Below, one piece after another: positions 1 through 64,000 of a DNA stretch of 64,000 nt (the stretch's first letter is position 1; each line of letters begins with the position of its first letter). The stretch is from Fimbriimonadaceae bacterium. Lineage in GTDB: Bacteria > Armatimonadota > Fimbriimonadia > Fimbriimonadales > Fimbriimonadaceae. The notes beneath the pieces were generated by a model. That model searched no databases. It was given only the letters and a program-made list of their open reading frames with translations, and was not told the origin of the DNA. Both the position numbers and the translations under genes were made by a program. The stretch spans positions 2,474,218 through 2,538,217 of the forward strand of contig CP075365.1 in the NCBI GenBank assembly GCA_019454125.1. Reading direction: 5' to 3'.

Positions 1-1670
1 CTCCCGATCTCGCGGGCGAGCGCGGCGGCATAGGTCGCCACGCGATGCGAGTGGCCGTTCGTATAGGGGTCTTTGGCGTCGACCGCCTCGGCCAAGGCGC
101 GGATGGTCGCATAGCTGCCGTTGGCGAGGAACTGCTGGAGCTCGAGCGGCGTGTCGCCGCCGTTCTCCGACGCCTGGAAACGCACCCAACGCGAGCGGCC
201 GAGTTGCTTCGCCCGGGACGTCGCAAGCTCGGCCGCAAGGATGAGCAGTTCCGGCCGGCTCGCGTCTGTGCCGAACTCGGCGACACCGATGCTCAGGCTC
301 GTGCCCGATTTTGTGCCCACCCTGTCCAACACCTCTTTGGCGAGGACACATCCGTTCACGGCGCTCACCTCCGGCAGGACCACGCCGAAGACGTCGCTCT
401 GGTAGCGCGAGACGAGCGCCTTTTGGGGAAGGCTTTGCTGGAGGAGCCTGGCGACTTCGACTAAGAGTCGGTCGCCCGCCTCACGACCATGAACCCGGTT
501 ATAGGCGCCGAACCGGTCGATGTCGATCATCATGACGCTGACGCGGGCCCCCGTCTCGTCGGCGCGGTGGCACTCCAGTTCTAGCTTCTCTTGGAAGGTC
601 CGGTGGTTCGCGAGCTCGGTCAGTGGGTCGAGGCGCACCATCTCGATCAGGCGCTGGCGGCTCTCCCGCAGCGATTCGGACATCTCGTCGAACGTCCGCT
701 CCAGCAAGCCGAACTCGTCGCTGCGGCTCGAGTTGAAAGGCTGGGGCCACTCTCCCAGGCGGAGCGCTCGGGCGGCGTCCAAGATCCCCTTCAGCGGGGT
801 CGTCAGATACCTCGCAAAAATGATGGCGACCACGATGCTCACAAGCGTGGCGACCAGGATCGACATCGTCAGCAAGAGGACAAAGCGCTGGTAGGGCGCC
901 CTCGCCTGGTCGACCGGCTTCAAAGCGATGAACCCAACCCCAGGCAGGTCCTCGCTTTGCGGGAAGGAATCGAACATCCCCAAGTGGGCCACGCCGTTTA
1001 CGGTGACCCTGTTCTGCTCGTCCGGCCGCATCAGCACGGCGTTCACGCCGCCCATAGACGAGGCTACGACGTGGTCGTCACGGACGAAGACGAGCTCCGT
1101 GCCGACGGACCGGGAGATCGTTTGGGCCAGTTCCTCCTCAAGCGCATTGGCCGCCGTCAGATAGGCCAAGACCTTGCCGCTTTGGCCCTTTATGGCGGTC
1201 GTGGCCGTGACGTACGGCTTGCCCTTCAGCAACGCCAGGCCGATGTGTTGCTGCCCGTTCTTCCAAGGCTGGATGCCTTTGAACTCGGCGACGAGGCCCA
1301 GGGGCAGGTCTGCCCCCGACTCTCCAAGGACATGGCCGAAGCCGTCAATAACGATGAGGGCACTCACGCCCATCTTGGGCCGGTAGTCGTCTACGGCCGC
1401 GTCTATCGCGGCATGATCCTTTTTGGCCACCACCGACTTAATCGAGGGCAGCTCCGCCACAAGGTGGACCTGCTGGGTGAGGTGCTCGCCTTCGGCCGAG
1501 ATGACTGAGGCGAGGACGTTCTTGGCGTTGCGCAAGTCCTGCCGCAGCGCCTTTTCGATCTGGGCGTCCGCCATCAAGTTGACCGAAGTCACTACCCCCA
1601 AGCCCATGGCGACCAAGGTGCCGAAGACCAAGGCCAAGATCTGGGAACGGATAGATCGGAACGCCGGCAT
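1..1670 (-). CDS. Membrane sensor with degenerate GGDEF and HD-GYP domains (partial, runs off left edge)
   Basis: A cyclic-di-GMP signalling protein cut by the left edge; 556 residues are visible from the ATG at 1670. Order: transmembrane helix (about 8-32), extracytoplasmic sensor region of Cache type (33-260), second helix (264-287), HAMP linker (288-340), GGDEF domain (350-500), and the opening of an HD-GYP phosphodiesterase domain with NGHSHRVATYAAALA at 538-552. The active-site loop that should read GGDEF reads QSDVF (424-428) after RY, so cyclase activity is unlikely, although the metal-binding MIDID segment near 380 is kept. Family knowledge: such domains often become GTP or c-di-GMP sensors controlling a downstream phosphodiesterase. 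The HD and GYP motifs lie outside the window. The nearest genes on the right run the other way, so the promoter lies within 1671-2084. Confidence 0.88.
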   Translation of the reverse strand, partial: MPAFRSIRSQILALVFGTLVAMGLGVVTSVNLMADAQIEKALRQDLRNAKNVLASVISAEGEHLTQQVHLVAELPSIKSVVAKKDHAAIDAAVDDYRPKMGVSALIVIDGFGHVLGESGADLPLGLVAEFKGIQPWKNGQQHIGLALLKGKPYVTATTAIKGQSGKVLAYLTAANALEEELAQTISRSVGTELVFVRDDHVVASSMGGVNAVLMRPDEQNRVTVNGVAHLGMFDSFPQSEDLPGVGFIALKPVDQARAPYQRFVLLLTMSILVATLVSIVVAIIFARYLTTPLKGILDAARALRLGEWPQPFNSSRSDEFGLLERTFDEMSESLRESRQRLIEMVRLDPLTELANHRTFQEKLELECHRADETGARVSVMMIDIDRFGAYNRVHGREAGDRLLVEVARLLQQSLPQKALVSRYQSDVFGVVLPEVSAVNGCVLAKEVLDRVGTKSGTSLSIGVAEFGTDASRPELLILAAELATSRAKQLGRSRWVRFQASENGGDTPLELQQFLANGSYATIRALAEAVDAKDPYTNGHSHRVATYAAALAREIG

Positions 1671-2084
1671 GAGAGACTCTCGGGGCTAGGCTCGATTCAA
1701 CCAGGCCGGGCCAGCCGCCTCTGACACCCGTGCAAACCGACCGCCCAGTGCGACGGTCCTTAACATTTCCAAAAACATGGCTCCCCAATAGAAGAATCGG
1801 CACCGGAGCAGCGGTTTCTAACGTTGTGGCGCCCCCAAAAAGCGATCTTTTGAAATGACTCGTAGCCTGGAACACCATTCGTGGACTGCGGGGCCCCGGC
1901 AGTGCCCTTGCGGTTCTTCCAAGGCCAAGGGGTTGGCCAGCCGCTTGCGATGGCCCGGCGTCGATTCCCTAAGACCTTCGGCGCGAGGCCTTCCGCAGAT
2001 CCCTTGGCGATCGCACCCCGCCACAAAACCCGGTGAGATTCGGCAGAATTGCCAGGCTCGGCTAGCTAAGGGAAGGGGACGAAC
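1671..2084. other. Divergent intergenic region with no gene
   Basis: About 410 bases separate the minus-strand sensor gene from the plus-strand sigma factor gene. Small open frames on the minus strand (for example 1760-2026) have no recognisable protein character. The region presumably holds both promoters. An A/G-rich ribosome-binding stretch (AAGGGGAC) sits just before the GTG at 2085. I see no convincing -10/-35 pair and no RNA gene. Confidence 0.4.
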
Positions 2085-2747
2085 GTGTTTAAGGGGATGT
2101 CGCTTTTACCGGATCGTGGCCACCTTTCCCCATGGCCGGGAACCGTGCCGGATTCAGGGATGTTGCTTAGGGCGGCAGGTACCATCCGCTCGATGCTCTT
2201 CCGGAGGGGAGACCCCAGGCGAGATCGATTTGAGCGGATGGCCGAGGATGTTTTCCCCTCGGTCTATGGAACGGCACTGCGCCTGACCAGGGACCCGGAA
2301 GACGCTTCGGACCTTGCCCAGGAAGCGATAGTCCGCGCCTACGAAGCTTTCGACCGGTTCGACGGGAGGAACTTCAAAGCGTGGCTCCTGCGCATCCTGA
2401 CGAATCTGTACATCAATCGTTATCGGAAAAGACAACGGGAAGGCACAGGAAGTTCGCTCGATGAAGAGACATCTGCGGAACCGGTGACCCCCGCGGAGCA
2501 AGCTCCGGACCGGCAAGTGTTCGACCAGTTGCTCGGTGCGGAAGTCGAGGAGGCCCTCGCCAAGGTGCCGGACGTGTTCCGCACCGCGGTGATCCTCAGC
2601 GACTTGGAAGGGCTCTCCTACGAAGAGATCGCCGAAGCGACTGAGGTGCCGGTCGGGACAGTTCGATCGAGGATCGCCCGAGGCAGGGCCATCCTGAGAA
2701 AAGAGTTGGAAAGGTTCGCGCTAGAGCAGGGATATCTTCGAAAATGA
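2085..2747 (+). CDS. ECF-type RNA polymerase sigma factor
   Basis: A 220-residue sigma-70 family protein of the extracytoplasmic-function group. Region 2 spans about residues 60-115 (ALRLTRDPEDASDLAQEA, then FKAWLLRILTNLYINRYRK), and region 4 spans about 150-210 with the helix-turn-helix LSYEEIAEATEVPVGTVRSRI. Regions 1 and 3 are absent, as expected. The GTG at 2085 is preceded by AAGGGGAC at a good distance; an in-frame ATG at 2097 is an alternative. The stop overlaps the ATG of the next gene in an ATGA arrangement, and that gene looks like its membrane anti-sigma factor, so the pair is probably co-transcribed and stoichiometric. The target regulon cannot be read from the sequence. Confidence 0.9.
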   Translation: MFKGMSLLPDRGHLSPWPGTVPDSGMLLRAAGTIRSMLFRRGDPRRDRFERMAEDVFPSVYGTALRLTRDPEDASDLAQEAIVRAYEAFDRFDGRNFKAWLLRILTNLYINRYRKRQREGTGSSLDEETSAEPVTPAEQAPDRQVFDQLLGAEVEEALAKVPDVFRTAVILSDLEGLSYEEIAEATEVPVGTVRSRIARGRAILRKELERFALEQGYLRK

Positions 2748-3478
2748 ACGAAACACTGGAGCAGATACACGCCCTGGCAGACGGTCAGGCAAGCGGCGAA
2801 GCAAAGCAGGAGGCCCTCGCCGCCGTCGCCGCCGACCCAAAGGCCAGAGCCGAGTACGAATGGGCTCTCTACCTGCGCCGCGAACTGCCCAACAAACTCA
2901 CCCCCTGCCGCAACGACGAGGCCTGGAAGTCCACAAAGGCCCGTCTCGACGCCATCGACCGCACCCGCACCGCCGAATCCTTCGTCGGCCGTTGGGCTTG
3001 GGCGTTCTGCGCGATCTTCTTCGTTGGCATCCTCTCCGCCGCCGTCGTCAACCGGACGAGTGGCGCCCGCCCGCTTTCCACCTCCCAGGCAGCCGGACTC
3101 TTCACCGCCCTGGAGCCCATGAACGTCGAGGAGCCCGCCCAGGCCCTCGAAATCGTCCGCCAGTCCACCGGCATCGCCCCAAACCGGGTCGCGAACCTGA
3201 AGGGCGACATCCGTGAGATCAGCTGCGGCACCGTCGGCGGCCGAAAAGCAGCCCGCCTCACCCTCGACGACGGTCGCGGCCGCATGGCCCTGTTCGTGAT
3301 CGCAGAGACGACGGCGGTCGAAGGCATCGACCAAAACCAAGCGAACTACCAGGCGGGGACGATCAACAACGTTCCCGCTGTTTCTTGGCGCGACCAGGGT
3401 TTCCTGATGCTCTTGGTCGGTCGGCGCGACTTGAACGATTTACGTGCCGCCGCAGACCAAATCCGATCCTGGCGCTGA
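2744..3478 (+). CDS. Putative membrane anti-sigma factor
   Basis: A 244-residue protein starting inside the stop codon of the sigma gene. The N-terminal 85 residues are helical and charged (EQIHALADGQASGEAKQEAL) like the sigma-binding part of anti-sigma factors, but no HxxxCxxC zinc motif is present. One transmembrane helix follows (about 88-106, WAWAFCAIFFVGILSAAVV) and then an extracytoplasmic domain of about 135 residues of unknown fold. The assignment as anti-sigma rests on gene order, translational coupling and topology, not on a recognised domain. The external part would be the signal-sensing end. No site-2 protease or other partner lies nearby. Confidence 0.65.
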   Translation: MNETLEQIHALADGQASGEAKQEALAAVAADPKARAEYEWALYLRRELPNKLTPCRNDEAWKSTKARLDAIDRTRTAESFVGRWAWAFCAIFFVGILSAAVVNRTSGARPLSTSQAAGLFTALEPMNVEEPAQALEIVRQSTGIAPNRVANLKGDIREISCGTVGGRKAARLTLDDGRGRMALFVIAETTAVEGIDQNQANYQAGTINNVPAVSWRDQGFLMLLVGRRDLNDLRAAADQIRSWR

Positions 3479-3532
3479 AGGAGCGGCGCCTCCTTTGATG
3501 CGGAAAAGGGCCGGTCCTTAAGATCGGACTGA

Positions 3533-3608
<76 letters not shown>

Positions 3609-3676
3609 GCGAGGAACCGCTAGTATACCGTCGGGACAATCCCGGCAAGCCCAAGACCAGGAACCCCAACGTCTGG

Positions 3677-3682
3677 CAAAAT
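3677..3682 (+). promoter_or_regulatory. Candidate -10 box (CAAAAT) for a leaderless start
   Basis: CAAAAT lies eight bases before the ATG of the binding-protein lipoprotein gene, so transcription would begin at or next to the start codon. No Shine-Dalgarno sequence fits between them, and no good -35 is visible. Confidence 0.4.
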
Positions 3683-3690
3683 GCAGGGGC

Positions 3691-4557
3691 ATGCGCCGCT
3701 TTTGGCCCGCACTCGCCCTCCTTGCCGCCCTTTTGCCGGGCTGCAATCAAAGCGACACCCACCTGATCGGCGGCACCTCTAACGAGCACCGGGCGGAGAA
3801 GATTGTGAGCCTCAGCCCGAGCACCACCGAGATCATCGCGGAAGCACGGGGGTCGATCGTCTTGGCCGGCCGCACCGCCGCCGACAACTTCCCCCCCGGC
3901 CTTGAGCAAACCCCCGTCGTCGTGAAGGGCGTCAAGCCCGACTACGAAAAGATCGCCCAGATCAAGCCCGACCTCATCGTCTACGATGCCAAGCTCTATA
4001 ACCAGGGCGACATCGACAAGCTCAAAGAACTCGGCATCGACCTCCTCGCCCTGGACGCCAACAAGATCGAGGACGTCATGGAGTTCGCCTTGGCGTTCGG
4101 GAACAAGACCGGTTCTGAGACCGCCATGTCCAAGCAGGCGGACGATATCTTCGCCTCCAAGGCGAGGGCCGAGGCCGCTGCCGCCGGCAAGAAGCACCCG
4201 AAGACGCTCGTCGTGACGGCTCGGGGCAGCGGCGAATGGATGGCGGCCGGCACGAAGTCTTTCCAGGCCGACGTGGTGAAATCGTCTGGCGGCGAATTGG
4301 TCGGGCCTGACTCCAACCGCTTCGAGACGGTCTCGATCGAGAGCATCGTATCGCTTGCCCCGGAGGTCGTCTTCACGGCCGGCAAGGGTGCTGAGGTCCT
4401 CGGCGACCCTCGGCTCGGCACCATCCCGGCTGTTCGCAACCGCCGGGTCTATGAAGTCGATCCGGACGTGCTCCTGCGCGCAAGCCCGCGGACCCGCCTC
4501 CTCATCGATTCGATGTCGAACACTTACGAGATCATCCGCGGGGGCAGCGGCTCGTGA
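3691..4557 (+). CDS. ABC transporter substrate-binding lipoprotein, BtuF/FepB type
   Basis: A 288-residue class III periplasmic binding protein (PF01497 fold) for cobalamin, haem or a siderophore. It begins with a lipoprotein signal MRRFWPALALLAALLPGC, so Cys18 would be lipidated. The domain opens with RAEKIVSLSPSTTEIIAE, typical for the family, and continues through IKPDLIVYD and SIESIVSLAPEVVFTAG, where the second lobe docks. No permease or ATPase gene is adjacent, so substrate and transporter cannot be named. It heads a run of four genes overlapping by GTGA, an odd grouping with purine-salvage and sugar-phosphate enzymes. Confidence 0.85.
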   Translation: MRRFWPALALLAALLPGCNQSDTHLIGGTSNEHRAEKIVSLSPSTTEIIAEARGSIVLAGRTAADNFPPGLEQTPVVVKGVKPDYEKIAQIKPDLIVYDAKLYNQGDIDKLKELGIDLLALDANKIEDVMEFALAFGNKTGSETAMSKQADDIFASKARAEAAAAGKKHPKTLVVTARGSGEWMAAGTKSFQADVVKSSGGELVGPDSNRFETVSIESIVSLAPEVVFTAGKGAEVLGDPRLGTIPAVRNRRVYEVDPDVLLRASPRTRLLIDSMSNTYEIIRGGSGS

Positions 4558-5396
4558 GCGCCGTCGCCGAGATCGGCGTCTTCGGCGGCTCCGGGTTCTA
4601 TAGCCTGTTGGACAACGTCACCGAAGTCAAGGTGGATACCCCTTACGGGCCCCCGAGCGACAGCGTCTTCGTCGCCGAGGTCGACGGGCGCCGGGTCGCC
4701 TTTCTTCCCCGCCACGGGCGCAAGCACACCCTGCCGCCCCACAAAATCCCCTATCGCGCCAACGTCTGGGCGTTCCACAAGCTGGGGGTGAAGGCGGTGG
4801 TGAGCCCCTGCGCGGTCGGGTCACTGCAACGGGAGATCGCACCCGGCGACTTCCTTTTGGCCGACCAGTTCGTCGACCGCACCAATGGTCGCGCCGACAC
4901 GTTTTACGACGGCCCCGTGACCGCCCACGTCTCCCCGGCGGACATGTACGACCGGACGCTGCGCAAGATCGCCGTCGAAACGATCCGCAAACACGGAATC
5001 ACGTGCCACGATGGCGGCACCGTGGTCGTCATCCAAGGCCCGCGCTTCAGCACAAAGGCCGAAAGCATTTGGTTCACGAAGATGGGGTGGCACGTCGTCA
5101 ACATGACCCAGTACCCCGAAGCCTATCTCTGCCACGAACTGGGCATGGGCGTCGTTAACATCTCGCTCGTCACGGACTACGACTCCGGAGTCGTCGCGGA
5201 CACGGAAGCCGTCACCGCGCACAACGTCCTTGAAGTTTTCCAGGCAAACGCGGAGAAGGCGCGCAACGTCGTGCTCGACCTCATCGGGCAGATACCCCGG
5301 GACCTCTCCAGCATCGGGAGCCGTGATTCTCTGGCCCTTACGCGCGGTGATGGGCACACCACCAGCCCCTGGGACGTCCGTATCTTCGAATCGTGA
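4554..5396 (+). CDS. mtnP: S-methyl-5'-thioadenosine phosphorylase
   Basis: 280 residues. It cleaves methylthioadenosine, the by-product of polyamine and related SAM-dependent reactions, with phosphate to adenine and methylthioribose-1-phosphate. Family marks: IGVFGGSGFYS (phosphate loop, 6-16), FLPRHGRKH near 45, PYRANVWA, the QGPRFSTKAE segment, NMTQYPEA (purine and ribose side) and VTDYDSGV, where the first Asp contacts N7 of adenine. Full length for the family. The GTG start is within the stop codon of the preceding gene. No other methionine-salvage gene (mtnA, mtnB) is present here. Confidence 0.94.
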   Translation: MSAVAEIGVFGGSGFYSLLDNVTEVKVDTPYGPPSDSVFVAEVDGRRVAFLPRHGRKHTLPPHKIPYRANVWAFHKLGVKAVVSPCAVGSLQREIAPGDFLLADQFVDRTNGRADTFYDGPVTAHVSPADMYDRTLRKIAVETIRKHGITCHDGGTVVVIQGPRFSTKAESIWFTKMGWHVVNMTQYPEAYLCHELGMGVVNISLVTDYDSGVVADTEAVTAHNVLEVFQANAEKARNVVLDLIGQIPRDLSSIGSRDSLALTRGDGHTTSPWDVRIFES

Positions 5397-7960
5397 ATTT
5401 GTCCATCTTCTGTCTCGCTCTTTCCCTGCTGCAACAGCAGGACCCTCAGGGCAGCCCAGCCCCGGTCGACACCGTGTCCCTCGGGGGACGCGAGATCCCC
5501 GTCACATGGCCGACGGACGCGACGCCCCTCACCGGCGTGCGCGCGGAGATGGGCCAAAGCGCCTTCCCCGTCGATTCCAGCGGCAACCTACTCGTCCGGG
5601 AAGCGCTCGGCGACCCCTGGGATGCGGCCAAGCAAGCCTTTGAGCGGGCGAGAGAGCGGAAAGCCGAAGGCCAAATGTCCATCCTCGTCATGCTGGAGAC
5701 CCGCTGCACCATCCTCGAGCGTGGGCCGGACCGAGTCTTCCGCGAGCGACAATCTAGCTTCTCTGTGGCAGACGAGGACGAGGCCACCGCGGCCGTCGCC
5801 CGCTTCAGCGCCATGGTCCGGGGGGCGACCGGTGGCGTCATCGACCCGAAGATCCAGTTCCGGATCGACGACGACATCAACTTCGTCTTCCTCGACCGCC
5901 CCGCGACCGTCGCTCCAGACGGCACCGAAGTCACCATGGACGTGCCGCCCGAAGACGACCTCTTCGGCATCGGCCACGTCGCGAACGCGATCGCGCCCTA
6001 CGTGAACCAAGCGCCCTTCGAGGCCGAGGACGGCCAGAACTGGGGTCCCTTTGCCGCGGTGCTCGTCGTCCACACCGGTCCGATCAAAACCGCGCGGACG
6101 TACAAGGTCGGCGACACGCCCGTGACCCTGATCCCCGCCTATTCTGCGGGCGGACCGCTCGGGGCGACCCTCGCCTCGCGCCTATTTGAAGCGTGGCGCG
6201 CCCAGATCCTTGGCGGTGATGCTAGCAAGGCCGCCGACCGAGTGCGGCCCGACGCGGCCGAATCCATCGGCCTGGCTGCAGCCGCCCTGCGAAAGTCCAC
6301 TCTCCGGACTGGTGCCGGGGAAAGTGCCGCGACAGCTCTGAGCAAGCTGCCGGTCGGCCAGCCTTACTCCGCCTCTGGCGGAGCGATCGTGCGCGAAGGG
6401 GGTTCTGCGCTCGTGCGTATGGACGCGGTCGAACTCGCTCCAGGGAGCGCGACGTGGACTTCCTGGCGGCCCGGCCCGGACGGCTGGCGCCTCGAGACCG
6501 ACGCCTCGCCGTTCGAGGGCACCGACGTCGAGGCCTTCCGTCTCTCCCCCACCGGCGACATTGGCAATCCCGCTCGGACCACGGGCTCGTTCTCACTTGA
6601 CGAGACCGACAACGCGACCCCGTTGCGGGTCGTGGCCAAGGGGAGCCGACTCGCCGGCCACGCCGTGCTCCTGCGGGCCGGACCCGGCGAGAGCCTCGCC
6701 CGTCCTGGCGAGGAGAAGACCCTCGCCTTCGATTTCACGGTCTCGGCGAACGAAGACCTTGCCGTGCAGCTCGTCGGCGCAAGCGGCCGCGTCCTCGCCT
6801 CCGTGCTCATATCCGGCCAAACCGAAGCCCCGGGCGAGGCAGGACCTCCTGTCTTCGTCGGACGGCCGGAAACCGGGTCGACCACGCGTTCCGTCACGCT
6901 CCCCCTTTCCCAGCTTAACTTGGCAGAGCCCGTCTACGAAGTCCGGCTTTCGACCCCAGAGGGCAGCTTCATCGGCGAGCGCGCGACGCGCGGGCCGGTT
7001 GAGATCGGCTTTGCAAAAATCGCCGTCCGCGCGTCCGAACCGAGCGATGCCCTGCTCCCAGCATGGGAACCCATCGGTCGCGCCTACCCTTCGGACGTCG
7101 AGGTCACAGAGCCCGTTTTCGCGGAGCTCAAGAGAATCCTCGCCAATCCGGAAGGGCCCGACACCTATGCCGCGCTCGATGTCTTCCGCCGCGTGAAGGA
7201 CCCCCGCATCATCGGCGAGCTAAAGGAACGGGCCGCATCTGGGCGCCCTTCGGTCGCCTTCCTCGCCACCAAGGCGCTCGCCGCGCAGGATTCGCCCGAA
7301 GCCTGGGCCGCCTTGCGCGCCCTTGTCGAGACCGGGCCGTTCGAGTTTAACCGCCGGGTCGCGGCCGGGACGTTCATCAACCACCCCGAGGCGGAAATGG
7401 CGGCTTCGCTCAATATGCTCGGCGCGCGCGGTTGGCGAACGCGTGAAGCAGCCGCGCGGGCGCTCGCCAAGATCGAGACCGAGCCCGCCGGCATCATCCT
7501 CGCCGCAACGCTCTTCTCCGAGCCGCACCCCAGCGTGCGGCGCGTCGTCTGCCAAGGTGCGAACCCGAACATCGACCTGGCTTCGAGGCGAGTGCTCTAC
7601 GCGGCCGTAAACGATGCCAGCGAATGGGTGCGGGCGGTGGCCTACGTCACCATGCTGGACGCGCCCGCCGGCCCGCTCCGCGACGACGCCCTAAAGGGGG
7701 TCCGCGACCCCTCCGTGAACGTCCGACTCAGCCTGCTGCAGGCGATCAAGACGAGGCAGAACGATGGCGACCGGGCGGCCCTGCGCCTCGCCGTGATAGA
7801 CCCCGAAACCCGTGTCCGGGTCGCCGCGCTCGAAGCCCTGGCCACCCAACCAGGCCCCGTCGTGCTCGAGGAAGTCCAGAACCTCACCCAAGACTCGGAC
7901 CCCCGCGTAGCCCAGGCTCTCCAGGACTTGGCAAGAAAGAAGGGGATCAAGCTCCCGTGA
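5393..7960 (+). CDS. Large HEAT-repeat protein, probably exported
   Basis: 855 residues of unrecognised overall family. A short hydrophobic start (NLSIFCLALSLL) could be a signal peptide. The central part (about 140-540) is beta-rich with no motif I can name. From about 570 to the C-terminus it consists of alpha-helical HEAT-like repeats, such as DTYAALDVFRRVKDPRIIGELKERA, then segments of PSVRRVVCQGAN, SEWVRAVAYVTML and PSVNVRLSLLQAI type, ending in KKGIKLP. HEAT arrays act as protein-binding scaffolds. It overlaps both neighbours by a GTGA and is therefore translationally coupled to mtnP and rpiB. Function unknown. Confidence 0.8.
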   Translation: MNLSIFCLALSLLQQQDPQGSPAPVDTVSLGGREIPVTWPTDATPLTGVRAEMGQSAFPVDSSGNLLVREALGDPWDAAKQAFERARERKAEGQMSILVMLETRCTILERGPDRVFRERQSSFSVADEDEATAAVARFSAMVRGATGGVIDPKIQFRIDDDINFVFLDRPATVAPDGTEVTMDVPPEDDLFGIGHVANAIAPYVNQAPFEAEDGQNWGPFAAVLVVHTGPIKTARTYKVGDTPVTLIPAYSAGGPLGATLASRLFEAWRAQILGGDASKAADRVRPDAAESIGLAAAALRKSTLRTGAGESAATALSKLPVGQPYSASGGAIVREGGSALVRMDAVELAPGSATWTSWRPGPDGWRLETDASPFEGTDVEAFRLSPTGDIGNPARTTGSFSLDETDNATPLRVVAKGSRLAGHAVLLRAGPGESLARPGEEKTLAFDFTVSANEDLAVQLVGASGRVLASVLISGQTEAPGEAGPPVFVGRPETGSTTRSVTLPLSQLNLAEPVYEVRLSTPEGSFIGERATRGPVEIGFAKIAVRASEPSDALLPAWEPIGRAYPSDVEVTEPVFAELKRILANPEGPDTYAALDVFRRVKDPRIIGELKERAASGRPSVAFLATKALAAQDSPEAWAALRALVETGPFEFNRRVAAGTFINHPEAEMAASLNMLGARGWRTREAAARALAKIETEPAGIILAATLFSEPHPSVRRVVCQGANPNIDLASRRVLYAAVNDASEWVRAVAYVTMLDAPAGPLRDDALKGVRDPSVNVRLSLLQAIKTRQNDGDRAALRLAVIDPETRVRVAALEALATQPGPVVLEEVQNLTQDSDPRVAQALQDLARKKGIKLP

Positions 7961-8397
7961 AGCTGGTCGTCGGCGGCGACCATGCGGCAGTGGCGCTCCT
8001 TGACCAGTTGGCGGCCGAGCTAGCCGAAGGCGGCCACGAGGTCGTCAGGGTCGGGGCCGTTTCGCCGGAGAGCTTCGACTACCCCATAGCCGCGGACGAA
8101 GTCGCGGAAGCGGTGCTTAAAAGGGGTGCCGAGATGGGGATCCTTGCTTGCGGGACCGGGATCGGAGTCTGCATACGGGCAAACCGGCACCCCGGAATAC
8201 GCGCCGCCCAAGCCTGCACCATCGCGGAGGCGAAACTCGCTCGCGCCCACAACCACGCAAACGTCATCTGTCTCGGGGCGAGAACGACAACGCCCGAAAA
8301 GGCGTTAGAACTCGTACAGGCCTTTCTCAGCGGCCCCGAGGATCACGCGGAACGCCATCTCCGGCGAGTCTCCCAGTTGGACGGGCCGGTCGAATAA
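7957..8397 (+). CDS. rpiB: Ribose-5-phosphate isomerase B / RpiB-LacA family
   Basis: 146 residues from the GTG at 7957, which lies in the stop codon of the HEAT gene; the frame is open further upstream but homology starts here. It interconverts ribose-5-phosphate and ribulose-5-phosphate. The N-terminal GGDHAAVAL is the phosphate-contact loop, the catalytic cysteine is Cys65 in ILACGTGIGVCI, and AHNHANVICLGAR near 100 is the family signature that carries the second catalytic residue. Substrate could also be allose-6-phosphate, which the same fold accepts. Last gene of the overlapping run that began at 3691. Confidence 0.92.
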   Translation: MKLVVGGDHAAVALLDQLAAELAEGGHEVVRVGAVSPESFDYPIAADEVAEAVLKRGAEMGILACGTGIGVCIRANRHPGIRAAQACTIAEAKLARAHNHANVICLGARTTTPEKALELVQAFLSGPEDHAERHLRRVSQLDGPVE

Positions 8398-8424
8398 GGT
8401 TCAATAAACACTTCAAGCAAGGAT

Positions 8425-9675
8425 ATGGCTGTCAGCAAAGGCTTTGTCTGGACTCTGGGCGGCTTCATCGCCGCCGTGGCATGCTTTGGGGGCGGCCTCT
8501 ACGTCCGCTCGATGGCGGACGTGGGCCGCGTCAAGTCCGCGATCTCCCCGATCCCGGTGATCGGGATCCTCGCCTCCGCCGATAACAAACCCCAGCAAAT
8601 TTCGGAGTCTGCCTACTATTACGCCTTGATGCAACTCCTGGAACAGGAGTTCGTCGACCCCATCACGGACGAAATGAAGCTCGCGCGCGGAGCGGTCCGC
8701 GGCATGGTCACCGGCCTGCTCGACCCCGATTCCAGCTACTACGCTGAGAAGGACTTCGCTCTCTACAAGAAGAACCTCGCAGGGGAATATGAGGGCATCG
8801 GCGTCGAACTGCGCAACGTCTACGACCAGGCGGAGATCGTCAAGGCCCGCAAAAAACCCAGTTCTGCCGACCAACTCCTCCTCATTCCGGACATCGTGGT
8901 CTCCATGGTGGTGCCGGGCGGCCCGGCGGACAAAGCCGGCGTGAAGGTCGGCGACAAGATCGTCCAAATCGACGGTCGCTGGCTCATCGCCGCCAGCGAG
9001 GTCAAGACTCTGCGCGAAGCCCAAAAGAAACTCACCGACGGGAAAATCGAGTCGGCTGAGTTCGAGCGGCTCCGCATGGAGTTTCAAAAGAAGGTCGAGT
9101 CGACCATCACCCCGTCCCGCACCCGCGAGACGCTCCTGACGGGCACCGACAAGCTGCACAAGCTCGTGGTGGAACGCGCAGGGGAACCCGTTTCCGTGGA
9201 GGTCACGACAGCCAAAAGCTCGGCCAAGCCCGTCGAGAGAGCTCCCGACGGCACGATTCGATTCAGGCTTATGACCGGTGCGGCCCAGGCCCTGCGAGAC
9301 GAGAAGCTCGGCGATGACGATCTGCGGATCGACCTGCGCCAGAGCGGCCAAGGCGATTTCACAGAGATCAAGGCAGTCCTCGCCCTGCTCGGGCCAGGCG
9401 GCCGCTACGGCACGCTCAGGACAGAGCGTATCGGGGAACCGCGCAGTCTCACGGTCGACGGCGGCTCAAAGCGGAAGGTGCCCGTGACCTTGCTGGTCGA
9501 TGAGACCACGGACGGGGCCGCGAACGTGCTCGCAAGGGCGCTGGTGGCGCGGGGGGCGGCGCGGCTCAAGGGCCAACTCGTCGCCGAGCCGACCTGGATA
9601 GATCGCACCGAGTTGGACGACGGCAGCGGCTACACGCTCGCGGTCGGAACGTTCGTGCCGGAGGAATCGAAGTGA
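8425..9675 (+). CDS. C-terminal processing peptidase homologue lacking the catalytic serine (pseudoprotease)
   Basis: 416 residues with an N-terminal membrane anchor (about 7-27), a helical segment resembling S41 peptidases (MVTGLLDPDSSYY near 100), and a PDZ domain (MVVPGGPADKAGVKVGDKIVQIDG near 155-180) interrupted by a charged helical insert of about 60 residues. Where the active neighbour has LVNEESASAAEIF, this protein has LVDETTDGAANVL, so the nucleophile is replaced by Gly. The SYGKAS lysine motif is also missing. It is probably inactive and may form a complex with, or regulate, the peptidase encoded immediately downstream, whose start overlaps its stop codon. Confidence 0.82.
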   Translation: MAVSKGFVWTLGGFIAAVACFGGGLYVRSMADVGRVKSAISPIPVIGILASADNKPQQISESAYYYALMQLLEQEFVDPITDEMKLARGAVRGMVTGLLDPDSSYYAEKDFALYKKNLAGEYEGIGVELRNVYDQAEIVKARKKPSSADQLLLIPDIVVSMVVPGGPADKAGVKVGDKIVQIDGRWLIAASEVKTLREAQKKLTDGKIESAEFERLRMEFQKKVESTITPSRTRETLLTGTDKLHKLVVERAGEPVSVEVTTAKSSAKPVERAPDGTIRFRLMTGAAQALRDEKLGDDDLRIDLRQSGQGDFTEIKAVLALLGPGGRYGTLRTERIGEPRSLTVDGGSKRKVPVTLLVDETTDGAANVLARALVARGAARLKGQLVAEPTWIDRTELDDGSGYTLAVGTFVPEESK

Positions 9676-10922
9676 GCAACGTCTTTCGCTTAGTCGCCGT
9701 GGTCTTCGTCGCGCTGGTCGCCTTCGCCTCCGGCTTTTCCATGCGCGACGTCCTCGCAGGACGGGCGCCCTCGACGAGCGCCCTGCAAAACCTGATGACC
9801 GGCCAAGCAAGGCCGAAGGAGACCCCCGTCGAGGTCTTCCAATCGCACTTCTCGAAGATCAAGACGAACTATCAGCGGGAGATCCCCAACGATAACCTTC
9901 GCTACTACGCGATGGGCGGCATGTTCGCCAGCCTCGGCGATCCCCACACTTCTTTCCTACCTCCCGTCGACGCCGAAAACCTAAAGCTTGAGACGAAAGG
10001 CGACTTTGTCGGCATTGGCGCGCGGCTTTCGCCCGACCCCTTAGGGGCTAAGATCGCGACCGTCTTTCGCAATGCCCCCGCTGAAAAGGCCGGCCTAAAG
10101 ATCGGCGACACGATCATCCAAGTCGATAACAAAGAAACGGCAGGGATGGAGACCGACGAGATCGTCTCCTTGATTCGCGGTAAAGAAGGTACGAAAGTCG
10201 AGATTCGTCTCACACGGATCGGCCAAGCTGAACCGATAACCGTCCAGATCGTGCGGGCCGTCGTGGAAATCCCGACCGCAGAAGGGCGCATTTTGAAGGG
10301 CACGGATATTGGCTATATCGCAATTAGCCAGTTCGCCGAGACCACGACCGACCAGTTCGACCAAGCCTTGGACGAGATTATCGGCGCAAAACCGAAGGGT
10401 TTGGTCATTGACCTACGCGGAAACCCTGGTGGTCTTCTAGACTCGGCCGCTAAGCTTCTCGCCCGGTTTGTGCCGGGCAAACCGGTCGTTAAAATGCGCG
10501 GACGAGGGGGCAACGAGCAGTTCGTCGGAGCCCCGTTCTTCGAGCCCAAAAAGCTCACCTTCCCGATAGCCGTCTTGGTCAACGAAGAATCGGCGAGCGC
10601 CGCCGAGATCTTCAGCGGAGTGATGCAGGAATATAAGAAGGCGACCGTCGTCGGGCAGCATAGCTATGGCAAGGCCTCCGTCCAGAACGTGTTCGCGCTG
10701 ATCGACGGGTCCAGCGCCAAGATCACGATCGCGCGCTATTACCTTCCCTCTGGGACCGATATCAGCCGTGTCCTTGACGAAGGGGGCGAATATGTTCGAG
10801 GTGGCATTAAGCCCGATGTCCAGGCGAAGCTTGTGCTGGATTCCCAGACCTTAATCGGTGATCCAGAGCACGACTCCCAGCTCCAGAAAGCCGTAGAGGT
10901 CGTCCGGTCCAAAGGCGGTTAA
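9672..10922 (+). CDS. ctpA: C-terminal processing peptidase (S41 family)
   Basis: 416 residues: membrane anchor (about 4-26), N-terminal helical domain with MGGMFASLGDPHTSFLPP, PDZ domain (VFRNAPAEKAGLKIGDTIIQVDN), and protease domain with LVIDLRGNPGGLLD, the nucleophile region NEESASAAEIFSG and the general-base lysine in SYGKASVQ. It cleaves extracytoplasmic proteins near their C-termini, guided by PDZ binding. The GTG start overlaps the stop of the pseudoprotease gene, so the two are co-translated. The symbol is generic for the family. The 3' end meets the convergent permease gene within a hairpin. Confidence 0.9.
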   Translation: MSNVFRLVAVVFVALVAFASGFSMRDVLAGRAPSTSALQNLMTGQARPKETPVEVFQSHFSKIKTNYQREIPNDNLRYYAMGGMFASLGDPHTSFLPPVDAENLKLETKGDFVGIGARLSPDPLGAKIATVFRNAPAEKAGLKIGDTIIQVDNKETAGMETDEIVSLIRGKEGTKVEIRLTRIGQAEPITVQIVRAVVEIPTAEGRILKGTDIGYIAISQFAETTTDQFDQALDEIIGAKPKGLVIDLRGNPGGLLDSAAKLLARFVPGKPVVKMRGRGGNEQFVGAPFFEPKKLTFPIAVLVNEESASAAEIFSGVMQEYKKATVVGQHSYGKASVQNVFALIDGSSAKITIARYYLPSGTDISRVLDEGGEYVRGGIKPDVQAKLVLDSQTLIGDPEHDSQLQKAVEVVRSKGG

Positions 10923-10933
10923 ACCGCCTTCGG
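10908..10933. terminator. Hairpin shared by two convergent stop codons
   Basis: AAGGCGG-TTAAA-CCGCCTT, extended outward by TCC/GGA after one mismatch, covers the TAA of the plus-strand peptidase gene and the stop of the minus-strand permease gene, which overlap by four bases. It could end transcription from both sides, but neither side has a run of T, so the mechanism is uncertain. Confidence 0.45.
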
Positions 10934-11719
10934 ATCCACGGCGTTACGGATGCCGTCCCCAACAAAGTTGAGGGCGAAAATGGTGAGTGAAAGCAGTAGG
11001 CAAGGCCAGAAAATATAGAGCGGGTCTGACTGTAAGTACGACCTTCCCGTATTGATCATGCTGCCCCAGCTCGCGTCAGGGGCCTGCACGCCGATCCCTA
11101 GGAATGAGAGAGCGCTTTCCGCCAGAATCGTGCCGGCAAGGTCCACCATCGCGACCGCCGAGAGAATTCCCCAAAGGTGCGGTAAGACGTGCTTCCAAAC
11201 CAGGTATGGGCCCGGTGCGCCCAGAGCCTTTGAGGCCACGAAGAACTCCCGGTCTTTCAGCGACGCCGCCTGCGTCCGCACAAGGCGCGCCACCGACGGC
11301 CAGGCCGTGACCGCCAAAGCTGCGATCACGGGCAACAAACCCATGCCGAAAACGCCAATGATGAGAATCGCTAAGAGGATGTCGGGGAACGCGAACATCG
11401 CGTCGGTCAAACGCATAAGCGGGATCGAGACCCAGCCGCGAGTAAAGACCCCGAGCACGCCGACGACAATCCCGACGAACAGGGCGATGACTTGTACAGA
11501 AAACCCGACGAACAGCGAGGTCTGCGCGCCGGCCGCCAGCCGTGCCAGGATGTCCCTTCCCTGCTCGTCTGTGCCTAACAAGAACTGTGCGGAAGGCCCC
11601 TGAAGCGGGGCACCGACCGGATCGTTAGGTTTGTGGCGGATGTGCGGGCCAAAGATGGCGAACAACACCAACAGGACAAGATAGACGACGCTCGTCCACA
11701 TGAGCGCGCCGCGGATCAT
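10919..11719 (-). CDS. ABC transporter permease, DppC/OppC type
   Basis: 266 residues with about six membrane helices. It is the second permease of a peptide/nickel-type (PepT family) importer. The coupling loop carrying the EAA motif is the segment AASLKDREFFVASKALGAPGPYLVWKHVLPH (given here in pieces around residue 150), where the permease docks on the ATPase. The N-terminus has the typical PF12911 leader, and RHKPNDPVGAPLQGPSAQF followed by LLGTDEQGRDILARL is a hallmark of DppC-like proteins. It overlaps the DppB-type gene by four bases. No ATPase or binding-protein gene is in the window, so the substrate is unknown. Confidence 0.9.
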   Translation of the reverse strand: MIRGALMWTSVVYLVLLVLFAIFGPHIRHKPNDPVGAPLQGPSAQFLLGTDEQGRDILARLAAGAQTSLFVGFSVQVIALFVGIVVGVLGVFTRGWVSIPLMRLTDAMFAFPDILLAILIIGVFGMGLLPVIAALAVTAWPSVARLVRTQAASLKDREFFVASKALGAPGPYLVWKHVLPHLWGILSAVAMVDLAGTILAESALSFLGIGVQAPDASWGSMINTGRSYLQSDPLYIFWPCLLLSLTIFALNFVGDGIRNAVDPKAV

Positions 11720-12681
11720 ACTTGCGAGTCCCTAATCCTTGGGTCGACCAACGGCATGAGGATATCGACGATCAAGTTGACGAGGATGAAGAGCGCGCCC
11801 GTGACCAAGACGGTCGCGAGGATGACCGGCGTGTCGCGCTTCTGGATCGCCTGGATCGCTTCGCGACCCAAGCCAGGGACCATAAAGGCGGTCTCGGTGA
11901 TGAAGGATCCCGTGAGCAGGATGCCGAAAGAACTCCCGATCGCCGTCAAGACCGGCAACAACGCGTTCCGCAAAGCGTGGACCGTGTAAACCCGAAACGT
12001 CGGCACGCCCTTGGCGATGGCCAACTTAATGAACTCTTGCTGCAGCACGTCGATCATGCTCGCCCGGGTCAGCCGCGCGAGCATCGCGGTCGGTCGTGCG
12101 GACATGACGATTACGGGAAGCACCAAATAATAGATCTCCGGCGCCTTCAGCTGGGCCTCATAACTTAGGGGAAGGATGCCCAGCTTTAAAGTGAAGAACC
12201 ATTGAAAGATCGGGATCAGCACGAAGTTGGGCAAGGTCACGCCCAAGGTGCTTAAGGAGAGCGCAGCCTTATCGATAAAATGGTGCTGGTAGACCGCCGC
12301 CAAGGTCCCCAAGAATATCCCGATGCCCGAGGCTAACACCACGGCCAGGAACGCGATCTTCGCCGTCATGGGCAGCGCCCGCTGGATGATCTCCGAGACC
12401 GGCTGCCGCGTTCCGAAATAGCTGACGCCGAAATCGCCCCGCGCCGCGTTGCCGACAAACCGCAGGTACCGCTCCGGCCACGGGCGGTCGAGCCCCATCT
12501 CGTGCCGTATGCGGGCGATCGCCTCGGGCGAGGCCTTCTCTCCCGCCCGCGCCATCGCGGCGTCGCCGGGCGACACCTCGTCTGCGACAAACGTCACGAA
12601 CGAGACGAAAAGCAGGCTCAGCAGCCCATAAAAAAGACGCAGGCCGACGGCCCGAGAGGTTTTAGCCAGCGAGGAGGACAT
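11716..12681 (-). CDS. ABC transporter permease, DppB/OppB type
   Basis: 321 residues, the first permease partner of the peptide-type importer. Features: an N-terminal helix (FYGLLSLLFVSFVTFVADE), the family motif around DRPWPERYLRFVGNAARGDFGVSY, several membrane helices, the EAA-type loop near 225 (IDVLQQEFIKLAIAKGVP) and the conserved TGSFITETAFMVPGLGREAI near 265. The ATG and the upstream cyclophilin stop share bases in a TGATG, so both are on one transcript. A link between an exported prolyl isomerase and peptide uptake is unusual and may be simply positional. Confidence 0.9.
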   Translation of the reverse strand: MSSSLAKTSRAVGLRLFYGLLSLLFVSFVTFVADEVSPGDAAMARAGEKASPEAIARIRHEMGLDRPWPERYLRFVGNAARGDFGVSYFGTRQPVSEIIQRALPMTAKIAFLAVVLASGIGIFLGTLAAVYQHHFIDKAALSLSTLGVTLPNFVLIPIFQWFFTLKLGILPLSYEAQLKAPEIYYLVLPVIVMSARPTAMLARLTRASMIDVLQQEFIKLAIAKGVPTFRVYTVHALRNALLPVLTAIGSSFGILLTGSFITETAFMVPGLGREAIQAIQKRDTPVILATVLVTGALFILVNLIVDILMPLVDPRIRDSQV

Positions 12682-13226
12682 CAGCCACGGACGATCGTGG
12701 CGGAAGTTACCTTATCACCAAGCTCGATCTTCCGCACGACGTCCATGCCCCGCACAACATTGCCGAAAACCGTGTAGCTCCCGTCCAAGAACCTTGCCGG
12801 GCCCAGCAGGATATAGAACTGGCTGTCCCCCGAGTTCCGGTCGTTCGGCAGGGCGGCCAATCCCACCGCACCCTCGACGTTCGGCAGGCCCGAGTTCTCG
12901 AACGGGACCGTCTGCCCGCTCCGCCCGGAGCCGAGCGACGGATCGTCCATGTCCTTGGTGCGGCTTCCCGGATCCCCGATCTGGATCAAGAAGGGTTTCG
13001 GCTCCTTCACGACCTTGTGGAACCGCTGCCCGTCATAAAACTTCTGCCCCACCAAGCGTGTGACCTGGGCGACAGTCTTGGGCGCTTTCTCGTCAGCCAG
13101 CTGGATCACGATCTGGCCCTTGCCCTGCACCGTCAGCACGAGCTGAGAGTCCGCGACGGGACGGCTACCGGCCGCAACGGCCAGCGGCACGACCAAGAGG
13201 AAGAGGAGGCGGAGGATGAACTTCAC
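12681..13226 (-). CDS. Exported cyclophilin-type peptidyl-prolyl cis-trans isomerase
   Basis: 181 residues starting with a signal peptide (MKFILRLLFLLVVPLAVAAG). The cyclophilin domain follows: FYDGQRFHKVV (the Arg of the active site), IQIGDPGSRTKD, the GAVGLAALPNDRNSGDSQFYILLGPA core, FLDGSYTVFGNVVRGMDVV and a C-terminal strand. The usual FHR is FHK here. It helps fold proteins after export. Start is GTG. It is the first gene of a unit with the two permeases; the GYF_2/TM2 gene lies 45 bases upstream on the same strand. Confidence 0.92.
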   Translation of the reverse strand: MKFILRLLFLLVVPLAVAAGSRPVADSQLVLTVQGKGQIVIQLADEKAPKTVAQVTRLVGQKFYDGQRFHKVVKEPKPFLIQIGDPGSRTKDMDDPSLGSGRSGQTVPFENSGLPNVEGAVGLAALPNDRNSGDSQFYILLGPARFLDGSYTVFGNVVRGMDVVRKIELGDKVTSATIVRG

Positions 13227-13271
13227 GGGCTTGCCAATGGTAAGACGTCTCGAACCCGCCCAAGGCTCGGC

Positions 13272-13871
13272 TCAGTCGTCCAAGAGGCGGCCATAACCGT
13301 CGTATTTCACCCCGCCCGCCAAGATGAAGATGCCATCCAGCCAAGACCACAGCAGCCCGACCCCGCACATCGAGGCGAAAAGCTGCAGCGAGCCGTGGGC
13401 CGCATAGCCCAGATAAAAGCGGCCGATGCCGGGGATGAGGTTCAAGAGTCCCGCCACGACGCGGCTCTTGTCGCTCTTCGGTACCGCCCCCGGCGATGCC
13501 AGCCAGTCTTTCTGGGTGCGGAAGGCGGTGTACTCAAAGCGGGCCGGGCTCGGAGGAACCGGCAACGTGGGCGGGCTGAATTCGCGGCCCCTTTCCAACG
13601 GGGCACCGGGCCGCGAGGAGGGCACGGGGGGCGGCGTGGCCTCCGCCTCGCCCTCCTTCAGCACCCGCCGCAACTCCGCGACCTGCTCCGCCGGGCTCCA
13701 ATCCGAAAGGCCCGGCCGCCAGACGTAGGTGTCCGTGCCGATCACCCCGTCCCGGCTCAGCTCCTCCATCTGCTCGAGCGTCAACGGACCAAGCTGGCCG
13801 TAATGCCCGACGTAGAACCACTCTGTCCCGCTGTGTTCCGCCATCACCTGCGCCACGTATTGGCTTGACAC
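13272..13871 (-). CDS. GYF_2 plus TM2 domain membrane protein
   Basis: 199 residues in two parts. The N-terminal GYF_2-like domain (about 17-70) contains WFYVGHYGQLGPLTLEQM and DTYVWRPGLSDW, the pattern of these peptide-binding modules. A proline-rich linker follows (75-125), then a C-terminal TM2 domain with two membrane helices (KSRVVAGLLNLIPGIGRFYLG, then LLWSWLDGIFIL). The cellular role of such proteins is unclear. Start choice is uncertain: GTG 13871 gives the full frame, but a -10-like TAGAAT at 13875-13880 is so close that the ATG at 13844 may be the real start. Confidence 0.75.
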   Translation of the reverse strand: MSSQYVAQVMAEHSGTEWFYVGHYGQLGPLTLEQMEELSRDGVIGTDTYVWRPGLSDWSPAEQVAELRRVLKEGEAEATPPPVPSSRPGAPLERGREFSPPTLPVPPSPARFEYTAFRTQKDWLASPGAVPKSDKSRVVAGLLNLIPGIGRFYLGYAAHGSLQLFASMCGVGLLWSWLDGIFILAGGVKYDGYGRLLDD

Positions 13872-14189
13872 TGCATTCTAGCCAAGCGTTGCAAGAGCCT
13901 CGGGACGCGACCCCCCGGAGCGCGGGCGCCCCCGCCCGCAACCCGGTCGGCGGACGTCCCGTCCGCAGATCCTGGTGCTCGCCCCTTCCTTCCAGTTTTA
14001 GAGCTCAGCGACCCCCTCCCCATGCCTGGGGAGGGGAAACACCCTCGCCCCTCTGGGGGAGAGGGTCGGTGACCAGAGGGAACCGGGGTGAGGGGACTCG
14101 CCAAATCCAGCGCCAGACCCTCCCCCTGACCCCCTCCCCAAGCTCGGGGAGGGGGGAGGAACGCCTGGCAAACGCAACCGACCACAGAA

Positions 14190-14230
14190 CCTCACCCCCC
14201 AACCCCCTCCTTCGCAGGAGGAGAGGGGCC
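14190..14230 (-). repeat. Dispersed palindromic repeat, copy A
   Basis: Read on the minus strand this copy runs CCCCTCTCCTCCTGCGAAGG, then a G-run and GGGGTGAGG. The same unit, apart from a two-base difference and a few substitutions in the G-run, is present at 61416-61458. Palindromic core CTCCTGCGAAGGAG. Confidence 0.75.
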
Positions 14231-14265
14231 TCCGGAGGCGGGGGCCCGTTCCGGGTGGCTTGACC

Positions 14266-14271
14266 TAGTAT
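14266..14271 (+). promoter_or_regulatory. Candidate -10 box (TAGTAT) for gltX
   Basis: TAGTAT lies 11 bases before the gltX ATG, giving a predicted leader of about five bases or less. TTGACC directly upstream is too close to act as its -35. Confidence 0.35.
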
Positions 14272-14282
14272 CTTAGGGCGGC

Positions 14283-15827
14283 ATGTCCGTCCGCGTCCGT
14301 TACGCCCCGAGCCCGACTGGAAGCCCCCACGTCGGGAACATCCGCACCGCCCTCTTCAACCACCTCTTCGCCAAGCACCACGGCGGGTTGCACATCCTGC
14401 GCATCGAAGACACAGACCGCACTCGGCTGGTCGAGGGTTGCGAGGCGGAGATCATGGAGAGCCTGCGCTACGTCGGGGTCGAGTGGCAGGAGGGCGTGGG
14501 GGTCGGGGGGCCGCACGGGACGTACCGGCAGAGCGAGCGCAAGGAGGCGGGGGTCTATGAGCCGCACTGGCGGCGGATGCTGGAGGACGGCACGGCCTAT
14601 TGGGCGTTCGACACCCCCGAGGAGCTCGAGGCGATGCGCGAGTTCCAGCAGATCAACAAGCAGCCGACCGGCTACTTCGGCGGCGAATGGCGCGAGGCCA
14701 CCCCCGCGCAGGTGGAGGCGGCCCAGGCGGCGGGCAAGCCCGGCGTCATCCGGCTCAAGGTGCCGCGCGGCGAGCGGATCGTGCTGGACGACGCCATTCG
14801 CGGCCGCATCGAGTACGACTCGAACGTGGTGGACGACCCCGTGCTCATCAAGGCGGACGGCATGCCGACCTACCACTTTGCGGCCATGGTCGACGACCAC
14901 CTGATGGAAGTCACCCACGTCTTTCGCGGCGAGGAGTGGATCAGTAGCGCCCCTAAGCACCTGGTGCTCTTCAAGGCGATGGGCTGGGAGCCGCCGGTCT
15001 TCGTCCACGTGCCCGTGATCAAGGGCAAGGACGGCTCGAAGCTGAGCAAGCGGCACGGCGACACCGCCTGCCTCGACTACCGCCGGGCCGGCTACCTCAG
15101 CGCGGCGCTCGCGAACTTCATCGCGCTCATCGGGTGGGCGCCGGGCGGTGACCGCGAGGTGATGTCGATGGACGAGATGGCCGAGGCGTTCGATGTGCGC
15201 GGCATCCAGCCTTCGCCGGGCGTCTTCGACCGGGACAAGCTGGACTGGATGAACGGCCAGTACATCCGGTCGATGGGCGCCGAGGCCCTGATGGACGAGG
15301 CGGTCGCCTATGCAACGCGCGACGAGACCCAGCGGTACTGGCACAACCGGGTCGGGGCAGAGGGCGAGCCAGACCCGGTGCTCAAGGCGAAGGCCCTGGA
15401 ACGGCTGGCAGCGGTGGCAGGCACCGACCGCGCCTATGCGCTGGAGGCCGTCCGACTGGAGCAGGAACGGGTGACGACGCTCGCCGAACTCGGCCCGGCA
15501 TGCGAGTTCTTCTTCGTCGAGGAGGTCGATTTCGACCCGAAAGCGGTGGAAAAGTGGTTTGGGGAGCCGCACGTGCCCGCGCTGTTCGAGGCCATGTTGG
15601 GCAAGCTGGGGCAGACCGACCAGGCGTGGACGGTCGAGGCATGCGAGCGGCTCGTCCGCGACGGACAGGCGGCGGTCGGCCTGGAAAAGCTCGGCCCCGC
15701 CGTCCACCCAATCCGAGTCGCCCTCACCGGAAAGACCGTCGGCCCCGGTCTCTTCGAACTCATGGCGGTCTTAGGTAGGGAGCGCATGCTGGCACGGTTG
15801 TCGAAGGCCACAGGGCGTCTCTTATGA
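14283..15827 (+). CDS. gltX: Glutamyl-tRNA synthetase
   Basis: 514 residues, a class I aminoacyl-tRNA synthetase charging tRNA-Glu (and possibly tRNA-Gln, if the cell uses the amidation route). The HIGH-type motif is PSPTGSPHVGNIR near residue 8, and the KMSKS-type loop is KLSKRHGD starting at Lys253. The pocket segment RIEDTDRTRLVEGCE near 40 and the MPTYHFAAMVDDHLMEVTHVFRG stretch (in pieces around 195-220) are typical. The C-terminal anticodon-binding helical domain ends in LARLSKATGRLL. Length and order match bacterial GltX. It follows the repeat mosaic and appears to be a single-gene unit. Confidence 0.97.
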   Translation: MSVRVRYAPSPTGSPHVGNIRTALFNHLFAKHHGGLHILRIEDTDRTRLVEGCEAEIMESLRYVGVEWQEGVGVGGPHGTYRQSERKEAGVYEPHWRRMLEDGTAYWAFDTPEELEAMREFQQINKQPTGYFGGEWREATPAQVEAAQAAGKPGVIRLKVPRGERIVLDDAIRGRIEYDSNVVDDPVLIKADGMPTYHFAAMVDDHLMEVTHVFRGEEWISSAPKHLVLFKAMGWEPPVFVHVPVIKGKDGSKLSKRHGDTACLDYRRAGYLSAALANFIALIGWAPGGDREVMSMDEMAEAFDVRGIQPSPGVFDRDKLDWMNGQYIRSMGAEALMDEAVAYATRDETQRYWHNRVGAEGEPDPVLKAKALERLAAVAGTDRAYALEAVRLEQERVTTLAELGPACEFFFVEEVDFDPKAVEKWFGEPHVPALFEAMLGKLGQTDQAWTVEACERLVRDGQAAVGLEKLGPAVHPIRVALTGKTVGPGLFELMAVLGRERMLARLSKATGRLL

Positions 15828-15863
15828 TCGGCCGACGCCTTTGAGTGGCCTGGCGACGAAGCG

Positions 15864-16205
15864 ATGCGGCGGAGCATGTATCTCTATGTGACAGGCTCGT
15901 TCGACGACGAGTGCCTTGGCTACACGACTGGCGGCCGCTACACGGAGGAGAACAAGTCCAGGCTTGTCTGGCAAGGGCAAGTCGGTAAGTATGGGCTCTG
16001 GATCGACGCCGAGACCGGCGAGCCGCTCAGCATGATCGCCGTTAAGTCCACCTCTGCCACGGTTCCCCACGCCTCAACCAACACGGCCGCCGGCGAGCCA
16101 GTCGCGACTGAGAAGGCGCAGGAAGCGCCAGCACGACTTGATAAGCACAAGTCCAGGCCGATTCCGCGGGTGAATACCCGCTCGGCGCAGCCGCCGACTC
16201 GTTGA
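15864..16205 (+). CDS. Small hypothetical protein
   Basis: 113 residues, not recognised. The first 60 residues look like a compact beta-rich domain (LYVTGSFDDECLGYTTGGRY, then VGKYGLWIDAETGEPLSM); the rest is low-complexity and basic. There is no membrane segment. The ATG at 15876 is an alternative start, and a TATGAT at 15823-15828 could be its -10 box. It is kept because the frame is open for its whole length on the same strand as gltX and no better frame covers the space, but it could be non-coding. Confidence 0.42.
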   Translation: MRRSMYLYVTGSFDDECLGYTTGGRYTEENKSRLVWQGQVGKYGLWIDAETGEPLSMIAVKSTSATVPHASTNTAAGEPVATEKAQEAPARLDKHKSRPIPRVNTRSAQPPTR

Positions 16206-16309
16206 CCTCGAGGCTTGACCCAGGCAAGAGCACTCCGACCCTGGTCGCCCTACTCATGGCTGGGACGGCCATCCATCTCAAGCGCAGAGCAAAAGAAAAG
16301 CGTGGCATG

Positions 16310-16340
16310 GAGTAGGGCCGGAGAGTGGCCGGCCCTACTC
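16310..16340. terminator. Strong hairpin between convergent genes
   Basis: Perfect 12-base arms, GAGTAGGGCCGG at 16310-16321 and its complement at 16329-16340, with a seven-base loop. It sits between the small plus-strand gene and the minus-strand lipoprotein gene. There is no adjacent T-run; on the minus strand a T-rich stretch follows about ten bases later. It could be a transcript-end stabilising structure. Confidence 0.45.
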
Positions 16341-16390
16341 GGATTTCGTGGTTGCCCCCTAACCGTCTGAGCGACCTGCTTGCTCTGGGG

Positions 16391-16597
16391 TCACTTGACC
16401 TCAGCCGACTTCCCGTCGCTCAACACGTTGGGCGGCGGAGGGTCATCGGGGATGTCGCTCTTGTGGTTCTTTTCGGTGGCGGCGTTCATCTCCTTGGAGA
16501 CCTCCGCCGAGTAACCGGCGTTGGACGACTCCTCACCGCACCCAGCAACGAAGGCGGCGGCAAACGCCGCCGCCACGATCCATACGAACTTTCTCAT
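16391..16597 (-). CDS. Small lipoprotein
   Basis: 68 residues with a clean lipoprotein signal (MRKFVWIVAAAFAAAFVAGC, lipidated Cys20) and a short polar tail with DDPPPPNVL. Function unknown. Its ATG overlaps the stop codon of the prepilin-like gene by four bases, so it is made together with that protein, perhaps as an anchor or accessory for it. Confidence 0.78.
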   Translation of the reverse strand: MRKFVWIVAAAFAAAFVAGCGEESSNAGYSAEVSKEMNAATEKNHKSDIPDDPPPPNVLSDGKSAEVK

Positions 16598-17502
16598 CGA
16601 AGGTCGTAAAGGTACTTGTCGCCGTCATACGCGCGGCCACCGTAGTTCGAGCGCACGTCGCATCCGTCCACCAGCCGCCCCAGCGAGACCGGCTTGGCGT
16701 GGCTGTCCACGAAAGTCGCCATGAACTGGCGCGTGAACCAGGGCCAGGCGCCGCCGAACTCGCGCCAGCTATAGGGAGCGCGGCCGGTCTGGTTCACCAC
16801 CCAACCGCCGTAGCTGTACCACTGGTTGACGTCGATCGGCACCAGCCAGTTGCCCGCCGAATCGCGCACGCAGGGCGCCTCGACGACCCAGTTCCCGCCG
16901 CCTTCCGGCACGCCGGAAGCCGAGTTGCGGTCCCAGATGGATTCCACGCCGAAGAGCGTGTCCGCCTGCGATTCGATCTGCGAGCTGTTCACGGGCTTAG
17001 AACCCGCAAGCCGGTTCACCGGATCGTAAAGCCAAGGAGAAAGGAACGAATAGTTCATCCCCACGTGGCTGCGAGAGGCCATCGCGTAGTAGTAGTTCGG
17101 GTGCCCCTTCGGATAGGGGGCGTTCGTGTACGGGTCGACCGCGAGCTTGTCCTCCTTCGAATAGGGGTCGACCGGCACGCGCCAGATCTCCCAGCTCTTC
17201 GTGTAGGGCATGACCAGTTGGACCCAGATCTGGTCGTTCGGATAGTTCGGGTAGCCGCAGCCCCAGCAAGCGCCCGACCCCGTGCGGGACCGCGCGTCCA
17301 TGTTGCAGGGAGGCAGGCCGTCTTGGTTGTCGGCCATGTATTGGACGACAGCGATGTTCGCCTGCTTGAAGTGCTGTAGCCACAGCGATTTCTTTGCCGC
17401 GCTCTTTGCCTGGGCGAAGACGGGGAAAAGAATGGCCGCGAGGATCGCGATGATCGCGATCACGACAAGCAGTTCTATTAAAGTAAAGCCTTTTCGGCGC
17501 AT
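16594..17502 (-). CDS. Prepilin-like secreted protein (DUF1559-like, H-X9-DG type)
   Basis: 302 residues. The N-terminus [19 protein letters not shown] is a type IV prepilin/pseudopilin leader, cut after Gly5 and methylated at the new Phe by the prepilin peptidase PilD. The continuation [18 protein letters not shown] is the form common in Planctomycetes and Armatimonadetes, which carry dozens of these genes. The globular part is rich in aromatic and Cys residues (GACWGCGYPN) and ends with a DSHAKPVSLGRLVDG region resembling the H-X9-DG tail. The role is probably a surface pseudopilin-like protein. It overlaps the lipoprotein gene downstream. A second relative lies at 33102-34073. Confidence 0.88.
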   Translation of the reverse strand: MRRKGFTLIELLVVIAIIAILAAILFPVFAQAKSAAKKSLWLQHFKQANIAVVQYMADNQDGLPPCNMDARSRTGSGACWGCGYPNYPNDQIWVQLVMPYTKSWEIWRVPVDPYSKEDKLAVDPYTNAPYPKGHPNYYYAMASRSHVGMNYSFLSPWLYDPVNRLAGSKPVNSSQIESQADTLFGVESIWDRNSASGVPEGGGNWVVEAPCVRDSAGNWLVPIDVNQWYSYGGWVVNQTGRAPYSWREFGGAWPWFTRQFMATFVDSHAKPVSLGRLVDGCDVRSNYGGRAYDGDKYLYDLR

Positions 17503-17560
17503 GATGACTTCCTAGGTTGAATCTGACTGTTCAGCCTAAAGGCCTATTATGACGCGAGAA

Positions 17561-17593
17561 GTGAACCAAATGCCCACCCTTCCTATGGTTCAC
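17561..17593. promoter_or_regulatory. Inverted repeat in divergent promoter region
   Basis: GTGAACCA at 17561-17568 and TGGTTCAC at 17586-17593 are perfect 8-base arms separated by 17 bases, centred between the divergent prepilin and dehydrogenase genes. The spacing of about 2.4 helical turns suits a dimeric regulator, but no regulator gene is adjacent. Confidence 0.35.
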
Positions 17594-17634
17594 GTGTAAT
17601 TACCTGGACTTGCGGGCACTTTTTGCAGTGGCGT

Positions 17635-17640
17635 TAAACT
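17635..17640 (+). promoter_or_regulatory. Candidate -10 box (TAAACT) for a leaderless start
   Basis: TAAACT is seven bases before the ATG at 17648, with no Shine-Dalgarno between. TTGCGG upstream is a possible but over-spaced -35 (19 bases). Confidence 0.42.
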
Positions 17641-17647
17641 GCTGCCT

Positions 17648-18517
17648 ATGCAGCCGGTAGGGTTCATCGGGCTCGGTGTGATGGGCGGCCCTATGGCGGG
17701 GCACCTCCTTTCCGCGGGTTGGCCCGTGACGGTCTGGGCGCGACGGCCTGAATCCGCCCGGCCCCTTGAAGCCCAAGGGGCAAGGGTCGCCCCTGACCCC
17801 GCCTCCCTAGCCCGCGAGGTGGAGACGGTCGTCCTCTGCGTCAATCGGTCGGAGGACGTCCATTCCCTGCTGGACTCCCTGCTCCCGGCCCTCCCACCCA
17901 GATTTCTCGTCGTCGACCACTCCACCATCGCCCCTGCCGCGGCGAGGGAGGCCCACGCCCGCTGCTCCCAATCGGGCGGCGCGTTCTTGGACGCGCCCGT
18001 GACCGGCGGCTCGATGGGCGCCCAAAAGGGCACACTCACCGTCATGTGCGGGGGCGAACCAGACGTTTTCAACCGGGCGAAGCCCGTCATGGAGCCCTAC
18101 AGCGCGCGGATAGAACGAGTTGGCGGCCCGGGAGCGGGCCAGACCACCAAGGCCGCGAACCAGATCGCCGTCGCCGGGTCCCTCATCGGTCTTTGTGAGG
18201 CCCTCGCCTTTGCGCGCAAGTCCGGACTGGACCTGGAAACCACGCGCGCCCTGCTCGCCAGCGGCGCGGCCGGCTCCTGGGCCATGGACAACTACGGCCC
18301 TAAGGTCGTCGAGCGCGATTGGTCGCCCGGCTTCTCCATCAAGAACCAGCGCAAGGACTTCGAGTATGTGGTCAATACGGCGCAAGAGACCGAAGCGGCC
18401 GTCCCCGCGACCCAGCTTGTCGACGCGCTGCTCGCAAAGTTGGACGAAGCGGGACACGGCGAATGGGCGACAGCCGCCCTGTTCGAGGCCCTTCTGGGCA
18501 TGGGGTTCGAAAAGTGA
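17648..18517 (+). CDS. NAD(P)-dependent beta-hydroxyacid dehydrogenase (3-hydroxyisobutyrate dehydrogenase family)
   Basis: 289 residues. The Rossmann start GFIGLGVMGGPMAGHL (residues 5-20) is the family signature. The substrate loop DAPVTGGSMGAQKGTLTVM appears near 115, and the catalytic lysine is in GAGQTTKAANQI near 165-175 (K in the TK segment). It oxidises 3-hydroxy acids such as 3-hydroxyisobutyrate or tartronate semialdehyde in reverse; it could also be a glyoxylate/succinic semialdehyde reductase. The exact substrate cannot be decided. The next gene starts inside its stop codon. Confidence 0.9.
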   Translation: MQPVGFIGLGVMGGPMAGHLLSAGWPVTVWARRPESARPLEAQGARVAPDPASLAREVETVVLCVNRSEDVHSLLDSLLPALPPRFLVVDHSTIAPAAAREAHARCSQSGGAFLDAPVTGGSMGAQKGTLTVMCGGEPDVFNRAKPVMEPYSARIERVGGPGAGQTTKAANQIAVAGSLIGLCEALAFARKSGLDLETTRALLASGAAGSWAMDNYGPKVVERDWSPGFSIKNQRKDFEYVVNTAQETEAAVPATQLVDALLAKLDEAGHGEWATAALFEALLGMGFEK

Positions 18518-19821
18518 CGACGCTCGCCCTGGCGCTCGCCCTCGCCCGGTTCGACCCGGCCGACCACCTTTTCCAAAAGGCGATCGCCGCCTATAAGGAG
18601 TTCGAGGTCGGGGCGGTGGTCATGAAGCGGCGAAGCAAGGGGTGGGGCGGGCCGGAGACGGTCGAGATGACTTATCGCTTTATCCGCGGAAAAGGGGCCG
18701 CGCTGCGGCTCTTCGGCAAGGAGTCGACCGAGTTCATCGCCACCCAGCCCGCGCTCTATGAGGTCGCGCACGCATCGCAGAAGTACTACGTCGAGGAGGC
18801 CAAAGGCCAGCGCGTGGTCGCCGGCCTCCGTTCAATGGCGAGTTGGATCGAGCCCGTGGCGACGATGTACGAAGACCCCGACGCGGTGGCCACCTGGTTC
18901 AAGGAGATCGGCCCGCCCGCCGACTGGCGACCGTCCAGAGCCGTGAAAGAACCGGGCTTCTGGCTCGAGAAGAAGACGCCCGAGGCCCTCCTTCGCATCG
19001 CCTTCGACCTCCAGACCGGCTACCTGACCGCGTTCGAATCCACCGGCTCCCTCTCCTCGCTCTCCTACACCTTCATTGTCGAACCGCGCCAGCCCGACGA
19101 AATCCGGCTCGGCCCGCCCATGACCTACGCCAAGTCGGCGTATCCCCGGTTCACGATCGTCCCGCCTGTCTACGGCTCGAAGGACGCGCAGCGCACCGCC
19201 GAAAAGCTCTTCAAGCTCTACGAACAACCCAAGAAGCTGGCCTACAAGTCCAAACGCTCCGGCGAGGTCGTCGACGTTTACGTGATGGAAGGCAAGGTCC
19301 GGATGGTCGACAGCCTCGCGGACTGGGCTTACGACGGCAAGCGGCTCACGATGTTGGACAAAAAGGCGGGCGTACTCGTCACCGGCGAGGCCAAGATGGC
19401 CGAAGCGGCAGAGGCCCCCTCAAAGGCCGGCACGCGGTTGGAGACGCTCTTGCAGACTCTGGCGCGCGGTGAGAACCCGATGCGCCTGATCTACGGCAAC
19501 CACTCCCAGATCAACTACCTCGGTACGACCACGATCGACGGCGAGAAGGCCGCGATCCTCCGCGTATCCTATCCGCCCCAAAGGGAGGTGTCCGGAAGCC
19601 AGGACACCATGACTCTGATCATCGCCGAGCGGGACGGGTTCCTCTTCGGCGCATCCAGCGCGCAGGCTCAAAAACTGGGAGGGGCCGCCATGGCGACCCG
19701 GTATTCCCGGATCCCCATGCGGCCCGCAGACCTCGCCGTCGCGGCGCCCAAGGACGCCCGAAAGCAGCCCCTCGCTACTTATTTATCAACGAGCCCGCCG
19801 AGGCCTCGAACAGCTTTGTAG
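18514..19821 (+). CDS. Exported protein with two LolA/DUF2092-like halves
   Basis: 435 residues from the GTG at 18514, which overlaps the previous stop (GTGA). A short hydrophobic start (TLALALALA) suggests export. Two halves share the same logic: FQKAIAAYKEFEVGAVVM followed by strands and a region ending near 210, then AEKLFKLYEQPKKLAYKSKR with YLGTTTIDGEKAAILRV and a terminal strand set. This resembles the half-barrel of lipoprotein carriers and DUF2092 proteins, which bind acyl chains or lipoproteins. The similarity is judged by pattern only. Its last 47 bases overlap the convergent S41 peptidase gene. Confidence 0.72.
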   Translation: MTTLALALALARFDPADHLFQKAIAAYKEFEVGAVVMKRRSKGWGGPETVEMTYRFIRGKGAALRLFGKESTEFIATQPALYEVAHASQKYYVEEAKGQRVVAGLRSMASWIEPVATMYEDPDAVATWFKEIGPPADWRPSRAVKEPGFWLEKKTPEALLRIAFDLQTGYLTAFESTGSLSSLSYTFIVEPRQPDEIRLGPPMTYAKSAYPRFTIVPPVYGSKDAQRTAEKLFKLYEQPKKLAYKSKRSGEVVDVYVMEGKVRMVDSLADWAYDGKRLTMLDKKAGVLVTGEAKMAEAAEAPSKAGTRLETLLQTLARGENPMRLIYGNHSQINYLGTTTIDGEKAAILRVSYPPQREVSGSQDTMTLIIAERDGFLFGASSAQAQKLGGAAMATRYSRIPMRPADLAVAAPKDARKQPLATYLSTSPPRPRTAL

Positions 19822-21031
19822 CCTCGACCACGGCGAAGTCAGGCTCGCCGTACCGGTTCGCGACGGTCGTCACGTCCGGCGCGATGCCAATGCCTTCGAT
19901 GCGGAGCCCCTTGACCGTCACGTAGTCGGTCACCGGGTACTGCAGCACAAAGCCTTGGGCCAGCGGCCGCATGTAGGACGCCAAAACCGCGCCCGCCGAC
20001 TTTGAGCCGACGACCTTCGCGCCCAGGTGGTCCCGCATGGCTGCGGCGAACATCTCGCTCGCCGAACCGGTGGCCCCGTTCACCAGCACCACGACCTGGC
20101 CCGAGAAGCGCGACTTCTGGGGGATCGCGCGGAGCTTGTCCGGCGCCCAAGCCGCGACCGGGCGTACGTCCTTGCCCGCGACTTTGCCCGTCGCCTTCTC
20201 ATATTTCTCGACGAGGGACTTGTCCACGAACGTGCCGAGCGCCTGCTCAGGCTTCAGGAAGTAGCCGCACAGATCCAGCAGGTTCCGCACGGCGCCGCCC
20301 CCATTGTTGCGGAGGTCCACGATGAGGCGGTCAGAGCCCATCGCCTGCTCCATCAGCGCGTTGACGTTCTTCGAGCTGTAGCCAATGTCGAACGTCGGGA
20401 CAGTCAGGAGGGACGTTTTCGCGTCAAGCTTCTGAAGCGTCTCCGGGATCACAGTCGAAAACTTGCGCCGCTCGACATCGAGCAAGAGCCGCTCACTCCC
20501 GCGCACGACGTCGACCTTCGCCCGGGTGCCTTCCTTGCCCGCGAGGTCCGCGGGGGTGCGAACGGCCTTGCCGTCGGCCCCGACGATCAAGTCGCCCGCC
20601 TGGATCCCCACCTCTTCGGCAGGGCTCTTCGGGAAGACCGACATCACGCGGATCCCTGTCGGCTCCAACTGGATGCGGACTCCGATGCCCACCATGTTCT
20701 GGTTCACCCGGGAACTCGCCATCACGGGAGAATAGAGGACGATGTGGCTGAAACCGTACTCGCCCAGCGCCTGGTTGACCTCGCGTGTGAAGTCCACTTG
20801 CGTCTTGGCGGCGTCAAGGTCGGACCTGTGCTTCTCGACCGTCTCGTCCCACTTGGAGAAGTCGACCCCCGGCACATAGGCCTGCTTCTTGATCATCTCG
20901 CCCATCGACTTCAGGACCTCGGCCTTCTGTTCGGCCGTGATCTCCGGGCTTTGATCCTGCTGGGCGACAGCGGGGACGTTGAATAGGGCGGCCGTCAAGG
21001 CCGCGGCAAAGGCAAGGCGGGGAATTTTCAT
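19775..21031 (-). CDS. Exported S41-family peptidase with PDZ domain
   Basis: 418 residues from the ATG at 21031 (signal MKIPRLAFAAALTAALFNVPAVA); the frame extends nine codons further to a GTG. The PDZ domain includes SVFPKSPAEEVGIQAGDLIVGADG. The protease core has LIVDLRNNGGGAVRNLL, the nucleophile in NGATGSASEMFAAAM, and a lysine in VGSKSAGAVLAS that fits the general base. Unlike the ctpA-like gene at 9672 it has a cleavable signal rather than an anchor, so it is probably periplasmic. It is the third S41 family member in the window. The 3' end overlaps the plus-strand LolA-like gene tail to tail. Confidence 0.9.
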   Translation of the reverse strand: MKIPRLAFAAALTAALFNVPAVAQQDQSPEITAEQKAEVLKSMGEMIKKQAYVPGVDFSKWDETVEKHRSDLDAAKTQVDFTREVNQALGEYGFSHIVLYSPVMASSRVNQNMVGIGVRIQLEPTGIRVMSVFPKSPAEEVGIQAGDLIVGADGKAVRTPADLAGKEGTRAKVDVVRGSERLLLDVERRKFSTVIPETLQKLDAKTSLLTVPTFDIGYSSKNVNALMEQAMGSDRLIVDLRNNGGGAVRNLLDLCGYFLKPEQALGTFVDKSLVEKYEKATGKVAGKDVRPVAAWAPDKLRAIPQKSRFSGQVVVLVNGATGSASEMFAAAMRDHLGAKVVGSKSAGAVLASYMRPLAQGFVLQYPVTDYVTVKGLRIEGIGIAPDVTTVANRYGEPDFAVVEATKLFEASAGSLINK

Positions 21032-21041
21032 CGTGGAGACC

Positions 21042-21064
21042 AAAAGGGGTTGTTCCACCCTTTT
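21042..21064 (-). terminator. Possible terminator downstream of mgtE
   Basis: On the minus strand AAAAGGG and CCCTTTT form a 7-base stem around a 9-base loop, with the T-run at the 3' side, just after the mgtE gene and just before the S41 peptidase ATG. It could equally affect translation of that gene. Confidence 0.38.
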
Positions 21065-21142
21065 TACGGAAAACCTATCGCCGACAGTGCCCCGTTCCCC
21101 CAGACCGCCTGTAAGTGTCCGAAAGACCCGTAGAGTCGCTGG

Positions 21143-22516
21143 TCATTTGAAGCGGAAGAGCCGCAGCGCGACTTCGAAATAGATCACGAGCCCGGTCGCG
21201 TCCACGAACGTCGAGATGAAGGGGGCGCTCATCACAGCCGGGTCGATGTTCAGTCGCTTCGCGGCCAGCGGGAGCAGGGAACCCACCGTCGCCGCCCAGG
21301 TGACGACCAACGGAAGGGCGACTGCGACGATCGCGCTGATCTGGAGGCCGCTGTTCCAGCCAAAGTAAGCCCGAAGGAAGCCGGCGACCCCCAGGCTCCC
21401 CCCGATCATCAGGGCGACGGTCATCTCCCGGACGAAGACGAGCCAAGCGTCGCGCAACTCCACCTCTCCAACCGCCAGACCACGGGTGATCGTGGTCGTG
21501 ACCTGGGAACCGCTGTTGCCCCCTGCGCCCAAGACCAAGGGGATGAAGGGGATCAGCAGCCCAATCCCCTGAGGGTCGCCCTCGACCAGGTTCGTATAGT
21601 GCCGCATCACCCCGCCCGTCAGGGTTTCCGCGACGAAGAGGATCAGCAACCAGGGAAAACGACGCTTGTAAAGCTGCCAGGGGCTGAGCGAGATGTACGA
21701 TTCCACAGAACCCGTGACCGCGCCGAGGGCGAGGACGTCCTCGGATTCCGCCTCGCGCAGGACGGTCTGCGCATCGTCGCCTGTGAAGAGGCCCACCATC
21801 CGGCCCCGCTCGTCGATGACCGGCAGCGAGTAAAAGCCGTAGCGGGCCATGCGGCGGGCTGCCTCTTCGTCCCGCTCTGAGGCGTGGGCGACGATCGGCT
21901 CCGGGTTCATCACCTCGCGCGCCAAAGCGCCGGGTTCCGCCCGCAGGGCCCGGCGCAAGCTGAAGACGCCCTTCAAGAAGCGGTCCTCGTCGACGACGTA
22001 GACATCGTTGACCGTCTCGTACTTGTCCTCGCTGGCCAGGCGGAGGTCGTCCATGATCGACTGCATCGTCGCGTCCGGACTCGCCTCGAAGAACTTTTCC
22101 GTCATCGCCCGGCCGACGCTCCGCTCCGGGTAGTAGAGGAGGCGGCGGATCTCACGGGCGTCTTCCGGCGGGATCAGGTTCAGGAGGACGTCGAAGCGCT
22201 CGTCCCCCAGTTCCTCGTGAAGGTCGATGGCGTCGTCCATCGGGAGGACGTCCAGATAGACCGCAAGGACCTCGTCGGGAAGGTCGGCGGCCAAGCCCCG
22301 CGCCGTTTCGGTCGGCAGCTCGACCATCACATAGCCCGCCTTGAGCGAGTCCATCTGCTCCAAGAGCGCCCGTCCCTCGTCCCGGGAAAGCCGCTCCAGG
22401 GCCGCCGCCAAGTCCTCAGCCCTTTGACCCGCCAGTTCTTGGCGCAGCTCCGCGCCCCCCTCTTCCTGATGCAGAAGGGAGCGCAAGCGGTCGCTGAGGG
22501 CAACGGGATCGGCCAA
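21143..22516 (-). CDS. mgtE: Magnesium transporter MgtE
   Basis: 457 residues: N-terminal superhelical domain (about 20-130, LPDEVLAVYLDVLPMDDAIDLHEEL), two CBS domains (about 135-260, NDVYVVDEDRFLKGVFSL and GFYSLPVIDERGRMVGLFT), a plug helix, and a C-terminal five-helix channel with PFIPLVLGAGGNSGSQ, whose Gly-Gly-Asn-Ser-Gly-Ser-Gln lines the Mg2+ pore. The soluble domains close the gate when cytosolic Mg2+ is high. The start is TTG at 22516, and a TAAGAT is seven bases upstream, consistent with a leaderless mRNA. There is no room for an M-box riboswitch in the 50-base gap. Confidence 0.95.
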   Translation of the reverse strand: MADPVALSDRLRSLLHQEEGGAELRQELAGQRAEDLAAALERLSRDEGRALLEQMDSLKAGYVMVELPTETARGLAADLPDEVLAVYLDVLPMDDAIDLHEELGDERFDVLLNLIPPEDAREIRRLLYYPERSVGRAMTEKFFEASPDATMQSIMDDLRLASEDKYETVNDVYVVDEDRFLKGVFSLRRALRAEPGALAREVMNPEPIVAHASERDEEAARRMARYGFYSLPVIDERGRMVGLFTGDDAQTVLREAESEDVLALGAVTGSVESYISLSPWQLYKRRFPWLLILFVAETLTGGVMRHYTNLVEGDPQGIGLLIPFIPLVLGAGGNSGSQVTTTITRGLAVGEVELRDAWLVFVREMTVALMIGGSLGVAGFLRAYFGWNSGLQISAIVAVALPLVVTWAATVGSLLPLAAKRLNIDPAVMSAPFISTFVDATGLVIYFEVALRLFRFK

Positions 22517-22560
22517 CCCGGCAATCTTAACGCCCCGGCCACTTCGGTCTCTCGGACCGG

Positions 22561-22566
22561 TATAAA
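22561..22566 (+). promoter_or_regulatory. Candidate -10 box (TATAAA) for tilS
   Basis: TATAAA lies six bases before the GTG at 22573. This spacing favours that GTG over the TTG one codon earlier as the tilS start and suggests a leaderless mRNA. Confidence 0.42.
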
Positions 22567-22572
22567 CATTTG

Positions 22573-23943
22573 GTGCTTGAGGCGTTCGTCGCGGGGCTCG
22601 ACGAGTCCAATCTGGTCCCGGCCGGGTGCCGGGTCCTCGTTGGGTACAGCGGCGGGCCCGACTCCACCTGTCTCCTCCACCTCCTCGTCCGAGCCGGGCG
22701 CGACGTTGTGGCCGCCCATCTCCACCACGGGCAGCGGCACGAGGCCGACGAGGAGGCCGAACGGTGCTCCGCCTTCGCAGAGGGCCTTGGAGTGCCCTTC
22801 ATGGCCGGCCGGGCAGACGTGCCGCTGATGGCGCGGTCGCTGGGACTCAGCTTGGAGGAGGCGGGGCGGAGGGCCCGCTACGCCTTCTTCGACCAGGCGA
22901 TGGCATCAACCTCCTCCCAGCGGATCGCGACGGCCCACACCGCAGACGACCAGGTCGAGACGATCCTCCTGAACCTAACCCGGGGCACCGGCCTCACGGG
23001 GCTGCGCGGCATCCCCCTCCAAAGGGGCCCCATTGTCCGCCCCCTACTCCGCTTCTCCCGCGCCGAGACGGTGGCCTACTGCCAGGAATACGGCCTCTGG
23101 ACCCACGACGATCCCGCCAACCACGACCTCGCCCACAGTCGGGCAAGGATGCGGCACCGCGTGGTGCCAGAACTGGAGCAGATCAACCCTTCACTCAGGA
23201 CCGGCTTCGCCCGGCTCGCCAGCTTGGTCGAGCGCGAGGACGAGTTCCTGAACGCAATGGCCGCGGCCGCGGCGGAGCGGTGCGAACGGCACCTGAACGG
23301 AAGCCTCCGCTTCCTGACCCTGAACGACGAGGTCGCCTTCGACCTTGCCGCAGTGGCCCAGGAGCCGCCCGTGTTGCGGGCGCGGCTTCTGCGCCTGGTC
23401 GCCGACGCGCTCGGGCGTCCACCGGAGTTCGACTGGGTGGAGGCGGCGCTTGGGAGCCTCATGGCCCATCCGAAGGGTTCCTTGACCCTTTCCAACGGTG
23501 GGCCCCGATTGACCTGGAAGGACGGGCTGCTGCACTTCCAGCGCCTCGACGAGAACCCGCCGTTCTCCTTCCCGTTCCAAATCCCGGGCGAAGCCGAGAG
23601 CCTGCAAATGGGGTGGCGCTTCACCGCTTCCAAGAACGTTCGGAAAGAGCCTCCTGCAAGCCGGCTCGAGGAGGTCGCCGACGCCGAGAAACTCGTCCCC
23701 CCGCTGAGCCTGCGAAGCGTCCAGCCCGGAGACCGCATAAGCCCTTTAGGGCTCGGTGGAACAAAACTGGTCTCCGACGTCTATCAAGAAATGGGTTTGA
23801 CCGAGTTCGCCAGAAGCCGGTTGCCGATCCTCTCAGACGCGGACGGAATCGTCTGGGTCCCCGGCGGAAGGCTAAGCGAGCGAGTCAGAATCACCGAGCA
23901 TACGACTCAGGCGGTGCGTTTACACTTTGGTCCGTTGGACTGA
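22573..23943 (+). CDS. tilS: tRNA(Ile)-lysidine synthase
   Basis: 456 residues. It converts C34 of the CAU-anticodon tRNA-Ile to lysidine, so that AUA is read as isoleucine; this is an essential step. The N-type ATP pyrophosphatase P-loop is VGYSGGPDST near residue 24. Further marks are HLHHGQRHEADEEA, ATAHTADDQVETILLNL, the RGTGLTGLRGIP stretch, and NHDLAHSRARMRHRVVPEL (tRNA contact). The C-terminal TilS domain includes LRSVQPGDRISPLGLGGTKLVSD. Full length. Divergent from mgtE. Confidence 0.95.
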   Translation: MLEAFVAGLDESNLVPAGCRVLVGYSGGPDSTCLLHLLVRAGRDVVAAHLHHGQRHEADEEAERCSAFAEGLGVPFMAGRADVPLMARSLGLSLEEAGRRARYAFFDQAMASTSSQRIATAHTADDQVETILLNLTRGTGLTGLRGIPLQRGPIVRPLLRFSRAETVAYCQEYGLWTHDDPANHDLAHSRARMRHRVVPELEQINPSLRTGFARLASLVEREDEFLNAMAAAAAERCERHLNGSLRFLTLNDEVAFDLAAVAQEPPVLRARLLRLVADALGRPPEFDWVEAALGSLMAHPKGSLTLSNGGPRLTWKDGLLHFQRLDENPPFSFPFQIPGEAESLQMGWRFTASKNVRKEPPASRLEEVADAEKLVPPLSLRSVQPGDRISPLGLGGTKLVSDVYQEMGLTEFARSRLPILSDADGIVWVPGGRLSERVRITEHTTQAVRLHFGPLD

Positions 23944-24030
23944 GCACCCTGGGCGAGCCCGGAACGGGTGGTTTATGTCAGACGTAGGTAGATCAACGCA
24001 CACTCCCGGGCAAGGGTTGTTGGAGTAGAT

Positions 24031-25968
24031 TTGAACAAAGGAGCGCAAGTTCTCGTTTTCAGCGTCTTGGCGCTGTTGGTCGTGATCATCGGATTGAGCG
24101 TGATCAGCCCGCCGTCCGCCCTCGGGTTTGCCGCGAAACAGCCCCGCAGGCTCCAGATCTCCGAGTTCCTTACAGAGGTCGATGCGGGCAATGTCAAGTC
24201 CGCCAGCTGGCAGCAGCAGAACATCTCGGGCGAGCTCAAGGGCGACGAGCGCTATACGGTGCGGGCCTATCCGCCCGAGACCGACGCAGGCTCGAACCTT
24301 CTCGCGAAGATGGAGACCAGCAAGGTCGAGGTCAAGATCGAGGAGCCGCCGCCGGCCCAGACGATCCTGCCGTTCGTAGGCATGTTCCTTGTCCCGATCT
24401 TGTTCTTCGCCCTCATCTGGCTCTTCCTGAACCGCGCCGCCCAAGCCGGCGGTAACCAGGCCATGAACTTTGGCCGTAGCAAGGCGAAGCGGGCCGGAGA
24501 ACAAAGCCCCAAGATCACGTTCGAGGACGTGGCCGGCATCGAAGAAGCCAAGGCCGAGCTCTACGAGATCGTCGACTTCCTTCGCAACACGAAGAAATAC
24601 GTCGCCCTCGGCGCGAAGATCCCGAAGGGCGTGCTCCTCACCGGCCCCCCCGGCGTGGGCAAGACCCACCTTGCCCGGGCCATCGCCGGCGAGGCGGGCG
24701 TGCCGTTCTTCCACATCAGCGGCTCTGACTTCGTCGAGATGTTCGTGGGCGTCGGCGCGGCCCGGGTCCGCGACCTCTTCGAAACCGCCAAGGCCCACCG
24801 GCCGTGCCTGATCTTCATCGACGAGATCGACGCCGTCGGCCGCCAGCGGGGCGCCGGACTCGGCGGGGGCCACGACGAGCGCGAACAGACCTTGAACCAG
24901 CTTCTGGTCGAGATGGACGGCTTCGACCCCAACACGGGCGTCATCATGATCGCTGCCACGAACCGGCCGGACGTGCTCGACCCGGCGCTCCTGCGCCCGG
25001 GCCGCTTCGACCGTCAGATCGTGGTCGATCCCCCCGACGCCAACGGCCGCGAGCAGATCCTCCGGATCCATGCCAAGGGCAAGCCCGTGGCGAGCGACGT
25101 CGACCTTTCCGTCATCGCAAAGCGGACGCCAGGCTTCACCGGCGCGGACCTCGCGAACGGCCTCAACGAGGCCGCCCTGCTGGCCGCACGGCGCAACCGC
25201 GCCAAGGTCCACATGGACGACGTCGAGGAAGCCCTCGACCGCGTGATGGCCGGTCCCCAGCGCAAGAGCCGCGTCATCGACGCCGACGAGCGCAGGACCA
25301 TCGCCGTCCACGAGGCGGGACACGCGATCGTTGGAGAACTCCTCGAACACTGCGACCCCGTCCACAAGGTCACGATCCTGCCGCGGGGCATGTCGCTGGG
25401 CTCCACCTGGCAACTCCCCGAAAAAGACTCTTACCTCGTGACCGAGGCCGAGCTCTTGGACGATGTGAGCGCCCTGCTGGGCGGGCGCGTGGCCGAGGAG
25501 ATCGTCTTCAACCAAGTCACCACCGGGGCCTCGAACGACCTCCAGCGCGTCAGCTCCATCGCGCGCGCCATGGTCACCGAATACGGCATGAGCGACAAGC
25601 TCGGCACGCTGGCTATCGGGCGTCGGTCGCGGAACCCGTTCTTGGGTCGCGACTACAGCGAGGACAGGGACTACAGCGAGGACATCGCGCGACAGATCGA
25701 CGAGGAAGTCCGAAACATCGTCGAGCACTGCCGACAGCGCTCCTTCGACCTCATCACCCAGAACCGTGAGAAGCTCGACCAGGTCGTCGACGCGCTCCTG
25801 GAGCATGAGACGCTGGACCGCGAGCAGTTCTTGGCCGTCATGGCCGGCAAGTCGGTTCCTGCGCGCAGCCCCGCTGAACCGCCCGAGGCCGAAGCCACCG
25901 TCAACAAAGAGAACGAAAAGCGTTCCTCGACGGGGACGTCCCCTCGTCTAGAGCCCGACCCTGCTTAA
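24031..25968 (+). CDS. ftsH: ATP-dependent zinc metalloprotease FtsH
   Basis: 645 residues. It degrades misfolded membrane and short-lived cytosolic proteins, as a hexamer in the inner membrane. Two membrane helices (about 5-24 and 111-133) flank a periplasmic domain. The AAA module has Walker [10 protein letters not shown] at 205-213, Walker [13 protein letters not shown], and second-region-of-homology [12 protein letters not shown]; zinc-site HEAGH is at 427-431. The TTG start is supported by GGAG five bases upstream. Two copies of DYSED separated by one Arg near 541-551 come from an in-frame duplication of 18 bases. The C-terminal tail is short and polar. It is followed by a small hairpin (25970-25984) and a TPR gene. 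Confidence 0.97.
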
Positions 25969-26005
25969 GCACGGACACACCGTGTAGGCCGTATCGCCCA
26001 TCCGG

Positions 26006-26011
26006 TATGAT
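26006..26011 (+). promoter_or_regulatory. Candidate -10 box (TATGAT)
   Basis: TATGAT preceded by GG lies 29 bases before the ATG of the TPR gene, giving a leader of about 23 bases. AAGG within that leader could serve for ribosome binding. No strong -35 is seen. Confidence 0.4.
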
Positions 26012-26040
26012 GGCCGCGTTAAGCAAGGTTCGGGCGCTGG

Positions 26041-26385
26041 ATGAACGTCGAGGAACTATACGAACGCGCGCTTAGCCTTCGGCACGAAGGGCGATATCCG
26101 GAGGCGCAGGCCGCATTTCAGGAAGTCTTGGGCAAGGCCCCTTTCCACACAAAATCTCGTTGGCAACTCGCTTTGATCCAAGGGTTTTTGGGTGACTTTG
26201 AAGGGTCGTTGGAAGCCTTGCGCACGCTCGCTTTCGAGGAGCCCGACGACCTTGACGTGCGGTACGACCTCGGCATGACCTACATGATGCTGGCCATGAA
26301 CGAGGAGGCCTGCGCCGAGTTCTCCGCGATCCTGGCCGTCGACCCGAACCACGAGAACGCCAGGCGCCAGATCGTCTACTGCTGA
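26041..26385 (+). CDS. Tetratricopeptide-repeat protein
   Basis: 114 residues made of about three TPR units: EELYERALSLRHEGRYPEAQ (in the N-terminal 25 residues), WQLALIQGFLGDFEGSLEALR, and LDVRYDLGMTYMMLAMNEEACAEF. These show the W/L/G/Y/A/F/A/P spacing of the repeat. No signal peptide, so probably a cytosolic adaptor. The partner is unknown; gene position between ftsH and a YfhO-like gene gives no firm clue. Confidence 0.82.
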   Translation: MNVEELYERALSLRHEGRYPEAQAAFQEVLGKAPFHTKSRWQLALIQGFLGDFEGSLEALRTLAFEEPDDLDVRYDLGMTYMMLAMNEEACAEFSAILAVDPNHENARRQIVYC

Positions 26386-26393
26386 CCTCAGGC

Positions 26394-26399
26394 TAAAAT
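26394..26399 (+). promoter_or_regulatory. Candidate -10 box (TAAAAT) for a leaderless start
   Basis: TAAAAT is six bases before the GTG at 26406 and no ribosome-binding sequence fits, so the YfhO-like gene may be read from a leaderless transcript. Confidence 0.42.
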
Positions 26400-26405
26400 C
26401 TGCGC

Positions 26406-28715
26406 GTGGAGTTCTTGCGGCGACATTGGCCCGTCGTCGTACTGCTGGTCGCGACCCTCCTCCCCGTGCTCCCCGGCCTCTTCAGCGGGAAGACGATCGG
26501 CCCCTTCGACCAGGTCGCCCAGTTCGCGCCGTGGCATAGACCTGCCCCCAAGGACACCTCCTGGAACGTGCTACAGGTGGACGGCGTGCTCCAGTTCTAC
26601 CCTTGGCGGAAGCTGGCCCTGCAAGCCTGGGGACGTGGCGAACTTCCCCTCTGGAACCCCTATCAGCTTTGCGGCACGCCCCTCCTCGCGAACTCGCAAA
26701 GCGGCGGCCTCTACCCCCCGCACATCCTCTTCGGAGTGGCGCGAGTTCCGACGGGCCTCGCCGTCGTGCTCCTCGCCTGGTTCCATCTCGCCGTCGCCTC
26801 GCTAGGGGCTCGGGCCCTTGCGCTTCGGCTCGGCGCCAACGAGGTCGGGGGTTTGCTCGCCGGGCTTCTCTTCGGCCTCTCACCCTTCATGCTTGCCTGG
26901 CTGCCCTTGGCGAGCGTTCCTTCGACCGTGGCCTGGGCACCCTGGTGCCTTGCCGGTGTTTTGCGGCTCTTCCAGACTCGCGCATGGCAAGCAACGGTTC
27001 CTTGGCTCGCTTTGCCCGTCGGAATGACGATGCTCGCCGGGCATCTGCAGTTCGCGGCCTATGTTCTCCTCGCCACCTTCCTCTTTGCGGTGGCGATGGC
27101 TTTCGCCCACGCGGTTGGAAAGAAGCCCGGATCGGGAAGGGCCCTGCTCTACGGAAGCGCGAGCCTGGCCCTCGGCGTCGCCATTTCGGCCGGGCACCTG
27201 CTTCCCGTCCTGAGCTATTCCCAAACCAGCCATCGTCGACAGGCTCCCTCGGGAGAAGGGTGGAAAGCCTACTCGGCCGGAGCACTGACGCCGATTGAAC
27301 TCGCCGGCGTCGCCTTCCCTTCCGCGGTGGGCACTCCGGACGGACGCATCCCCGGCTATGAAGAACCGCTCACCAACTACTGGCCCGCCTACTTGAAGCC
27401 CGGCGCAAACTACGCGGAAGGGGCGCTGATGCTCGGGCCCCTCGTGTGCCTCCTCTTCGGCCTGCGGCGAAAGGAGGTGACCCCGGAAATGGGCGCCCTG
27501 GCCGCCGTCGCGGGCCTCGGGCTCCTCGTCGCAATGGGGCCGGGGAGCCTGCCCCTCTATTTCGGCGTGCCGGGGTGGGCCGCCACCGGGAGCCCGGGGC
27601 GCGCCCTGGTGATCCCGCTCCTCGCCCTCAGCGTCCTGATCGGCACTGCGTGGCCGGGCGGTATCGACCCAGGACGGACCAAGCGGACCTTGGCCGGCCT
27701 TGCGTTGCTCGCCGTCGTCACCCTCGCCGTCGTGGCGAACGTGCCCCGACTGGCGTCCTGGCTCCCTGGGCTCGACATGTCGGCCATCGTCTCCGCGGAC
27801 GCCCTTCGCGCGATAGTCGGCCAGGTCTTGGCGACCTCGCTGCTTCTCGGCGTGGGTCTCGCCCTGTTGTTCGGACTCGACCCACGTAAGAGCGGCCCCC
27901 TTGCCGATGGCCGCTTGCGCGCAGGCCTGACCGCGCTCGTCCTGGCCCTCGTGTTCCGGGCGCAGACCCCCGGAGTGGTCTTCGGCGAGCCACTCGACTC
28001 GGCCGCGCCCGAATCGCCGCCGGCGGGCCGGGTCGCGTTCGTGAACCGGGGGTGGGGCTTGCTCGTCCCCCCGCCAAGAGCCCTGGCACCCCCGAACACG
28101 GCCGTGTTCCTTTCGCGTTATGACGTAGGCGGATACGATTCCCTCCTGAACGTTGAAACCGTTAACTGGCTCAAGGAAGTGGACGGAGGCCAGGATCCAG
28201 CTCCTAGCGAAAACGGCAACATGATGTTCGTTAAGCCAAGCTTTGAACCCGCAAAGCTTATGGAATCGGGCGTCACAGAAGTCTGGAGCGGCGAACGCCT
28301 CCCGCAATTGGCGACCGAGCCCGAGACCCGCGAGGGGACCCTTGTTTACAGGCTCCCCGGCCCGGGACGAGTCTCGCGCGCGGCGGGCACCGCGCAAGTC
28401 GTCAGCGACTCCGCGACGGAGACCGTCGTCCGGACGGACGGGCGCGGCCCCCTGGTGCTGCGAGACCGCAACTTGCCGGGTTGGACGGCCACGGTGGATG
28501 GGCGGCCCGTCCCGATTGCCGCCGGCTTCTGGCGGCAGGTAGACCTTCCAGATTCGGCAAAGACCGTGGTCTTCCGATACTGGCCGCCGGGCCTCGCCAC
28601 CGGCCTTCCAGTCTCCATCGCGGCTTGGACCCTTACCGCCGCACTGGTCGTTTTGGGTTCGAGACGGCGGAGGGAACTCGAAAAGGATTCGAACCGGGGC
28701 CCGGCCCAATTGTGA
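26406..28715 (+). CDS. YfhO-like multi-spanning membrane protein
   Basis: 769 residues. About twelve hydrophobic helices occupy the N-terminal two thirds, starting with WPVVVLLVATLLPVLPGLF, followed by the soluble segment FDQVAQFAPWHRPAP and LPLWNPYQLCGTPLLANSQ. That Asn-Pro-Tyr and 'LLANSQ' arrangement is typical of the YfhO/PMT-related family. The C-terminal 200 residues are extracytoplasmic beta-rich, ending with GWTATVDGRPVPI, a motif seen at the end of YfhO proteins. In Firmicutes YfhO relatives glycosylate lipoteichoic acid; here the substrate is unknown but a lipid-linked sugar transferase at the outer face of the inner membrane is likely. Start GTG. Confidence 0.85.
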   Translation: MEFLRRHWPVVVLLVATLLPVLPGLFSGKTIGPFDQVAQFAPWHRPAPKDTSWNVLQVDGVLQFYPWRKLALQAWGRGELPLWNPYQLCGTPLLANSQSGGLYPPHILFGVARVPTGLAVVLLAWFHLAVASLGARALALRLGANEVGGLLAGLLFGLSPFMLAWLPLASVPSTVAWAPWCLAGVLRLFQTRAWQATVPWLALPVGMTMLAGHLQFAAYVLLATFLFAVAMAFAHAVGKKPGSGRALLYGSASLALGVAISAGHLLPVLSYSQTSHRRQAPSGEGWKAYSAGALTPIELAGVAFPSAVGTPDGRIPGYEEPLTNYWPAYLKPGANYAEGALMLGPLVCLLFGLRRKEVTPEMGALAAVAGLGLLVAMGPGSLPLYFGVPGWAATGSPGRALVIPLLALSVLIGTAWPGGIDPGRTKRTLAGLALLAVVTLAVVANVPRLASWLPGLDMSAIVSADALRAIVGQVLATSLLLGVGLALLFGLDPRKSGPLADGRLRAGLTALVLALVFRAQTPGVVFGEPLDSAAPESPPAGRVAFVNRGWGLLVPPPRALAPPNTAVFLSRYDVGGYDSLLNVETVNWLKEVDGGQDPAPSENGNMMFVKPSFEPAKLMESGVTEVWSGERLPQLATEPETREGTLVYRLPGPGRVSRAAGTAQVVSDSATETVVRTDGRGPLVLRDRNLPGWTATVDGRPVPIAAGFWRQVDLPDSAKTVVFRYWPPGLATGLPVSIAAWTLTAALVVLGSRRRRELEKDSNRGPAQL

Positions 28716-28720
28716 CGAGA

Positions 28721-28743
28721 GTTATCCGATAACGGTGTATACT
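28721..28743 (+). promoter_or_regulatory. Promoter of the clpS pair with embedded palindrome
   Basis: A near-consensus -10 box TATACT (28738-28743) stands eight bases before the ATG at 28752. The 13-base palindrome GTTATCCGATAAC (28721-28733) fills the spacer where RNA polymerase binds, as an operator would. No -35 hexamer is recognisable at the usual distance. Confidence 0.5.
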
Positions 28744-28751
28744 GTCTGTCC

Positions 28752-29063
28752 ATGCCGATGGGCGCCCTCCACTGCACTTCAGCGCCGATCCTGCTGCCAG
28801 AGCCCGAACAGAAAACCCGTTACGAAGGGCGCTACGCCGTCGTGATTTTCAACAACGATCACACGCCGTACGAGGCGGTCGTGGGGATCCTGATGGCGGC
28901 CACCGCGTGCGAGAGGGAGGAGGCCGAGATCGAGACTTGGGAAGCCCATACCTACGGCCAGGCGCCCGTCCACTTCGACACCTTGCCGACCTGCGAAGAA
29001 GTCGCCGGGGTTATCAAGAGAATCGGCGTGGCGACCGAGATTAGAAAGGAGTGGGATGACTGA
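28752..29063 (+). CDS. clpS: ClpS-like adaptor protein, first of two
   Basis: 103 residues. After a variable N-terminal 25 residues, RYAVVIFNNDHTPYEAVVGIL matches the ClpS core (substrate pocket Asn-Asp), followed by AATACEREEAEIETWEAHTYGQAPV and a final helix. ClpS delivers proteins with N-degrons to ClpAP/ClpCP. The usual MxxVHxxG of the pocket is altered (TWEAHTYG), so specificity may differ. A potential leaderless start. The next gene, a paralogue, starts eight bases before this one ends. No clpA or clpC gene is in the window. Confidence 0.85.
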   Translation: MPMGALHCTSAPILLPEPEQKTRYEGRYAVVIFNNDHTPYEAVVGILMAATACEREEAEIETWEAHTYGQAPVHFDTLPTCEEVAGVIKRIGVATEIRKEWDD

Positions 29064-29361
29064 AAAGATCCTCATGGCTGGCGGCGTCGAGGCCCCAGAG
29101 CGGACCTCCAAGGAGAAGGTCGGGCCCGGCCACGACTGGATCGTCACCGTTTTCAACAACGACGTCAATACCTATGAAGAGGTGATGACCGTCCTCATCC
29201 TGGCCACCGCCTGCGACCAGGAGGAAGCCTACATCGAGGCTTGGGAGATCGACCACTTCGGCCAGTGCGTCGTCCACCGGGCGGACGAGAACGAGTGCCG
29301 TCTCGCCGCCGAAGTCATCGCAACCATCGGGATCCGGGTCGAAGCCAGTCCCGAAAGCTGA
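29056..29361 (+). CDS. ClpS-like adaptor protein, second of two
   Basis: 101 residues, paralogue of the preceding protein. The core reads DWIVTVFNNDVNTYEEVMTVL, then LATACDQEEAYIEAWEIDHFGQCVV and a C-terminal helix. Both have an extra residue pattern (ATAC...EEA.IE.WE) not found in classical ClpS, so they belong to one sub-branch and arose by tandem duplication. The first residues (20-25) differ entirely, which could change how each engages the unfoldase. The ATG is preceded by GGAG inside the first gene, so translation is coupled. Confidence 0.82.
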   Translation: MTEKILMAGGVEAPERTSKEKVGPGHDWIVTVFNNDVNTYEEVMTVLILATACDQEEAYIEAWEIDHFGQCVVHRADENECRLAAEVIATIGIRVEASPES

Positions 29362-29385
29362 CCCGCCGAATCCAGCGCCGGCGGG
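29362..29385 (+). terminator. Possible transcription-end hairpin after the clpS pair
   Basis: CCCGCCG at 29362-29368 pairs with CGGCGGG at 29379-29385 directly after the stop codon, with a 10-base loop. There is no T-run. A further palindrome GAGCCTTAAGGCTC (29398-29411) covers the stop of the convergent RNHCP gene. Confidence 0.35.
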
Positions 29386-29402
29386 CCAACCTCCACCGAG
29401 CC

Positions 29403-29933
29403 TTAAGGCTCCGCCAAGTTCTCCAATGGGAACGGCGGGTTGCCGATCGGGCGCACCGCCAGTGAGACCAGTAGGGCCGGGTTATCGTCGGCCGCGACGC
29501 GGTTCGAGCTCAGCCAGCCGCAATCACGGCAGCGGTGGACCAATGCCCACTCGCCGCCCCGGCGCACCCAGACCGCGATCGGCTCCATCAACCCCTCGCA
29601 CTCGGCCGCCCGGTCCCCGGGCGAAACGTCCAGGTGCAGACTGAAGAGGCAGGAGGGGCAGTGGTTCCGATGGCCCGAGCCCGCCCCATGCCAAGAGACG
29701 TGGGCCCCGCAGTTCCTGCAGGCGAAGCCGTCCAAGCCGGCGCCAGGATCCTTGAGCCGCTGGACCATGCGGTCCACGGGAATGACAGGCAGGCCCATCT
29801 GTTCCGCCTCTCGGGCGGCCTTCCGGGCAAGACGACGGTGCCGACGGTCCGGGCGCGAGCCCGCCTCGGACGCAGCATAAGGCTGTGAGTTCTTGTGACT
29901 TTTCTTCAAGGGAGAATCGCGTGGGTCGGGCAT
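29403..29933 (-). CDS. RNHCP domain protein
   Basis: 176 residues. A basic N-terminal region (PDRRHRRLARKAAREAE) is followed by the RNHCP zinc-ribbon-like domain: FACRNCGAHVSWHGAG, then HRNHCPSCLFSLHLDVSPGDR, a GLMEPIAVW strand, and HRCRDCGWLSSNRVAADDNP. The paired CxxC motifs (three pairs: CRNC, CPSC, CRDC) suggest metal binding. The family is named for the Arg-Asn-His-Cys-Pro motif; its function is not established. Proximity to chaperones and proteases may be coincidental. Convergent with the clpS pair. Confidence 0.88.
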   Translation of the reverse strand: MPDPRDSPLKKSHKNSQPYAASEAGSRPDRRHRRLARKAAREAEQMGLPVIPVDRMVQRLKDPGAGLDGFACRNCGAHVSWHGAGSGHRNHCPSCLFSLHLDVSPGDRAAECEGLMEPIAVWVRRGGEWALVHRCRDCGWLSSNRVAADDNPALLVSLAVRPIGNPPFPLENLAEP

Positions 29934-30106
29934 GGCTGGGCCATGCGACTTCGCAATGGAAGCTGCCGCGATTCCTGAGCCGGGCGAAAGCCGCGTTAAG
30001 CTCTCTCGGCGGAACCGACGGCGCTCGTCACAGAGACTGCACGTGTCATCAAAGGCTCCTCGAAGGGCCCCGAAGGGCTTCGTAAAATGATACCCCCGCC
30101 CCTCTC

Positions 30107-32539
30107 CTACTTCGTCAACGCCTGGCGAAGAACCTGGCTCATATCCTTGGCAAAGTGGGCCGTGATCCCCTTCCGAATGCTTTCCGGGACCTCCTCAAGA
30201 TAGTCCTTACGGTTCTCTTCCGGTAGCAGGATGGTCGTGACGCCCTCTCGATAGGCGGCCAGGATCTTTTCCTTCACGCCCCCGATCGGCAACACCTGGC
30301 CCGTCAAAGTGACCTCACCCGTCATGGCGAGGCGCGGCTTCACCGGGCGCCCGCTGAAGAGCGACGCGATCGCCGTCACCATGGTCACGCCGGCCGACGG
30401 CCCGTCCTTGGGCACAGAACCGGCCGGAACGTGGATATGGATCTCCGACCTTTCAAACTCCTGGGGGTCGATCTTGAGCTGCTTGGCGTGCGAGCGCACG
30501 TAGCTCAGCGCAGCCGTGACCGATTCCTTCATCACGTCGCCGAGTTGGCCCGTGACAATGAGCCCCTTGTTGCCGGGCATCCGCACCGCCTCGATGAAAA
30601 GGATCTCGCCCCCCACCGGGGTCCAAGCGAGGCCGACCGCCACGCCCGGCACGAGCTCCCGTTCCGTCACCGGGTCGTTCACAAACCGGGGCGCGCCGAG
30701 CGCTTCCTCGACGAACCGCTTTGTGACGGTGAGCTTGCCCTTGCGCCCCTCGGCAAAGAGGTAGGTGGCGCGCCGGATGACCGAAGCGATCTCGCGCTCC
30801 AGGTTGCGGACTCCCGCCTCGCGCGTGTAGTGCCGGATGAGGTGGACCAGGGCATCGTCCTTGACGACCACGCGGCGCGCGCTCAGTCCGTGCTCCTCCA
30901 AAAGCCGCCCCACCAAGTGCGTCTTGGCGATCATCAGCTTCTCCTCTTCCGTATAGCCCGCGAGCTCGATGACCTCCATCCGGTCGCGCAGCGGCGCGGG
31001 GACCGTGTCCATCCGGTTCGCCGTGGTGATGAAGAAGGCGTTTGACAGGTCGAACGGGGCATCGATATAGTGGTCGCGGAAGGCGTTGTTCTGCTGGGGG
31101 TCGAGGACTTCGAGCAACGCCGACGCGGGGTCGCCCCGGAAGTCCATCCCGAGCTTGTCGACCTCGTCCAAGACGAACACGGGGTTGTTCGATTCCGCCC
31201 GGCGCAGCCCCTGGATGATCTGCCCCGGCATCGAGCCGATGTACGTCCGGCGGTGGCCACGGATCTCCGCCTCGTCGCGCATACCGCCCAGCGAGATGCG
31301 CACAAACTTGCGGTCCATCGCCCGGGCGATGGATTTGCCGAGCGACGTCTTGCCCACGCCCGGGGGGCCGTAAAAGCAAAGGATCGGCTGGCGGACCGGC
31401 CCGTCCGTCTTCACCTTTCGCACGGCGAGGAACTCGATGATCCTGCGTTTGATCTTGTCCAGGCCGTAGTGGTCCTCGTCCAGCACCTGTCTGGCATGGG
31501 CGAGGTCAAGATTGTCGACCGTGGACTTTGCCCACGGCAAGGCGACCATCATCTCGACATAGGTGCGGGCGACGGTGTACTCCGGCGAACCGGGGTTGAT
31601 CCGGCGCAACCGGCTGAACTCCCGCTCGACCTCCTTGAGCGCCTCGGCCGTCATGCCACTTGCCTCGATCTGCTCCTGGAGCTCCGTGAGGTCGCCGACG
31701 TCGTCGAACTCGCCCAGTTCGCGCTGGATCGCCTTCAACTGTTCCCGGAGGAAGTAGTCGCGCTGGTTCTTGGAAAGTTCGGCCGTGACCTCGCTCTGTA
31801 CCTTGCTGGAAAGCTCCAGCACGCGCACCTCACGGCCAAGGATCTCGAGCAGCACGCGGAGCCGGTCGCGAACGTCAACGGCCTCCAGCACACGCTCCTT
31901 GTCCGCCACCGCCATGGGCATGTGCGCGGTGACGAGGTCCGCCACCACGTTCGCCTCCTGAACAGCCGTGGTCAGGCTGCGCAATTCGTCCGGCATCTGG
32001 GGCGCCAGCCGGACGGCTTGGTCGAAAAGGGCCGCGACGGATCGACGCAGCGCCTCGACCTCCTCCTTCTGCTCGGCGGGGACCGCCGGCTCTTCGATGA
32101 TCTCGATCTTCGCGCGAAGGTACGGGGTCTCTTGCAGGCGTTCGACGATGCGGAACCGCGAGATGCCCTGCACGATGAGCCGGACCGTGTCCGCCGACTT
32201 CATGAGCGTGCGGATGATGACCGCGCAGCCATATTCGTAAACGTCCTCGAACCCGGGCTCGTCGGTCTGGGGCTCTCTCTGAGTGATCGTCCCGATCACC
32301 CGGCTCGAACCCATCACGCTGTCGTCGATCAACTGGATCGAAGCCGGGCGCGAAACGCTCAGAGGGGCAATCAGCATGGGATAGACCACCGAGTCGCGCA
32401 AGGGCAACAGGTTCAGGACGTTCGGGACGTCTGGCTTCGGCTCGGCTTCCGGGTCAAGGTCGATCCCGGCTGTGACTTCGAGATCAGGCCCCGTGTCGGA
32501 CGTCTCGGAGTCTTCGACGGGCAGTTCAACTTCCTTCAT
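30107..32539 (-). CDS. lon: ATP-dependent Lon protease
   Basis: 810 residues: LON substrate-binding N-domain starting near 40 (LNLLPLRDSVVYPMLIAPLS), coiled-coil region, AAA domain with [15 protein letters not shown] (Walker A) and FVLDEVDKLG (Walker B), and the C-terminal serine-lysine protease with Ser715 in PKDGPSAGV and Lys758 in GGVKEK. It degrades damaged and regulatory proteins in the cytosol. The first 38 residues are an acidic extension. The ATG overlaps the stop of the hsp20 gene (ATGA), so chaperone and protease form an operon. A UUCG-capped hairpin lies about 30 bases past the stop. Confidence 0.97.
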   Translation of the reverse strand: MKEVELPVEDSETSDTGPDLEVTAGIDLDPEAEPKPDVPNVLNLLPLRDSVVYPMLIAPLSVSRPASIQLIDDSVMGSSRVIGTITQREPQTDEPGFEDVYEYGCAVIIRTLMKSADTVRLIVQGISRFRIVERLQETPYLRAKIEIIEEPAVPAEQKEEVEALRRSVAALFDQAVRLAPQMPDELRSLTTAVQEANVVADLVTAHMPMAVADKERVLEAVDVRDRLRVLLEILGREVRVLELSSKVQSEVTAELSKNQRDYFLREQLKAIQRELGEFDDVGDLTELQEQIEASGMTAEALKEVEREFSRLRRINPGSPEYTVARTYVEMMVALPWAKSTVDNLDLAHARQVLDEDHYGLDKIKRRIIEFLAVRKVKTDGPVRQPILCFYGPPGVGKTSLGKSIARAMDRKFVRISLGGMRDEAEIRGHRRTYIGSMPGQIIQGLRRAESNNPVFVLDEVDKLGMDFRGDPASALLEVLDPQQNNAFRDHYIDAPFDLSNAFFITTANRMDTVPAPLRDRMEVIELAGYTEEEKLMIAKTHLVGRLLEEHGLSARRVVVKDDALVHLIRHYTREAGVRNLEREIASVIRRATYLFAEGRKGKLTVTKRFVEEALGAPRFVNDPVTERELVPGVAVGLAWTPVGGEILFIEAVRMPGNKGLIVTGQLGDVMKESVTAALSYVRSHAKQLKIDPQEFERSEIHIHVPAGSVPKDGPSAGVTMVTAIASLFSGRPVKPRLAMTGEVTLTGQVLPIGGVKEKILAAYREGVTTILLPEENRKDYLEEVPESIRKGITAHFAKDMSQVLRQALTK

Positions 32540-32994
32540 CTAATCTTGTGGATCGTTACTCTCTTTAGAACGATGTCTTGGCCCTTGCTCTCCGCCTTTG
32601 GAAGGACCACGCTCAGAAAACCGATTGAGAGCTGGGTGCGGGCGTTCTCCGTGTCCAAGGGGATTTCCGGCAGAACGACCTCGCGGTAGAACTCCCCGCA
32701 CTCGATCTCTAGGTTGTGGGTCCGCACGCCTTCCTGCTGGAAGATCGAATCCTCGCTCCGCTCCCCGCGGATGACCAACGTGCGGCGCTCGGCGACATAG
32801 AGCAAGTTGATCTGCTCCGGGCGGACACCGGCGAGCTCCACCCTGACGACGACGAACTCAGGCAGTTCAAAGACATCGACCCGCGGCTCCCATTCTTTCT
32901 GGCGTGCGAACTGGGGGACCGCAGACGAAAACTCCTTTGCGATGCGCCTGATATAGCCGACGCGCAGCAGTTCTTCGATGTCCTGCTCCGACAC
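32536..32994 (-). CDS. Small heat-shock protein, Hsp20 family
   Basis: 152 residues from the GTG at 32994; the frame is open upstream but the extra part is antisense-like and crosses a terminator. The alpha-crystallin domain covers about 40-145: WEPRVDVFELPEFVVVRVEL (split here), GVRPEQINLLYVAERRTLVIRGER, FYREVVLPEIPLDTENART, and a GFLSVVLPKAE end, where the family has G-L-L. It holds unfolding proteins without ATP. It is co-transcribed with lon, which fits joint heat or stress control. A TACAAT is six bases upstream of the GTG. Confidence 0.92.
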   Translation of the reverse strand: MSEQDIEELLRVGYIRRIAKEFSSAVPQFARQKEWEPRVDVFELPEFVVVRVELAGVRPEQINLLYVAERRTLVIRGERSEDSIFQQEGVRTHNLEIECGEFYREVVLPEIPLDTENARTQLSIGFLSVVLPKAESKGQDIVLKRVTIHKIR

Positions 32995-33000
32995 GACCCT

Positions 33001-33006
33001 ATTGTA
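33001..33006 (-). promoter_or_regulatory. Candidate -10 box (TACAAT) for the hsp20-lon operon
   Basis: TACAAT on the minus strand lies six bases before the GTG at 32994, which fits a leaderless transcript. It is directly downstream of the terminator of the preceding prepilin gene, so the operon needs its own promoter here. No HrcA-type CIRCE repeat is visible. Confidence 0.5.
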
Positions 33007-33028
33007 CAGCGAGTCGCGCCTGCTACGC

Positions 33029-33066
33029 AGAAAAGAAAGACGGGCGAGGCTGTGCGCCTCGCCCGT
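33029..33066 (-). terminator. Rho-independent terminator of the prepilin gene
   Basis: On the minus strand CGGGCGAGGC-GCACA-GCCTCGCCCG forms a perfect 10-base stem (33041-33065) followed by TCTTTCTTTTCT. It stands 36 bases after the stop codon of the prepilin-like gene. This is the clearest intrinsic terminator in the window. Confidence 0.9.
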
Positions 33067-33101
33067 GGAGGGAGCCGTTGGCTCCGATCCGTTATGCCGG
33101 C

Positions 33102-34073
33102 TTACTGGCAGCCGCTGACGCCCTTGATAGCCCAAGAGCAGATGTCGCCGATAGCCTTCTTGTACTGGATCGAGCTGGCGTGGCCGTCGACGTACTGGGC
33201 AACGATCTGACCACCGAAGAGCTTCTCGCCGGCCTTGACGGCAGCGATGACGCCTGCGGAGTTCGGAGTGGTGCCCGCATACTGGCCGCTCTCGCCGCCG
33301 CTGAAGCTCCACTTACCGCCACCGATGTTCTTCCAGTAGAACTTGAAATGGGCGCCCTGGTCCTCCACCAGCTGCCGAACGGCAGTGAGTTCCTGAGCCG
33401 TCAGCCGGGACGAGTTAAGGAACCCAGAGTGGTTCTGCACGTCCGGGACCGCACTGTAGAAACCGGAGTCGACCATCTCGATCGTCGAAGCCGGGTACGG
33501 GATGGAAGTCTCAGGAACGGTCGCCGGCTGCTCATTCGTACCGGAATAGATACCGGACGGCGAGAGCCAAGCCGAGTTGTGGCCGTAGCTGTTCTGTCCG
33601 CCGTAGTTGTTGCCCGAGCAGCCGGCGCCGGTGCAGTTGTACTGCGTGGTCGCACCCGGCACGAACTTGTTCTCACCAGCGGGGTTCTGGAAGATGCCGA
33701 CGTTCTTGGTGTACGGCTTCAGCATGTAGACCCAGTAATACCGCTTCAGCGCCTCGGTGCCGCCGCCGGGGCCGCGGAGCATTTCCGCGTCCGGGACGAG
33801 GCCGCTCGCGCGGGTCGTGTCCACGTACTGCGGGCAGATGACGCTGGCGCCCTGGCCGTTGCCCGGGCAGTTAAACCGGTGGGGGAACAGGGTGTCGTCG
33901 TAATCGTCGATGTAGATCTTCGTCGCCAAGCCCAGCTGCTTCATGTTGCTGAGGTTTTGACTCTTCTTGGCGGCTTGCTTCGCCTGGGCGAAGACGGGGA
34001 ACAAAATGGCCGCAAGGATCGCAATGATTGCGATAACGACCAACAGCTCAATGAGCGTAAAGGCTCTTTTCAT
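33102..34073 (-). CDS. Prepilin-like secreted protein (DUF1559-like), second copy
   Basis: 323 residues from the ATG at 34073 (GGAG nine bases upstream); the frame extends 22 codons further without prepilin character. The leader [18 protein letters not shown] would be cut before Phe5 or so; here Ala precedes the Phe instead of the usual Gly, which is tolerated in this group. [24 protein letters not shown] follows in pieces. The C-terminal part has [16 protein letters not shown], the DGH motif typical of these proteins, and a final Cys. Codon choice and the strong terminator suggest high expression, perhaps a major surface pseudopilin. Confidence 0.9.
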
Positions 34074-34387
34074 GGCTCTCTCCAACGTACAGACACCCCC
34101 GGTGGGGAGCCCTCGTCGCAAGACAGGAGTATGACGCACTCCAGGTGCCGAAAGATCGGTTCAGGGGCCCGAAAAGGCAGGATTGATGCCGGAAACTGGT
34201 TGAGTTCCTAGGCCTTGTTGCTCAACTTGGCGTTTTTGATAGACCAAATTGCACTTTCCTCGCCCTCCGCTGCTGAAACCGTTCAGGCCCCCGAGCTGAA
34301 CCTGGGCCCTCTCGCCCCTCAAAGTTTCCCGCGTCGCCCGCCGCCAGTCGCAACGACCGCCACACAGGTAAACTATCTGTTCCTCTC
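34074..34387. other. Intergenic region between prepilin gene and tRNA-Val
   Basis: About 310 bases. It should contain the prepilin promoter; CATACT on the minus strand at 34128-34133 is a candidate -10 that would give a leader of about 45-50 bases. Near the tRNA, TAAACT at 34369-34374 is a candidate -10, 13 bases before the mature 5' end. A weak GTTGAG/CTCAAC inverted repeat occurs near 34198-34226. Nothing else was recognised. Confidence 0.4.
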
Positions 34388-34462
34388 GGGCGGTTAGCTC
34401 AGCGGTAGAGCACTTCGTTCACACCGAAGGGGTCACAGGTTCAAATCCTGTACCGCCCACCA
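34388..34462 (+). tRNA. trnV: tRNA-Val (anticodon CAC)
   Basis: Complete cloverleaf: acceptor GGGCGGT with ACCGCCC, D arm GCTC/GAGC, anticodon stem CTTCG/CGAAG enclosing loop TTCACAC with CAC at 34-36, T arm ACAGG/CCTGT with TTCAAAT. Discriminator A and an encoded CCA at 34460-34462. It reads GUG valine codons. 75 bases. Confidence 0.96.
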
Positions 34463-34497
34463 TGCGCCTGGTCCAAAGTCACCACGCCTGGTCCGTC

Positions 34498-34503
34498 TAG
34501 ACT
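34498..34503 (+). promoter_or_regulatory. Candidate -10 box (TAGACT) for nadB
   Basis: TAGACT ends nine bases before the nadB ATG. GGAG lies in between, so a very short leader with some ribosome-binding character is possible. Confidence 0.35.
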
Positions 34504-34512
34504 CCGGAGCAG

Positions 34513-36048
34513 ATGGCCTTCGAGCAGCACGACTTCCTCGTCGTAGGGAGTGGACTCGCCGGACTCACCTTTGCCCTTCGCGCCAGCGAGCACGGCCGCG
34601 TCTGCGTCCTCACCAAAGCCGCGCTGACCGAGTCCAACACCAACTATGCCCAAGGGGGCATCGCCGCTGCGATCGGCGAGAGCGACGACTGGCAGCTGCA
34701 CGAGGAAGACACTCTCGTCGCGGGCGCCGGGCTGTGCGACGTCGAAGCCGTACGCTTCCTCGTGCGCCAGGCGCCGGCCGAAATCGAATGGCTGAGGTCG
34801 CTCGGCGCCCGCTTCGACCTGAGCCTCGGCCGAGAAGGCGGCCACAGCCGCAACCGCATCGTCCACCATGCCGACCGCACGGGTTGGGAAGTCGAACGCG
34901 CCGTCAGCGGGGCCGTCCGCGAGAACCCCAACATCACGTTCTTCGAGAACGCCTACGCCACGAACCTCCTCACTGCGAACGGCCGCGTCGTCGGCGTCCG
35001 CGCGGAGGTCGCCGACCTCGGCGCGCGCCATTTCCTGGGCCGGGCCGTCATGCTCGCGACCGGCGGTTGCGGCCGTCTCTACGCCCAGACCACGAACCCC
35101 AGGGTGGCCACCGCTGACGGCATCGGACTCGCCGACGGGGTCGGCGCCGAGATCCGCGACATGGAATTCATGCAGTTCCACCCCACCACGCTTCACCATG
35201 CCCAGGCAGGCGGCTTCTTGATCAGCGAGGCCGTCCGGGGAGCCGGCGGCACGCTGCGGAACCATCGCGGACGCCGCTTCATGTACGACTATGACAAGCG
35301 GCTGGAGCTCGCCCCCCGCGACGTCGTCGCCCGAGCGATCGAACGCGAAATGCAGCGGCTGGCCACGTGGTGCGTCTACCTCGACACGACCCATCTCGAC
35401 GCCGACCTCCTGGAACAGGAGTTCCCCACCATTTGGTCGACGCTTAGGAACTTGGGCATGGAGATGGAAAAAGACTGGATCCCGATCGTCCCGGCACAGC
35501 ACTATTCTTGCGGCGGAGTCGTGACAAACCTGAAGGGCCAGACCACATTGCCCGGGCTCTTCGCCGCCGGCGAGGTCGCACGAACGGGCGTCCACGGCGC
35601 GAACCGCCTCGCCAGCAACAGTCTGCTCGAAGCGATGGTCTTCTCCTCGGCCGCCGCGGCCGCGGCCAAGGACGAACCAGCACCGGGAACCCCCGCGACC
35701 CTGCCCCCGCCCCCCAAGTCTGTACTCGAGAACGACGCCGTCCGCATCCGCCACTCCCTCATGAATGCGATGTCCCAAGGCGTCGGCGTCTTCCGCACCA
35801 CCGCCGGGCTTCGGTCGGCCCAAGAGCGGGTCGCCGAACTCCGCGATGAGTACGAGAGCGCGAACGAGGCGCCTTTCTCTACCTACTCACTGGAAACTCT
35901 TAACCTTTTGGTTGCCGCGAGGTATGTCGTGGACGGGGCCATCCAGCGTAGGGAGAACGTCGGCCTCCACTACAACGCCGATTTTGACCAAACGGTCAGG
36001 GCCAGGCCGGAGCGACCGGCAACGGCCGCGCCCAAGGCTCGCGCGTAA
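34513..36048 (+). CDS. nadB: L-aspartate oxidase
   Basis: 511 residues, FAD flavoprotein making iminoaspartate for NAD synthesis (quinolinate pathway). The dinucleotide-binding start is FLVVGSGLAGLTFALRA (8-24), followed by TNYAQGGIAAAIG near 43-55, HHADRTGWEVERAV, ATGGCGRLYAQTTNP, EFMQFHPTTLHH near 220, and GVVTNLKGQTTLPGLFAAGEVARTGVHGANRLASNSLLE (in pieces, flavin closing). The C-terminal helical domain ends in an Ala/Arg-rich tail. nadA and nadC are not in the window. The 3' end overlaps the minus-strand secreted protein gene by 53 bases. Confidence 0.96.
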   Translation: MAFEQHDFLVVGSGLAGLTFALRASEHGRVCVLTKAALTESNTNYAQGGIAAAIGESDDWQLHEEDTLVAGAGLCDVEAVRFLVRQAPAEIEWLRSLGARFDLSLGREGGHSRNRIVHHADRTGWEVERAVSGAVRENPNITFFENAYATNLLTANGRVVGVRAEVADLGARHFLGRAVMLATGGCGRLYAQTTNPRVATADGIGLADGVGAEIRDMEFMQFHPTTLHHAQAGGFLISEAVRGAGGTLRNHRGRRFMYDYDKRLELAPRDVVARAIEREMQRLATWCVYLDTTHLDADLLEQEFPTIWSTLRNLGMEMEKDWIPIVPAQHYSCGGVVTNLKGQTTLPGLFAAGEVARTGVHGANRLASNSLLEAMVFSSAAAAAAKDEPAPGTPATLPPPPKSVLENDAVRIRHSLMNAMSQGVGVFRTTAGLRSAQERVAELRDEYESANEAPFSTYSLETLNLLVAARYVVDGAIQRRENVGLHYNADFDQTVRARPERPATAAPKARA

Positions 36049-37744
36049 GCCTGGCGCGGCAGATGCCAGGGCCAAGCGGCACGTAGGTCACCTTCGCCTC
36101 GCCGAAAGCCTGCTCGACCTGGAGCGATCTCAGGTTTTCCAAAGGCTCCAAGCGAAAGTCGCTGTCCGAGGCGAACCGGAGTTCGGGATCGACGCCTCCA
36201 TAGTGCGCCCATCGCAGCTCACGCCCTGTCTCGTCGGCAGTCACCGAATGGTTGGAGAGGAGCCTAAGCGGTGACTGGGCGAGATCCGGCCCGTCCTTTC
36301 GCAAGAGACCGGTTCCCAGCGCCATCCACCTGAACCAGGGCTCGATCACGGTCTCCGGCGGCAAGCCCACTCGGCGCGCAAAGGCGGGAAAGGCGAGCCC
36401 CGCGTAAGTCCCCGCCGTCAGTTGGCCGGCCAGGGCCCGATCCGCGCTCGAGCCTCGGACGAACGCGGCCAGGGCGACCAGCTCGGCCGACCGCGCACCC
36501 GCCGCCAGGTCGTCGACCGGGATTCTCCAGGTGAGCGGGTCCACCGCGTCCGTGAGCGCCGCGAGCAGGGGGTTCGCTATCGGCTCTGACCTGGGCAGCG
36601 CGAGGGCCTCGGCCAAGAGCGCCTGTTCGGCGGCTGCTTCGAGGCCCTCGCCGCCCCAATTGAAAGGCAGCTTCGCCCCGCTCGGTCCCGCGGAGTAAGT
36701 CTTAGCGGCGGCAAGGTACCGGCGCCGTGCGGCCGAGGCCGCTTCGCGGGTTTCCAGGGTGGATGACGCGACCAGGCACCGCGCAGCCAGACCCGGGATC
36801 GAAACAGATTCCGGCTGGGCGAGCGTGTCCAGGTTGCCGCGCGCGACGGGCCGTCCCCGCGCGAAGAGCGGGACGGGAAACTCCACCGCAAGCTTGGGCT
36901 CCCCCGTGACGTAAAGCGGACCTTCGGAGGTCGGTGCGCCAAGGTCGGCCACAGAAGAGGCCACCCGCAAGGCATAACCGCCCGCCTTGCCCAAGACCAC
37001 TGCGGGAGGCACGACGGCCCCCTGCCGGTCATACCGCCAGACCACGCGGATCCCGGCGGCAGTCTCTTGGTAGTCGGTGGAGACCAGGTGGGGCTCGGGC
37101 GCTGCCATCACCATCGCCGCGGGTGCCAGCGCCTTCAGCACCCGCCCCAGCCCGCTTGCCGAGGGCGTGGCATGCCCGACCGCCCCGAGGGGGAGTCCGA
37201 CCCGCACCCAGCCCTGGAATCCGCCCGTGGAGCGGATTTGCCAATTGCCAGGCCGCCCCTCACAGACCCAGCCTGCCTCCGCTTCTTCCGCGATCAGCAC
37301 CACCGGCGGCTGGTTGTCCGTAAAGGTAACAGCGATCCACCGCACTTGCGGGGTCGGCACCGAAGTGCCAAACGTGGCCTCGGGCGTAGAGAGGTAAGGC
37401 GCGGAGTTCGAGGTCACCCGGAATCGCGCGGCTCCCGGGAAGAACACGGCCCATCCAGGGGCGTCCAGGTTCACGCGCACGGCGGTCGGAGCACCGCTGC
37501 CGCCCTCCAAGCGGTAGAAGCCGGTCCGGCCCTTTGCGAGCGAAAGCGAAAGCGACTTCGGGGCTGGCGACCAGCGGAACTTGTCCGCGGCCGGATGGTC
37601 GGCTTGGAAGCCCTCCGCGTCGATCTTGAACCCTGCGACCACGGGGTCGCGCCCCGGCACGAACCGCCCGGTCGGCTGGCCGATCGAAAGGGAGCAGAGC
37701 GCCCCCACGACCAGGCTAGTTAAAGCTCGTTCCCAGGATTTCAA
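35996..37744 (-). CDS. Unrecognised secreted protein, last gene of the surface locus
   Basis: 582 residues from a TTG at 37744, which lies inside the end of the upstream gene (29-base overlap). The start gives a signal peptide (MKSWERALTSLVVGALCSLSIG). The mature part begins with beta-rich segments (TGFYRLEGGSGAPTAVRVN, then GWAVFFPGAARFRVTSNSAP), which resemble carbohydrate-binding or glycosidase folds without a clear motif. The middle is helical (REAASAARRRYLAAAKTY) and the end again beta-rich. No catalytic motif could be named. The coupling to the barrel gene suggests a surface or periplasmic partner. The last 53 bases overlap nadB tail to tail. Confidence 0.7.
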   Translation of the reverse strand: MKSWERALTSLVVGALCSLSIGQPTGRFVPGRDPVVAGFKIDAEGFQADHPAADKFRWSPAPKSLSLSLAKGRTGFYRLEGGSGAPTAVRVNLDAPGWAVFFPGAARFRVTSNSAPYLSTPEATFGTSVPTPQVRWIAVTFTDNQPPVVLIAEEAEAGWVCEGRPGNWQIRSTGGFQGWVRVGLPLGAVGHATPSASGLGRVLKALAPAAMVMAAPEPHLVSTDYQETAAGIRVVWRYDRQGAVVPPAVVLGKAGGYALRVASSVADLGAPTSEGPLYVTGEPKLAVEFPVPLFARGRPVARGNLDTLAQPESVSIPGLAARCLVASSTLETREAASAARRRYLAAAKTYSAGPSGAKLPFNWGGEGLEAAAEQALLAEALALPRSEPIANPLLAALTDAVDPLTWRIPVDDLAAGARSAELVALAAFVRGSSADRALAGQLTAGTYAGLAFPAFARRVGLPPETVIEPWFRWMALGTGLLRKDGPDLAQSPLRLLSNHSVTADETGRELRWAHYGGVDPELRFASDSDFRLEPLENLRSLQVEQAFGEAKVTYVPLGPGICRARLTREPWARPLPVAPAWP

Positions 37745-39731
37745 GGCCCAACCTTCGGGTGCGGGTCGAGTAGCTGAAGCCGATCTCGCGGAACCCCAGG
37801 CGATAGCCAATGATGAAGGTCTGCTCTAGGAAGGAATCGGCCTGGAAGCGGTCGGAGTAGAAGCCGTAGCTGAGCCGCCAAATGGGGCTGAACCGATAGT
37901 CGAAGTTCGCGCTAAGATTGGTGCGGTCCGCATCGAGGCTCTGGCCCGCGAACCCGCGCAACGAGGTCCTTCCTGAGGAGAACGTCGCCTCCGTGGTCAA
38001 CCGGTGGCTCCCCAAGATCGACTCTGTGAAACCATCGCGCACGTACTCATAGGTGCTCTGCACGAAGAGCCCCTCCATCGGGGTCGTGGACAGCGATAGC
38101 GTCGCCTGTTGCGAGAACGCGCTCCCATTGCCGTTCCCCAACTGCCGGGCGAGGTTATAGCTCGCCATGAGCGTTCCGGAGCGACCGATGTTGAAGGGCT
38201 TTGAATCCATGCGCATACGCAAGTCCACGCCCTGCTGGCTGATCGGCACCGCCCCCTGGATGCGCCTCTCCTGCGCAGTGACCCCGAGGGACACCGTGGC
38301 GGGAAGGTTGCCGAGCTTCGCCGGCTGCTGTTCGATGCTGGCCAGGGCCGAGTCGCTGATGTAGCGGTATCCGCTCAGCGTCCGGCCGTGCTCATAGCTC
38401 AGGTTGAGCCTGTAATGGCCGAGCTGCCGGTTATAGCTGGTGTTCGCATAAAGGCTGCGGTGGGCGGGGAGGTTCACTTGCGCAGTGAACTGCGAACGGG
38501 CGTCCGGCTGCCAATAATGGCGCACGTTCGCGCCCCAGTCGTCGCGGCCGATGCCGGAGACGACGAGTCCGCCGTCACTGCTGGCCCCCTGGTTCCAAGC
38601 GTGCTCAAAGTCCATGAACATGCCTCCCGCGGCACCCAGCCCCGAGGTGAGCCGGTTGCCATAGCGGAACCGGAGCAGGCTCGTCCGCCCCGGCTCCAGC
38701 GACAAGTAGTGCGGGTAGTTCACGGCCACCGAGCTGTTCGAGACGTTGAAGAACTGCTCCGTCAAGATCGGGCTGGAGTTGTTCGCGTCGAGCTCGAAGA
38801 GCGGGACCGACATGATGCTGCGGTCTCCGACGTGGAGACTCGCCCGGTGGAACTGGATCGCCCGGTTCGGGAAGACGACGGCCTTTCGCGCCTGGACCAG
38901 GGACGGCGCCATGTCAAGGTCCGTGAACTTCATACCGCTGAGGTCGAGGTCGCCCCGGTGGCGCGAGAAGCCGGACGACGCGATGTCCTGTGCAACGAGC
39001 TCGCGCGTCCGACCCACCGTCGGGACGATCCCGGAGGCCGTCGGCACAGCCTTCACTTGGACCGATTCCTGGTCGATCAGGCCCAGCCCCTTGCGCTGAT
39101 AAAGGTGCACGAGCACTTCCCGGAAGCGCTGCCTGTGAGACCCGATCTTGACGACCGCCCCCCGTGCGCGCACGTCCCCGTTTGAGACGCTGAGCTGGAG
39201 GTGGTCGGCCACGATCTCGATCTCGCGGTAGCGGAGCTCGGCCGGGTGTTCGCCGCCCTCCGCCTCCATGAGCCGCTCTTGCGTGCTATAGCGGAGCCGA
39301 CCGTCGGAGGCGACCTCGATAAACTCCTTGGCCGAGCTGAGGATCGAGGGGTCGCTTACGAACTCGACTTCGATGGAGGCCTGGGCGCTCAGGCTTGGTG
39401 CAGAAGCGCGGACCTTCGCGGTGCCGGCGGTGCCGGGCGCAGTGAGCGCGATTCGGGCGAAGCCGTCCGTCGTCTCGATCACGCTTCGGGCTCGGAACTG
39501 CCCCCGGTCGGTCTCAAAGACCACGGTCGTCCCGTTCCGGGCCAACCGGCCGTTTTGGTCGCGGACTTCGGCCGTGAGGGTGACGGTGCTGTTGCCGTCA
39601 GCCACGGCCATGGCCGGGAAGGCCTTGAGTTCGACCGTGCCGCGCTGGGCCAAAGCGGGGAGGGCTCCAAGCAAGACCGCCCCTATCGCGACGAGCTGTC
39701 GGAGAGAGGGGCGGATGTGCATCTTGAGCAC
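37716..39731 (-). CDS. Invasin-type Ig domain fused to an LptA/LptD-like outer-membrane barrel
   Basis: 671 residues. A signal peptide (about 9-28, LRQLVAIGAVLLGALPALAQ) is followed by a Big_1-type Ig domain (30-125: TVTLTAEVRDQNGRLARNGT, TVVFETDRGQF, GFARIALTAPGTAGTAKVRA). Then comes an OstA/LptA-like stretch (ELRYREIEIVADHLQLSVSN, GDVRARGAVVKIGSHRQRF) at about 165-215. The remaining 400 residues alternate hydrophobic and polar strands with aromatic belts (YANTSYNRQLGHYRLNLSYEHG, LSYGFYSDRF), as in outer-membrane barrels, ending IGFSYSTRTRRLGLEILGTSFN in pieces. The design resembles LPS-assembly protein LptD with an added Ig module. Judgement is by pattern only; length is short of classical LptD. 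Confidence 0.68.
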   Translation of the reverse strand: MLKMHIRPSLRQLVAIGAVLLGALPALAQRGTVELKAFPAMAVADGNSTVTLTAEVRDQNGRLARNGTTVVFETDRGQFRARSVIETTDGFARIALTAPGTAGTAKVRASAPSLSAQASIEVEFVSDPSILSSAKEFIEVASDGRLRYSTQERLMEAEGGEHPAELRYREIEIVADHLQLSVSNGDVRARGAVVKIGSHRQRFREVLVHLYQRKGLGLIDQESVQVKAVPTASGIVPTVGRTRELVAQDIASSGFSRHRGDLDLSGMKFTDLDMAPSLVQARKAVVFPNRAIQFHRASLHVGDRSIMSVPLFELDANNSSPILTEQFFNVSNSSVAVNYPHYLSLEPGRTSLLRFRYGNRLTSGLGAAGGMFMDFEHAWNQGASSDGGLVVSGIGRDDWGANVRHYWQPDARSQFTAQVNLPAHRSLYANTSYNRQLGHYRLNLSYEHGRTLSGYRYISDSALASIEQQPAKLGNLPATVSLGVTAQERRIQGAVPISQQGVDLRMRMDSKPFNIGRSGTLMASYNLARQLGNGNGSAFSQQATLSLSTTPMEGLFVQSTYEYVRDGFTESILGSHRLTTEATFSSGRTSLRGFAGQSLDADRTNLSANFDYRFSPIWRLSYGFYSDRFQADSFLEQTFIIGYRLGFREIGFSYSTRTRRLGLEILGTSFN

Positions 39732-39777
39732 CGGCCCCGCCCCCGGCGCACTCGGCGCAGGGGGCGGGACGCGACGG

Positions 39778-42618
39778 TCACCTCACGACGTTCACGGGGA
39801 CGATCTTTCGCACCCGCTCGCCGTTCGGGGTCTCTGCCAGGATCTCGACTCGGTACACGCCCGGGGCGACCGCTCGGTCGGCCTTGTCGCGCATGGCCCA
39901 GGAGACAGAGTTCTGGCCCGCGTTGTCGGCCCGGCCCCGCGTGATCGTGAAGACCTCCTTGCCCGTGTTCGAAAGAACGCGGACGGAGACGAGGGCGTCA
40001 GCCGAGAGGGCATAGGTCACTGAGATCGGAGCGGTCAGCCCGCGGCCAGGCCGCGAGACAACGACGTTGCCGATGACGGGTCGCGCAGACCCGCCCGGCT
40101 CCATGATGAGCTTGAGCGTCCTCGTGCCGGACTCGGCCATGCGGAACGTGTAGCCCGAGGTGGCCCTGAGGTCTCGCGTCTCCTTTGTCGCCGGGTCTTC
40201 CAGGCGGAACCGCATATTGCGCGGCACCGAGGGGAGGTTCGGCCACGTGACCGTGACTTCTCCAGGCTCGTTCGCCTTGACCTTCACCGTCCACTCCTTA
40301 CGCGCGCCAGAGTTGCTCACGGCAGTGGCGAACCGGGTTTCCTTGCCCGCCTTCTGGTCCTCGACGTAGAGCTCGACGTTCTGTTGCGGCGCGGCCGGCG
40401 GCTTCAGGATCGCGGCTTGTTCGGCCCTCTTCGCGTCCGGCATCACGCCGACATAGTTGCGGCTGTCGATGCCCTTGGCCGTGCGGGCCGAGAGTTGGAG
40501 CCGCCATTCGCGGTCGGTCTGCTTCCAAACCTTGTCGACCGTCTGCCTTGAATTGTCCAGGCCCTCGATGAAGACCGGTGGCACGATGATCGTCCCAGGC
40601 TTGAAGGCTTGCCAGAAGACGAAGTATCCCGTGTGCGGCTTCAGCACATCGCCGACACCTTCGGTGAACACGTACTGGCCACCTCCCGGGAGCGATTCGT
40701 CGCGCTTCCAGTAGGCGAGGCTGGACTGGACGAAGCCAGAGCCCACCGCCTCGATCCACGGGATGCCGTCCTCGGGGGTGTCCTCAGCCACAACGAGGAG
40801 GTCGGTGATCGGCACTTCGTAGCTGTACGGGTTGCCGATCAGGTTCCAGCCTTGCTGGAGCCGAATCGTGAGGCCGCCCTGCGGAGCGTCGTTCGGCAAC
40901 AGGGCACCCTTCAACTCATAGAAGCTGAGGTCGTTCTTCGGAACGATCCAGTAGCCCGTCCCCCGCTCAACCGTAGAGGCAGGGATGTAGGCGTTCTGAA
41001 GAGTGTCCCAGCGATAGGCGACGAAGTCGACGCCCGACTGCAGGCCCAAGATCGACTCGAAGGAGGAGTCTTGGAACGAGTAGGGGATCGTGACAAGGTT
41101 CGCGCCAGCGGGCAGGTCCAGCTTCGGCGTAGCCGCGACCTTGACGATCGCCGTGAGCTCCTTCGCCGGGCCAGGGGTCGGGCTGACGGTGACTCGGACC
41201 GGCAGGTCGCCGAAGACCTTGCCGTCGGCCACGATGTTCCAGTCGACCGAACCGATCGCGTTCGAAGCGATGAGGTCGACCGTCTTCTGCTGCAGCTCGC
41301 CGTCGGCAAGCTTCAGACCGGTGGGCAGGAAGATGGTGAAGCGGACGTTGCGCAGGTCGACCTCTCGGTCAAGCGTGGCGTACTGGTTGTCCACGTAAGC
41401 CCGGAGGGTCAACGGGTTCGGCGAGAGCCCGTTCAGCCCGTTCGGGTCCGTCTGCAAGAGGCGCGGCGGGTCCAACAGGAACGCGTAGGGATCGCGGTAG
41501 TCGCCGACAGACCAGTTCGTCCGGATGTAGTGGACGATCTCGCGAACGGCGCCCGAGGGCGTTGCGCTAGTCGGGAACCGCTGGATATACGCCGTCTCGT
41601 TCAAGAAGATGTCGGCTTCCTCGGCCGGCGCCGGGTTGTTCGGGCTGTCCCCGAAAACGTTCAGGCGCATCTGGTTGCCCCAGAGGAGACCAGGGGAGGT
41701 GAAGGCGCCCTGGTTCCCGATGACGATGAGGTCGGCCGCGGTGGCGTCAGGGGTGGAAGACCCCGGAGTGTTCTCCACCCGAATCCCGTAAGGCTCCGCC
41801 TGGCCCCAAAGGAAATCGACGTGCGTGGGGAAGCGCGGGCTGCTCGAATCGTAGCGCCGCTCGTTGCGAACGGGCCGCCCCGTTGGCATCCGGATGAAGC
41901 CCAGGTAGCGGTCGTTGTTCGTGTCAAAGCCTTTGCGGAAGCCGCTCCGCGTGCTCAAGGCCGAATGGGCCTGGTTCGTGCCGTCGTACCGATCGCGCTG
42001 GCCGCCGCTCGTGCGCATCCCGACGTAACTGCCCCAGAGGAGGCCCAGGTCGAGGGACTCGGCCGAGAGGTTTCGAATCCGCCACTGGTTGCGGACTGCG
42101 TTGCCGATGACCTTCACCTGCAGTTGCACGTCCACGTCGCCGTCCGCCCAAGCGACGACCGCATACCTCTTGCTGGCGCCGACATATGCGCTGTAAAGCC
42201 CGCCGTCGCCAAAGAGCACGGAACTGGCATTCGTGTTGCCGCCCTTCAGAATCTTCGCGTAGGTGTAGTCGCCGACGGGGTCGTTGGGGGCGCCCATGGT
42301 GAGGGCCTGGAAGTTGTCGAAGTCTGTCTGAAGAGAACCTTCGCTGCCTACGTAATAGCCGAAGCGGCCTGAAGCGTCCAGCGTCCTGGCCGTCGGGGCA
42401 TAGCACGGGCCGTTCTGGCCACCGTAGGTGACGTTTCCGCTCAACCCGATCAGGGCGTGGATGAGATCGTTGCCGATGTCGTAGCGGCTGTAATCGTCAC
42501 TGTAGGGCTGTTCGTTCTCGGGGTCGATACACTCGTAGAACCACCCCGTTTGCGCTGTCGCTGCGCTTGCCGCGAGCGCCAGACCCAACCCCGCCATCGA
42601 TTTCCAAAACTTGCGCAT
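39778..42618 (-). CDS. Large secreted surface protein with two GWNL-type modules and a FlgD-like C-terminal Ig domain
   Basis: 946 residues from the ATG at 42618; the signal peptide is MRKFWKSMAGLGLALAASAATA. The first 450 residues form a large domain rich in Tyr, Asp and Gly (GGQNGPCYAPTARTLDASG, VAWADGDVDVQLQVKVIGN). Two related modules follow: ANLVTIPYSFQDSSFESILG...GTGYWIV near 510-580, and GWNLIGNPYSYEVPITDLLV...HTGYFVF near 600-680. Such pairs are known from secreted proteins of diderm bacteria. The end (about 860-946) is a FlgD-like Ig fold: SVRVLSNTGKEVFTI, SWAMRDKADRAVAPGVYRVE. This kind of C-terminus can act as a sorting signal in some phyla. Function unknown; probably an outer-surface or matrix protein. 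Confidence 0.75.
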   Translation of the reverse strand: MRKFWKSMAGLGLALAASAATAQTGWFYECIDPENEQPYSDDYSRYDIGNDLIHALIGLSGNVTYGGQNGPCYAPTARTLDASGRFGYYVGSEGSLQTDFDNFQALTMGAPNDPVGDYTYAKILKGGNTNASSVLFGDGGLYSAYVGASKRYAVVAWADGDVDVQLQVKVIGNAVRNQWRIRNLSAESLDLGLLWGSYVGMRTSGGQRDRYDGTNQAHSALSTRSGFRKGFDTNNDRYLGFIRMPTGRPVRNERRYDSSSPRFPTHVDFLWGQAEPYGIRVENTPGSSTPDATAADLIVIGNQGAFTSPGLLWGNQMRLNVFGDSPNNPAPAEEADIFLNETAYIQRFPTSATPSGAVREIVHYIRTNWSVGDYRDPYAFLLDPPRLLQTDPNGLNGLSPNPLTLRAYVDNQYATLDREVDLRNVRFTIFLPTGLKLADGELQQKTVDLIASNAIGSVDWNIVADGKVFGDLPVRVTVSPTPGPAKELTAIVKVAATPKLDLPAGANLVTIPYSFQDSSFESILGLQSGVDFVAYRWDTLQNAYIPASTVERGTGYWIVPKNDLSFYELKGALLPNDAPQGGLTIRLQQGWNLIGNPYSYEVPITDLLVVAEDTPEDGIPWIEAVGSGFVQSSLAYWKRDESLPGGGQYVFTEGVGDVLKPHTGYFVFWQAFKPGTIIVPPVFIEGLDNSRQTVDKVWKQTDREWRLQLSARTAKGIDSRNYVGVMPDAKRAEQAAILKPPAAPQQNVELYVEDQKAGKETRFATAVSNSGARKEWTVKVKANEPGEVTVTWPNLPSVPRNMRFRLEDPATKETRDLRATSGYTFRMAESGTRTLKLIMEPGGSARPVIGNVVVSRPGRGLTAPISVTYALSADALVSVRVLSNTGKEVFTITRGRADNAGQNSVSWAMRDKADRAVAPGVYRVEILAETPNGERVRKIVPVNVVR

Positions 42619-42690
42619 GTTTCTCTTCTTAGGTCCCTGCCCCTCCGAGGTCGTCGGAGGGGCCAACTCAGCTTTCGGACGATTCCCCGG

Positions 42691-44589
42691 TTAAGGGTTG
42701 GTCGTCCTTTGGATCCGCCTGAAGGCGCTGAAGATGTACCGCTGGCCGCTTGCGTCCGGAACAGGCCCGGGGACGTCCTCGGGGTTCCTCACGCCTGCCC
42801 GCCAGTAGAGCACGTTAGAAGTCGGATAGATCGTCGCGGTGTTGATCACCGGAGAGCTCACCCGACCACCAGTCGCCGTCGTAAGATCGATGAAGGAATC
42901 GGACGTAAAAGTTCGCCCCTTCGGGAAATTAGACCGGTCGGATATCTGAATGACGTACTCGAGCGGGATGCTCGCGATCGGGCCGCGCACCGAGCTCACG
43001 ACAAACTTGATCGGCACTTGGACGATCTCGTTGTCCTGCGGGTTCAGCGGCGTCGGCCTATTCAGCGGAGTGGCCTGGCCCCTCGTCGGGACGCGCGGCG
43101 AGACGAAGTAGCAGTAGACCGTGTCCGTGCCACCTGTCGTGCCCCCCGTGCCACCGGTGCCGCCAGTTCCGCCTGTTCCGCCCGTGCCACCGGTACCACC
43201 GGTACCACCGGTGCCACCTGTTCCCCCAGTGCCGCCAGTGCCGCCGGTTCCACCCGTCGTCCCGCCACCGGGCAGGTCGAGCGTGGAGACGCGGTAGACG
43301 ACCTCGACCGAGTGTCGGTAAGGCGTGCCCGGCACAGCCGGAGTGATATTTTCAAAGTCGACGGTGGGCACCGAGTCATTGGTGCACGTCTGGCCGCCGA
43401 TGACCCCGTTGAAGTCTCCCCAGTTCGGGCCGAGGAAGCTCGCGTTGGCGTCGTCGTAGGTGAAGTTTTGGTTGCCGGCCGCGATCGCGACAGGCTCCGT
43501 GTTCTTGTTCTGCCGCCAGACCTGGTATTGCACCGGGCCGATCTGGTTGCCGCGGAAGAAGCTGTCTCGAGTCCAGCTGACCCGGACGGCCGGCACGTCG
43601 TTACCTAGGACGATCGCTTCGCTCTTCACGGCGGAGACGGCGTCCTGGTTGCTCCCACGGCCCTGGCCGAGCAAGAAGCCGAGCAAGGCAAGGACCAGAA
43701 CGAGAGAGACGAGGCCGGAGTTGTCGCCGGACTGCTTGCGCCGCGCAGGCTGCGCGTCGCCAGAATTGGACCACGTGCTGCGGATCTCCGGCACGTCGAA
43801 GACGGCGCGGACCTTGTCCCCCGGCTGCATGCCGCGGAAGCTGCGAGTGGTCTCCACGAACGAACTGTCCGGGTCGACCTCGCGGATGATGCCCTCGGCC
43901 ACTTGGCTCGACCCGCGCGTCACGATGACGCGCTGGCCGTTCTCGAAGCCGACCCGCGACCCGCGGTTGACGAGGGCGCGGTCGTTCAGCGTGTTCAGGA
44001 TCGTTGCCGCCGGAAGGTTCCGGGAATTGATGCTGTTGAGAGCCTGGAAGGCGGCCTGGTCAAAGGCCCGCCGGATCAGCTCTTCGTCGGCGACCTCGCC
44101 AGAGAGGATGTCGGAGTTCGCCCCCAGCGCGGCGCCGTTCACGGCGAGCCCGGAAGCGACGTCCCAGAGGACGATCCGCACGAGCACCTGGCCCTGTCGG
44201 CCGCCGCTCGTGCTCACAATCCGATAGTTGACGACTTCGCCGCTCACCAGGGTGTTCGCCTGCAGAGCCTGGCCGAGCCGCTGAAGGTCAGAGCTTCGTA
44301 CGACGGGGATCTGGTAGCCCAACGTCTCAATCTGTCGCGAAACCGTTTCGAGCGGAACGACCTCGACTTCCCCACGGCGGGCAAGTTCGTTCGCCAAGGC
44401 CTGGACGGCCATCTGGCCGACCGGCATCGTCTGCGACTTCGATTTGTTGACAAACTCGACGAGAGCCCAACTTGGAAGCGTCTCGAGCTGTGCGGCGGCG
44501 GGCATCGCTGCGCAAAGCGCGAAGACGGCGGCCACCATCTTCATTAATGCGGCCCATGCCGACGTTGTCACCAATCCTTGTCGTTTCAC
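42691..44589 (-). CDS. CsgG-like outer-membrane protein with Gly-Gly-Thr linker and C-terminal fibronectin-like part
   Basis: 632 residues; GTG start with a strong GGAGGA 11 bases upstream. Signal peptide about 14-33. The N-terminal domain (40-190) has the CsgG/curli-assembly look: WALVEFVNKSKSQTMPVGQM, LANELARRGEVEVVPLETV, ANTLVSGEVVNYRIVSTSGG and VRIVLWDVASGLAVNGAAL. A control-like beta region (IVTRGSSQVAEGIIREVD) and a membrane helix (LVSLVLVLALLGFLLGQG, about 312-329) follow, then a domain with PAVRVSWTRDSFFRG that resembles fibronectin type III, a run of about 13 Gly-Gly-Thr units (43131-43268), and a final domain. It heads the four-gene surface locus. Whether it forms a CsgG pore is uncertain, because the lipobox and channel strands are not evident. 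Confidence 0.7.
   Translation of the reverse strand: MKRQGLVTTSAWAALMKMVAAVFALCAAMPAAAQLETLPSWALVEFVNKSKSQTMPVGQMAVQALANELARRGEVEVVPLETVSRQIETLGYQIPVVRSSDLQRLGQALQANTLVSGEVVNYRIVSTSGGRQGQVLVRIVLWDVASGLAVNGAALGANSDILSGEVADEELIRRAFDQAAFQALNSINSRNLPAATILNTLNDRALVNRGSRVGFENGQRVIVTRGSSQVAEGIIREVDPDSSFVETTRSFRGMQPGDKVRAVFDVPEIRSTWSNSGDAQPARRKQSGDNSGLVSLVLVLALLGFLLGQGRGSNQDAVSAVKSEAIVLGNDVPAVRVSWTRDSFFRGNQIGPVQYQVWRQNKNTEPVAIAAGNQNFTYDDANASFLGPNWGDFNGVIGGQTCTNDSVPTVDFENITPAVPGTPYRHSVEVVYRVSTLDLPGGGTTGGTGGTGGTGGTGGTGGTGGTGGTGGTGGTGGTGGTGGTTGGTDTVYCYFVSPRVPTRGQATPLNRPTPLNPQDNEIVQVPIKFVVSSVRGPIASIPLEYVIQISDRSNFPKGRTFTSDSFIDLTTATGGRVSSPVINTATIYPTSNVLYWRAGVRNPEDVPGPVPDASGQRYIFSAFRRIQRTTNP
43131..43268 (-). 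repeat. Tandem 9-base repeat coding for (Gly-Gly-Thr)n
   Basis: About 13 uninterrupted units inside the CsgG-like gene, flanked by TTGG variants. Glycine and threonine codons vary between units (ACC, ACT, ACG and ACA are all used; GGT, GGC, GGG and GGA mixed), so the array is old and kept for its protein sequence rather than being freshly expanded. Confidence 0.9.
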
Positions 44590-44777
44590 GCTCGAGATTC
44601 CTCCTCGTTCGTCCTGCGCATCTCCATTGTCGCTGTCCCAACTGTTCGCGGCGCCAGACGGGCTGGCGGCGAGACTGTCAATCTTAGCCGAACCGGACCA
44701 GGCTGGGCAACGACCGCCGACGGCGGCTTATCCCCTCCTGAACCTATTAACGAAGGCAAGGGATATTCAAAAGGGGG

Positions 44778-45356
44778 TCAAAGGGCCCGCTTTTGGAGCA
44801 ATCCACATGCCTTCGCTGCGTGTTCGACAGCCGAATGGACGTCGGCCAGTGGCGAGTTGGTTCGGATAATCACGTCCGCGAAGGGAACTTTTGCGGTGGT
44901 CCGCAATTGCGTCTTCATCAAAGCCCGCGCGAGGGCCGGGTCACCAAGGCGCGCGGTGAGGCGCCGCTCCTGCTCTTCCGGGCCGCACGTCACCACCCAA
45001 ACGCGCGGGAAAAACTCGTGCAGCGCCGTTTCGATCAGCAGCGGGATCTCCACCACAGACGCTCGCGACGCAAAGATCTCCGCCGCGATGCGCGGGTGAA
45101 GGACGCGGTTCACGGCCCGCCGGCGCACGACGTCGGCCGCGATGAGGGCGCGCAACCGGTTCCGGTCGAGAGGAGGGGTCTCTCCGAGCGCGTGCGCGAC
45201 CTCGGCCTGGACGACGCGGTCGTCAAGCACACGCGCGGCGATATCGTCGGCGGAGCCGACCGAGACGCCGAGACGCCGAAGGGAGTCGAGCACGGTCGAT
45301 TTCCCTTCGGCAATGCCCCCGGTGAGGGCAACGGTCGGTTTAACTGCCCTGGTCGT
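44778..45356 (-). CDS. coaE: Dephospho-CoA kinase without a visible canonical start codon
   Basis: Phosphorylates dephospho-CoA in the last step of coenzyme A synthesis. The frame reads KPTVALTGGIAEGKST (P-loop) and then LDSLRRLGVSVGSADDIAA, HPRIAAEIF, VVEIPLLIETALHEFFPRVWVV (in pieces) and ERRLTARLGDP, a normal CoaE. But between the upstream in-frame stop and the P-loop there is no ATG, GTG or TTG. The first is the GTG at 45293, after the P-loop, which would delete the ATP site. The candidate used here is ACG at 45356, preceded by GAGGAAGAG; this would overlap rpsA by 17 bases and give 192 residues, normal for the family. Alternatives: GTT at 45344, frameshifting from rpsA, or a sequencing error. 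Confidence 0.8.
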   Translation of the reverse strand, partial: TTRAVKPTVALTGGIAEGKSTVLDSLRRLGVSVGSADDIAARVLDDRVVQAEVAHALGETPPLDRNRLRALIAADVVRRRAVNRVLHPRIAAEIFASRASVVEIPLLIETALHEFFPRVWVVTCGPEEQERRLTARLGDPALARALMKTQLRTTAKVPFADVIIRTNSPLADVHSAVEHAAKACGLLQKRAL

Positions 45357-47034
45357 CGGTCTCTTCCTCGGCGCCCGGCTTGAGGAGTCCTTTCAGACCG
45401 GCAAGCCTCTCGCCGATGGTCGCGCCGCCCGTTGGGGCGCGCATGGTCGCCTGGGGAGCCTCGGTCGACTGCTCGTCGCGGCGCATCGGCCTTCGGCCCC
45501 GGGCGCCGCCACCCGGCCCTCCGGGGCCGCCAGGCCGCCGCTCGCCTCCGCGTCCGCCGTAGCCGTAGTCGGCGCCAGGCTGGGCGTTCTCGCGCAGCGA
45601 GAGCACCATCCTGCGGTCCTCCGCGCGCAGGTCGATGATCATCGGTTCGATCTCCTCGCCTTCGGTGAGGACCTCGTCCGCCTTCTTGATGCGCTTGCTG
45701 GAGCACTCGCTGAGCGGCAAGAACGCCTCCGCGCCCTCGGGCAGACGGACGAACGCACCGCTCTGCACGATCCGGCTGACGTTGACCTTAATCTTCTGGC
45801 CCTGCTTGTAGTTGTCCTTGATCAGGTTCCACGGATCGGGCAGGACTTGGCGCAGGCCCAGGCTGACGCGGCCCGCGTTCGGGTCGAGCCGCAACACCAT
45901 GACCTGGAGCTCGTCGCCCTCCTTCAGGACTTCGCGCGGATGGTCGATGCGGTACCAGCTCATCTCGCTTATGTGGAGAAGGCCGTCGATGCCGCCCAAG
46001 TCGATGAACGCGCCGTAGTCGGTCAGGCGTCGGACGACGCCGGTGAGGACCTCGCCCGGCCGCGCGTTCTCAAAGATGTTGACCTTGACTTCCTCGCGCC
46101 GCTCGTCCTCGGCCGCCTTGTTGCTCAAGACCACCTTGCGCCGCTCGCGGTCGATCTCGATGATCTTTACCACAAGGGTCTGGCCCACGTACTTTTCGAT
46201 ATTGCGGAGCCGACCGTTGCCGACATGGGTCGCCGGCACGAAGCCGCGGACGCCGATGTCCACCACGAGGCCGCCCTTCACGCGGTCCACGACCTGCGCT
46301 TCGAACGCACGACCTTCTTCGAAGGCGTCGACGATGCCGTACCAGGTGGCGTCGAAATCGGCCTTCTTCTTGGAGACCACATGGCTGCCTTCCGCGCTGC
46401 CCGTCTTCAACACGACGACCTGGAACCGGTCGCCCGGCTTCACGATGCCGATCGCCGAGTCCACGTTCTCGTCCGTCAGCTCGCTGAGCGGGACGACGCC
46501 CTCGGCCTTGGTGCCTAGGTTCACGAACACCCGGTCTTTCTCGACCTGGATGACTTCCGCCTCGATGCGGTCGCCTCGCGAGACGCCCTTGTTCGACTCG
46601 CGCTTGTTCGCTTCGTCCGGCTGCATTTCAGCCAGCGCCTGCTCAAAGAGGTCGGCGTCGCTGGGCTGCTCACCGAAGGCCTCCGGCGCCTTTGGGGCCT
46701 CCGCTTCGACGGCCGGTCCCGGCTCGGTTGCGGCGATTGGCTCGGTCGAGGCGGCCGGTTCGGCCGGGGACGGCTCTTCTGCCAAAGCCTCGGTGGCTTC
46801 AGCCGTGGGTTCGGAGGCGGACTCGGCCACAGGCTCTGCGGTGGGTTCCGGCGCGGCCGCGGAGTCGGCTTCCGGCGTAGCGGCAGCTTCCTCGGTTCCG
46901 TTCATCGATGTCGCAACCTGGGCGTCGGAGCCGGGCACTTCGGCCTGGGGCTCGGGACTCGGCGCGACGCCACTGGTTGCCTCGGCTTCCGCCTCGGTCG
47001 CCGTGGGAGTGGTCGTCATCTGATCGTCGCTCAT
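45340..47034 (-). CDS. rpsA: Ribosomal protein S1 with long acidic N-terminus and Arg/Gly-rich tail
   Basis: 564 residues. Four S1 RNA-binding domains lie at about 150-215 (GDRIEAEVIQVEKDRVFVNLG), 235-300 (GRAFEAQVVDRVKGGLVVDIG), 325-395 (GEVLTGVVRRLTDYGAFIDLG) and 410-480 (GQKIKVNVSRIVQSGAFVRLP). It binds mRNA leaders for 30S initiation. Before them is an unusual 145-residue tract of Ala, Glu, Pro and Thr; after them an RGG-like region (GYGGRGGERRPGG, GGARGRRPMRRD) and a tail. The stop codon overlaps the coaE frame. A TAAAAT at 47098-47103 (minus strand) is a good -10 candidate with a leader of about 55 bases. Confidence 0.94.
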   Translation of the reverse strand: MSDDQMTTTPTATEAEAEATSGVAPSPEPQAEVPGSDAQVATSMNGTEEAAATPEADSAAAPEPTAEPVAESASEPTAEATEALAEEPSPAEPAASTEPIAATEPGPAVEAEAPKAPEAFGEQPSDADLFEQALAEMQPDEANKRESNKGVSRGDRIEAEVIQVEKDRVFVNLGTKAEGVVPLSELTDENVDSAIGIVKPGDRFQVVVLKTGSAEGSHVVSKKKADFDATWYGIVDAFEEGRAFEAQVVDRVKGGLVVDIGVRGFVPATHVGNGRLRNIEKYVGQTLVVKIIEIDRERRKVVLSNKAAEDERREEVKVNIFENARPGEVLTGVVRRLTDYGAFIDLGGIDGLLHISEMSWYRIDHPREVLKEGDELQVMVLRLDPNAGRVSLGLRQVLPDPWNLIKDNYKQGQKIKVNVSRIVQSGAFVRLPEGAEAFLPLSECSSKRIKKADEVLTEGEEIEPMIIDLRAEDRRMVLSLRENAQPGADYGYGGRGGERRPGGPGGPGGGARGRRPMRRDEQSTEAPQATMRAPTGGATIGERLAGLKGLLKPGAEEETDDQGS

Positions 47035-47097
47035 GCTAAGGGCACTCTCTGGAGGCTCATCGTAAGATACCTAGAACGAAGAGCATCACTTCTCGCT

Positions 47098-47127
47098 ATT
47101 TTAACGTACTATCCTTTTGTCTTGACA
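47098..47127. promoter_or_regulatory. Divergent promoters of rpsA and the Ppx/GppA gene
   Basis: On the minus strand TAAAAT (47103-47098) is a candidate -10 for rpsA. On the plus strand TTGACA (47122-47127) matches the -35 consensus exactly, with TAGGTA 16 bases further as a weak -10. A second possible plus-strand -10, CATGAT at 47177-47182, is nine bases before the ATG at 47192. Confidence 0.45.
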
Positions 47128-47191
47128 GAAGGGGACGTTTTTCTAGGTATGGCCCAAGCCCTTCCCCACGCTCAAGCATGATCTGAGGCGG

Positions 47192-48157
47192 ATGAGTTCC
47201 GAGTCCGGACTAGGCCCTGTCCGCGCCGCGATCGATGTCGGGTCCAATTCCACCCTCCTCACCGTCGCCGCCTGGGACGGCCGGGGCTGGCGGGAGACCG
47301 GGGGCTTCTCGGTCGTCACCGGCCTCGGCCGGGGCACCAAGTCCACGGGTCGCCTCGACCCAGAGGGCGCGCGCCAGACTCTCGCCGCCCTGCGGCGAGC
47401 CTGGAAAGAGGCTGCGGCCCTCGGTGCGCAAGAGACCGTCGCCGCTGCGACCATGGCCGCCCGCATCGCCCGCGACACCCCAGAGTTCCTCGCCGCCGCC
47501 GAGGCTCAAGCCACCCCCGTCGTCGTGATCCCCGGCGACACCGAGGCGGAGCTCGGCTTCCGCGCCGTCGTCGAAGACCCCCTGTTCGCGAACGAGACCC
47601 GGGTCAGCATCGTCGACCCCGGCGGACAATCCACCGAGATCGTGGCCGCCGAAAAGGTCCGCGACGACTGGCGCGTACTCTTTCGACGGAGCTTTCCGAT
47701 CGGCGCCCTCGCCCTGCGCGAAGGGGCCCTGAAGCCGGACGTCACTGGCTACTCCGAGAACCTCGCCGCCGTCCGCGAACTTGACGCCGCCATAGGCATG
47801 GAGTTCCTCCCCGGCCAATCGGGACGCACCGTCACGCTCGGAGCCACCGGCACCAACCTGGTCTCGATCCGGGAGAAGCTCGCCGAGTGGGATCCGGAAC
47901 GCGTCCATGGCGCCGTGCTCGATTACGAGGAGGTCAGCCGGGCGGTAAGCTGGCTCGGAAGCCTGGGCGACGCGGGCCGTCGCGCCGTGGTCGGGCTGGA
48001 GGCCCGCCGCGAGCACACCATTCACGCCGGGGCGTTGATCTTGGAGCGCTGCCTTTACGCCCTCCACGCCCTTGAGTGCACGGTGAGCGTGCGCGGCTGG
48101 CGGCACGCCCTGCTTTCTAGCGCCGAGTTCTGGAAGATTCCGGTCACACTCGGATAG
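47192..48157 (+). CDS. Exopolyphosphatase / guanosine pentaphosphatase family protein
   Basis: 321 residues of the Ppx/GppA (ASKHA) phosphatase family. The phosphate-1 loop is AAIDVGSNSTLLTVA (8-22), and GRGTKSTGRLDPEGARQTLAAL follows. The region AATMAARIARDTPEFLAAAE and the phosphate-2 loop SIVDPGGQSTEIV near 130 are conserved; LGATGTNLVSI is the adenosine side. It hydrolyses long-chain polyphosphate or pppGpp. The C-terminal HD-like domain of long Ppx proteins is absent, so this is the short form. ppk was not seen nearby. Confidence 0.92.
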   Translation: MSSESGLGPVRAAIDVGSNSTLLTVAAWDGRGWRETGGFSVVTGLGRGTKSTGRLDPEGARQTLAALRRAWKEAAALGAQETVAAATMAARIARDTPEFLAAAEAQATPVVVIPGDTEAELGFRAVVEDPLFANETRVSIVDPGGQSTEIVAAEKVRDDWRVLFRRSFPIGALALREGALKPDVTGYSENLAAVRELDAAIGMEFLPGQSGRTVTLGATGTNLVSIREKLAEWDPERVHGAVLDYEEVSRAVSWLGSLGDAGRRAVVGLEARREHTIHAGALILERCLYALHALECTVSVRGWRHALLSSAEFWKIPVTLG

Positions 48158-48160
48158 ACT
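48155..48160 (+). promoter_or_regulatory. Candidate -10 box (TAGACT) inside the previous stop codon
   Basis: TAGACT begins with the TAG stop of the Ppx/GppA gene and ends six bases before the GTG of the HhH gene, so that gene may have its own leaderless transcript. Confidence 0.38.
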
Positions 48161-48166
48161 TCGGCA

Positions 48167-48535
48167 GTGGCCTGGCTCGGCATGACCTCGGGACAGCGGT
48201 GCTCCGCGTTCGGACTCGCCATTGCCGGCATCGCGATCGTCGGGGCCATCGGCCAAGGCGCACTCAACCGCTCCGCCGCCCCTCCCCCAAGGTCGGCCGC
48301 CAAAGCTTCGCTCTTCGGGGGGGAGCCCTCGGCTTCGCGCCGCGAGAAAGTCTCGCTCAATAAAGCCGACCAAGCCGGGCTCGAGTCTCTGCCCGGCATT
48401 GGGCCGGTCTTCGCAGGGCGCATCCTGGAGCTGAGGCGACAAAGGGGCAGCTTTCGCTCCATCGACGAGCTTCTGGACGTGAAAGGCATCCGGCCGGACC
48501 TGGTGGAGCGCCTGCGCCCCTTGGTGACGCTGTGA
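48167..48535 (+). CDS. ComEA-like helix-hairpin-helix protein
   Basis: 122 residues: an N-terminal membrane segment (about 12-30, CSAFGLAIAGIAIVGAIGQG), a linker, and a double helix-hairpin-helix domain, VSLNKADQAGLESLPGIGPVFAGRIL (split) with GSFRSIDELLDVKGIRPDLVERLRPL. This is the ComEA architecture, where the protein binds incoming DNA at the outer face during natural transformation. The usual soluble SLBB domain is missing, so it is a short form. comEC is not in the window. The methyltransferase gene overlaps its stop codon. Confidence 0.88.
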   Translation: MAWLGMTSGQRCSAFGLAIAGIAIVGAIGQGALNRSAAPPPRSAAKASLFGGEPSASRREKVSLNKADQAGLESLPGIGPVFAGRILELRRQRGSFRSIDELLDVKGIRPDLVERLRPLVTL

Positions 48536-49116
48536 ACTGGGAGGCCGGAGACGAGCAGGCGCTCGCCTACTTCAACGCCACAAAGGGCCGCGGGCCGAAC
48601 CCCTTCCTCACGATCGCCGAGCCCCATCTGGGCCCGATCGGCCACGCGCTTGACCTGGGCGCGGGCGTCGGTAACACTGCGCGGTGGCTGGCGGATCGCG
48701 GGTGGACCGTCCACGCGGTGGAGCCAAACCAGGACGCGCACCGCTTCTTCGCGGAGACTGCCGGGGAGGCCGAGGGCGTCGCCCTGGAAGCGGCCCACTT
48801 TCACAATGCGAGCCTAGGCAGCTACGACGCGGTCCTTGCCCTGTTCACCCTCTTCTTCGAAGAGCCGGGCCGCTTCCCCGCGACCTGGCGGCGGCTCACC
48901 GCCAGCCTTCGCCCGGGCGGCGTCTTCGCGGGACAGTTCCTGGGGCCAAACGACGATTGGAGCGAGCGGTGCCTGACTCACAGCCGCGCGGAGGTAGAGG
49001 CCCTCTTCCCCGGCTGGGAGTTCCTCCACTTCGAAGAGGTCGACCGCGACGGCGACACCGCCCTTGGCGAGGCCAAACATTGGCACGTCTTCCACGTCAT
49101 CGCACGGAAGCCGTGA
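48532..49116 (+). CDS. SAM-dependent methyltransferase, class I
   Basis: 194 residues. The SAM site is HALDLGAGVGNTARWLADRG near 38-57, followed by the acidic strand end VHAVEPNQDA and LGSYDAVLALFTLFFEEPGRF. The final strand WHVFHVIARK closes the Rossmann-like sheet. The substrate is not identifiable. The GTG start overlaps the HhH gene by GTGA. The last 20 bases overlap the convergent glycosyltransferase gene. Confidence 0.85.
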   Translation: MNWEAGDEQALAYFNATKGRGPNPFLTIAEPHLGPIGHALDLGAGVGNTARWLADRGWTVHAVEPNQDAHRFFAETAGEAEGVALEAAHFHNASLGSYDAVLALFTLFFEEPGRFPATWRRLTASLRPGGVFAGQFLGPNDDWSERCLTHSRAEVEALFPGWEFLHFEEVDRDGDTALGEAKHWHVFHVIARKP

Positions 49117-50536
49117 CACGCCAAAGGCGGTAGCCGCCCCGTCCTCCTTCCTCGCGGACCAGTTCGCTTGTCCAACCCGCCGGCAGGTTCGCGGCGTCGC
49201 GCTCCCAGCGCCCGTCCCGGGTCAAGACGAGGAACCCGCCTTTCTCGTAAGGCAGCGCCTCCGGCGTCTCGGCTTCGACCACCGGCCGACGGTAGTAAAA
49301 ATTGATCGAGGGGTGGCTGGTGTCCTGGAGTTCCAGCGAACCGGTCCCCATCGGCCCCTCGCGGCCGATCCGGTAGACCACAAGCGGCCCCGGCTCCCGC
49401 CGCGCCCGAATCGCCAGCCGCTGGACGTCCGCCATCCGGTTCGTCCAGTCCCAGGTGAACACGCCCCAGGCCATCACGGAGACGAACGCGCACCATCCGA
49501 GCCCGAACCGAAGCCAAGCCTCCTGCCGCCGCGGCTCGAACTGGGCGAAGGCCAGCCCGACCAGCACCGCCACGCCCGGCATTGCAGGCAGGATGTAGTG
49601 CGGCAGCTTCGTCCCGCTCAGCGTGAAGAAGACCAGGGGCACCAGTACCGTGCCCAGCGCCCATTCCCAAAGTCCCGAGTGGGCGCGTTCCCCCCGGCGG
49701 AAGAGCTGCCCCGCGACCCGCGGCCAATAGGGCAGAGCCGCCAAGACCACGATCAGGGGATAGTAGACCGGGTGCGACCACCAAGGGACGGCGTGCGCCT
49801 TGTCCCCGCCGGTGAACCGGCCCACGTTCTGCTCGATCAAGAACTTCTGGACGAAGGTCTGGCCGTTGGCCATGTAACAGGGCACATACCAAGTGGCGAG
49901 CACGCCCAGGCACAGTCCCACGCCAAGCGCCCAATAGCCCCTGAACTCCGGCCGCCTCTCCGGCAGCCTGGCGTAGAGCATGGCGACGAGACCCAAGAAC
50001 AGGACGGCCGCCACCGGACCCTTCGCCAGGACTCCGAGGCCCACGAAGACCGCCGAGGCGAGCCGGAGCCGGCGGTCGCCATGGAGCGAGTCGAAGAACG
50101 TCGTGCCAGCGAGGGTCAGGCAGAGCACCAGAGGAGCGTCGGTCATCATCAACCGACCGATCGCGACGACGAGCAAACTGCCGCAATAGACGAGCGGGAC
50201 AAAGAGCGAGAGGAACGGGCCGTCCGCACCGCCGTGCCGCCGCACGAACCGCGAAAGGACGAGCGCCGTCGCCAAAGTGCAGAGCGCGCTCGGCAGCCTC
50301 GGCCCCACCCATTCGCCGAACACCTGGATCGAGGGGATCGCCAGCCAGTACGCCAGGATCGGCTTTTCGAACCAAGGCGAGCCGTTCAACGTCGGCGTGA
50401 TCCAGTCGCCTCGACGAATCATGTCCGCGACGACGGCGGCATAGAACCCCTCGTCCAGATCGAAAAGCCCGTACGTCCAAGTGGCAAGGAACGGCAGCAC
50501 GCAGGCGATCGCCACCAGCCAGCCCCGCACTTTCAT
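49097..50536 (-). CDS. ArnT/PMT-like membrane glycosyltransferase
   Basis: 479 residues with about ten membrane helices. The first loop has FDLDEGFYAAVVADMIRRGDW, whose Asp-Glu pair is the catalytic and metal-binding motif of GT39/GT83 enzymes, and then NGSPWFEKPILAYWLAIP, the classical KPPL-like motif. It transfers sugar from a polyprenyl-phosphate donor to lipid A, protein or another acceptor on the periplasmic side. The C-terminal soluble part is about 90 residues. Start ATG. It stands alone, divergent from rimO. Confidence 0.9.
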   Translation of the reverse strand: MKVRGWLVAIACVLPFLATWTYGLFDLDEGFYAAVVADMIRRGDWITPTLNGSPWFEKPILAYWLAIPSIQVFGEWVGPRLPSALCTLATALVLSRFVRRHGGADGPFLSLFVPLVYCGSLLVVAIGRLMMTDAPLVLCLTLAGTTFFDSLHGDRRLRLASAVFVGLGVLAKGPVAAVLFLGLVAMLYARLPERRPEFRGYWALGVGLCLGVLATWYVPCYMANGQTFVQKFLIEQNVGRFTGGDKAHAVPWWSHPVYYPLIVVLAALPYWPRVAGQLFRRGERAHSGLWEWALGTVLVPLVFFTLSGTKLPHYILPAMPGVAVLVGLAFAQFEPRRQEAWLRFGLGWCAFVSVMAWGVFTWDWTNRMADVQRLAIRARREPGPLVVYRIGREGPMGTGSLELQDTSHPSINFYYRRPVVEAETPEALPYEKGGFLVLTRDGRWERDAANLPAGWTSELVREEGGRGGYRLWRVTASVR

Positions 50537-50574
50537 CCGTCCCGCATTCTTGCACGCCCGCGACTTCGCCCCGT

Positions 50575-50580
50575 CATACT
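50575..50580 (+). promoter_or_regulatory. Candidate -10 box (CATACT) for rimO
   Basis: CATACT ends eight bases before the rimO ATG, without a ribosome-binding sequence. TTGCAC about 19 bases upstream is a possible -35. Confidence 0.4.
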
Positions 50581-50588
50581 AGTCCGCA

Positions 50589-51899
50589 ATGCCGAAGAAC
50601 GTCCGTATCGTCACGCTCGGCTGCGCCAAGAACGACGTCGACAGCGAAGAGATCGCCGGCGTCCTCCGGGAGAGCGGCTATAGCGTCGACGGGTCGGCTG
50701 AGGCGGACGTCACCGTCATCAACACCTGCGGCTTCCTAGAAGCGGCCAAGCAGGAGTCGATCCAGGCGATTCGCGAGGCGGTGGCAAAGAAGGGCCGTGG
50801 CAGGGTCGTCGTCGCAGGCTGCCTGGCCCAGCGCATGGGCGCGGAGCTGGCAAAGGCCGCCCCCGGCGCGGACGCCTATGTCGGAGTCGGCCAGATGGCG
50901 CGCTTCGGCGAGATCGTGACCGGGCTCAACGGAACCACCTCGATCGAAATCAAGCCGCCCCACCACCGCTGGGCCGATGTGCCGACAAGGGCCCGCACCG
51001 GCAGGCCCTGGAGCGCCTATCTCAAGGTCAGCGAGGGGTGCGACCATCGCTGCACCTTCTGTACCATCCCGAGCTTCCGAGGCGCACACCAAAGCAAGCC
51101 GATGGAGCGGCTCGTGGCCGAGGCCCGGCACCTCGCCTCGACCGGCGCAAAAGAGCTCAACCTGATTGCCCAAGACGTCACCCAGTACGGCTATGACCTC
51201 TACCGCGAGTTCACCCTGCCACGCCTTCTCCGCGAGCTGGACGGGGTGGAAGGGGTCGAATGGATCCGCATCCTTTACTTCTATCCAAACCGGTTGACCG
51301 ACGAGGTCATCGAAGCGATGGCGACCCTGCCCAAGGTCGTGCCCTATGTCGACATCCCGTTGCAGCACGTCCACCCAGAAACGCTTCGCCGAATGAAGCG
51401 GCCCTGGGACGGCGAGCGCTATCTCCGCGTGTTTGAGAAGCTGCGCGCGGCCCTGCCCGAGGTCGCGATCCGCACGACGTTCATCGTCGGCTTCCCGGGC
51501 GAGACCGAGGCCGAGTTCCAAGCACTGCTCGACTTCACCCGCGATGCGCGGCTAGACAGGGTCGGGGCGTTCATGTTCAGCCGCGAACAGGGCACCCCCG
51601 CCTATGAGATGAGCGGCCAAGTGCCGTTCCGCGCCAAGCGCGAGCGCTACGACCGCCTCATGCGGCTGCAGCAAGTCGTCTCGCTCGAGAAGAACAAGGA
51701 GTGGGTCGGGCGGCCGATCCGGGTGCTCGTTGACGAGGCGGATGAGGCTGGCGTGAGCGGACGGTCCTTCCGCGACGCGCCGGACATTGACGGGCGCGTC
51801 ATCGCCACGGGAGCGGCCGAACCGGGCACCTTCGTCGAGGTCCAGGTGACCCGGGCCAGCGTCCACGACCTCTACGGTGCCGCACCCGAGAGCGCTTAG
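50589..51899 (+). CDS. rimO: Ribosomal protein S12 methylthiotransferase
   Basis: 436 residues. It adds a methylthio group to the conserved aspartate of ribosomal protein S12 by radical SAM chemistry. The N-terminal UPF0004 domain has ITLGCAKNDVDSEEIAG, the RimO form of the motif. The radical SAM cluster cysteines are C151, C155 and C158 in CDHRCTFCTIP, followed by GAHQSKPMERLVAEA. VPYVDIPLQHVHPETLRRMKR and the C-terminal TRAM domain (GRPIRVLVDEADE...TFVEVQVTRAS) complete the family order. A single-gene unit, convergent with the pst genes. Confidence 0.96.
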   Translation: MPKNVRIVTLGCAKNDVDSEEIAGVLRESGYSVDGSAEADVTVINTCGFLEAAKQESIQAIREAVAKKGRGRVVVAGCLAQRMGAELAKAAPGADAYVGVGQMARFGEIVTGLNGTTSIEIKPPHHRWADVPTRARTGRPWSAYLKVSEGCDHRCTFCTIPSFRGAHQSKPMERLVAEARHLASTGAKELNLIAQDVTQYGYDLYREFTLPRLLRELDGVEGVEWIRILYFYPNRLTDEVIEAMATLPKVVPYVDIPLQHVHPETLRRMKRPWDGERYLRVFEKLRAALPEVAIRTTFIVGFPGETEAEFQALLDFTRDARLDRVGAFMFSREQGTPAYEMSGQVPFRAKRERYDRLMRLQQVVSLEKNKEWVGRPIRVLVDEADEAGVSGRSFRDAPDIDGRVIATGAAEPGTFVEVQVTRASVHDLYGAAPESA

Positions 51900-51903
51900 G
51901 CGG

Positions 51904-52770
51904 CTAGTTTCTACGCTGGCTGCGGGCTCGGAGGATCACCGCCAGGCTGTTCATGACGACGAGCACGCCCATCAGGACCGTGATGGCGGCGGCGGCGGCC
52001 TCATGGAAGCCCTTTTGCGGTCGGCTCGCCCAATCGAAGATCTGGATCGGGATCACCGTGAACTTGCTTCCGAGCGAATCGGGCGGGCTCGCAATGAAGG
52101 CGACCGCCCCGATCGTGATCAAAGGTGCGGTTTCGCCTATAGCTCTCGAGACGCTTAGGATGATGCCCGTGATAATGCCGGGCATCGCATTGGGCAAGGT
52201 CGCCCGAAAGACCGTTTGCCAGCGGGTCGCTCCCAGCGCCAGCGAACCTTCGCGATAAGCGCTCGGGACCGCCCGGATCGCTTCTTGTGCAACGACGATG
52301 ATCGTCGGCAGGATGAGCAGGCTCATGGTCAGCGCCCCAGCGATGACCGAGCGGTCCAGGGCGAAAAACCTGACGAAGACGCCGAGCCCCAAGAGTCCGT
52401 AAACGATCGACGGGACTCCAGCAAGATTGGAGATGTTGAGCTGGATCAGGCGAGTGGCCCAGTGGTCGGGCGGGGCGAACTCTTCAAGGTAGACAGAGGC
52501 AGCCAGCCCCAACGGGACCGCGATGAGGGCCGTCAGCCCGATCACCCAGATCGTGCCGGCAAGGGCGACCTTGAGGCCGGCCTTGTCCGGAAAACGAGAG
52601 CCGATGTTCGAGAAGAAATCGGGACTGATCCGGCCCAAGCCGTCCCGCAAGATCGCGACCAGCAGGAATACCAGGAACAGAACGGCGATGATCGCGGCGG
52701 CGAAGCAAGCCGCTTTGAACAACTTGTCGCTCAGACGGCGACGCCGAAGGAGGCTCTGGTCAGTAACCAT
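51904..52770 (-). CDS. pstA: Phosphate ABC transporter permease PstA
   Basis: 288 residues with about six helices (first at about 17-41). The coupling-loop segment is AIRAVPSAYREGSLALGATRWQTVFRATLP, in pieces near 165-195, and GIILSVSRAIGETAPLITIGA near 200-220 is the family signature. It pairs with PstC to move phosphate across the inner membrane. pstC ends three bases upstream. The operon stops here on this side: pstB (ATPase) and phoU do not follow, which is unusual. Confidence 0.95.
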   Translation of the reverse strand: MVTDQSLLRRRRLSDKLFKAACFAAAIIAVLFLVFLLVAILRDGLGRISPDFFSNIGSRFPDKAGLKVALAGTIWVIGLTALIAVPLGLAASVYLEEFAPPDHWATRLIQLNISNLAGVPSIVYGLLGLGVFVRFFALDRSVIAGALTMSLLILPTIIVVAQEAIRAVPSAYREGSLALGATRWQTVFRATLPNAMPGIITGIILSVSRAIGETAPLITIGAVAFIASPPDSLGSKFTVIPIQIFDWASRPQKGFHEAAAAAITVLMGVLVVMNSLAVILRARSQRRN

Positions 52771-52773
52771 GCT

Positions 52774-53703
52774 TCAGTAGGCGAACCGGTATCGCCGGAC
52801 GATACGTCGGGCCAGGACGTTGAGCAAGAACGTGATGACGAAGAGCGTCGCACCGACGGCGTAGAGCGTGAGGTACTCGACGCTGCCCGCGGGAGTGTCG
52901 CCCTTCGAGATCTGGACGATGTAGGCGGTCATCGTCGCGATGCTCTCGCCCAAGTTCAGCGTCATCTTGGGGGTCTGCCCGGCCGCCAAGGTGACGGCCA
53001 TCGTTTCGCCGACGGCACGCGAGACCGCCAGGATGAACGAGGCGGCGATCCCCCCAAGCGCGGCCCGCAGCGTGATGTTCCGGGTCACCTCGAACTTGGT
53101 GGCCCCGAGGGCCAATCCTCCCTCCCTCAATGACCGGGGGACCGCATTGATCGCGTCGTCACAGAGGGTCGTCACGAGCGGCAGGGTCATGACGCCGACC
53201 ACGATGCAACCTGACGCAGCGTTGAAGACCTCGACGCTCGGAAAAATCGAGCGGAGGAACGGGGTGATCTGAAAGAGCGCGAAGAAGCCAAAGACGACGG
53301 TGGGGACTCCGGCAAGGAGCTCAAGAAGCGGCTTTAAGACCCGGCGAAGCTTTGGCGAGGCGTATTCGGACAGGAAGATCCCGCTTGCCAGGCCGAGGGG
53401 CAGGGCGATCACCATCGCGCCCACGGTGATGAGCATCGTTCCGTTGATGAGCGGAAGGACGCCGAACTGAGGGTTCGCAAAGGTGGGGGTCCAAACCGTG
53501 CCGGTGAGGAACTCTCCGACCGACACCCCTGACTTGGCGAAGAAAGCGAAAGCCTCGACACCGAGGACGCCGACGATGGCTATGGTCGTGGCGACCGAGA
53601 CCATAGCCGCCAAAAGGCAGACGAAAGTCAGGGCGTCTTCTCGAAGAGACTGTCGGCTTACCGCCTTCGTCAGCTTGTTCGCCGGCAGCCGCTGCCGTAC
53701 CAA
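52774..53703 (-). CDS. pstC: Phosphate ABC transporter permease PstC
   Basis: 309 residues. First helix about 28-55, then FLTGTVWTPTFANPQFGVLPLINGT (in pieces), the typical periplasmic loop of PstC. The EAA-type loop AINAVPRSLREGGLALGATKFEVTRNITL appears near 190-215, and SRAVGETMAVTLAAG near 235. Start is TTG at 53703; this follows the pstS stop by 20 bases. It works with PstA and the binding protein PstS. Confidence 0.95.
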   Translation of the reverse strand: MVRQRLPANKLTKAVSRQSLREDALTFVCLLAAMVSVATTIAIVGVLGVEAFAFFAKSGVSVGEFLTGTVWTPTFANPQFGVLPLINGTMLITVGAMVIALPLGLASGIFLSEYASPKLRRVLKPLLELLAGVPTVVFGFFALFQITPFLRSIFPSVEVFNAASGCIVVGVMTLPLVTTLCDDAINAVPRSLREGGLALGATKFEVTRNITLRAALGGIAASFILAVSRAVGETMAVTLAAGQTPKMTLNLGESIATMTAYIVQISKGDTPAGSVEYLTLYAVGATLFVITFLLNVLARRIVRRYRFAY

Positions 53704-53723
53704 TGAGCCAAACGATTCGCGTG

Positions 53724-54806
53724 TCAGTGACCAGACCCCGCTTTTGCGCCGTTGGCACCGCCCGACTCTTTGCTCAAGATTTCCTTGATCCCAAGTCCGA
53801 CCTCAGAACCGGCAAAGACCGTTCCGACTTTGCGCTCGTCCCAATGCTTCTTGACCGATTCGATGATGTCAGCCGGCATCGGGATGAATCCGACTTGCCG
53901 CACCAGGTCACCGCCTTCAGCGAAGAAGAAGTCGACGAAGGCATCGACCTGAGGCTTCTCGTCGGCGGCCTTCTTAGCGACATAGATGAAGAGCGGCCTG
54001 CTCAGGGGCTGGTAGCTACCGTCCACAACCGTCTGAGGCGAAGGCTCGACCGGGCCTTTGCCCGCGTCGATCTTGACCGGCTTCAGAGCATCCTTGTTCT
54101 CTTCGAAATAGCCGTAGCCGAAGTAGCCAAGTGCTCCCTTGTCGCCTTTGACGCCTTGGACCAAGATGTTGTCGTCTTCGCTCGCCTGGTAGTCGGTGCG
54201 CGAAGCCCCCTCTTGGCCATTGATGGCAAGGGTGAAGTAGTCGAAGGTGCCCGAGTCCGTACCAGCACCGTAGAGCTTAAGCGGCAGGTCTGGGAACCCT
54301 GCACGCACGTCCTTCCAGTTTTTGACCTTGCTGTTCGGAGCCCAAATCCTCTTCAACTCGTCGACGGTCAGGCTTTCCGCCCACGTGTTCCCAGGGTTGA
54401 CGACGAGCGTAAGACCGTCAAGGGCGACGGGCAACTCGATAAACTCGATGCCCTTCGCCTGCAGGGCCTTCACTTCCTCCTCCTTGATCGGACGGGAGGC
54501 CATGGCGATATCGATCTCGCCCGCAATGAACTTCTTGAAGCCGCCACCTGTACCGGAAGTGCCGACCGCCGCCTCCGTGTCCGGGTGTCCCTTGTCGAAC
54601 TCCTCGGCGACGGCCGCGAAGATCGGCGTCACCGTGCTGCTCCCATCGATGTTGATCGCGCCGGAGACCTTTGCTGCCGACGTGCCGCCACCCGCACTTC
54701 CAGAGGTCGAGCCCGTGGCACCACCGGTAGGGGCCGTTTCACCGCACCCGGCCGCAAGAATCCCGGCCAAGGCGACTGTTACCGCATAAAGACCAACGTG
54801 CTTCAT
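53724..54806 (-). CDS. pstS: Phosphate-binding lipoprotein PstS
   Basis: 360 residues from the ATG at 54806; an in-frame ATG at 54833 is possible but would spoil the signal. Lipoprotein signal MKHVGLYAVTVALAGILAAGC. The mature protein has INIDGSSTVTPIFAAVAEEF, with the Ser/Thr loop that binds phosphate, VGTSGTGGGFKKF, MASRPIKEEE, and GAGTDSGTFDYFTLAI. It captures phosphate outside the cytoplasmic membrane. Controlled by the PhoP-type repeats just upstream (54847-54863). Confidence 0.95.
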   Translation of the reverse strand: MKHVGLYAVTVALAGILAAGCGETAPTGGATGSTSGSAGGGTSAAKVSGAINIDGSSTVTPIFAAVAEEFDKGHPDTEAAVGTSGTGGGFKKFIAGEIDIAMASRPIKEEEVKALQAKGIEFIELPVALDGLTLVVNPGNTWAESLTVDELKRIWAPNSKVKNWKDVRAGFPDLPLKLYGAGTDSGTFDYFTLAINGQEGASRTDYQASEDDNILVQGVKGDKGALGYFGYGYFEENKDALKPVKIDAGKGPVEPSPQTVVDGSYQPLSRPLFIYVAKKAADEKPQVDAFVDFFFAEGGDLVRQVGFIPMPADIIESVKKHWDERKVGTVFAGSEVGLGIKEILSKESGGANGAKAGSGH

Positions 54807-54846
54807 GTTCCGTTCGAGCTCTCCGCTCTTCATTGATGCCGCAAAA

Positions 54847-54863
54847 TGTTAACGGAATGTTAA
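54847..54863 (-). promoter_or_regulatory. PhoP-type Pho box (two TTAACA hexamers)
   Basis: On the minus strand TTAACA-TTCCG-TTAACA: two identical hexamers with a five-base spacer, 41 bases before the pstS ATG at 54806. This repeat length (11) and sequence are those bound by PhoP in Firmicutes. It predicts induction of pstSCA by phosphate starvation. Confidence 0.7.
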
Positions 54864-54867
54864 GTCA

Positions 54868-55203
54868 CTAGGCCGATTCCAGGATGGCCACGGCCACGGC
54901 ATGGCCCTTCTCGTGCGAAATGCTCACGTGCAGGCGTTGCCGGGGCGAGAGAATTCCTTCGCGCAGACTCGCAATCGGCGCGCCGCTCTGCGCCGCCAAA
55001 ATCCGGACGTCGTGCCAGGAAGCGACCCCCGGCACGCACTTCTTTACCGCCTCCTTCGCCGCCCAGCGTCCGGCCACTTGCGCGGCGCTCTTGCAGTACT
55101 CGCGCTCGTCCGGGGTCAGCACGCGGTCGAGAAAGCCGCTCCGCCGCATAGCGCGACCGATCCGAGCGGTCTCGACCAGGTCGATGCCGATGGCGACGAT
55201 CAT
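54868..55203 (-). CDS. acpS: Holo-[acyl-carrier-protein] synthase
   Basis: 111 residues from the ATG at 55203. It transfers phosphopantetheine from CoA to the serine of acyl carrier protein, needed for fatty acid synthesis. AIGIDLVETARIGRAM carries the Mg2+-binding Asp8, and GRWAAKEAVKKCVPG carries the second metal ligand Glu. LHVSISHEKGHAVAVAI is the conserved C-terminal strand. The frame is open further upstream but that part lies in the FadF-like gene. Its start overlaps that gene's stop by four bases. Confidence 0.93.
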   Translation of the reverse strand: MIVAIGIDLVETARIGRAMRRSGFLDRVLTPDEREYCKSAAQVAGRWAAKEAVKKCVPGVASWHDVRILAAQSGAPIASLREGILSPRQRLHVSISHEKGHAVAVAILESA

Positions 55204-57272
55204 TCGCGGCCAGGCTCGTTGGCGCCCTGCAAGAGTTCGGCCATGTCGACGAGGCTCACATCGTCGCCCGCGACTTGCTTGATACTGGCGTCGAGCATGA
55301 TCCGGCAGAAGGGGCAGGCGACCGCGATTTGCTTCGCGCCGGTCTCCAAGAGCTGGCGGACCCTCCGCTCGCTCGGACGCTTGCCCGGCTCTTCCTCGAA
55401 CCACATGCGGCCGCCGCCTGCCCCGCAGCAAAGCGTCTTATGGGCGTGCTGCACGGGCTCGGCGAGCACTTTGTTCTCGTCCGGCTCCTTCAACAGGTCG
55501 TGCGCGAGGCCCGGCGCATCCGTGTTGAAGCTCGTCCGCTCGCCGACCAGGGCCCGCGGCGCGTCGCTCTCCTGGTTCACGCGCGCCAAGTAGCAGGGAT
55601 CGTGGAAGGCGACCTCGCCCGCCTTGGGCCGCGCCGGGTTGAGCCGTCCCTCGTCGATCAGGTCGCGCAAGAGTTGGGTGTGGTGGAACACCTCCAGCCG
55701 CCCGCCCAACTGGTGGTATTCGTTCTTCAGCGTGTTGAAGCAGTGCGGACAGGCCGTCACGACCCGCTTTACCCCGTACTTTTCGAAGACGTGGACGTTC
55801 TTGCCCGCCTGTTCCTGGAAAAGGAACTCGTCACCCGTGCGCCGGGCTGGGTCGCCCGTGCAAGCTTCCTCGCGGCCCAGGCAGGCGAACTTCACGCCCG
55901 CTTTCTTCAGGAGCTTGGCGACGGCCTGCGTCGTCTTCACCGCCCCAGGGTCGGTCGCCCCCGCACACCCCACCCAAAAGAGATAGTCGAACGAGCCCCC
56001 GTCGCGGCACAGGGGCACGTCGAGCCCCTTCATCCAATCCTCGCGGTTGGCCGCTGGAGCTCCCCAGGCGTTGCCCGTCGAACCGACCTGGCGCAACATC
56101 ACCGAGGGCGTGCCGCTCAGCTTGCCCTCGGCGACCAGGTTCCGCCGCGCGTCCACGATCATATCCACGTGCTTGATCAGAACCGGGCACGCCTCGACGC
56201 AGGCGTTGCAGGTCGTGCACTGCCACAGGGCCTCTTCCGTCACCTTGAGAGCGACGGGGTCGCCCGTCACCGCCGCGTCACGGATGTCCTGAACCACCTG
56301 CTTCGGGTTCAAGACCTTGCCCACGTTGTAAGCGGGGCACACCTCGGTGCAGCGGCCGCACGACATGCATGCGTCCAGCGAGAGCAGGTGCCACCGGGAA
56401 TAGTCCTTCGCCACCGCGACACCGATCTGCCCGGTCTCCTCGACTTCTTCCATGGTCACGGGCACGAGCTCGCCCATCGGCTTGGAAGGCGCGCCCGCCG
56501 CGGTCAGGGTCGCCGTCACCACGTGGCGGATCCGCATCTGCGGCAAGAAGGCGAAGAAGGCCCAGACCCAAGCCGCGTGGAACCACCAAATCCCGATATA
56601 GGCGCCGTTCGAAAGGTTCGGCACCGCCTGCGCCAAGAGGTGGCCGACAGGCGACGCCCAGTCCCATTCCTGAGGGGAATTGCTGATGCGCGCCGCTTCC
56701 AGCACATAACCCGTCACCCCGAGCATGAAGAGGATGCCGAGCGTCGCATAGTCGCGCCAGTCGCTCGTCAATGGGTTCGGCGTGGTCTCCGGCTTTCCCG
56801 TCTCCGGATCGGGCTGGGGTTGCCCAAAAGTTCGGTCGTACCGCCAGCGGCGGAAGAATGCCCACACCACGCCCGCCACGAAGAAGAGCCCGAGCACGTC
56901 GAACGTGGTCTCATAGACCAGGTAGTAGACCCCCCGGTGGAAGTTCGGCAGCCCGATCACGGGGCTGTAGGTCGCGATGCCGAGGAGGGTCGTCGCCAGC
57001 AACAGCGAAAGGAACCCATAGAAGATCATCAGGTGCATCGGCGCCCCGCCCTTCGGGCGGCTCGACTGCACCTTGCGCTGGCCCAAAATGTAGGCCGAGA
57101 CTTGCGCAAGTCCGTCGCTGCGCCACCAGACCGGTTTGCCTTGCTGCCACACCCGGGCTCGCTGCAGGAACTGGGCGGCCATCACGGCGAGGCTGAGGGC
57201 CGTCAGCGCGTAGAACGCGGCCTTGAAGCCCCAAGGCTCCATGTGCATGAATTCGTGGCGGGTCGGCTCCAA
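55200..57272 (-). CDS. FadF/HdrD-like iron-sulfur oxidoreductase with fused cytochrome b-type membrane domain
   Basis: 690 residues in three parts. The N-terminal part has five or six helices resembling NarI (about 15-265, with His residues for haem b). Two 4Fe-4S motifs follow (CMSCGRCTEVCP near 305, CTTCNACVEACP near 355). Two CCG-type domains end the protein (WVGCAGATDPGAVKT, ACPHCFNTLKNEY, then DPCYLARVN and TLCCGAGGGRMWFEEE). This is the order of FadF/EMO proteins, which pass electrons from electron-transfer flavoprotein to menaquinone during fatty-acid oxidation. etfAB are not here. Start TTG preceded by AAAGGAAG. Confidence 0.88.
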   Translation of the reverse strand: MEPTRHEFMHMEPWGFKAAFYALTALSLAVMAAQFLQRARVWQQGKPVWWRSDGLAQVSAYILGQRKVQSSRPKGGAPMHLMIFYGFLSLLLATTLLGIATYSPVIGLPNFHRGVYYLVYETTFDVLGLFFVAGVVWAFFRRWRYDRTFGQPQPDPETGKPETTPNPLTSDWRDYATLGILFMLGVTGYVLEAARISNSPQEWDWASPVGHLLAQAVPNLSNGAYIGIWWFHAAWVWAFFAFLPQMRIRHVVTATLTAAGAPSKPMGELVPVTMEEVEETGQIGVAVAKDYSRWHLLSLDACMSCGRCTEVCPAYNVGKVLNPKQVVQDIRDAAVTGDPVALKVTEEALWQCTTCNACVEACPVLIKHVDMIVDARRNLVAEGKLSGTPSVMLRQVGSTGNAWGAPAANREDWMKGLDVPLCRDGGSFDYLFWVGCAGATDPGAVKTTQAVAKLLKKAGVKFACLGREEACTGDPARRTGDEFLFQEQAGKNVHVFEKYGVKRVVTACPHCFNTLKNEYHQLGGRLEVFHHTQLLRDLIDEGRLNPARPKAGEVAFHDPCYLARVNQESDAPRALVGERTSFNTDAPGLAHDLLKEPDENKVLAEPVQHAHKTLCCGAGGGRMWFEEEPGKRPSERRVRQLLETGAKQIAVACPFCRIMLDASIKQVAGDDVSLVDMAELLQGANEPGRE

Positions 57273-57318
57273 CTTCCTTTGGAGTATGACCGGCTCGGCT
57301 GACCCAAGGTCGAAGCGG

Positions 57319-58053
57319 CTACATCAACCGGGCGACCGTCATGTCCGCCGGGGCCAGCCTCTGGGAGACCTCGATCACCGGCGCCACCACCACGTTCTGC
57401 TGCACGGCGAGCCATTCGCAGAACGCCTCGTGCGCGTCCGCGTCGACGCTCCGGTCCCCAGTCCCCACCCCGTCATAGGAGAGCACGGCCCAGTGGCCCA
57501 AGTCGATCGCGGCGCGGACGACGTCTGTCATCCCGCTGAAGGAGGCGCCGATCATGGGCACGCACTTGATCGCCGTGAGGTCGACGTCCGGCAACGGGTT
57601 GAAGCCCAAGATCCCGGTCCGGCAAACGGGGTGGTTGCGCGCGACCGCCTGGCTGTAATCCACGTTCTCAGCGCACCGAGGCGGGCCCCAGGGAAAGGCG
57701 AACGAGAACGATCTCTGAGCGGGGAAGACCTCGCGGAGCATCTGGTCCGCCTCTAAGACCTCGCTTTGGACCATGTCCACCGTCCAGGCGGGGAGCGACC
57801 CGTCCGGAAGCGCGGCAGAGACCAGCGTGCCGTTCCCGAGTTCGTGCCCCGCCTCGACGACCTGCCGCCAGACGGAAGCGTGGTCGAGCGCCAAGGAGGG
57901 CTCGGCATAGAAGGTGGCTTTCAACCCCGTCCTTTCCAGCACCGGTAAGACCTTATGAATGTGGCACGCCTGGGTGCCGTCATAGGTGAGTGATACGATG
58001 CCAGGACTGACACGGGCGACGCTGCCTTCAGCCATGGCTATGTGATACGCCAT
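57319..58053 (-). CDS. Polysaccharide deacetylase-like protein with altered active site
   Basis: 244 residues with the NodB-type barrel order. Motif 1 normally TFDDG reads SLTYDGTQACH, so the metal-binding second Asp is lost. Motif 2, normally GHExGNHT, reads GHELGNGT, so a metal-binding His is replaced by Gly. The motif-3 region is FAFPWGPPRC. Without these ligands classical deacetylation is unlikely; it may bind carbohydrate, or use a different metal site (there are Cys and His residues near each loop). No signal peptide is seen. The ATG at 58035 is an alternative start. Confidence 0.75.
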   Translation of the reverse strand: MAYHIAMAEGSVARVSPGIVSLTYDGTQACHIHKVLPVLERTGLKATFYAEPSLALDHASVWRQVVEAGHELGNGTLVSAALPDGSLPAWTVDMVQSEVLEADQMLREVFPAQRSFSFAFPWGPPRCAENVDYSQAVARNHPVCRTGILGFNPLPDVDLTAIKCVPMIGASFSGMTDVVRAAIDLGHWAVLSYDGVGTGDRSVDADAHEAFCEWLAVQQNVVVAPVIEVSQRLAPADMTVARLM

Positions 58054-58124
58054 ATCCTTCGGAAAAGCAAGGGCAATCGCTGAACGAGCCGGCTAAATTC
58101 TTCGCCCAGCGTAATTGCCGGGCC

Positions 58125-58820
58125 TCAAGTCCCACGAGAGTCGCCAAAGAGATCGATGTGGTACCGGGGCGCCAACCGCCACCCGCGGCCCATGACAAGG
58201 GGGACGAGCAACCGCTCCCGCCGGTGGAGCGTCTCCGCGTCCCGCCCTTCTGCCATCAAAAAGACCCGGTCCGCGCGCACCCCCGGTAGCCGGGCAAGCA
58301 CAGCCTCGATCTCGGCTACGTCGCCCGGCGAGCCCTCGGGGTCCACCACGAACTTGAGTTGGTAGGAGTAGCTCCCCACGAGCTTCTGCAGCGTCCCCTC
58401 GAGCGCTTTGGCCCGCGTCTCTTCGTGGCGTTCCCGCCACCCCCCTTCCGGGGTCGAATTCGCGAGCTTGGGGCTGATCGACATCAGGTCGCAGGGCAGC
58501 TCGCGATAAACGGTCCCCGCCGTCTCGACCGTCAAGGTCTTCCCCGCCTGTGCCAGCAGATTCGCCAGAGTTTCCAGAGGAGGGAACAGCATGGGCTCGC
58601 CCCCAGTCAGAACGACATGGGTCGGGGCGCGGACGATTATCTCGTCGGCAAGCTCTCTCACGTCGCGTACCGGCCCTTCTGGTTCCCAGCTCGCATAGGG
58701 CGTGTCACACCAGCGGCAACGGAGGTTGCACCCGGAGACCCGGACAAAGGTCGAAGGCGTGCCGAGCCACATCCCCTCGCCCTGGATGCTTTCAAAGACC
58801 TCGGCGATCCGCAGGTTCAC
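58125..58820 (-). CDS. queE: 7-carboxy-7-deazaguanine synthase
   Basis: 231 residues from the GTG at 58820; the frame opens three codons earlier with a TTG, but TAGGTT directly before favours this GTG. A radical SAM enzyme of the queuosine pathway, with AEVFESIQGEG at the start, the cluster cysteines C31, C35 and C38 in CNLRCRWCDTPYAS, the VVLTGGEPMLF motif, and VETAGTVYRELPCDLMSISPK. It rearranges carboxytetrahydropterin to 7-carboxy-7-deazaguanine. queC lies 16-25 bases upstream. queD and queF are elsewhere. Confidence 0.93.
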   Translation of the reverse strand: MNLRIAEVFESIQGEGMWLGTPSTFVRVSGCNLRCRWCDTPYASWEPEGPVRDVRELADEIIVRAPTHVVLTGGEPMLFPPLETLANLLAQAGKTLTVETAGTVYRELPCDLMSISPKLANSTPEGGWRERHEETRAKALEGTLQKLVGSYSYQLKFVVDPEGSPGDVAEIEAVLARLPGVRADRVFLMAEGRDAETLHRRERLLVPLVMGRGWRLAPRYHIDLFGDSRGT

Positions 58821-58844
58821 AATGACCAACCTACCCCAGCACGG

Positions 58845-59513
58845 TCAAGCGTCCGTCAACGCCCGATCCCGGATCCGGCAGGCGTCGCACGAGCCGCACG
58901 GGGCCCCACCCGGACCTGGATCGTAGCACGAGACCGTCAACTCGACCGGAACCCCCAAGCGGCGCGCCTCGCGAACGATCTCGACCTTTGAAAGGTGCAG
59001 CAGCGGTGCCGCGACCTCCAGAGGCCGGCCCTCCACCCCGGACTTCGTCGCGAGGCGGGCAAGAGCCTGGAAGGCGGCGACGAACTCTGGGCGGCAGTCC
59101 GGGTAGCCGCTGTAGTCCACCGCGTTGACGCCAAGGAAGACCGCCTCGGCCCCCACGACCTCCGCCAAACCGAGAGCCAGGGCGAGGAACACCGTGTTCC
59201 GGGCCGGCACGTAAGTCACTGGGATCTCTTCGGTCAGGCCCGTCTTGGGGACGCCGATGTCCGCGGTCAGAGCCGAACCGCCGATGGCCCGCAGGTCGAC
59301 CGTCACGACCCGGTGGTCGGAGATCTCCAGCGCCCGCGCCACCGCCTGCGCCGCGTCCAGTTCGGCGCGGTGCCGCTGGCCGTAGTCGATCGTGAGGGCG
59401 GCAACCCGGTACCCACGCTCCAAAGCCATGCCCGCGCAGGTCGCCGAATCGAGACCGCCGCTCAGGAGCACCACCGCAGCCTTACCAGACCCTTCCAAAC
59501 CTGTGCGACTCAC
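58845..59513 (-). CDS. queC: 7-cyano-7-deazaguanine synthase
   Basis: 222 residues. It converts carboxydeazaguanine to preQ0 using ATP and ammonia. The PP-loop is [18 protein letters not shown] (14-31), [13 protein letters not shown] follows, and [20 protein letters not shown] is the substrate region. Zinc-binding cysteines are C196, C206, C209 and C212 ([17 protein letters not shown]). Start is GTG at 59513. It is the first gene of a short unit with queE. No preQ1 riboswitch was recognised upstream. Confidence 0.95.
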
Positions 59514-59642
59514 CTGGACGGAACGCCGGTCGGCCCGCGTCTATCACGCGACGCCCCAAGGACGGACGTCGAACAAACCAAAATCGCGCCTGTGGTTGGA
59601 GCGAGTGTCAGTTCCTTAAATCTCATTCCTCTCTGCAGTCTG

Positions 59643-59683
59643 CCCCCGCCTCGCCTTCGTGCAGGCGGGGCTTTCTTTCTTTT
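59643..59683 (+). terminator. Orphan plus-strand intrinsic terminator
   Basis: CCCCGCCT (59644-59651) pairs with AGGCGGGG (59663-59670), followed by CTTTCTTTCTTTT. The T-run is on the plus strand, yet both flanking genes (queC and RNase J) are on the minus strand. It suggests an unannotated plus-strand transcript ending here, or a 3'-end hairpin for the RNase J transcript reading the opposite way. Confidence 0.6.
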
Positions 59684-61328
59684 AGAGCTCCACCACGACC
59701 GGCAAGACCACCGGCCGTTGTTGGCACCGCCGGCTGATGGTCTGGCCGACCACTTCGACGACCAGCTTTTCGATGGCGGCACGGTCGCGCGCCCGGTCCG
59801 GGCGCATCTCGCCGAGAGCGTCGCACAAGGTGTCGAGCGCGTCCTCCACCACGTCGGTCGGGCCGGAATAACCGCGAGCCTGCGCCTCCGGCCGTGCCAC
59901 GATGGCCCCGCGCTCAAGGTCGGCGCCGAGCGAGACGACGATGACGCCGTCGTGGCCGAGGGCCGACCTCTCGCCCAAGAGCTTGTCCGTGACAGGGACG
60001 TTGCCGTGCTGGTCGATCAGAACGTCGCCCGCGCGGACCCGCTCCCCGACCCAAGCCTTCGTGTCGTCCATGTTCAGCGTGTCGCCGTTCTGCATGCGGA
60101 AGACGCGGTGCTCGGGGTAGCCGAGTTGGAACGCCAAGTTCGAATAGTGCGCCTGGTGGCGCGGTTCGCCGTGGACCGGGGCGATGTAGTACGGCTTGAC
60201 GAGGTTCACCATCATCTTGATCTCGTCCTCATAGCCGTGGCCGCTCGCGTGGATCGGCGATTCGCTCTCCATGATCACCTCGGCGCCCAGCATGTGCAGC
60301 CGGTTCACCATGCGCCAGATCGGCCCCTCGTTCCCCGGGATCGGGCGGGCGGAGTAGAGGACCGTGTCGCCCGGCACGATCTTCATCCGGCTGTACTCCC
60401 CACGGCTCATCTGGTTGAGCGCGGCCATCAGTTCCGCCTGGCTGCCCGTGACCAAGAACGCAAGCTGGTTCGGTCGGTACTTCGCGATGTCGTCCATGCG
60501 GACGTAGGTGTCGGACGGGATCGTGAGGTATTGCAGGCTCCGGCAAATCTCGATCGTGTTCTCCATCCGCCGGCCCGTGACCGCGACCTTGCGCCCCGTG
60601 GCGTGCGCGACGTCGAACACCTGCTGCATGCGGTGGATGTTGCTGCTGAACATCGTGACGAGCACGCGGCCCTCGGCCTGCTGGAAGAGCTTGCGGAATC
60701 CCGGCGTCACCGCCGATTCGCTCGGGCTCCAGCCTGGTCGGTCCACGTTCGTGGAGTCGCTGAGCATGAGCACGACCCCCTCTTGCCCCAACTCGCTCAG
60801 CCGGCCGATGTCCGTGGTCTTCCGGTCGATCGGGGTGAAGTCGAACTTGAAGTCTGCCGTGAAGAAGACGATGCCGTGCCCCGTCCGCACCGCCAGCGCG
60901 CACGTCTCGGGGATGGAGTGGGTCACCCGCACGAACTCCACGCTCAATTGGTCGAGCGTCACCGTTTCGCCAGGCTTGACGATGCGCAGGTCGATGTCCT
61001 TCAGCCCGGCCCGCTCCTCGATCTTGCTCCGCACCATCGCCGCGGTGAAGGCGGTGGCATAGACCGGCACTTTGAGCTTGGGCAGGAGGAAGCTGAGTGC
61101 GCCGACGTGGTCCTCGTGGGCGTGGGTGAGAAAGATGCCCTTGATCGCGTCGCGGTTCTCGATCAGGTAGTGGAAGTCGGGGATGACGATGTCGACGCCG
61201 TAGTGCTCTTCGTGCGGGAAACTGATCCCGACGTCGACGACGATCGCCTCGTCGCCCTGCCGCAGCACGGTGCAGTTCTTGCCGATCTCACCGCAACCGC
61301 CGAGGGGGATGACTTGGACGAGGGACAT
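59682..61328 (-). CDS. rnj: Ribonuclease J
   Basis: 548 residues. A metallo-beta-lactamase/beta-CASP nuclease with endo- and 5'-3' exonuclease activity, in place of or beside RNase E. The zinc motif is THAHEDHVGA (His69, His71, Asp73, His74). Also visible are FVRVTHSIPETCALAV, FFTADFKFDFTP (third zinc ligand), LSDSTNVDRPGWSPSES, the beta-CASP motifs around VTGSQAELMAALNQM, and PVHGEPRHQAHYSNLA. The C-terminal domain of about 90 residues ends QRPVVLPVVVEL. TAGCCT lies eight bases before the ATG. Confidence 0.95.
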   Translation of the reverse strand: MSLVQVIPLGGCGEIGKNCTVLRQGDEAIVVDVGISFPHEEHYGVDIVIPDFHYLIENRDAIKGIFLTHAHEDHVGALSFLLPKLKVPVYATAFTAAMVRSKIEERAGLKDIDLRIVKPGETVTLDQLSVEFVRVTHSIPETCALAVRTGHGIVFFTADFKFDFTPIDRKTTDIGRLSELGQEGVVLMLSDSTNVDRPGWSPSESAVTPGFRKLFQQAEGRVLVTMFSSNIHRMQQVFDVAHATGRKVAVTGRRMENTIEICRSLQYLTIPSDTYVRMDDIAKYRPNQLAFLVTGSQAELMAALNQMSRGEYSRMKIVPGDTVLYSARPIPGNEGPIWRMVNRLHMLGAEVIMESESPIHASGHGYEDEIKMMVNLVKPYYIAPVHGEPRHQAHYSNLAFQLGYPEHRVFRMQNGDTLNMDDTKAWVGERVRAGDVLIDQHGNVPVTDKLLGERSALGHDGVIVVSLGADLERGAIVARPEAQARGYSGPTDVVEDALDTLCDALGEMRPDRARDRAAIEKLVVEVVGQTISRRCQQRPVVLPVVVEL

Positions 61329-61336
61329 TGCTGGGG

Positions 61337-61342
61337 AGGCTA
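61337..61342 (-). promoter_or_regulatory. Candidate -10 box (TAGCCT) for RNase J
   Basis: TAGCCT on the minus strand is eight bases before the ATG at 61328. It fits the TAnnnT pattern, but its GC content makes it a weak match alone. Confidence 0.28.
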
Positions 61343-61415
61343 CCGCCGAACGCCGTCGCCGTGCCCTCTTGGCCCTTTTAGTCCTATCCGCCCATAGAGC
61401 GGAGTCTCGCCCAAG

Positions 61416-61458
61416 CTCCCCTCTCCTCCTGCGAAGGAGAGGGGGCTAGGGGGTGAGG
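61416..61458 (+). repeat. Dispersed palindromic repeat, copy B, entering a gene's 3' end
   Basis: Same unit as at 14190-14230, in the opposite orientation: CCCCTCTCCTCCTGCGAAGG, then a G-run with one TA, and GGGGTGAGG. Its right end, GGGCTAGGGGGTGAGG, supplies the TAG stop and the last three codons (Leu-Thr-Pro) of the minus-strand GH109-like gene. Confidence 0.75.
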
Positions 61459-62807
61459 TCGACCGGCCGCGCCTGCTCCCAGCCCCCGCGCGAGAAGTCG
61501 GGGACGTCCACCGACTGTCCTCGGTTCGCAACGGACCACTCGCTCAGGCACCCGACCACGGACCATGCCGCCGCGTCGTAAACGCTCTGGTCCATCGGCT
61601 TGCCCTCGCGCAGGTTGTGCACGATGCGCCACAGCATCACGAAGTCCATCCCCCCGTGCCCGCCCTGGTTCGCGGGGTCCTTGGCTACTTTCGTCCAGAG
61701 GGGGTGGTCGAACTCGTCGTACCACGCCTTCAGCCCCTCGCCCTGCTCCCAGCGGTCGGTGTCCTTCGACCGGCCCTCGACGACCACGCGGTTCGGGAAG
61801 CCGCCCCAAACGCCTTTCGTGCCTTGCACCAAGTTGTGCCGGGTGTAAGGACGCGGGAGTTGTTCGTCCCATTGCACCATGATCGTCCGCCCCTTCACGG
61901 TCCGTACGATCGTCGTGTTGATGTCCCCGCACTGGAACTTCAGGTCGCGCCGCGGATGGCCCTCCGGAAACTCCTTCTCGGCGTAAATCGCCCGGGCCCG
62001 GGCGTTCGACGAGACCGACGAGAGGTAGTCGAAGCGGTCGCCCCGGTTGACGTCCAGGCAATGCGCCACCGGGCCGAGGCCGTGGGTGGGATAGAGGTTG
62101 CCGTTGCGCCTGGTGTATTCAAGCGTCCGCCAGGAGCCTGTGCCCCGCTCGATCTCCTTCATCTGCCAACGCAGGTCGTGGATGTACGCCGCCTCGGCAT
62201 GCAGGAGCTCGCCTAAGACTCCCTTCTGGCAGAGGTTCAGCAGCAGCAGCTCGTCGCGGCCGTAGTTGACGTTCTCCATCATCATGCAGTGGCGCTTGGT
62301 CTCCTCGGCTGTGTCCACGAGCTCCCAGCAGCCTTCCACCGTAGTCGCCGCAGGCACTTCGAGGAACGCGTGCTTGCCCGCTTTCATCGCCCCCACCGCC
62401 ATCGGCACGTGCTCGGCCCAGGGCGTGGCGATGACGACGATGTCCACGTCGTCCCGCTGGACCATCTCGCGCCAATGCTGCGGGCCGTCGGTGTAGAGCG
62501 TCGGCGCTTTGCGGCCCTTGTCGGTGCAGGCCTTGGCCGAGCGCTCCGCCCAGTCCTTGTAAAGATCGCAGACCGCCGTCACCTCGACGCCTTCGAGGAG
62601 CAACATCTGCTCGACGTGGCCCGAACCCCGCGCCCCGACCCCGATAAAGCCGACCCGCACCGTCTCCATCGGCTTGTCGGCGAATTGGCTCATGTCACCG
62701 CCCGCACGCTTCGGAACTCGGGCGAAAGGCTGGCTTTGCGTCACATAAGGCATCGTGAGGCCGAGGCCTGTCGCGGCCGCGCCGGCGAGGAACTCTCTTC
62801 GATCCAC
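61446..62807 (-). CDS. Gfo/Idh/MocA-family enzyme of GH109 type with Tat signal
   Basis: 453 residues. The N-terminus MDRREFLAGAAATGLGLT is a twin-arginine signal, so the enzyme is exported folded, with NAD bound. The Rossmann fold is VRVGFIGVGARGSGHVEQMLL near 50-70. HVPMAVGAMKAGKHAFLEVPAA and MMMENVNYGRDELLLLNL, then HAEAAYIHDLRWQ, are characteristic of GH109 alpha-N-acetylgalactosaminidases, which use NAD+ in an oxidation-elimination mechanism. Substrate could be another N-acetylhexosaminide. The start is GTG with TAAACT six bases upstream. The stop codon lies in a dispersed repeat. Confidence 0.88.
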   Translation of the reverse strand: MDRREFLAGAAATGLGLTMPYVTQSQPFARVPKRAGGDMSQFADKPMETVRVGFIGVGARGSGHVEQMLLLEGVEVTAVCDLYKDWAERSAKACTDKGRKAPTLYTDGPQHWREMVQRDDVDIVVIATPWAEHVPMAVGAMKAGKHAFLEVPAATTVEGCWELVDTAEETKRHCMMMENVNYGRDELLLLNLCQKGVLGELLHAEAAYIHDLRWQMKEIERGTGSWRTLEYTRRNGNLYPTHGLGPVAHCLDVNRGDRFDYLSSVSSNARARAIYAEKEFPEGHPRRDLKFQCGDINTTIVRTVKGRTIMVQWDEQLPRPYTRHNLVQGTKGVWGGFPNRVVVEGRSKDTDRWEQGEGLKAWYDEFDHPLWTKVAKDPANQGGHGGMDFVMLWRIVHNLREGKPMDQSVYDAAAWSVVGCLSEWSVANRGQSVDVPDFSRGGWEQARPVDLTP

Positions 62808-62813
62808 AAGCCG

Positions 62814-62819
62814 AGTTTA
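62814..62819 (-). promoter_or_regulatory. Candidate -10 box (TAAACT) for the GH109-like gene
   Basis: TAAACT on the minus strand lies six bases before the GTG at 62807. The same hexamer and a similar distance occur before the dehydrogenase gene at 17648. Confidence 0.42.
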
Positions 62820-62843
62820 GCCCTGCCCGACCCCAGTCGCGCG

Positions 62844-63941
62844 CTACACGACCGGTAGCGTCGGGCTTGGCATTTCGTTCAGGCTCTCGAACCCGCCATC
62901 GGTCACCGCCACCAAGTTCTCGATCCGGATCCCGAATCGCCCGGGAAGATAGACACCGGGCTCGATGCTAAACACGTTCCCCACGCCCAAGGGCTGCGTC
63001 TCGCCCTCGCAAATGTATGGAGGCTCATGTCCGCGCCGGCCGACCCCATGGCCCAGGCGGTGCACGAAGTTCGGGCCGTAGCCCGCGTCTTCGATCACCT
63101 TGCGCGCCGCCCGATCGACCTCCTCGGCCGGGACGCCGGGACGCACAGCCTCCATCCCGGCCAGGAACGCGGCATGGACGACCTCATACACCCTTGCGAC
63201 CTCGGGATCGGGATCGCCAAAGGCAAGGCATCGGGTGATGTCGCTGTGGTAGCCGTTCACAAGACAACCGAAGTCGAGGAGGGCGACCTCGTTGTCACCG
63301 AGCACCCGGTCCCCCGTCTCGTGGTGGGGCTCCGCCGAGTTTGGCCCGAACGCAGCGATGCAAAAGGTCGGCGTGCCGCCGAGCCTCTCCATCTCCTCCA
63401 GGAGGGCCCTGGCCGCCTGGCGCTCGGTCACACCTGGCTTGATCGCGGTCCCGAGGAGCTTCGGCAGGGCCGCGTCGGCGATCTGGCCCGCCCGTCGCAG
63501 GCTCGCAAGTTCTTCCGCCGTCTTGGCCTTGGTCAGCTCGGCGAGGATCGACGATCCCGGTCGGAACAGCGCGCCGGGCAACAGCTCTTGGAGCTTGAGA
63601 AGCGAGCTGGCCCGCATCTCGTCGTCCACGGCGATCACCGCCGAGCGCAGGTTCCATTCCTCCGCCAGGCGCAGCACGGCTTGGTCCGGCCCTTCAGAAT
63701 CGTGCCATGGCCGCACATCTGTGAGTCCGGCTTTGCGAGCGTGGGTCTCGGTCAAGCTCGGGCAGACCAGACAACCGTTGCCGTCCGCTTTCGTCGCGTG
63801 GAAGAGCAGCCGCTCGTGCCCGTCCTCAGCGAACCCGGTGAGGTATTCGAGCGTCACTTGGGAGCTCGCGAGGAAGACGTCCACCCCGTTGCGCGCGAGC
63901 GCCTTCGCCAGTTGGTCCACCTTTCCAATTGATGCGGCCAC
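62844..63941 (-). CDS. M24-family Xaa-Pro aminopeptidase
   Basis: 365 residues. The N-terminal creatinase-like domain (about 1-125) has FLASSQVTLEYLTGF. The pita-bread catalytic domain has metal ligands in ALLDFGCLVNGYHSDITRC (two Asp), HRLGHGVGRRGHEPP (His), FSIEPGVYLPG (Glu) and GIRIENLVAVT (Glu), all five present. It removes the N-terminal residue before proline, or cleaves Xaa-Pro dipeptides. Start GTG at 63941, with CATAAT eight bases upstream. Confidence 0.93.
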   Translation of the reverse strand: MAASIGKVDQLAKALARNGVDVFLASSQVTLEYLTGFAEDGHERLLFHATKADGNGCLVCPSLTETHARKAGLTDVRPWHDSEGPDQAVLRLAEEWNLRSAVIAVDDEMRASSLLKLQELLPGALFRPGSSILAELTKAKTAEELASLRRAGQIADAALPKLLGTAIKPGVTERQAARALLEEMERLGGTPTFCIAAFGPNSAEPHHETGDRVLGDNEVALLDFGCLVNGYHSDITRCLAFGDPDPEVARVYEVVHAAFLAGMEAVRPGVPAEEVDRAARKVIEDAGYGPNFVHRLGHGVGRRGHEPPYICEGETQPLGVGNVFSIEPGVYLPGRFGIRIENLVAVTDGGFESLNEMPSPTLPVV

Positions 63942-63949
63942 GTCCTGGC

Positions 63950-63955
63950 ATTATG
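63950..63955 (-). promoter_or_regulatory. Candidate -10 box (CATAAT) for the M24 peptidase
   Basis: CATAAT, one base from the TATAAT consensus, lies eight bases before the GTG at 63941 on the minus strand. The remaining bases to the right edge contain no gene. Confidence 0.45.
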
Positions 63956-64000
63956 GCCCCGAAGCCACCCGCCTTCTGTGAACCATAATTGTCCCTGTGC

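Follow-up and report, generated by a model that had tools for sequence, protein, structure and literature searches.

How is coaE translated in this bacterium, when the reading frame that encodes the ATP-binding loop of its product offers no ATG, GTG or TTG ahead of that loop? CoaE, the dephospho-CoA kinase, is an essential enzyme that catalyzes the final reaction on the way to coenzyme A. The window analyzed here, a stretch of 64,000 nucleotides from a Fimbriimonadaceae bacterium (contig CP075365.1; genome G000), carries coaE directly 3' of rpsA on the minus strand, with a TGA stop at 44780-44778. A preliminary description of this DNA had noted the missing start and had offered three explanations for it, namely initiation at an ACG behind a purine-rich stretch, a +1 shift at the rpsA stop, and an error in the assembly.

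The coaE gene and its junction with rpsA

Reading of the frame bore out the missing start: the 24 codons between the in-frame TGA at 45395-45393 and the P-loop include no ATG, GTG or TTG (0/24). Moreover, none of the frames of the window contains one of these codons between -83 and -12 nt relative to the GG of the P-loop. The ACG at 45356 and the purine stretch GAGGA (45369-45365), to which the preliminary description had pointed, are both present, and a coaE beginning at this ACG would share 17 bases with the end of rpsA. The features of the junction are collected in Table 1.

Table 1. Features of the rpsA-coaE junction, in positions of the window.
Feature	Position	Strand	Basis or remark
rpsA (ribosomal protein S1, 564 aa)	45340..47034	-	ATG start at 47034; TAA stop 45342-45340
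coaE (dephospho-CoA kinase), 192 aa if begun at the proposed ACG	44778..45356	-	TIGR00152 match
In-frame TGA closing the coaE frame upstream	45393..45395	-	sequence reading
GAGGA, Shine-Dalgarno-like, 8 bases upstream of the ACG	45365..45369	-	pairing energy to the 16S tail, -5.9 kcal/mol
Proposed ACG start codon, 12 codons ahead of the P-loop GG	45354..45356	-	inferred
P-loop GGIAEGKS of CoaE	45297..45320	-	sequence and alignment
GTG, first canonical start codon of the coaE frame, downstream of the P-loop	45291..45293	-	ORF reading

The rpsA product gave its best match among the NCBIfam S1 models with NF005208 (residues 145-485), where its 360.9 bits fell just below the equivalog cut-off of 368. 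Ahead of the part that matches the S1 model, the N-terminus of S1 (46600-47034) contains a long acidic stretch of approximately 115-145 residues rich in Ala, Pro and Glu. Downstream of coaE, a tandem repeat with 9/18/45-base units (43125-43257) encodes a Gly-Thr-rich stretch in a secreted-looking protein.

Read from the proposed ACG, CoaE scored 80.1 bits with TIGR00152, above the curated cut-off of 65.55, and 94.4 with PF01121 (cut-off 27), the latter profile giving one match in the whole 2.65 Mb single-contig genome. The P-loop is intact, and 39 columns are invariant in an alignment of 12 CoaE sequences (window, its congener G001 and ten relatives), to the profile of which PDB dephospho-CoA kinase chains also align. 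By family score and conserved positions, the window gene is a dephospho-CoA kinase, its enzymatic activity being predicted from sequence. A second complete coaE elsewhere in the genome, the possibility that the preliminary description had set against its own reading, was not found by the genome-wide search with PF01121. Neither G000 nor G001 gave a match to PF04019, the archaeal-type alternative kinase; both genomes contain coaD.

A protein that begins at GTG 45293, the first canonical start in the frame, would lack the P-loop. That CoaE is made in this form, or that the gene is dying, is scarcely credible, since the P-loop and the 39 columns are identical across the window, G001 and the ten relatives, and since a genome that has coaD would be left with neither another CoaE nor a PF04019 kinase.

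Start codons of coaE in the family and in a congener

CoaE was found in 82 of the 85 family genomes searched, and 81 coaE loci were read, G013 being omitted as cut at a contig end. A canonical start was located 4-30 codons upstream of the P-loop, often at -6, in 77 of these 81 loci; the four exceptions were the window, G001 and two loci of genus g30, L079 (G102) and L081 (G106). In L079, the coaE frame has no start, and a neighboring frame has GTG codons next to a G run; in L081, the ATG and the P-loop share one frame, which is broken shortly afterwards. Both broken frames are probably assembly indels. The loci truly without a canonical start were thus two of 81, the window and its congener.

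The missing start by itself is statistically unremarkable, as 20 codons without a canonical start are expected by chance with P ~0.49 under the trinucleotide frequencies of the window. It is odd because this coaE encodes the only CoaE of the genome and because nearly all loci of the family have a canonical start. A wider set of genome contigs, many from the same genomes, gave 69 loci; one of them (JALHNM010000003.1, the G001 contig) had no canonical start in the open frame, in five more the only canonical start was 17 or more codons upstream or else stood too near the P-loop, and no third member of the genus was recognized among the 69. In a tree of S1 plus CoaE for 23 chosen rows, the window and G001 were sisters (99/96) within a seven-genome clade (99/98); a quick tree of 68 rows was built as well.

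Several relatives deserve mention in their own right. The coaE of G025 (L012) has an ACG at -10 with GAGGAG (-8.7), plus a GTG at -21 inside rpsA. This genome was not counted as a third ACG genome: the GTG 21 codons upstream has a Shine-Dalgarno (SD) sequence (-9.5), and G025 does not group as sister to the genus in the tree. The F. ginsengisoli genome paper reports the dephospho-CoA kinase as absent (PMC4072686). Yet among relatives, a coaE with an ordinary ATG was seen in L041 (G062) and in L106, which belongs to the MAG record Fimbriimonas ginsengisoli Gsoil 348 isolate ME-21oct19-239.

The one same-genus genome compared, G001, encodes a CoaE that is 55% identical to that of the window. Its coaE frame opens at the rpsA TAG and reads CCT ACG GCC CGA CGC CCG TTC GTC GCC CTG ACC GGC GGC. 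No ATG, GTG or TTG occurs in any frame within 120 nt upstream of the P-loop, and the ACG is the only codon one base from ATG ahead of the P-loop, apart from a CTG that stands two codons before the P-loop and is too late as a start, as the first strand would be lost. Six bases upstream of the ACG lies AAGGAG, a near-perfect SD with an energy of -8.8 kcal/mol.

The neighborhood was compared through 63 ortholog-like pairs between 264 kb of G000 around the window and the 272 kb contig C3 of G001. In six of the 63 pairs, the aligned part began more than 3 residues ahead of the first canonical start of G000. For five of the six, the distance was 4-41 residues, and the stretch upstream of the start, which scored 11-59, appears to be either conserved leader DNA or a chance extension; the gene after coaE has 41 residues upstream of its start, and G001 has a start ahead of the match there. 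For coaE, 22 residues in G000 and 20 in G001 precede the first canonical start, with a score of 73 and the P-loop included, and it was the only one of the 63 pairs with a conserved functional motif ahead of every canonical start in both genomes.

As a control, seven infC loci were read in the same way as coaE. Four of the seven (G000, G009, G012 and G025) lacked a canonical start ahead of the IF3 motif and had an ATA 15-16 codons upstream of it, G001 and G008 had the ATA plus an ATG at -11, and the IF3 motif was not matched in G021, the seventh locus. This outcome fits the known non-canonical start of infC.

Assembly error, fusion to S1 and the choice of the start codon

Assembly or consensus errors could conceal a canonical start in both genomes. 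The coaE frames of the two g30 loci are indeed broken by apparent indels, at least some single-base insertions in the window would spell a new start codon, and in G001 the same would result from one deletion and from one insertion, each within the rpsA stop. Against this, two independent assemblies would need errors at the same gene, and no canonical start already present nearby could be moved into frame by an insertion or deletion. All that such a change close to the junction could do is extend the open frame back to codons deep inside rpsA or spell a new start. The VALTGG ahead of the P-loop is intact in the window and in G001, and the reading frame at the P-loop is therefore sound in both. 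The assembly error considered in the preliminary description is thus quite improbable, G001 being likewise without a canonical start and without a usable one for an indel to bring in.

The production of CoaE as a fusion to S1 was also considered. In G001, rpsA and coaE are in the same frame and separated by a single TAG, which could be read through, whereas in the window coaE lies in the +1 frame and would be reached by a shift at the rpsA stop. Such a fusion would need two different recoding events in two congeners, and AGT TAA A is no slippery site known to us. The preliminary description had suggested the +1 shift together with a comparison of the rpsA-coaE junction in related genomes, and it is this comparison that speaks against the shift: the recoding geometry is not shared, and one frameshift cannot serve both genomes when coaE of G001 follows the TAG in the frame of rpsA. 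Because the frame relation differs between the two, a shared frameshift or fusion mechanism is unlikely, and the fusion as a whole appears very improbable. A 735-codon open frame in G101, examined as a natural S1-CoaE fusion, was rejected: the end of rpsA lies in a different frame, and coaE has its own ATG.

Initiation of coaE at a non-canonical codon is therefore probable, and we hold this with considerable confidence. The ACG is the best candidate shared by the window and G001 at the sequence level. The 16S tail, which was used for the SD energies, is normal and was found once in each of G000 and G001; with it, the energies in the window were -5.9 kcal/mol for the ACG, -3.8 for AGG and -3.0 for GTT. 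On the other hand, 11 of 76 other loci carry an in-frame ACG at -5 to -14 without needing it, and in the +1 frame of rpsA, the frame used by coaE in the window, 25 of the 564 codons are ACG. As ACG is common in that frame and elsewhere, finding one is weak evidence. Purine stretches are likewise expected at the junction, because the tail of rpsA is rich in Glu codons. A DNA alignment made with 15 gap settings never paired the two ACGs, and the printed one paired the ACG of G001 with the AGG of the window; a further DNA alignment did not match the two ACGs either, and only tblastn paired ACG with ACG. Owing to the frequency of ACG and to the DNA alignments, our confidence that ACG specifically is the start codon is lower than that in non-canonical initiation, and we regard it as only somewhat favored. 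For the ACG start put forward in the preliminary description, the second genome thus brought support through its own missing start and its ACG behind a near-perfect SD, while positional homology of the two codons failed in the DNA alignment.

Non-canonical initiation could instead use another codon, such as AGG 45350 or GTT 45344 in the window, through re-initiation after rpsA. This possibility is consistent with the pairing of the G001 ACG with AGG, with the GTC and GTT starts reported for Streptomyces sigR (PMC5472188), and with a report that loss of the ribosome recycling factor leads to non-canonical starts after a stop (PMC2268962). AGG and GTT fit the SD of the window worse than ACG does, and G001 offers no near-cognate codon besides ACG in a plausible position. 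Consequently, we consider a codon other than ACG possible but unlikely.

The initiator tRNA (CAT) was normal in a pattern search. An altered initiator tRNA with the anticodon CGU was rejected: a pattern allowing one mismatch gave CAT tRNAs, and the GT-for-AT matches listed held no tRNA. G001 has one CAT tRNA gene on contig C2 and two further ones (L161 and L166), which have the initiator-type GGGCTCATAACCC stem, on the small contig C19. Initiation at the ACG predicts that the N-terminus of CoaE is formyl-Met or Met followed by TRAVKPTVALTGGIAEGK.

A proposed weak start behind rpsA and its meaning

The reading that we prefer, and consider rather likely, is that coaE is translated from a codon that is not ATG, GTG or TTG, most likely the ACG at 45356-45354, which the CAU initiator tRNA would use as a low-efficiency start at the end of rpsA. 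Ribosomes finishing rpsA, or binding at its end, would start coaE at the ACG, and the ordinary initiator tRNA would read this codon behind the Shine-Dalgarno-like stretch with low yield. The use of ACG and the coupling to rpsA are what we infer; the absence of a start, the single CoaE, the intact motifs and the SD-like sequence are observed. The weak start may keep the level of CoaE low next to a ribosomal protein that is abundant, possibly with control by IF3, as analogy with sigR, ccpN/cvfC1 and the work on re-initiation would suggest.

In G001, a strong hairpin (L003:2036-2088; 53 nt, -24.7 kcal/mol, z -3.3) covers the coaE SD and the rpsA stop, and translation of rpsA would open it. No SD-covering hairpin was found at the junction of the window (z 1.2), and coupling by RNA structure is thus not common to the two genomes; an RNA structure shared by both junctions was dropped from consideration, the SD hairpin being present in G001 only. 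Weak or absent starts were found in 8 of 18 loci with a short rpsA-coaE gap versus 9 of 45 others (Fisher P 0.063), with a 70-nt threshold of our own choosing, with the window and G001 included, and with 17 of 80 loci in which rpsA was not found. A rule that weak starts occur near rpsA was not adopted, as this is a trend only.

Genes with non-canonical starts are already known; an essential metabolic gene with a conserved ACG would add a new form to them. Among the closest parallels is infC, which encodes IF3: it is likewise a housekeeping gene with a conserved non-canonical start (AUU, AUC or AUA) and a good SD, although its codon is of the AUN type and it is autoregulated by its own product, whereas CoaE has no known tie to IF3. 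Streptomyces sigR resembles coaE in that a rare start is kept across species behind a long SD and is mis-annotated by gene finders (PMC5472188); the start is reported as GTC in 32 of 34 cases and GTT in two, and the GTC start is repressed by IF3 (PMC5472188). It differs in codon and gene, and was shown by experiment (PMC5472188). In S. aureus, ccpN (AUA) and cvfC1 (AUU) have conserved weak starts with an extended SD and a reduced protein yield; unlike the proposed start of coaE, these are AUN codons, and they were mapped by ribosome profiling (PMC13009471).

C-to-U editing is not known from bacterial mRNA. Chloroplast genes also have ACG at their start, and there it is edited to AUG by C-to-U editing in plastids (PMC9845219). 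Among the starts that sORFdb lists for bacterial sORFs no longer than 20 residues are AAG, ACG and AGG, which is annotation and not proof (PMC11796252). No bacterial housekeeping gene with an ACG start was found in the literature searched, most subscription papers being outside its reach.

Gene finders mostly allow ATG, GTG and TTG, and with these a coaE of this kind would be lost or cut downstream of the ATP-binding loop. A weak start codon can also serve to regulate how much protein is made. A genus-wide ACG start in an essential gene, fixed as a weak start coupled to rpsA, open to IF3 and tying coenzyme A synthesis at a low level to ribosomal protein synthesis, is a tentative extension that we regard as doubtful at present. 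If ACG is used, it would add a codon beyond the AUN group and GUC/GUU to the natural starts of bacterial housekeeping genes and would provide a clean case for how weak a start an essential gene tolerates. It would also raise the question of whether such a weak start is made tolerable by the ribosomal gene with high expression that lies ahead of it.
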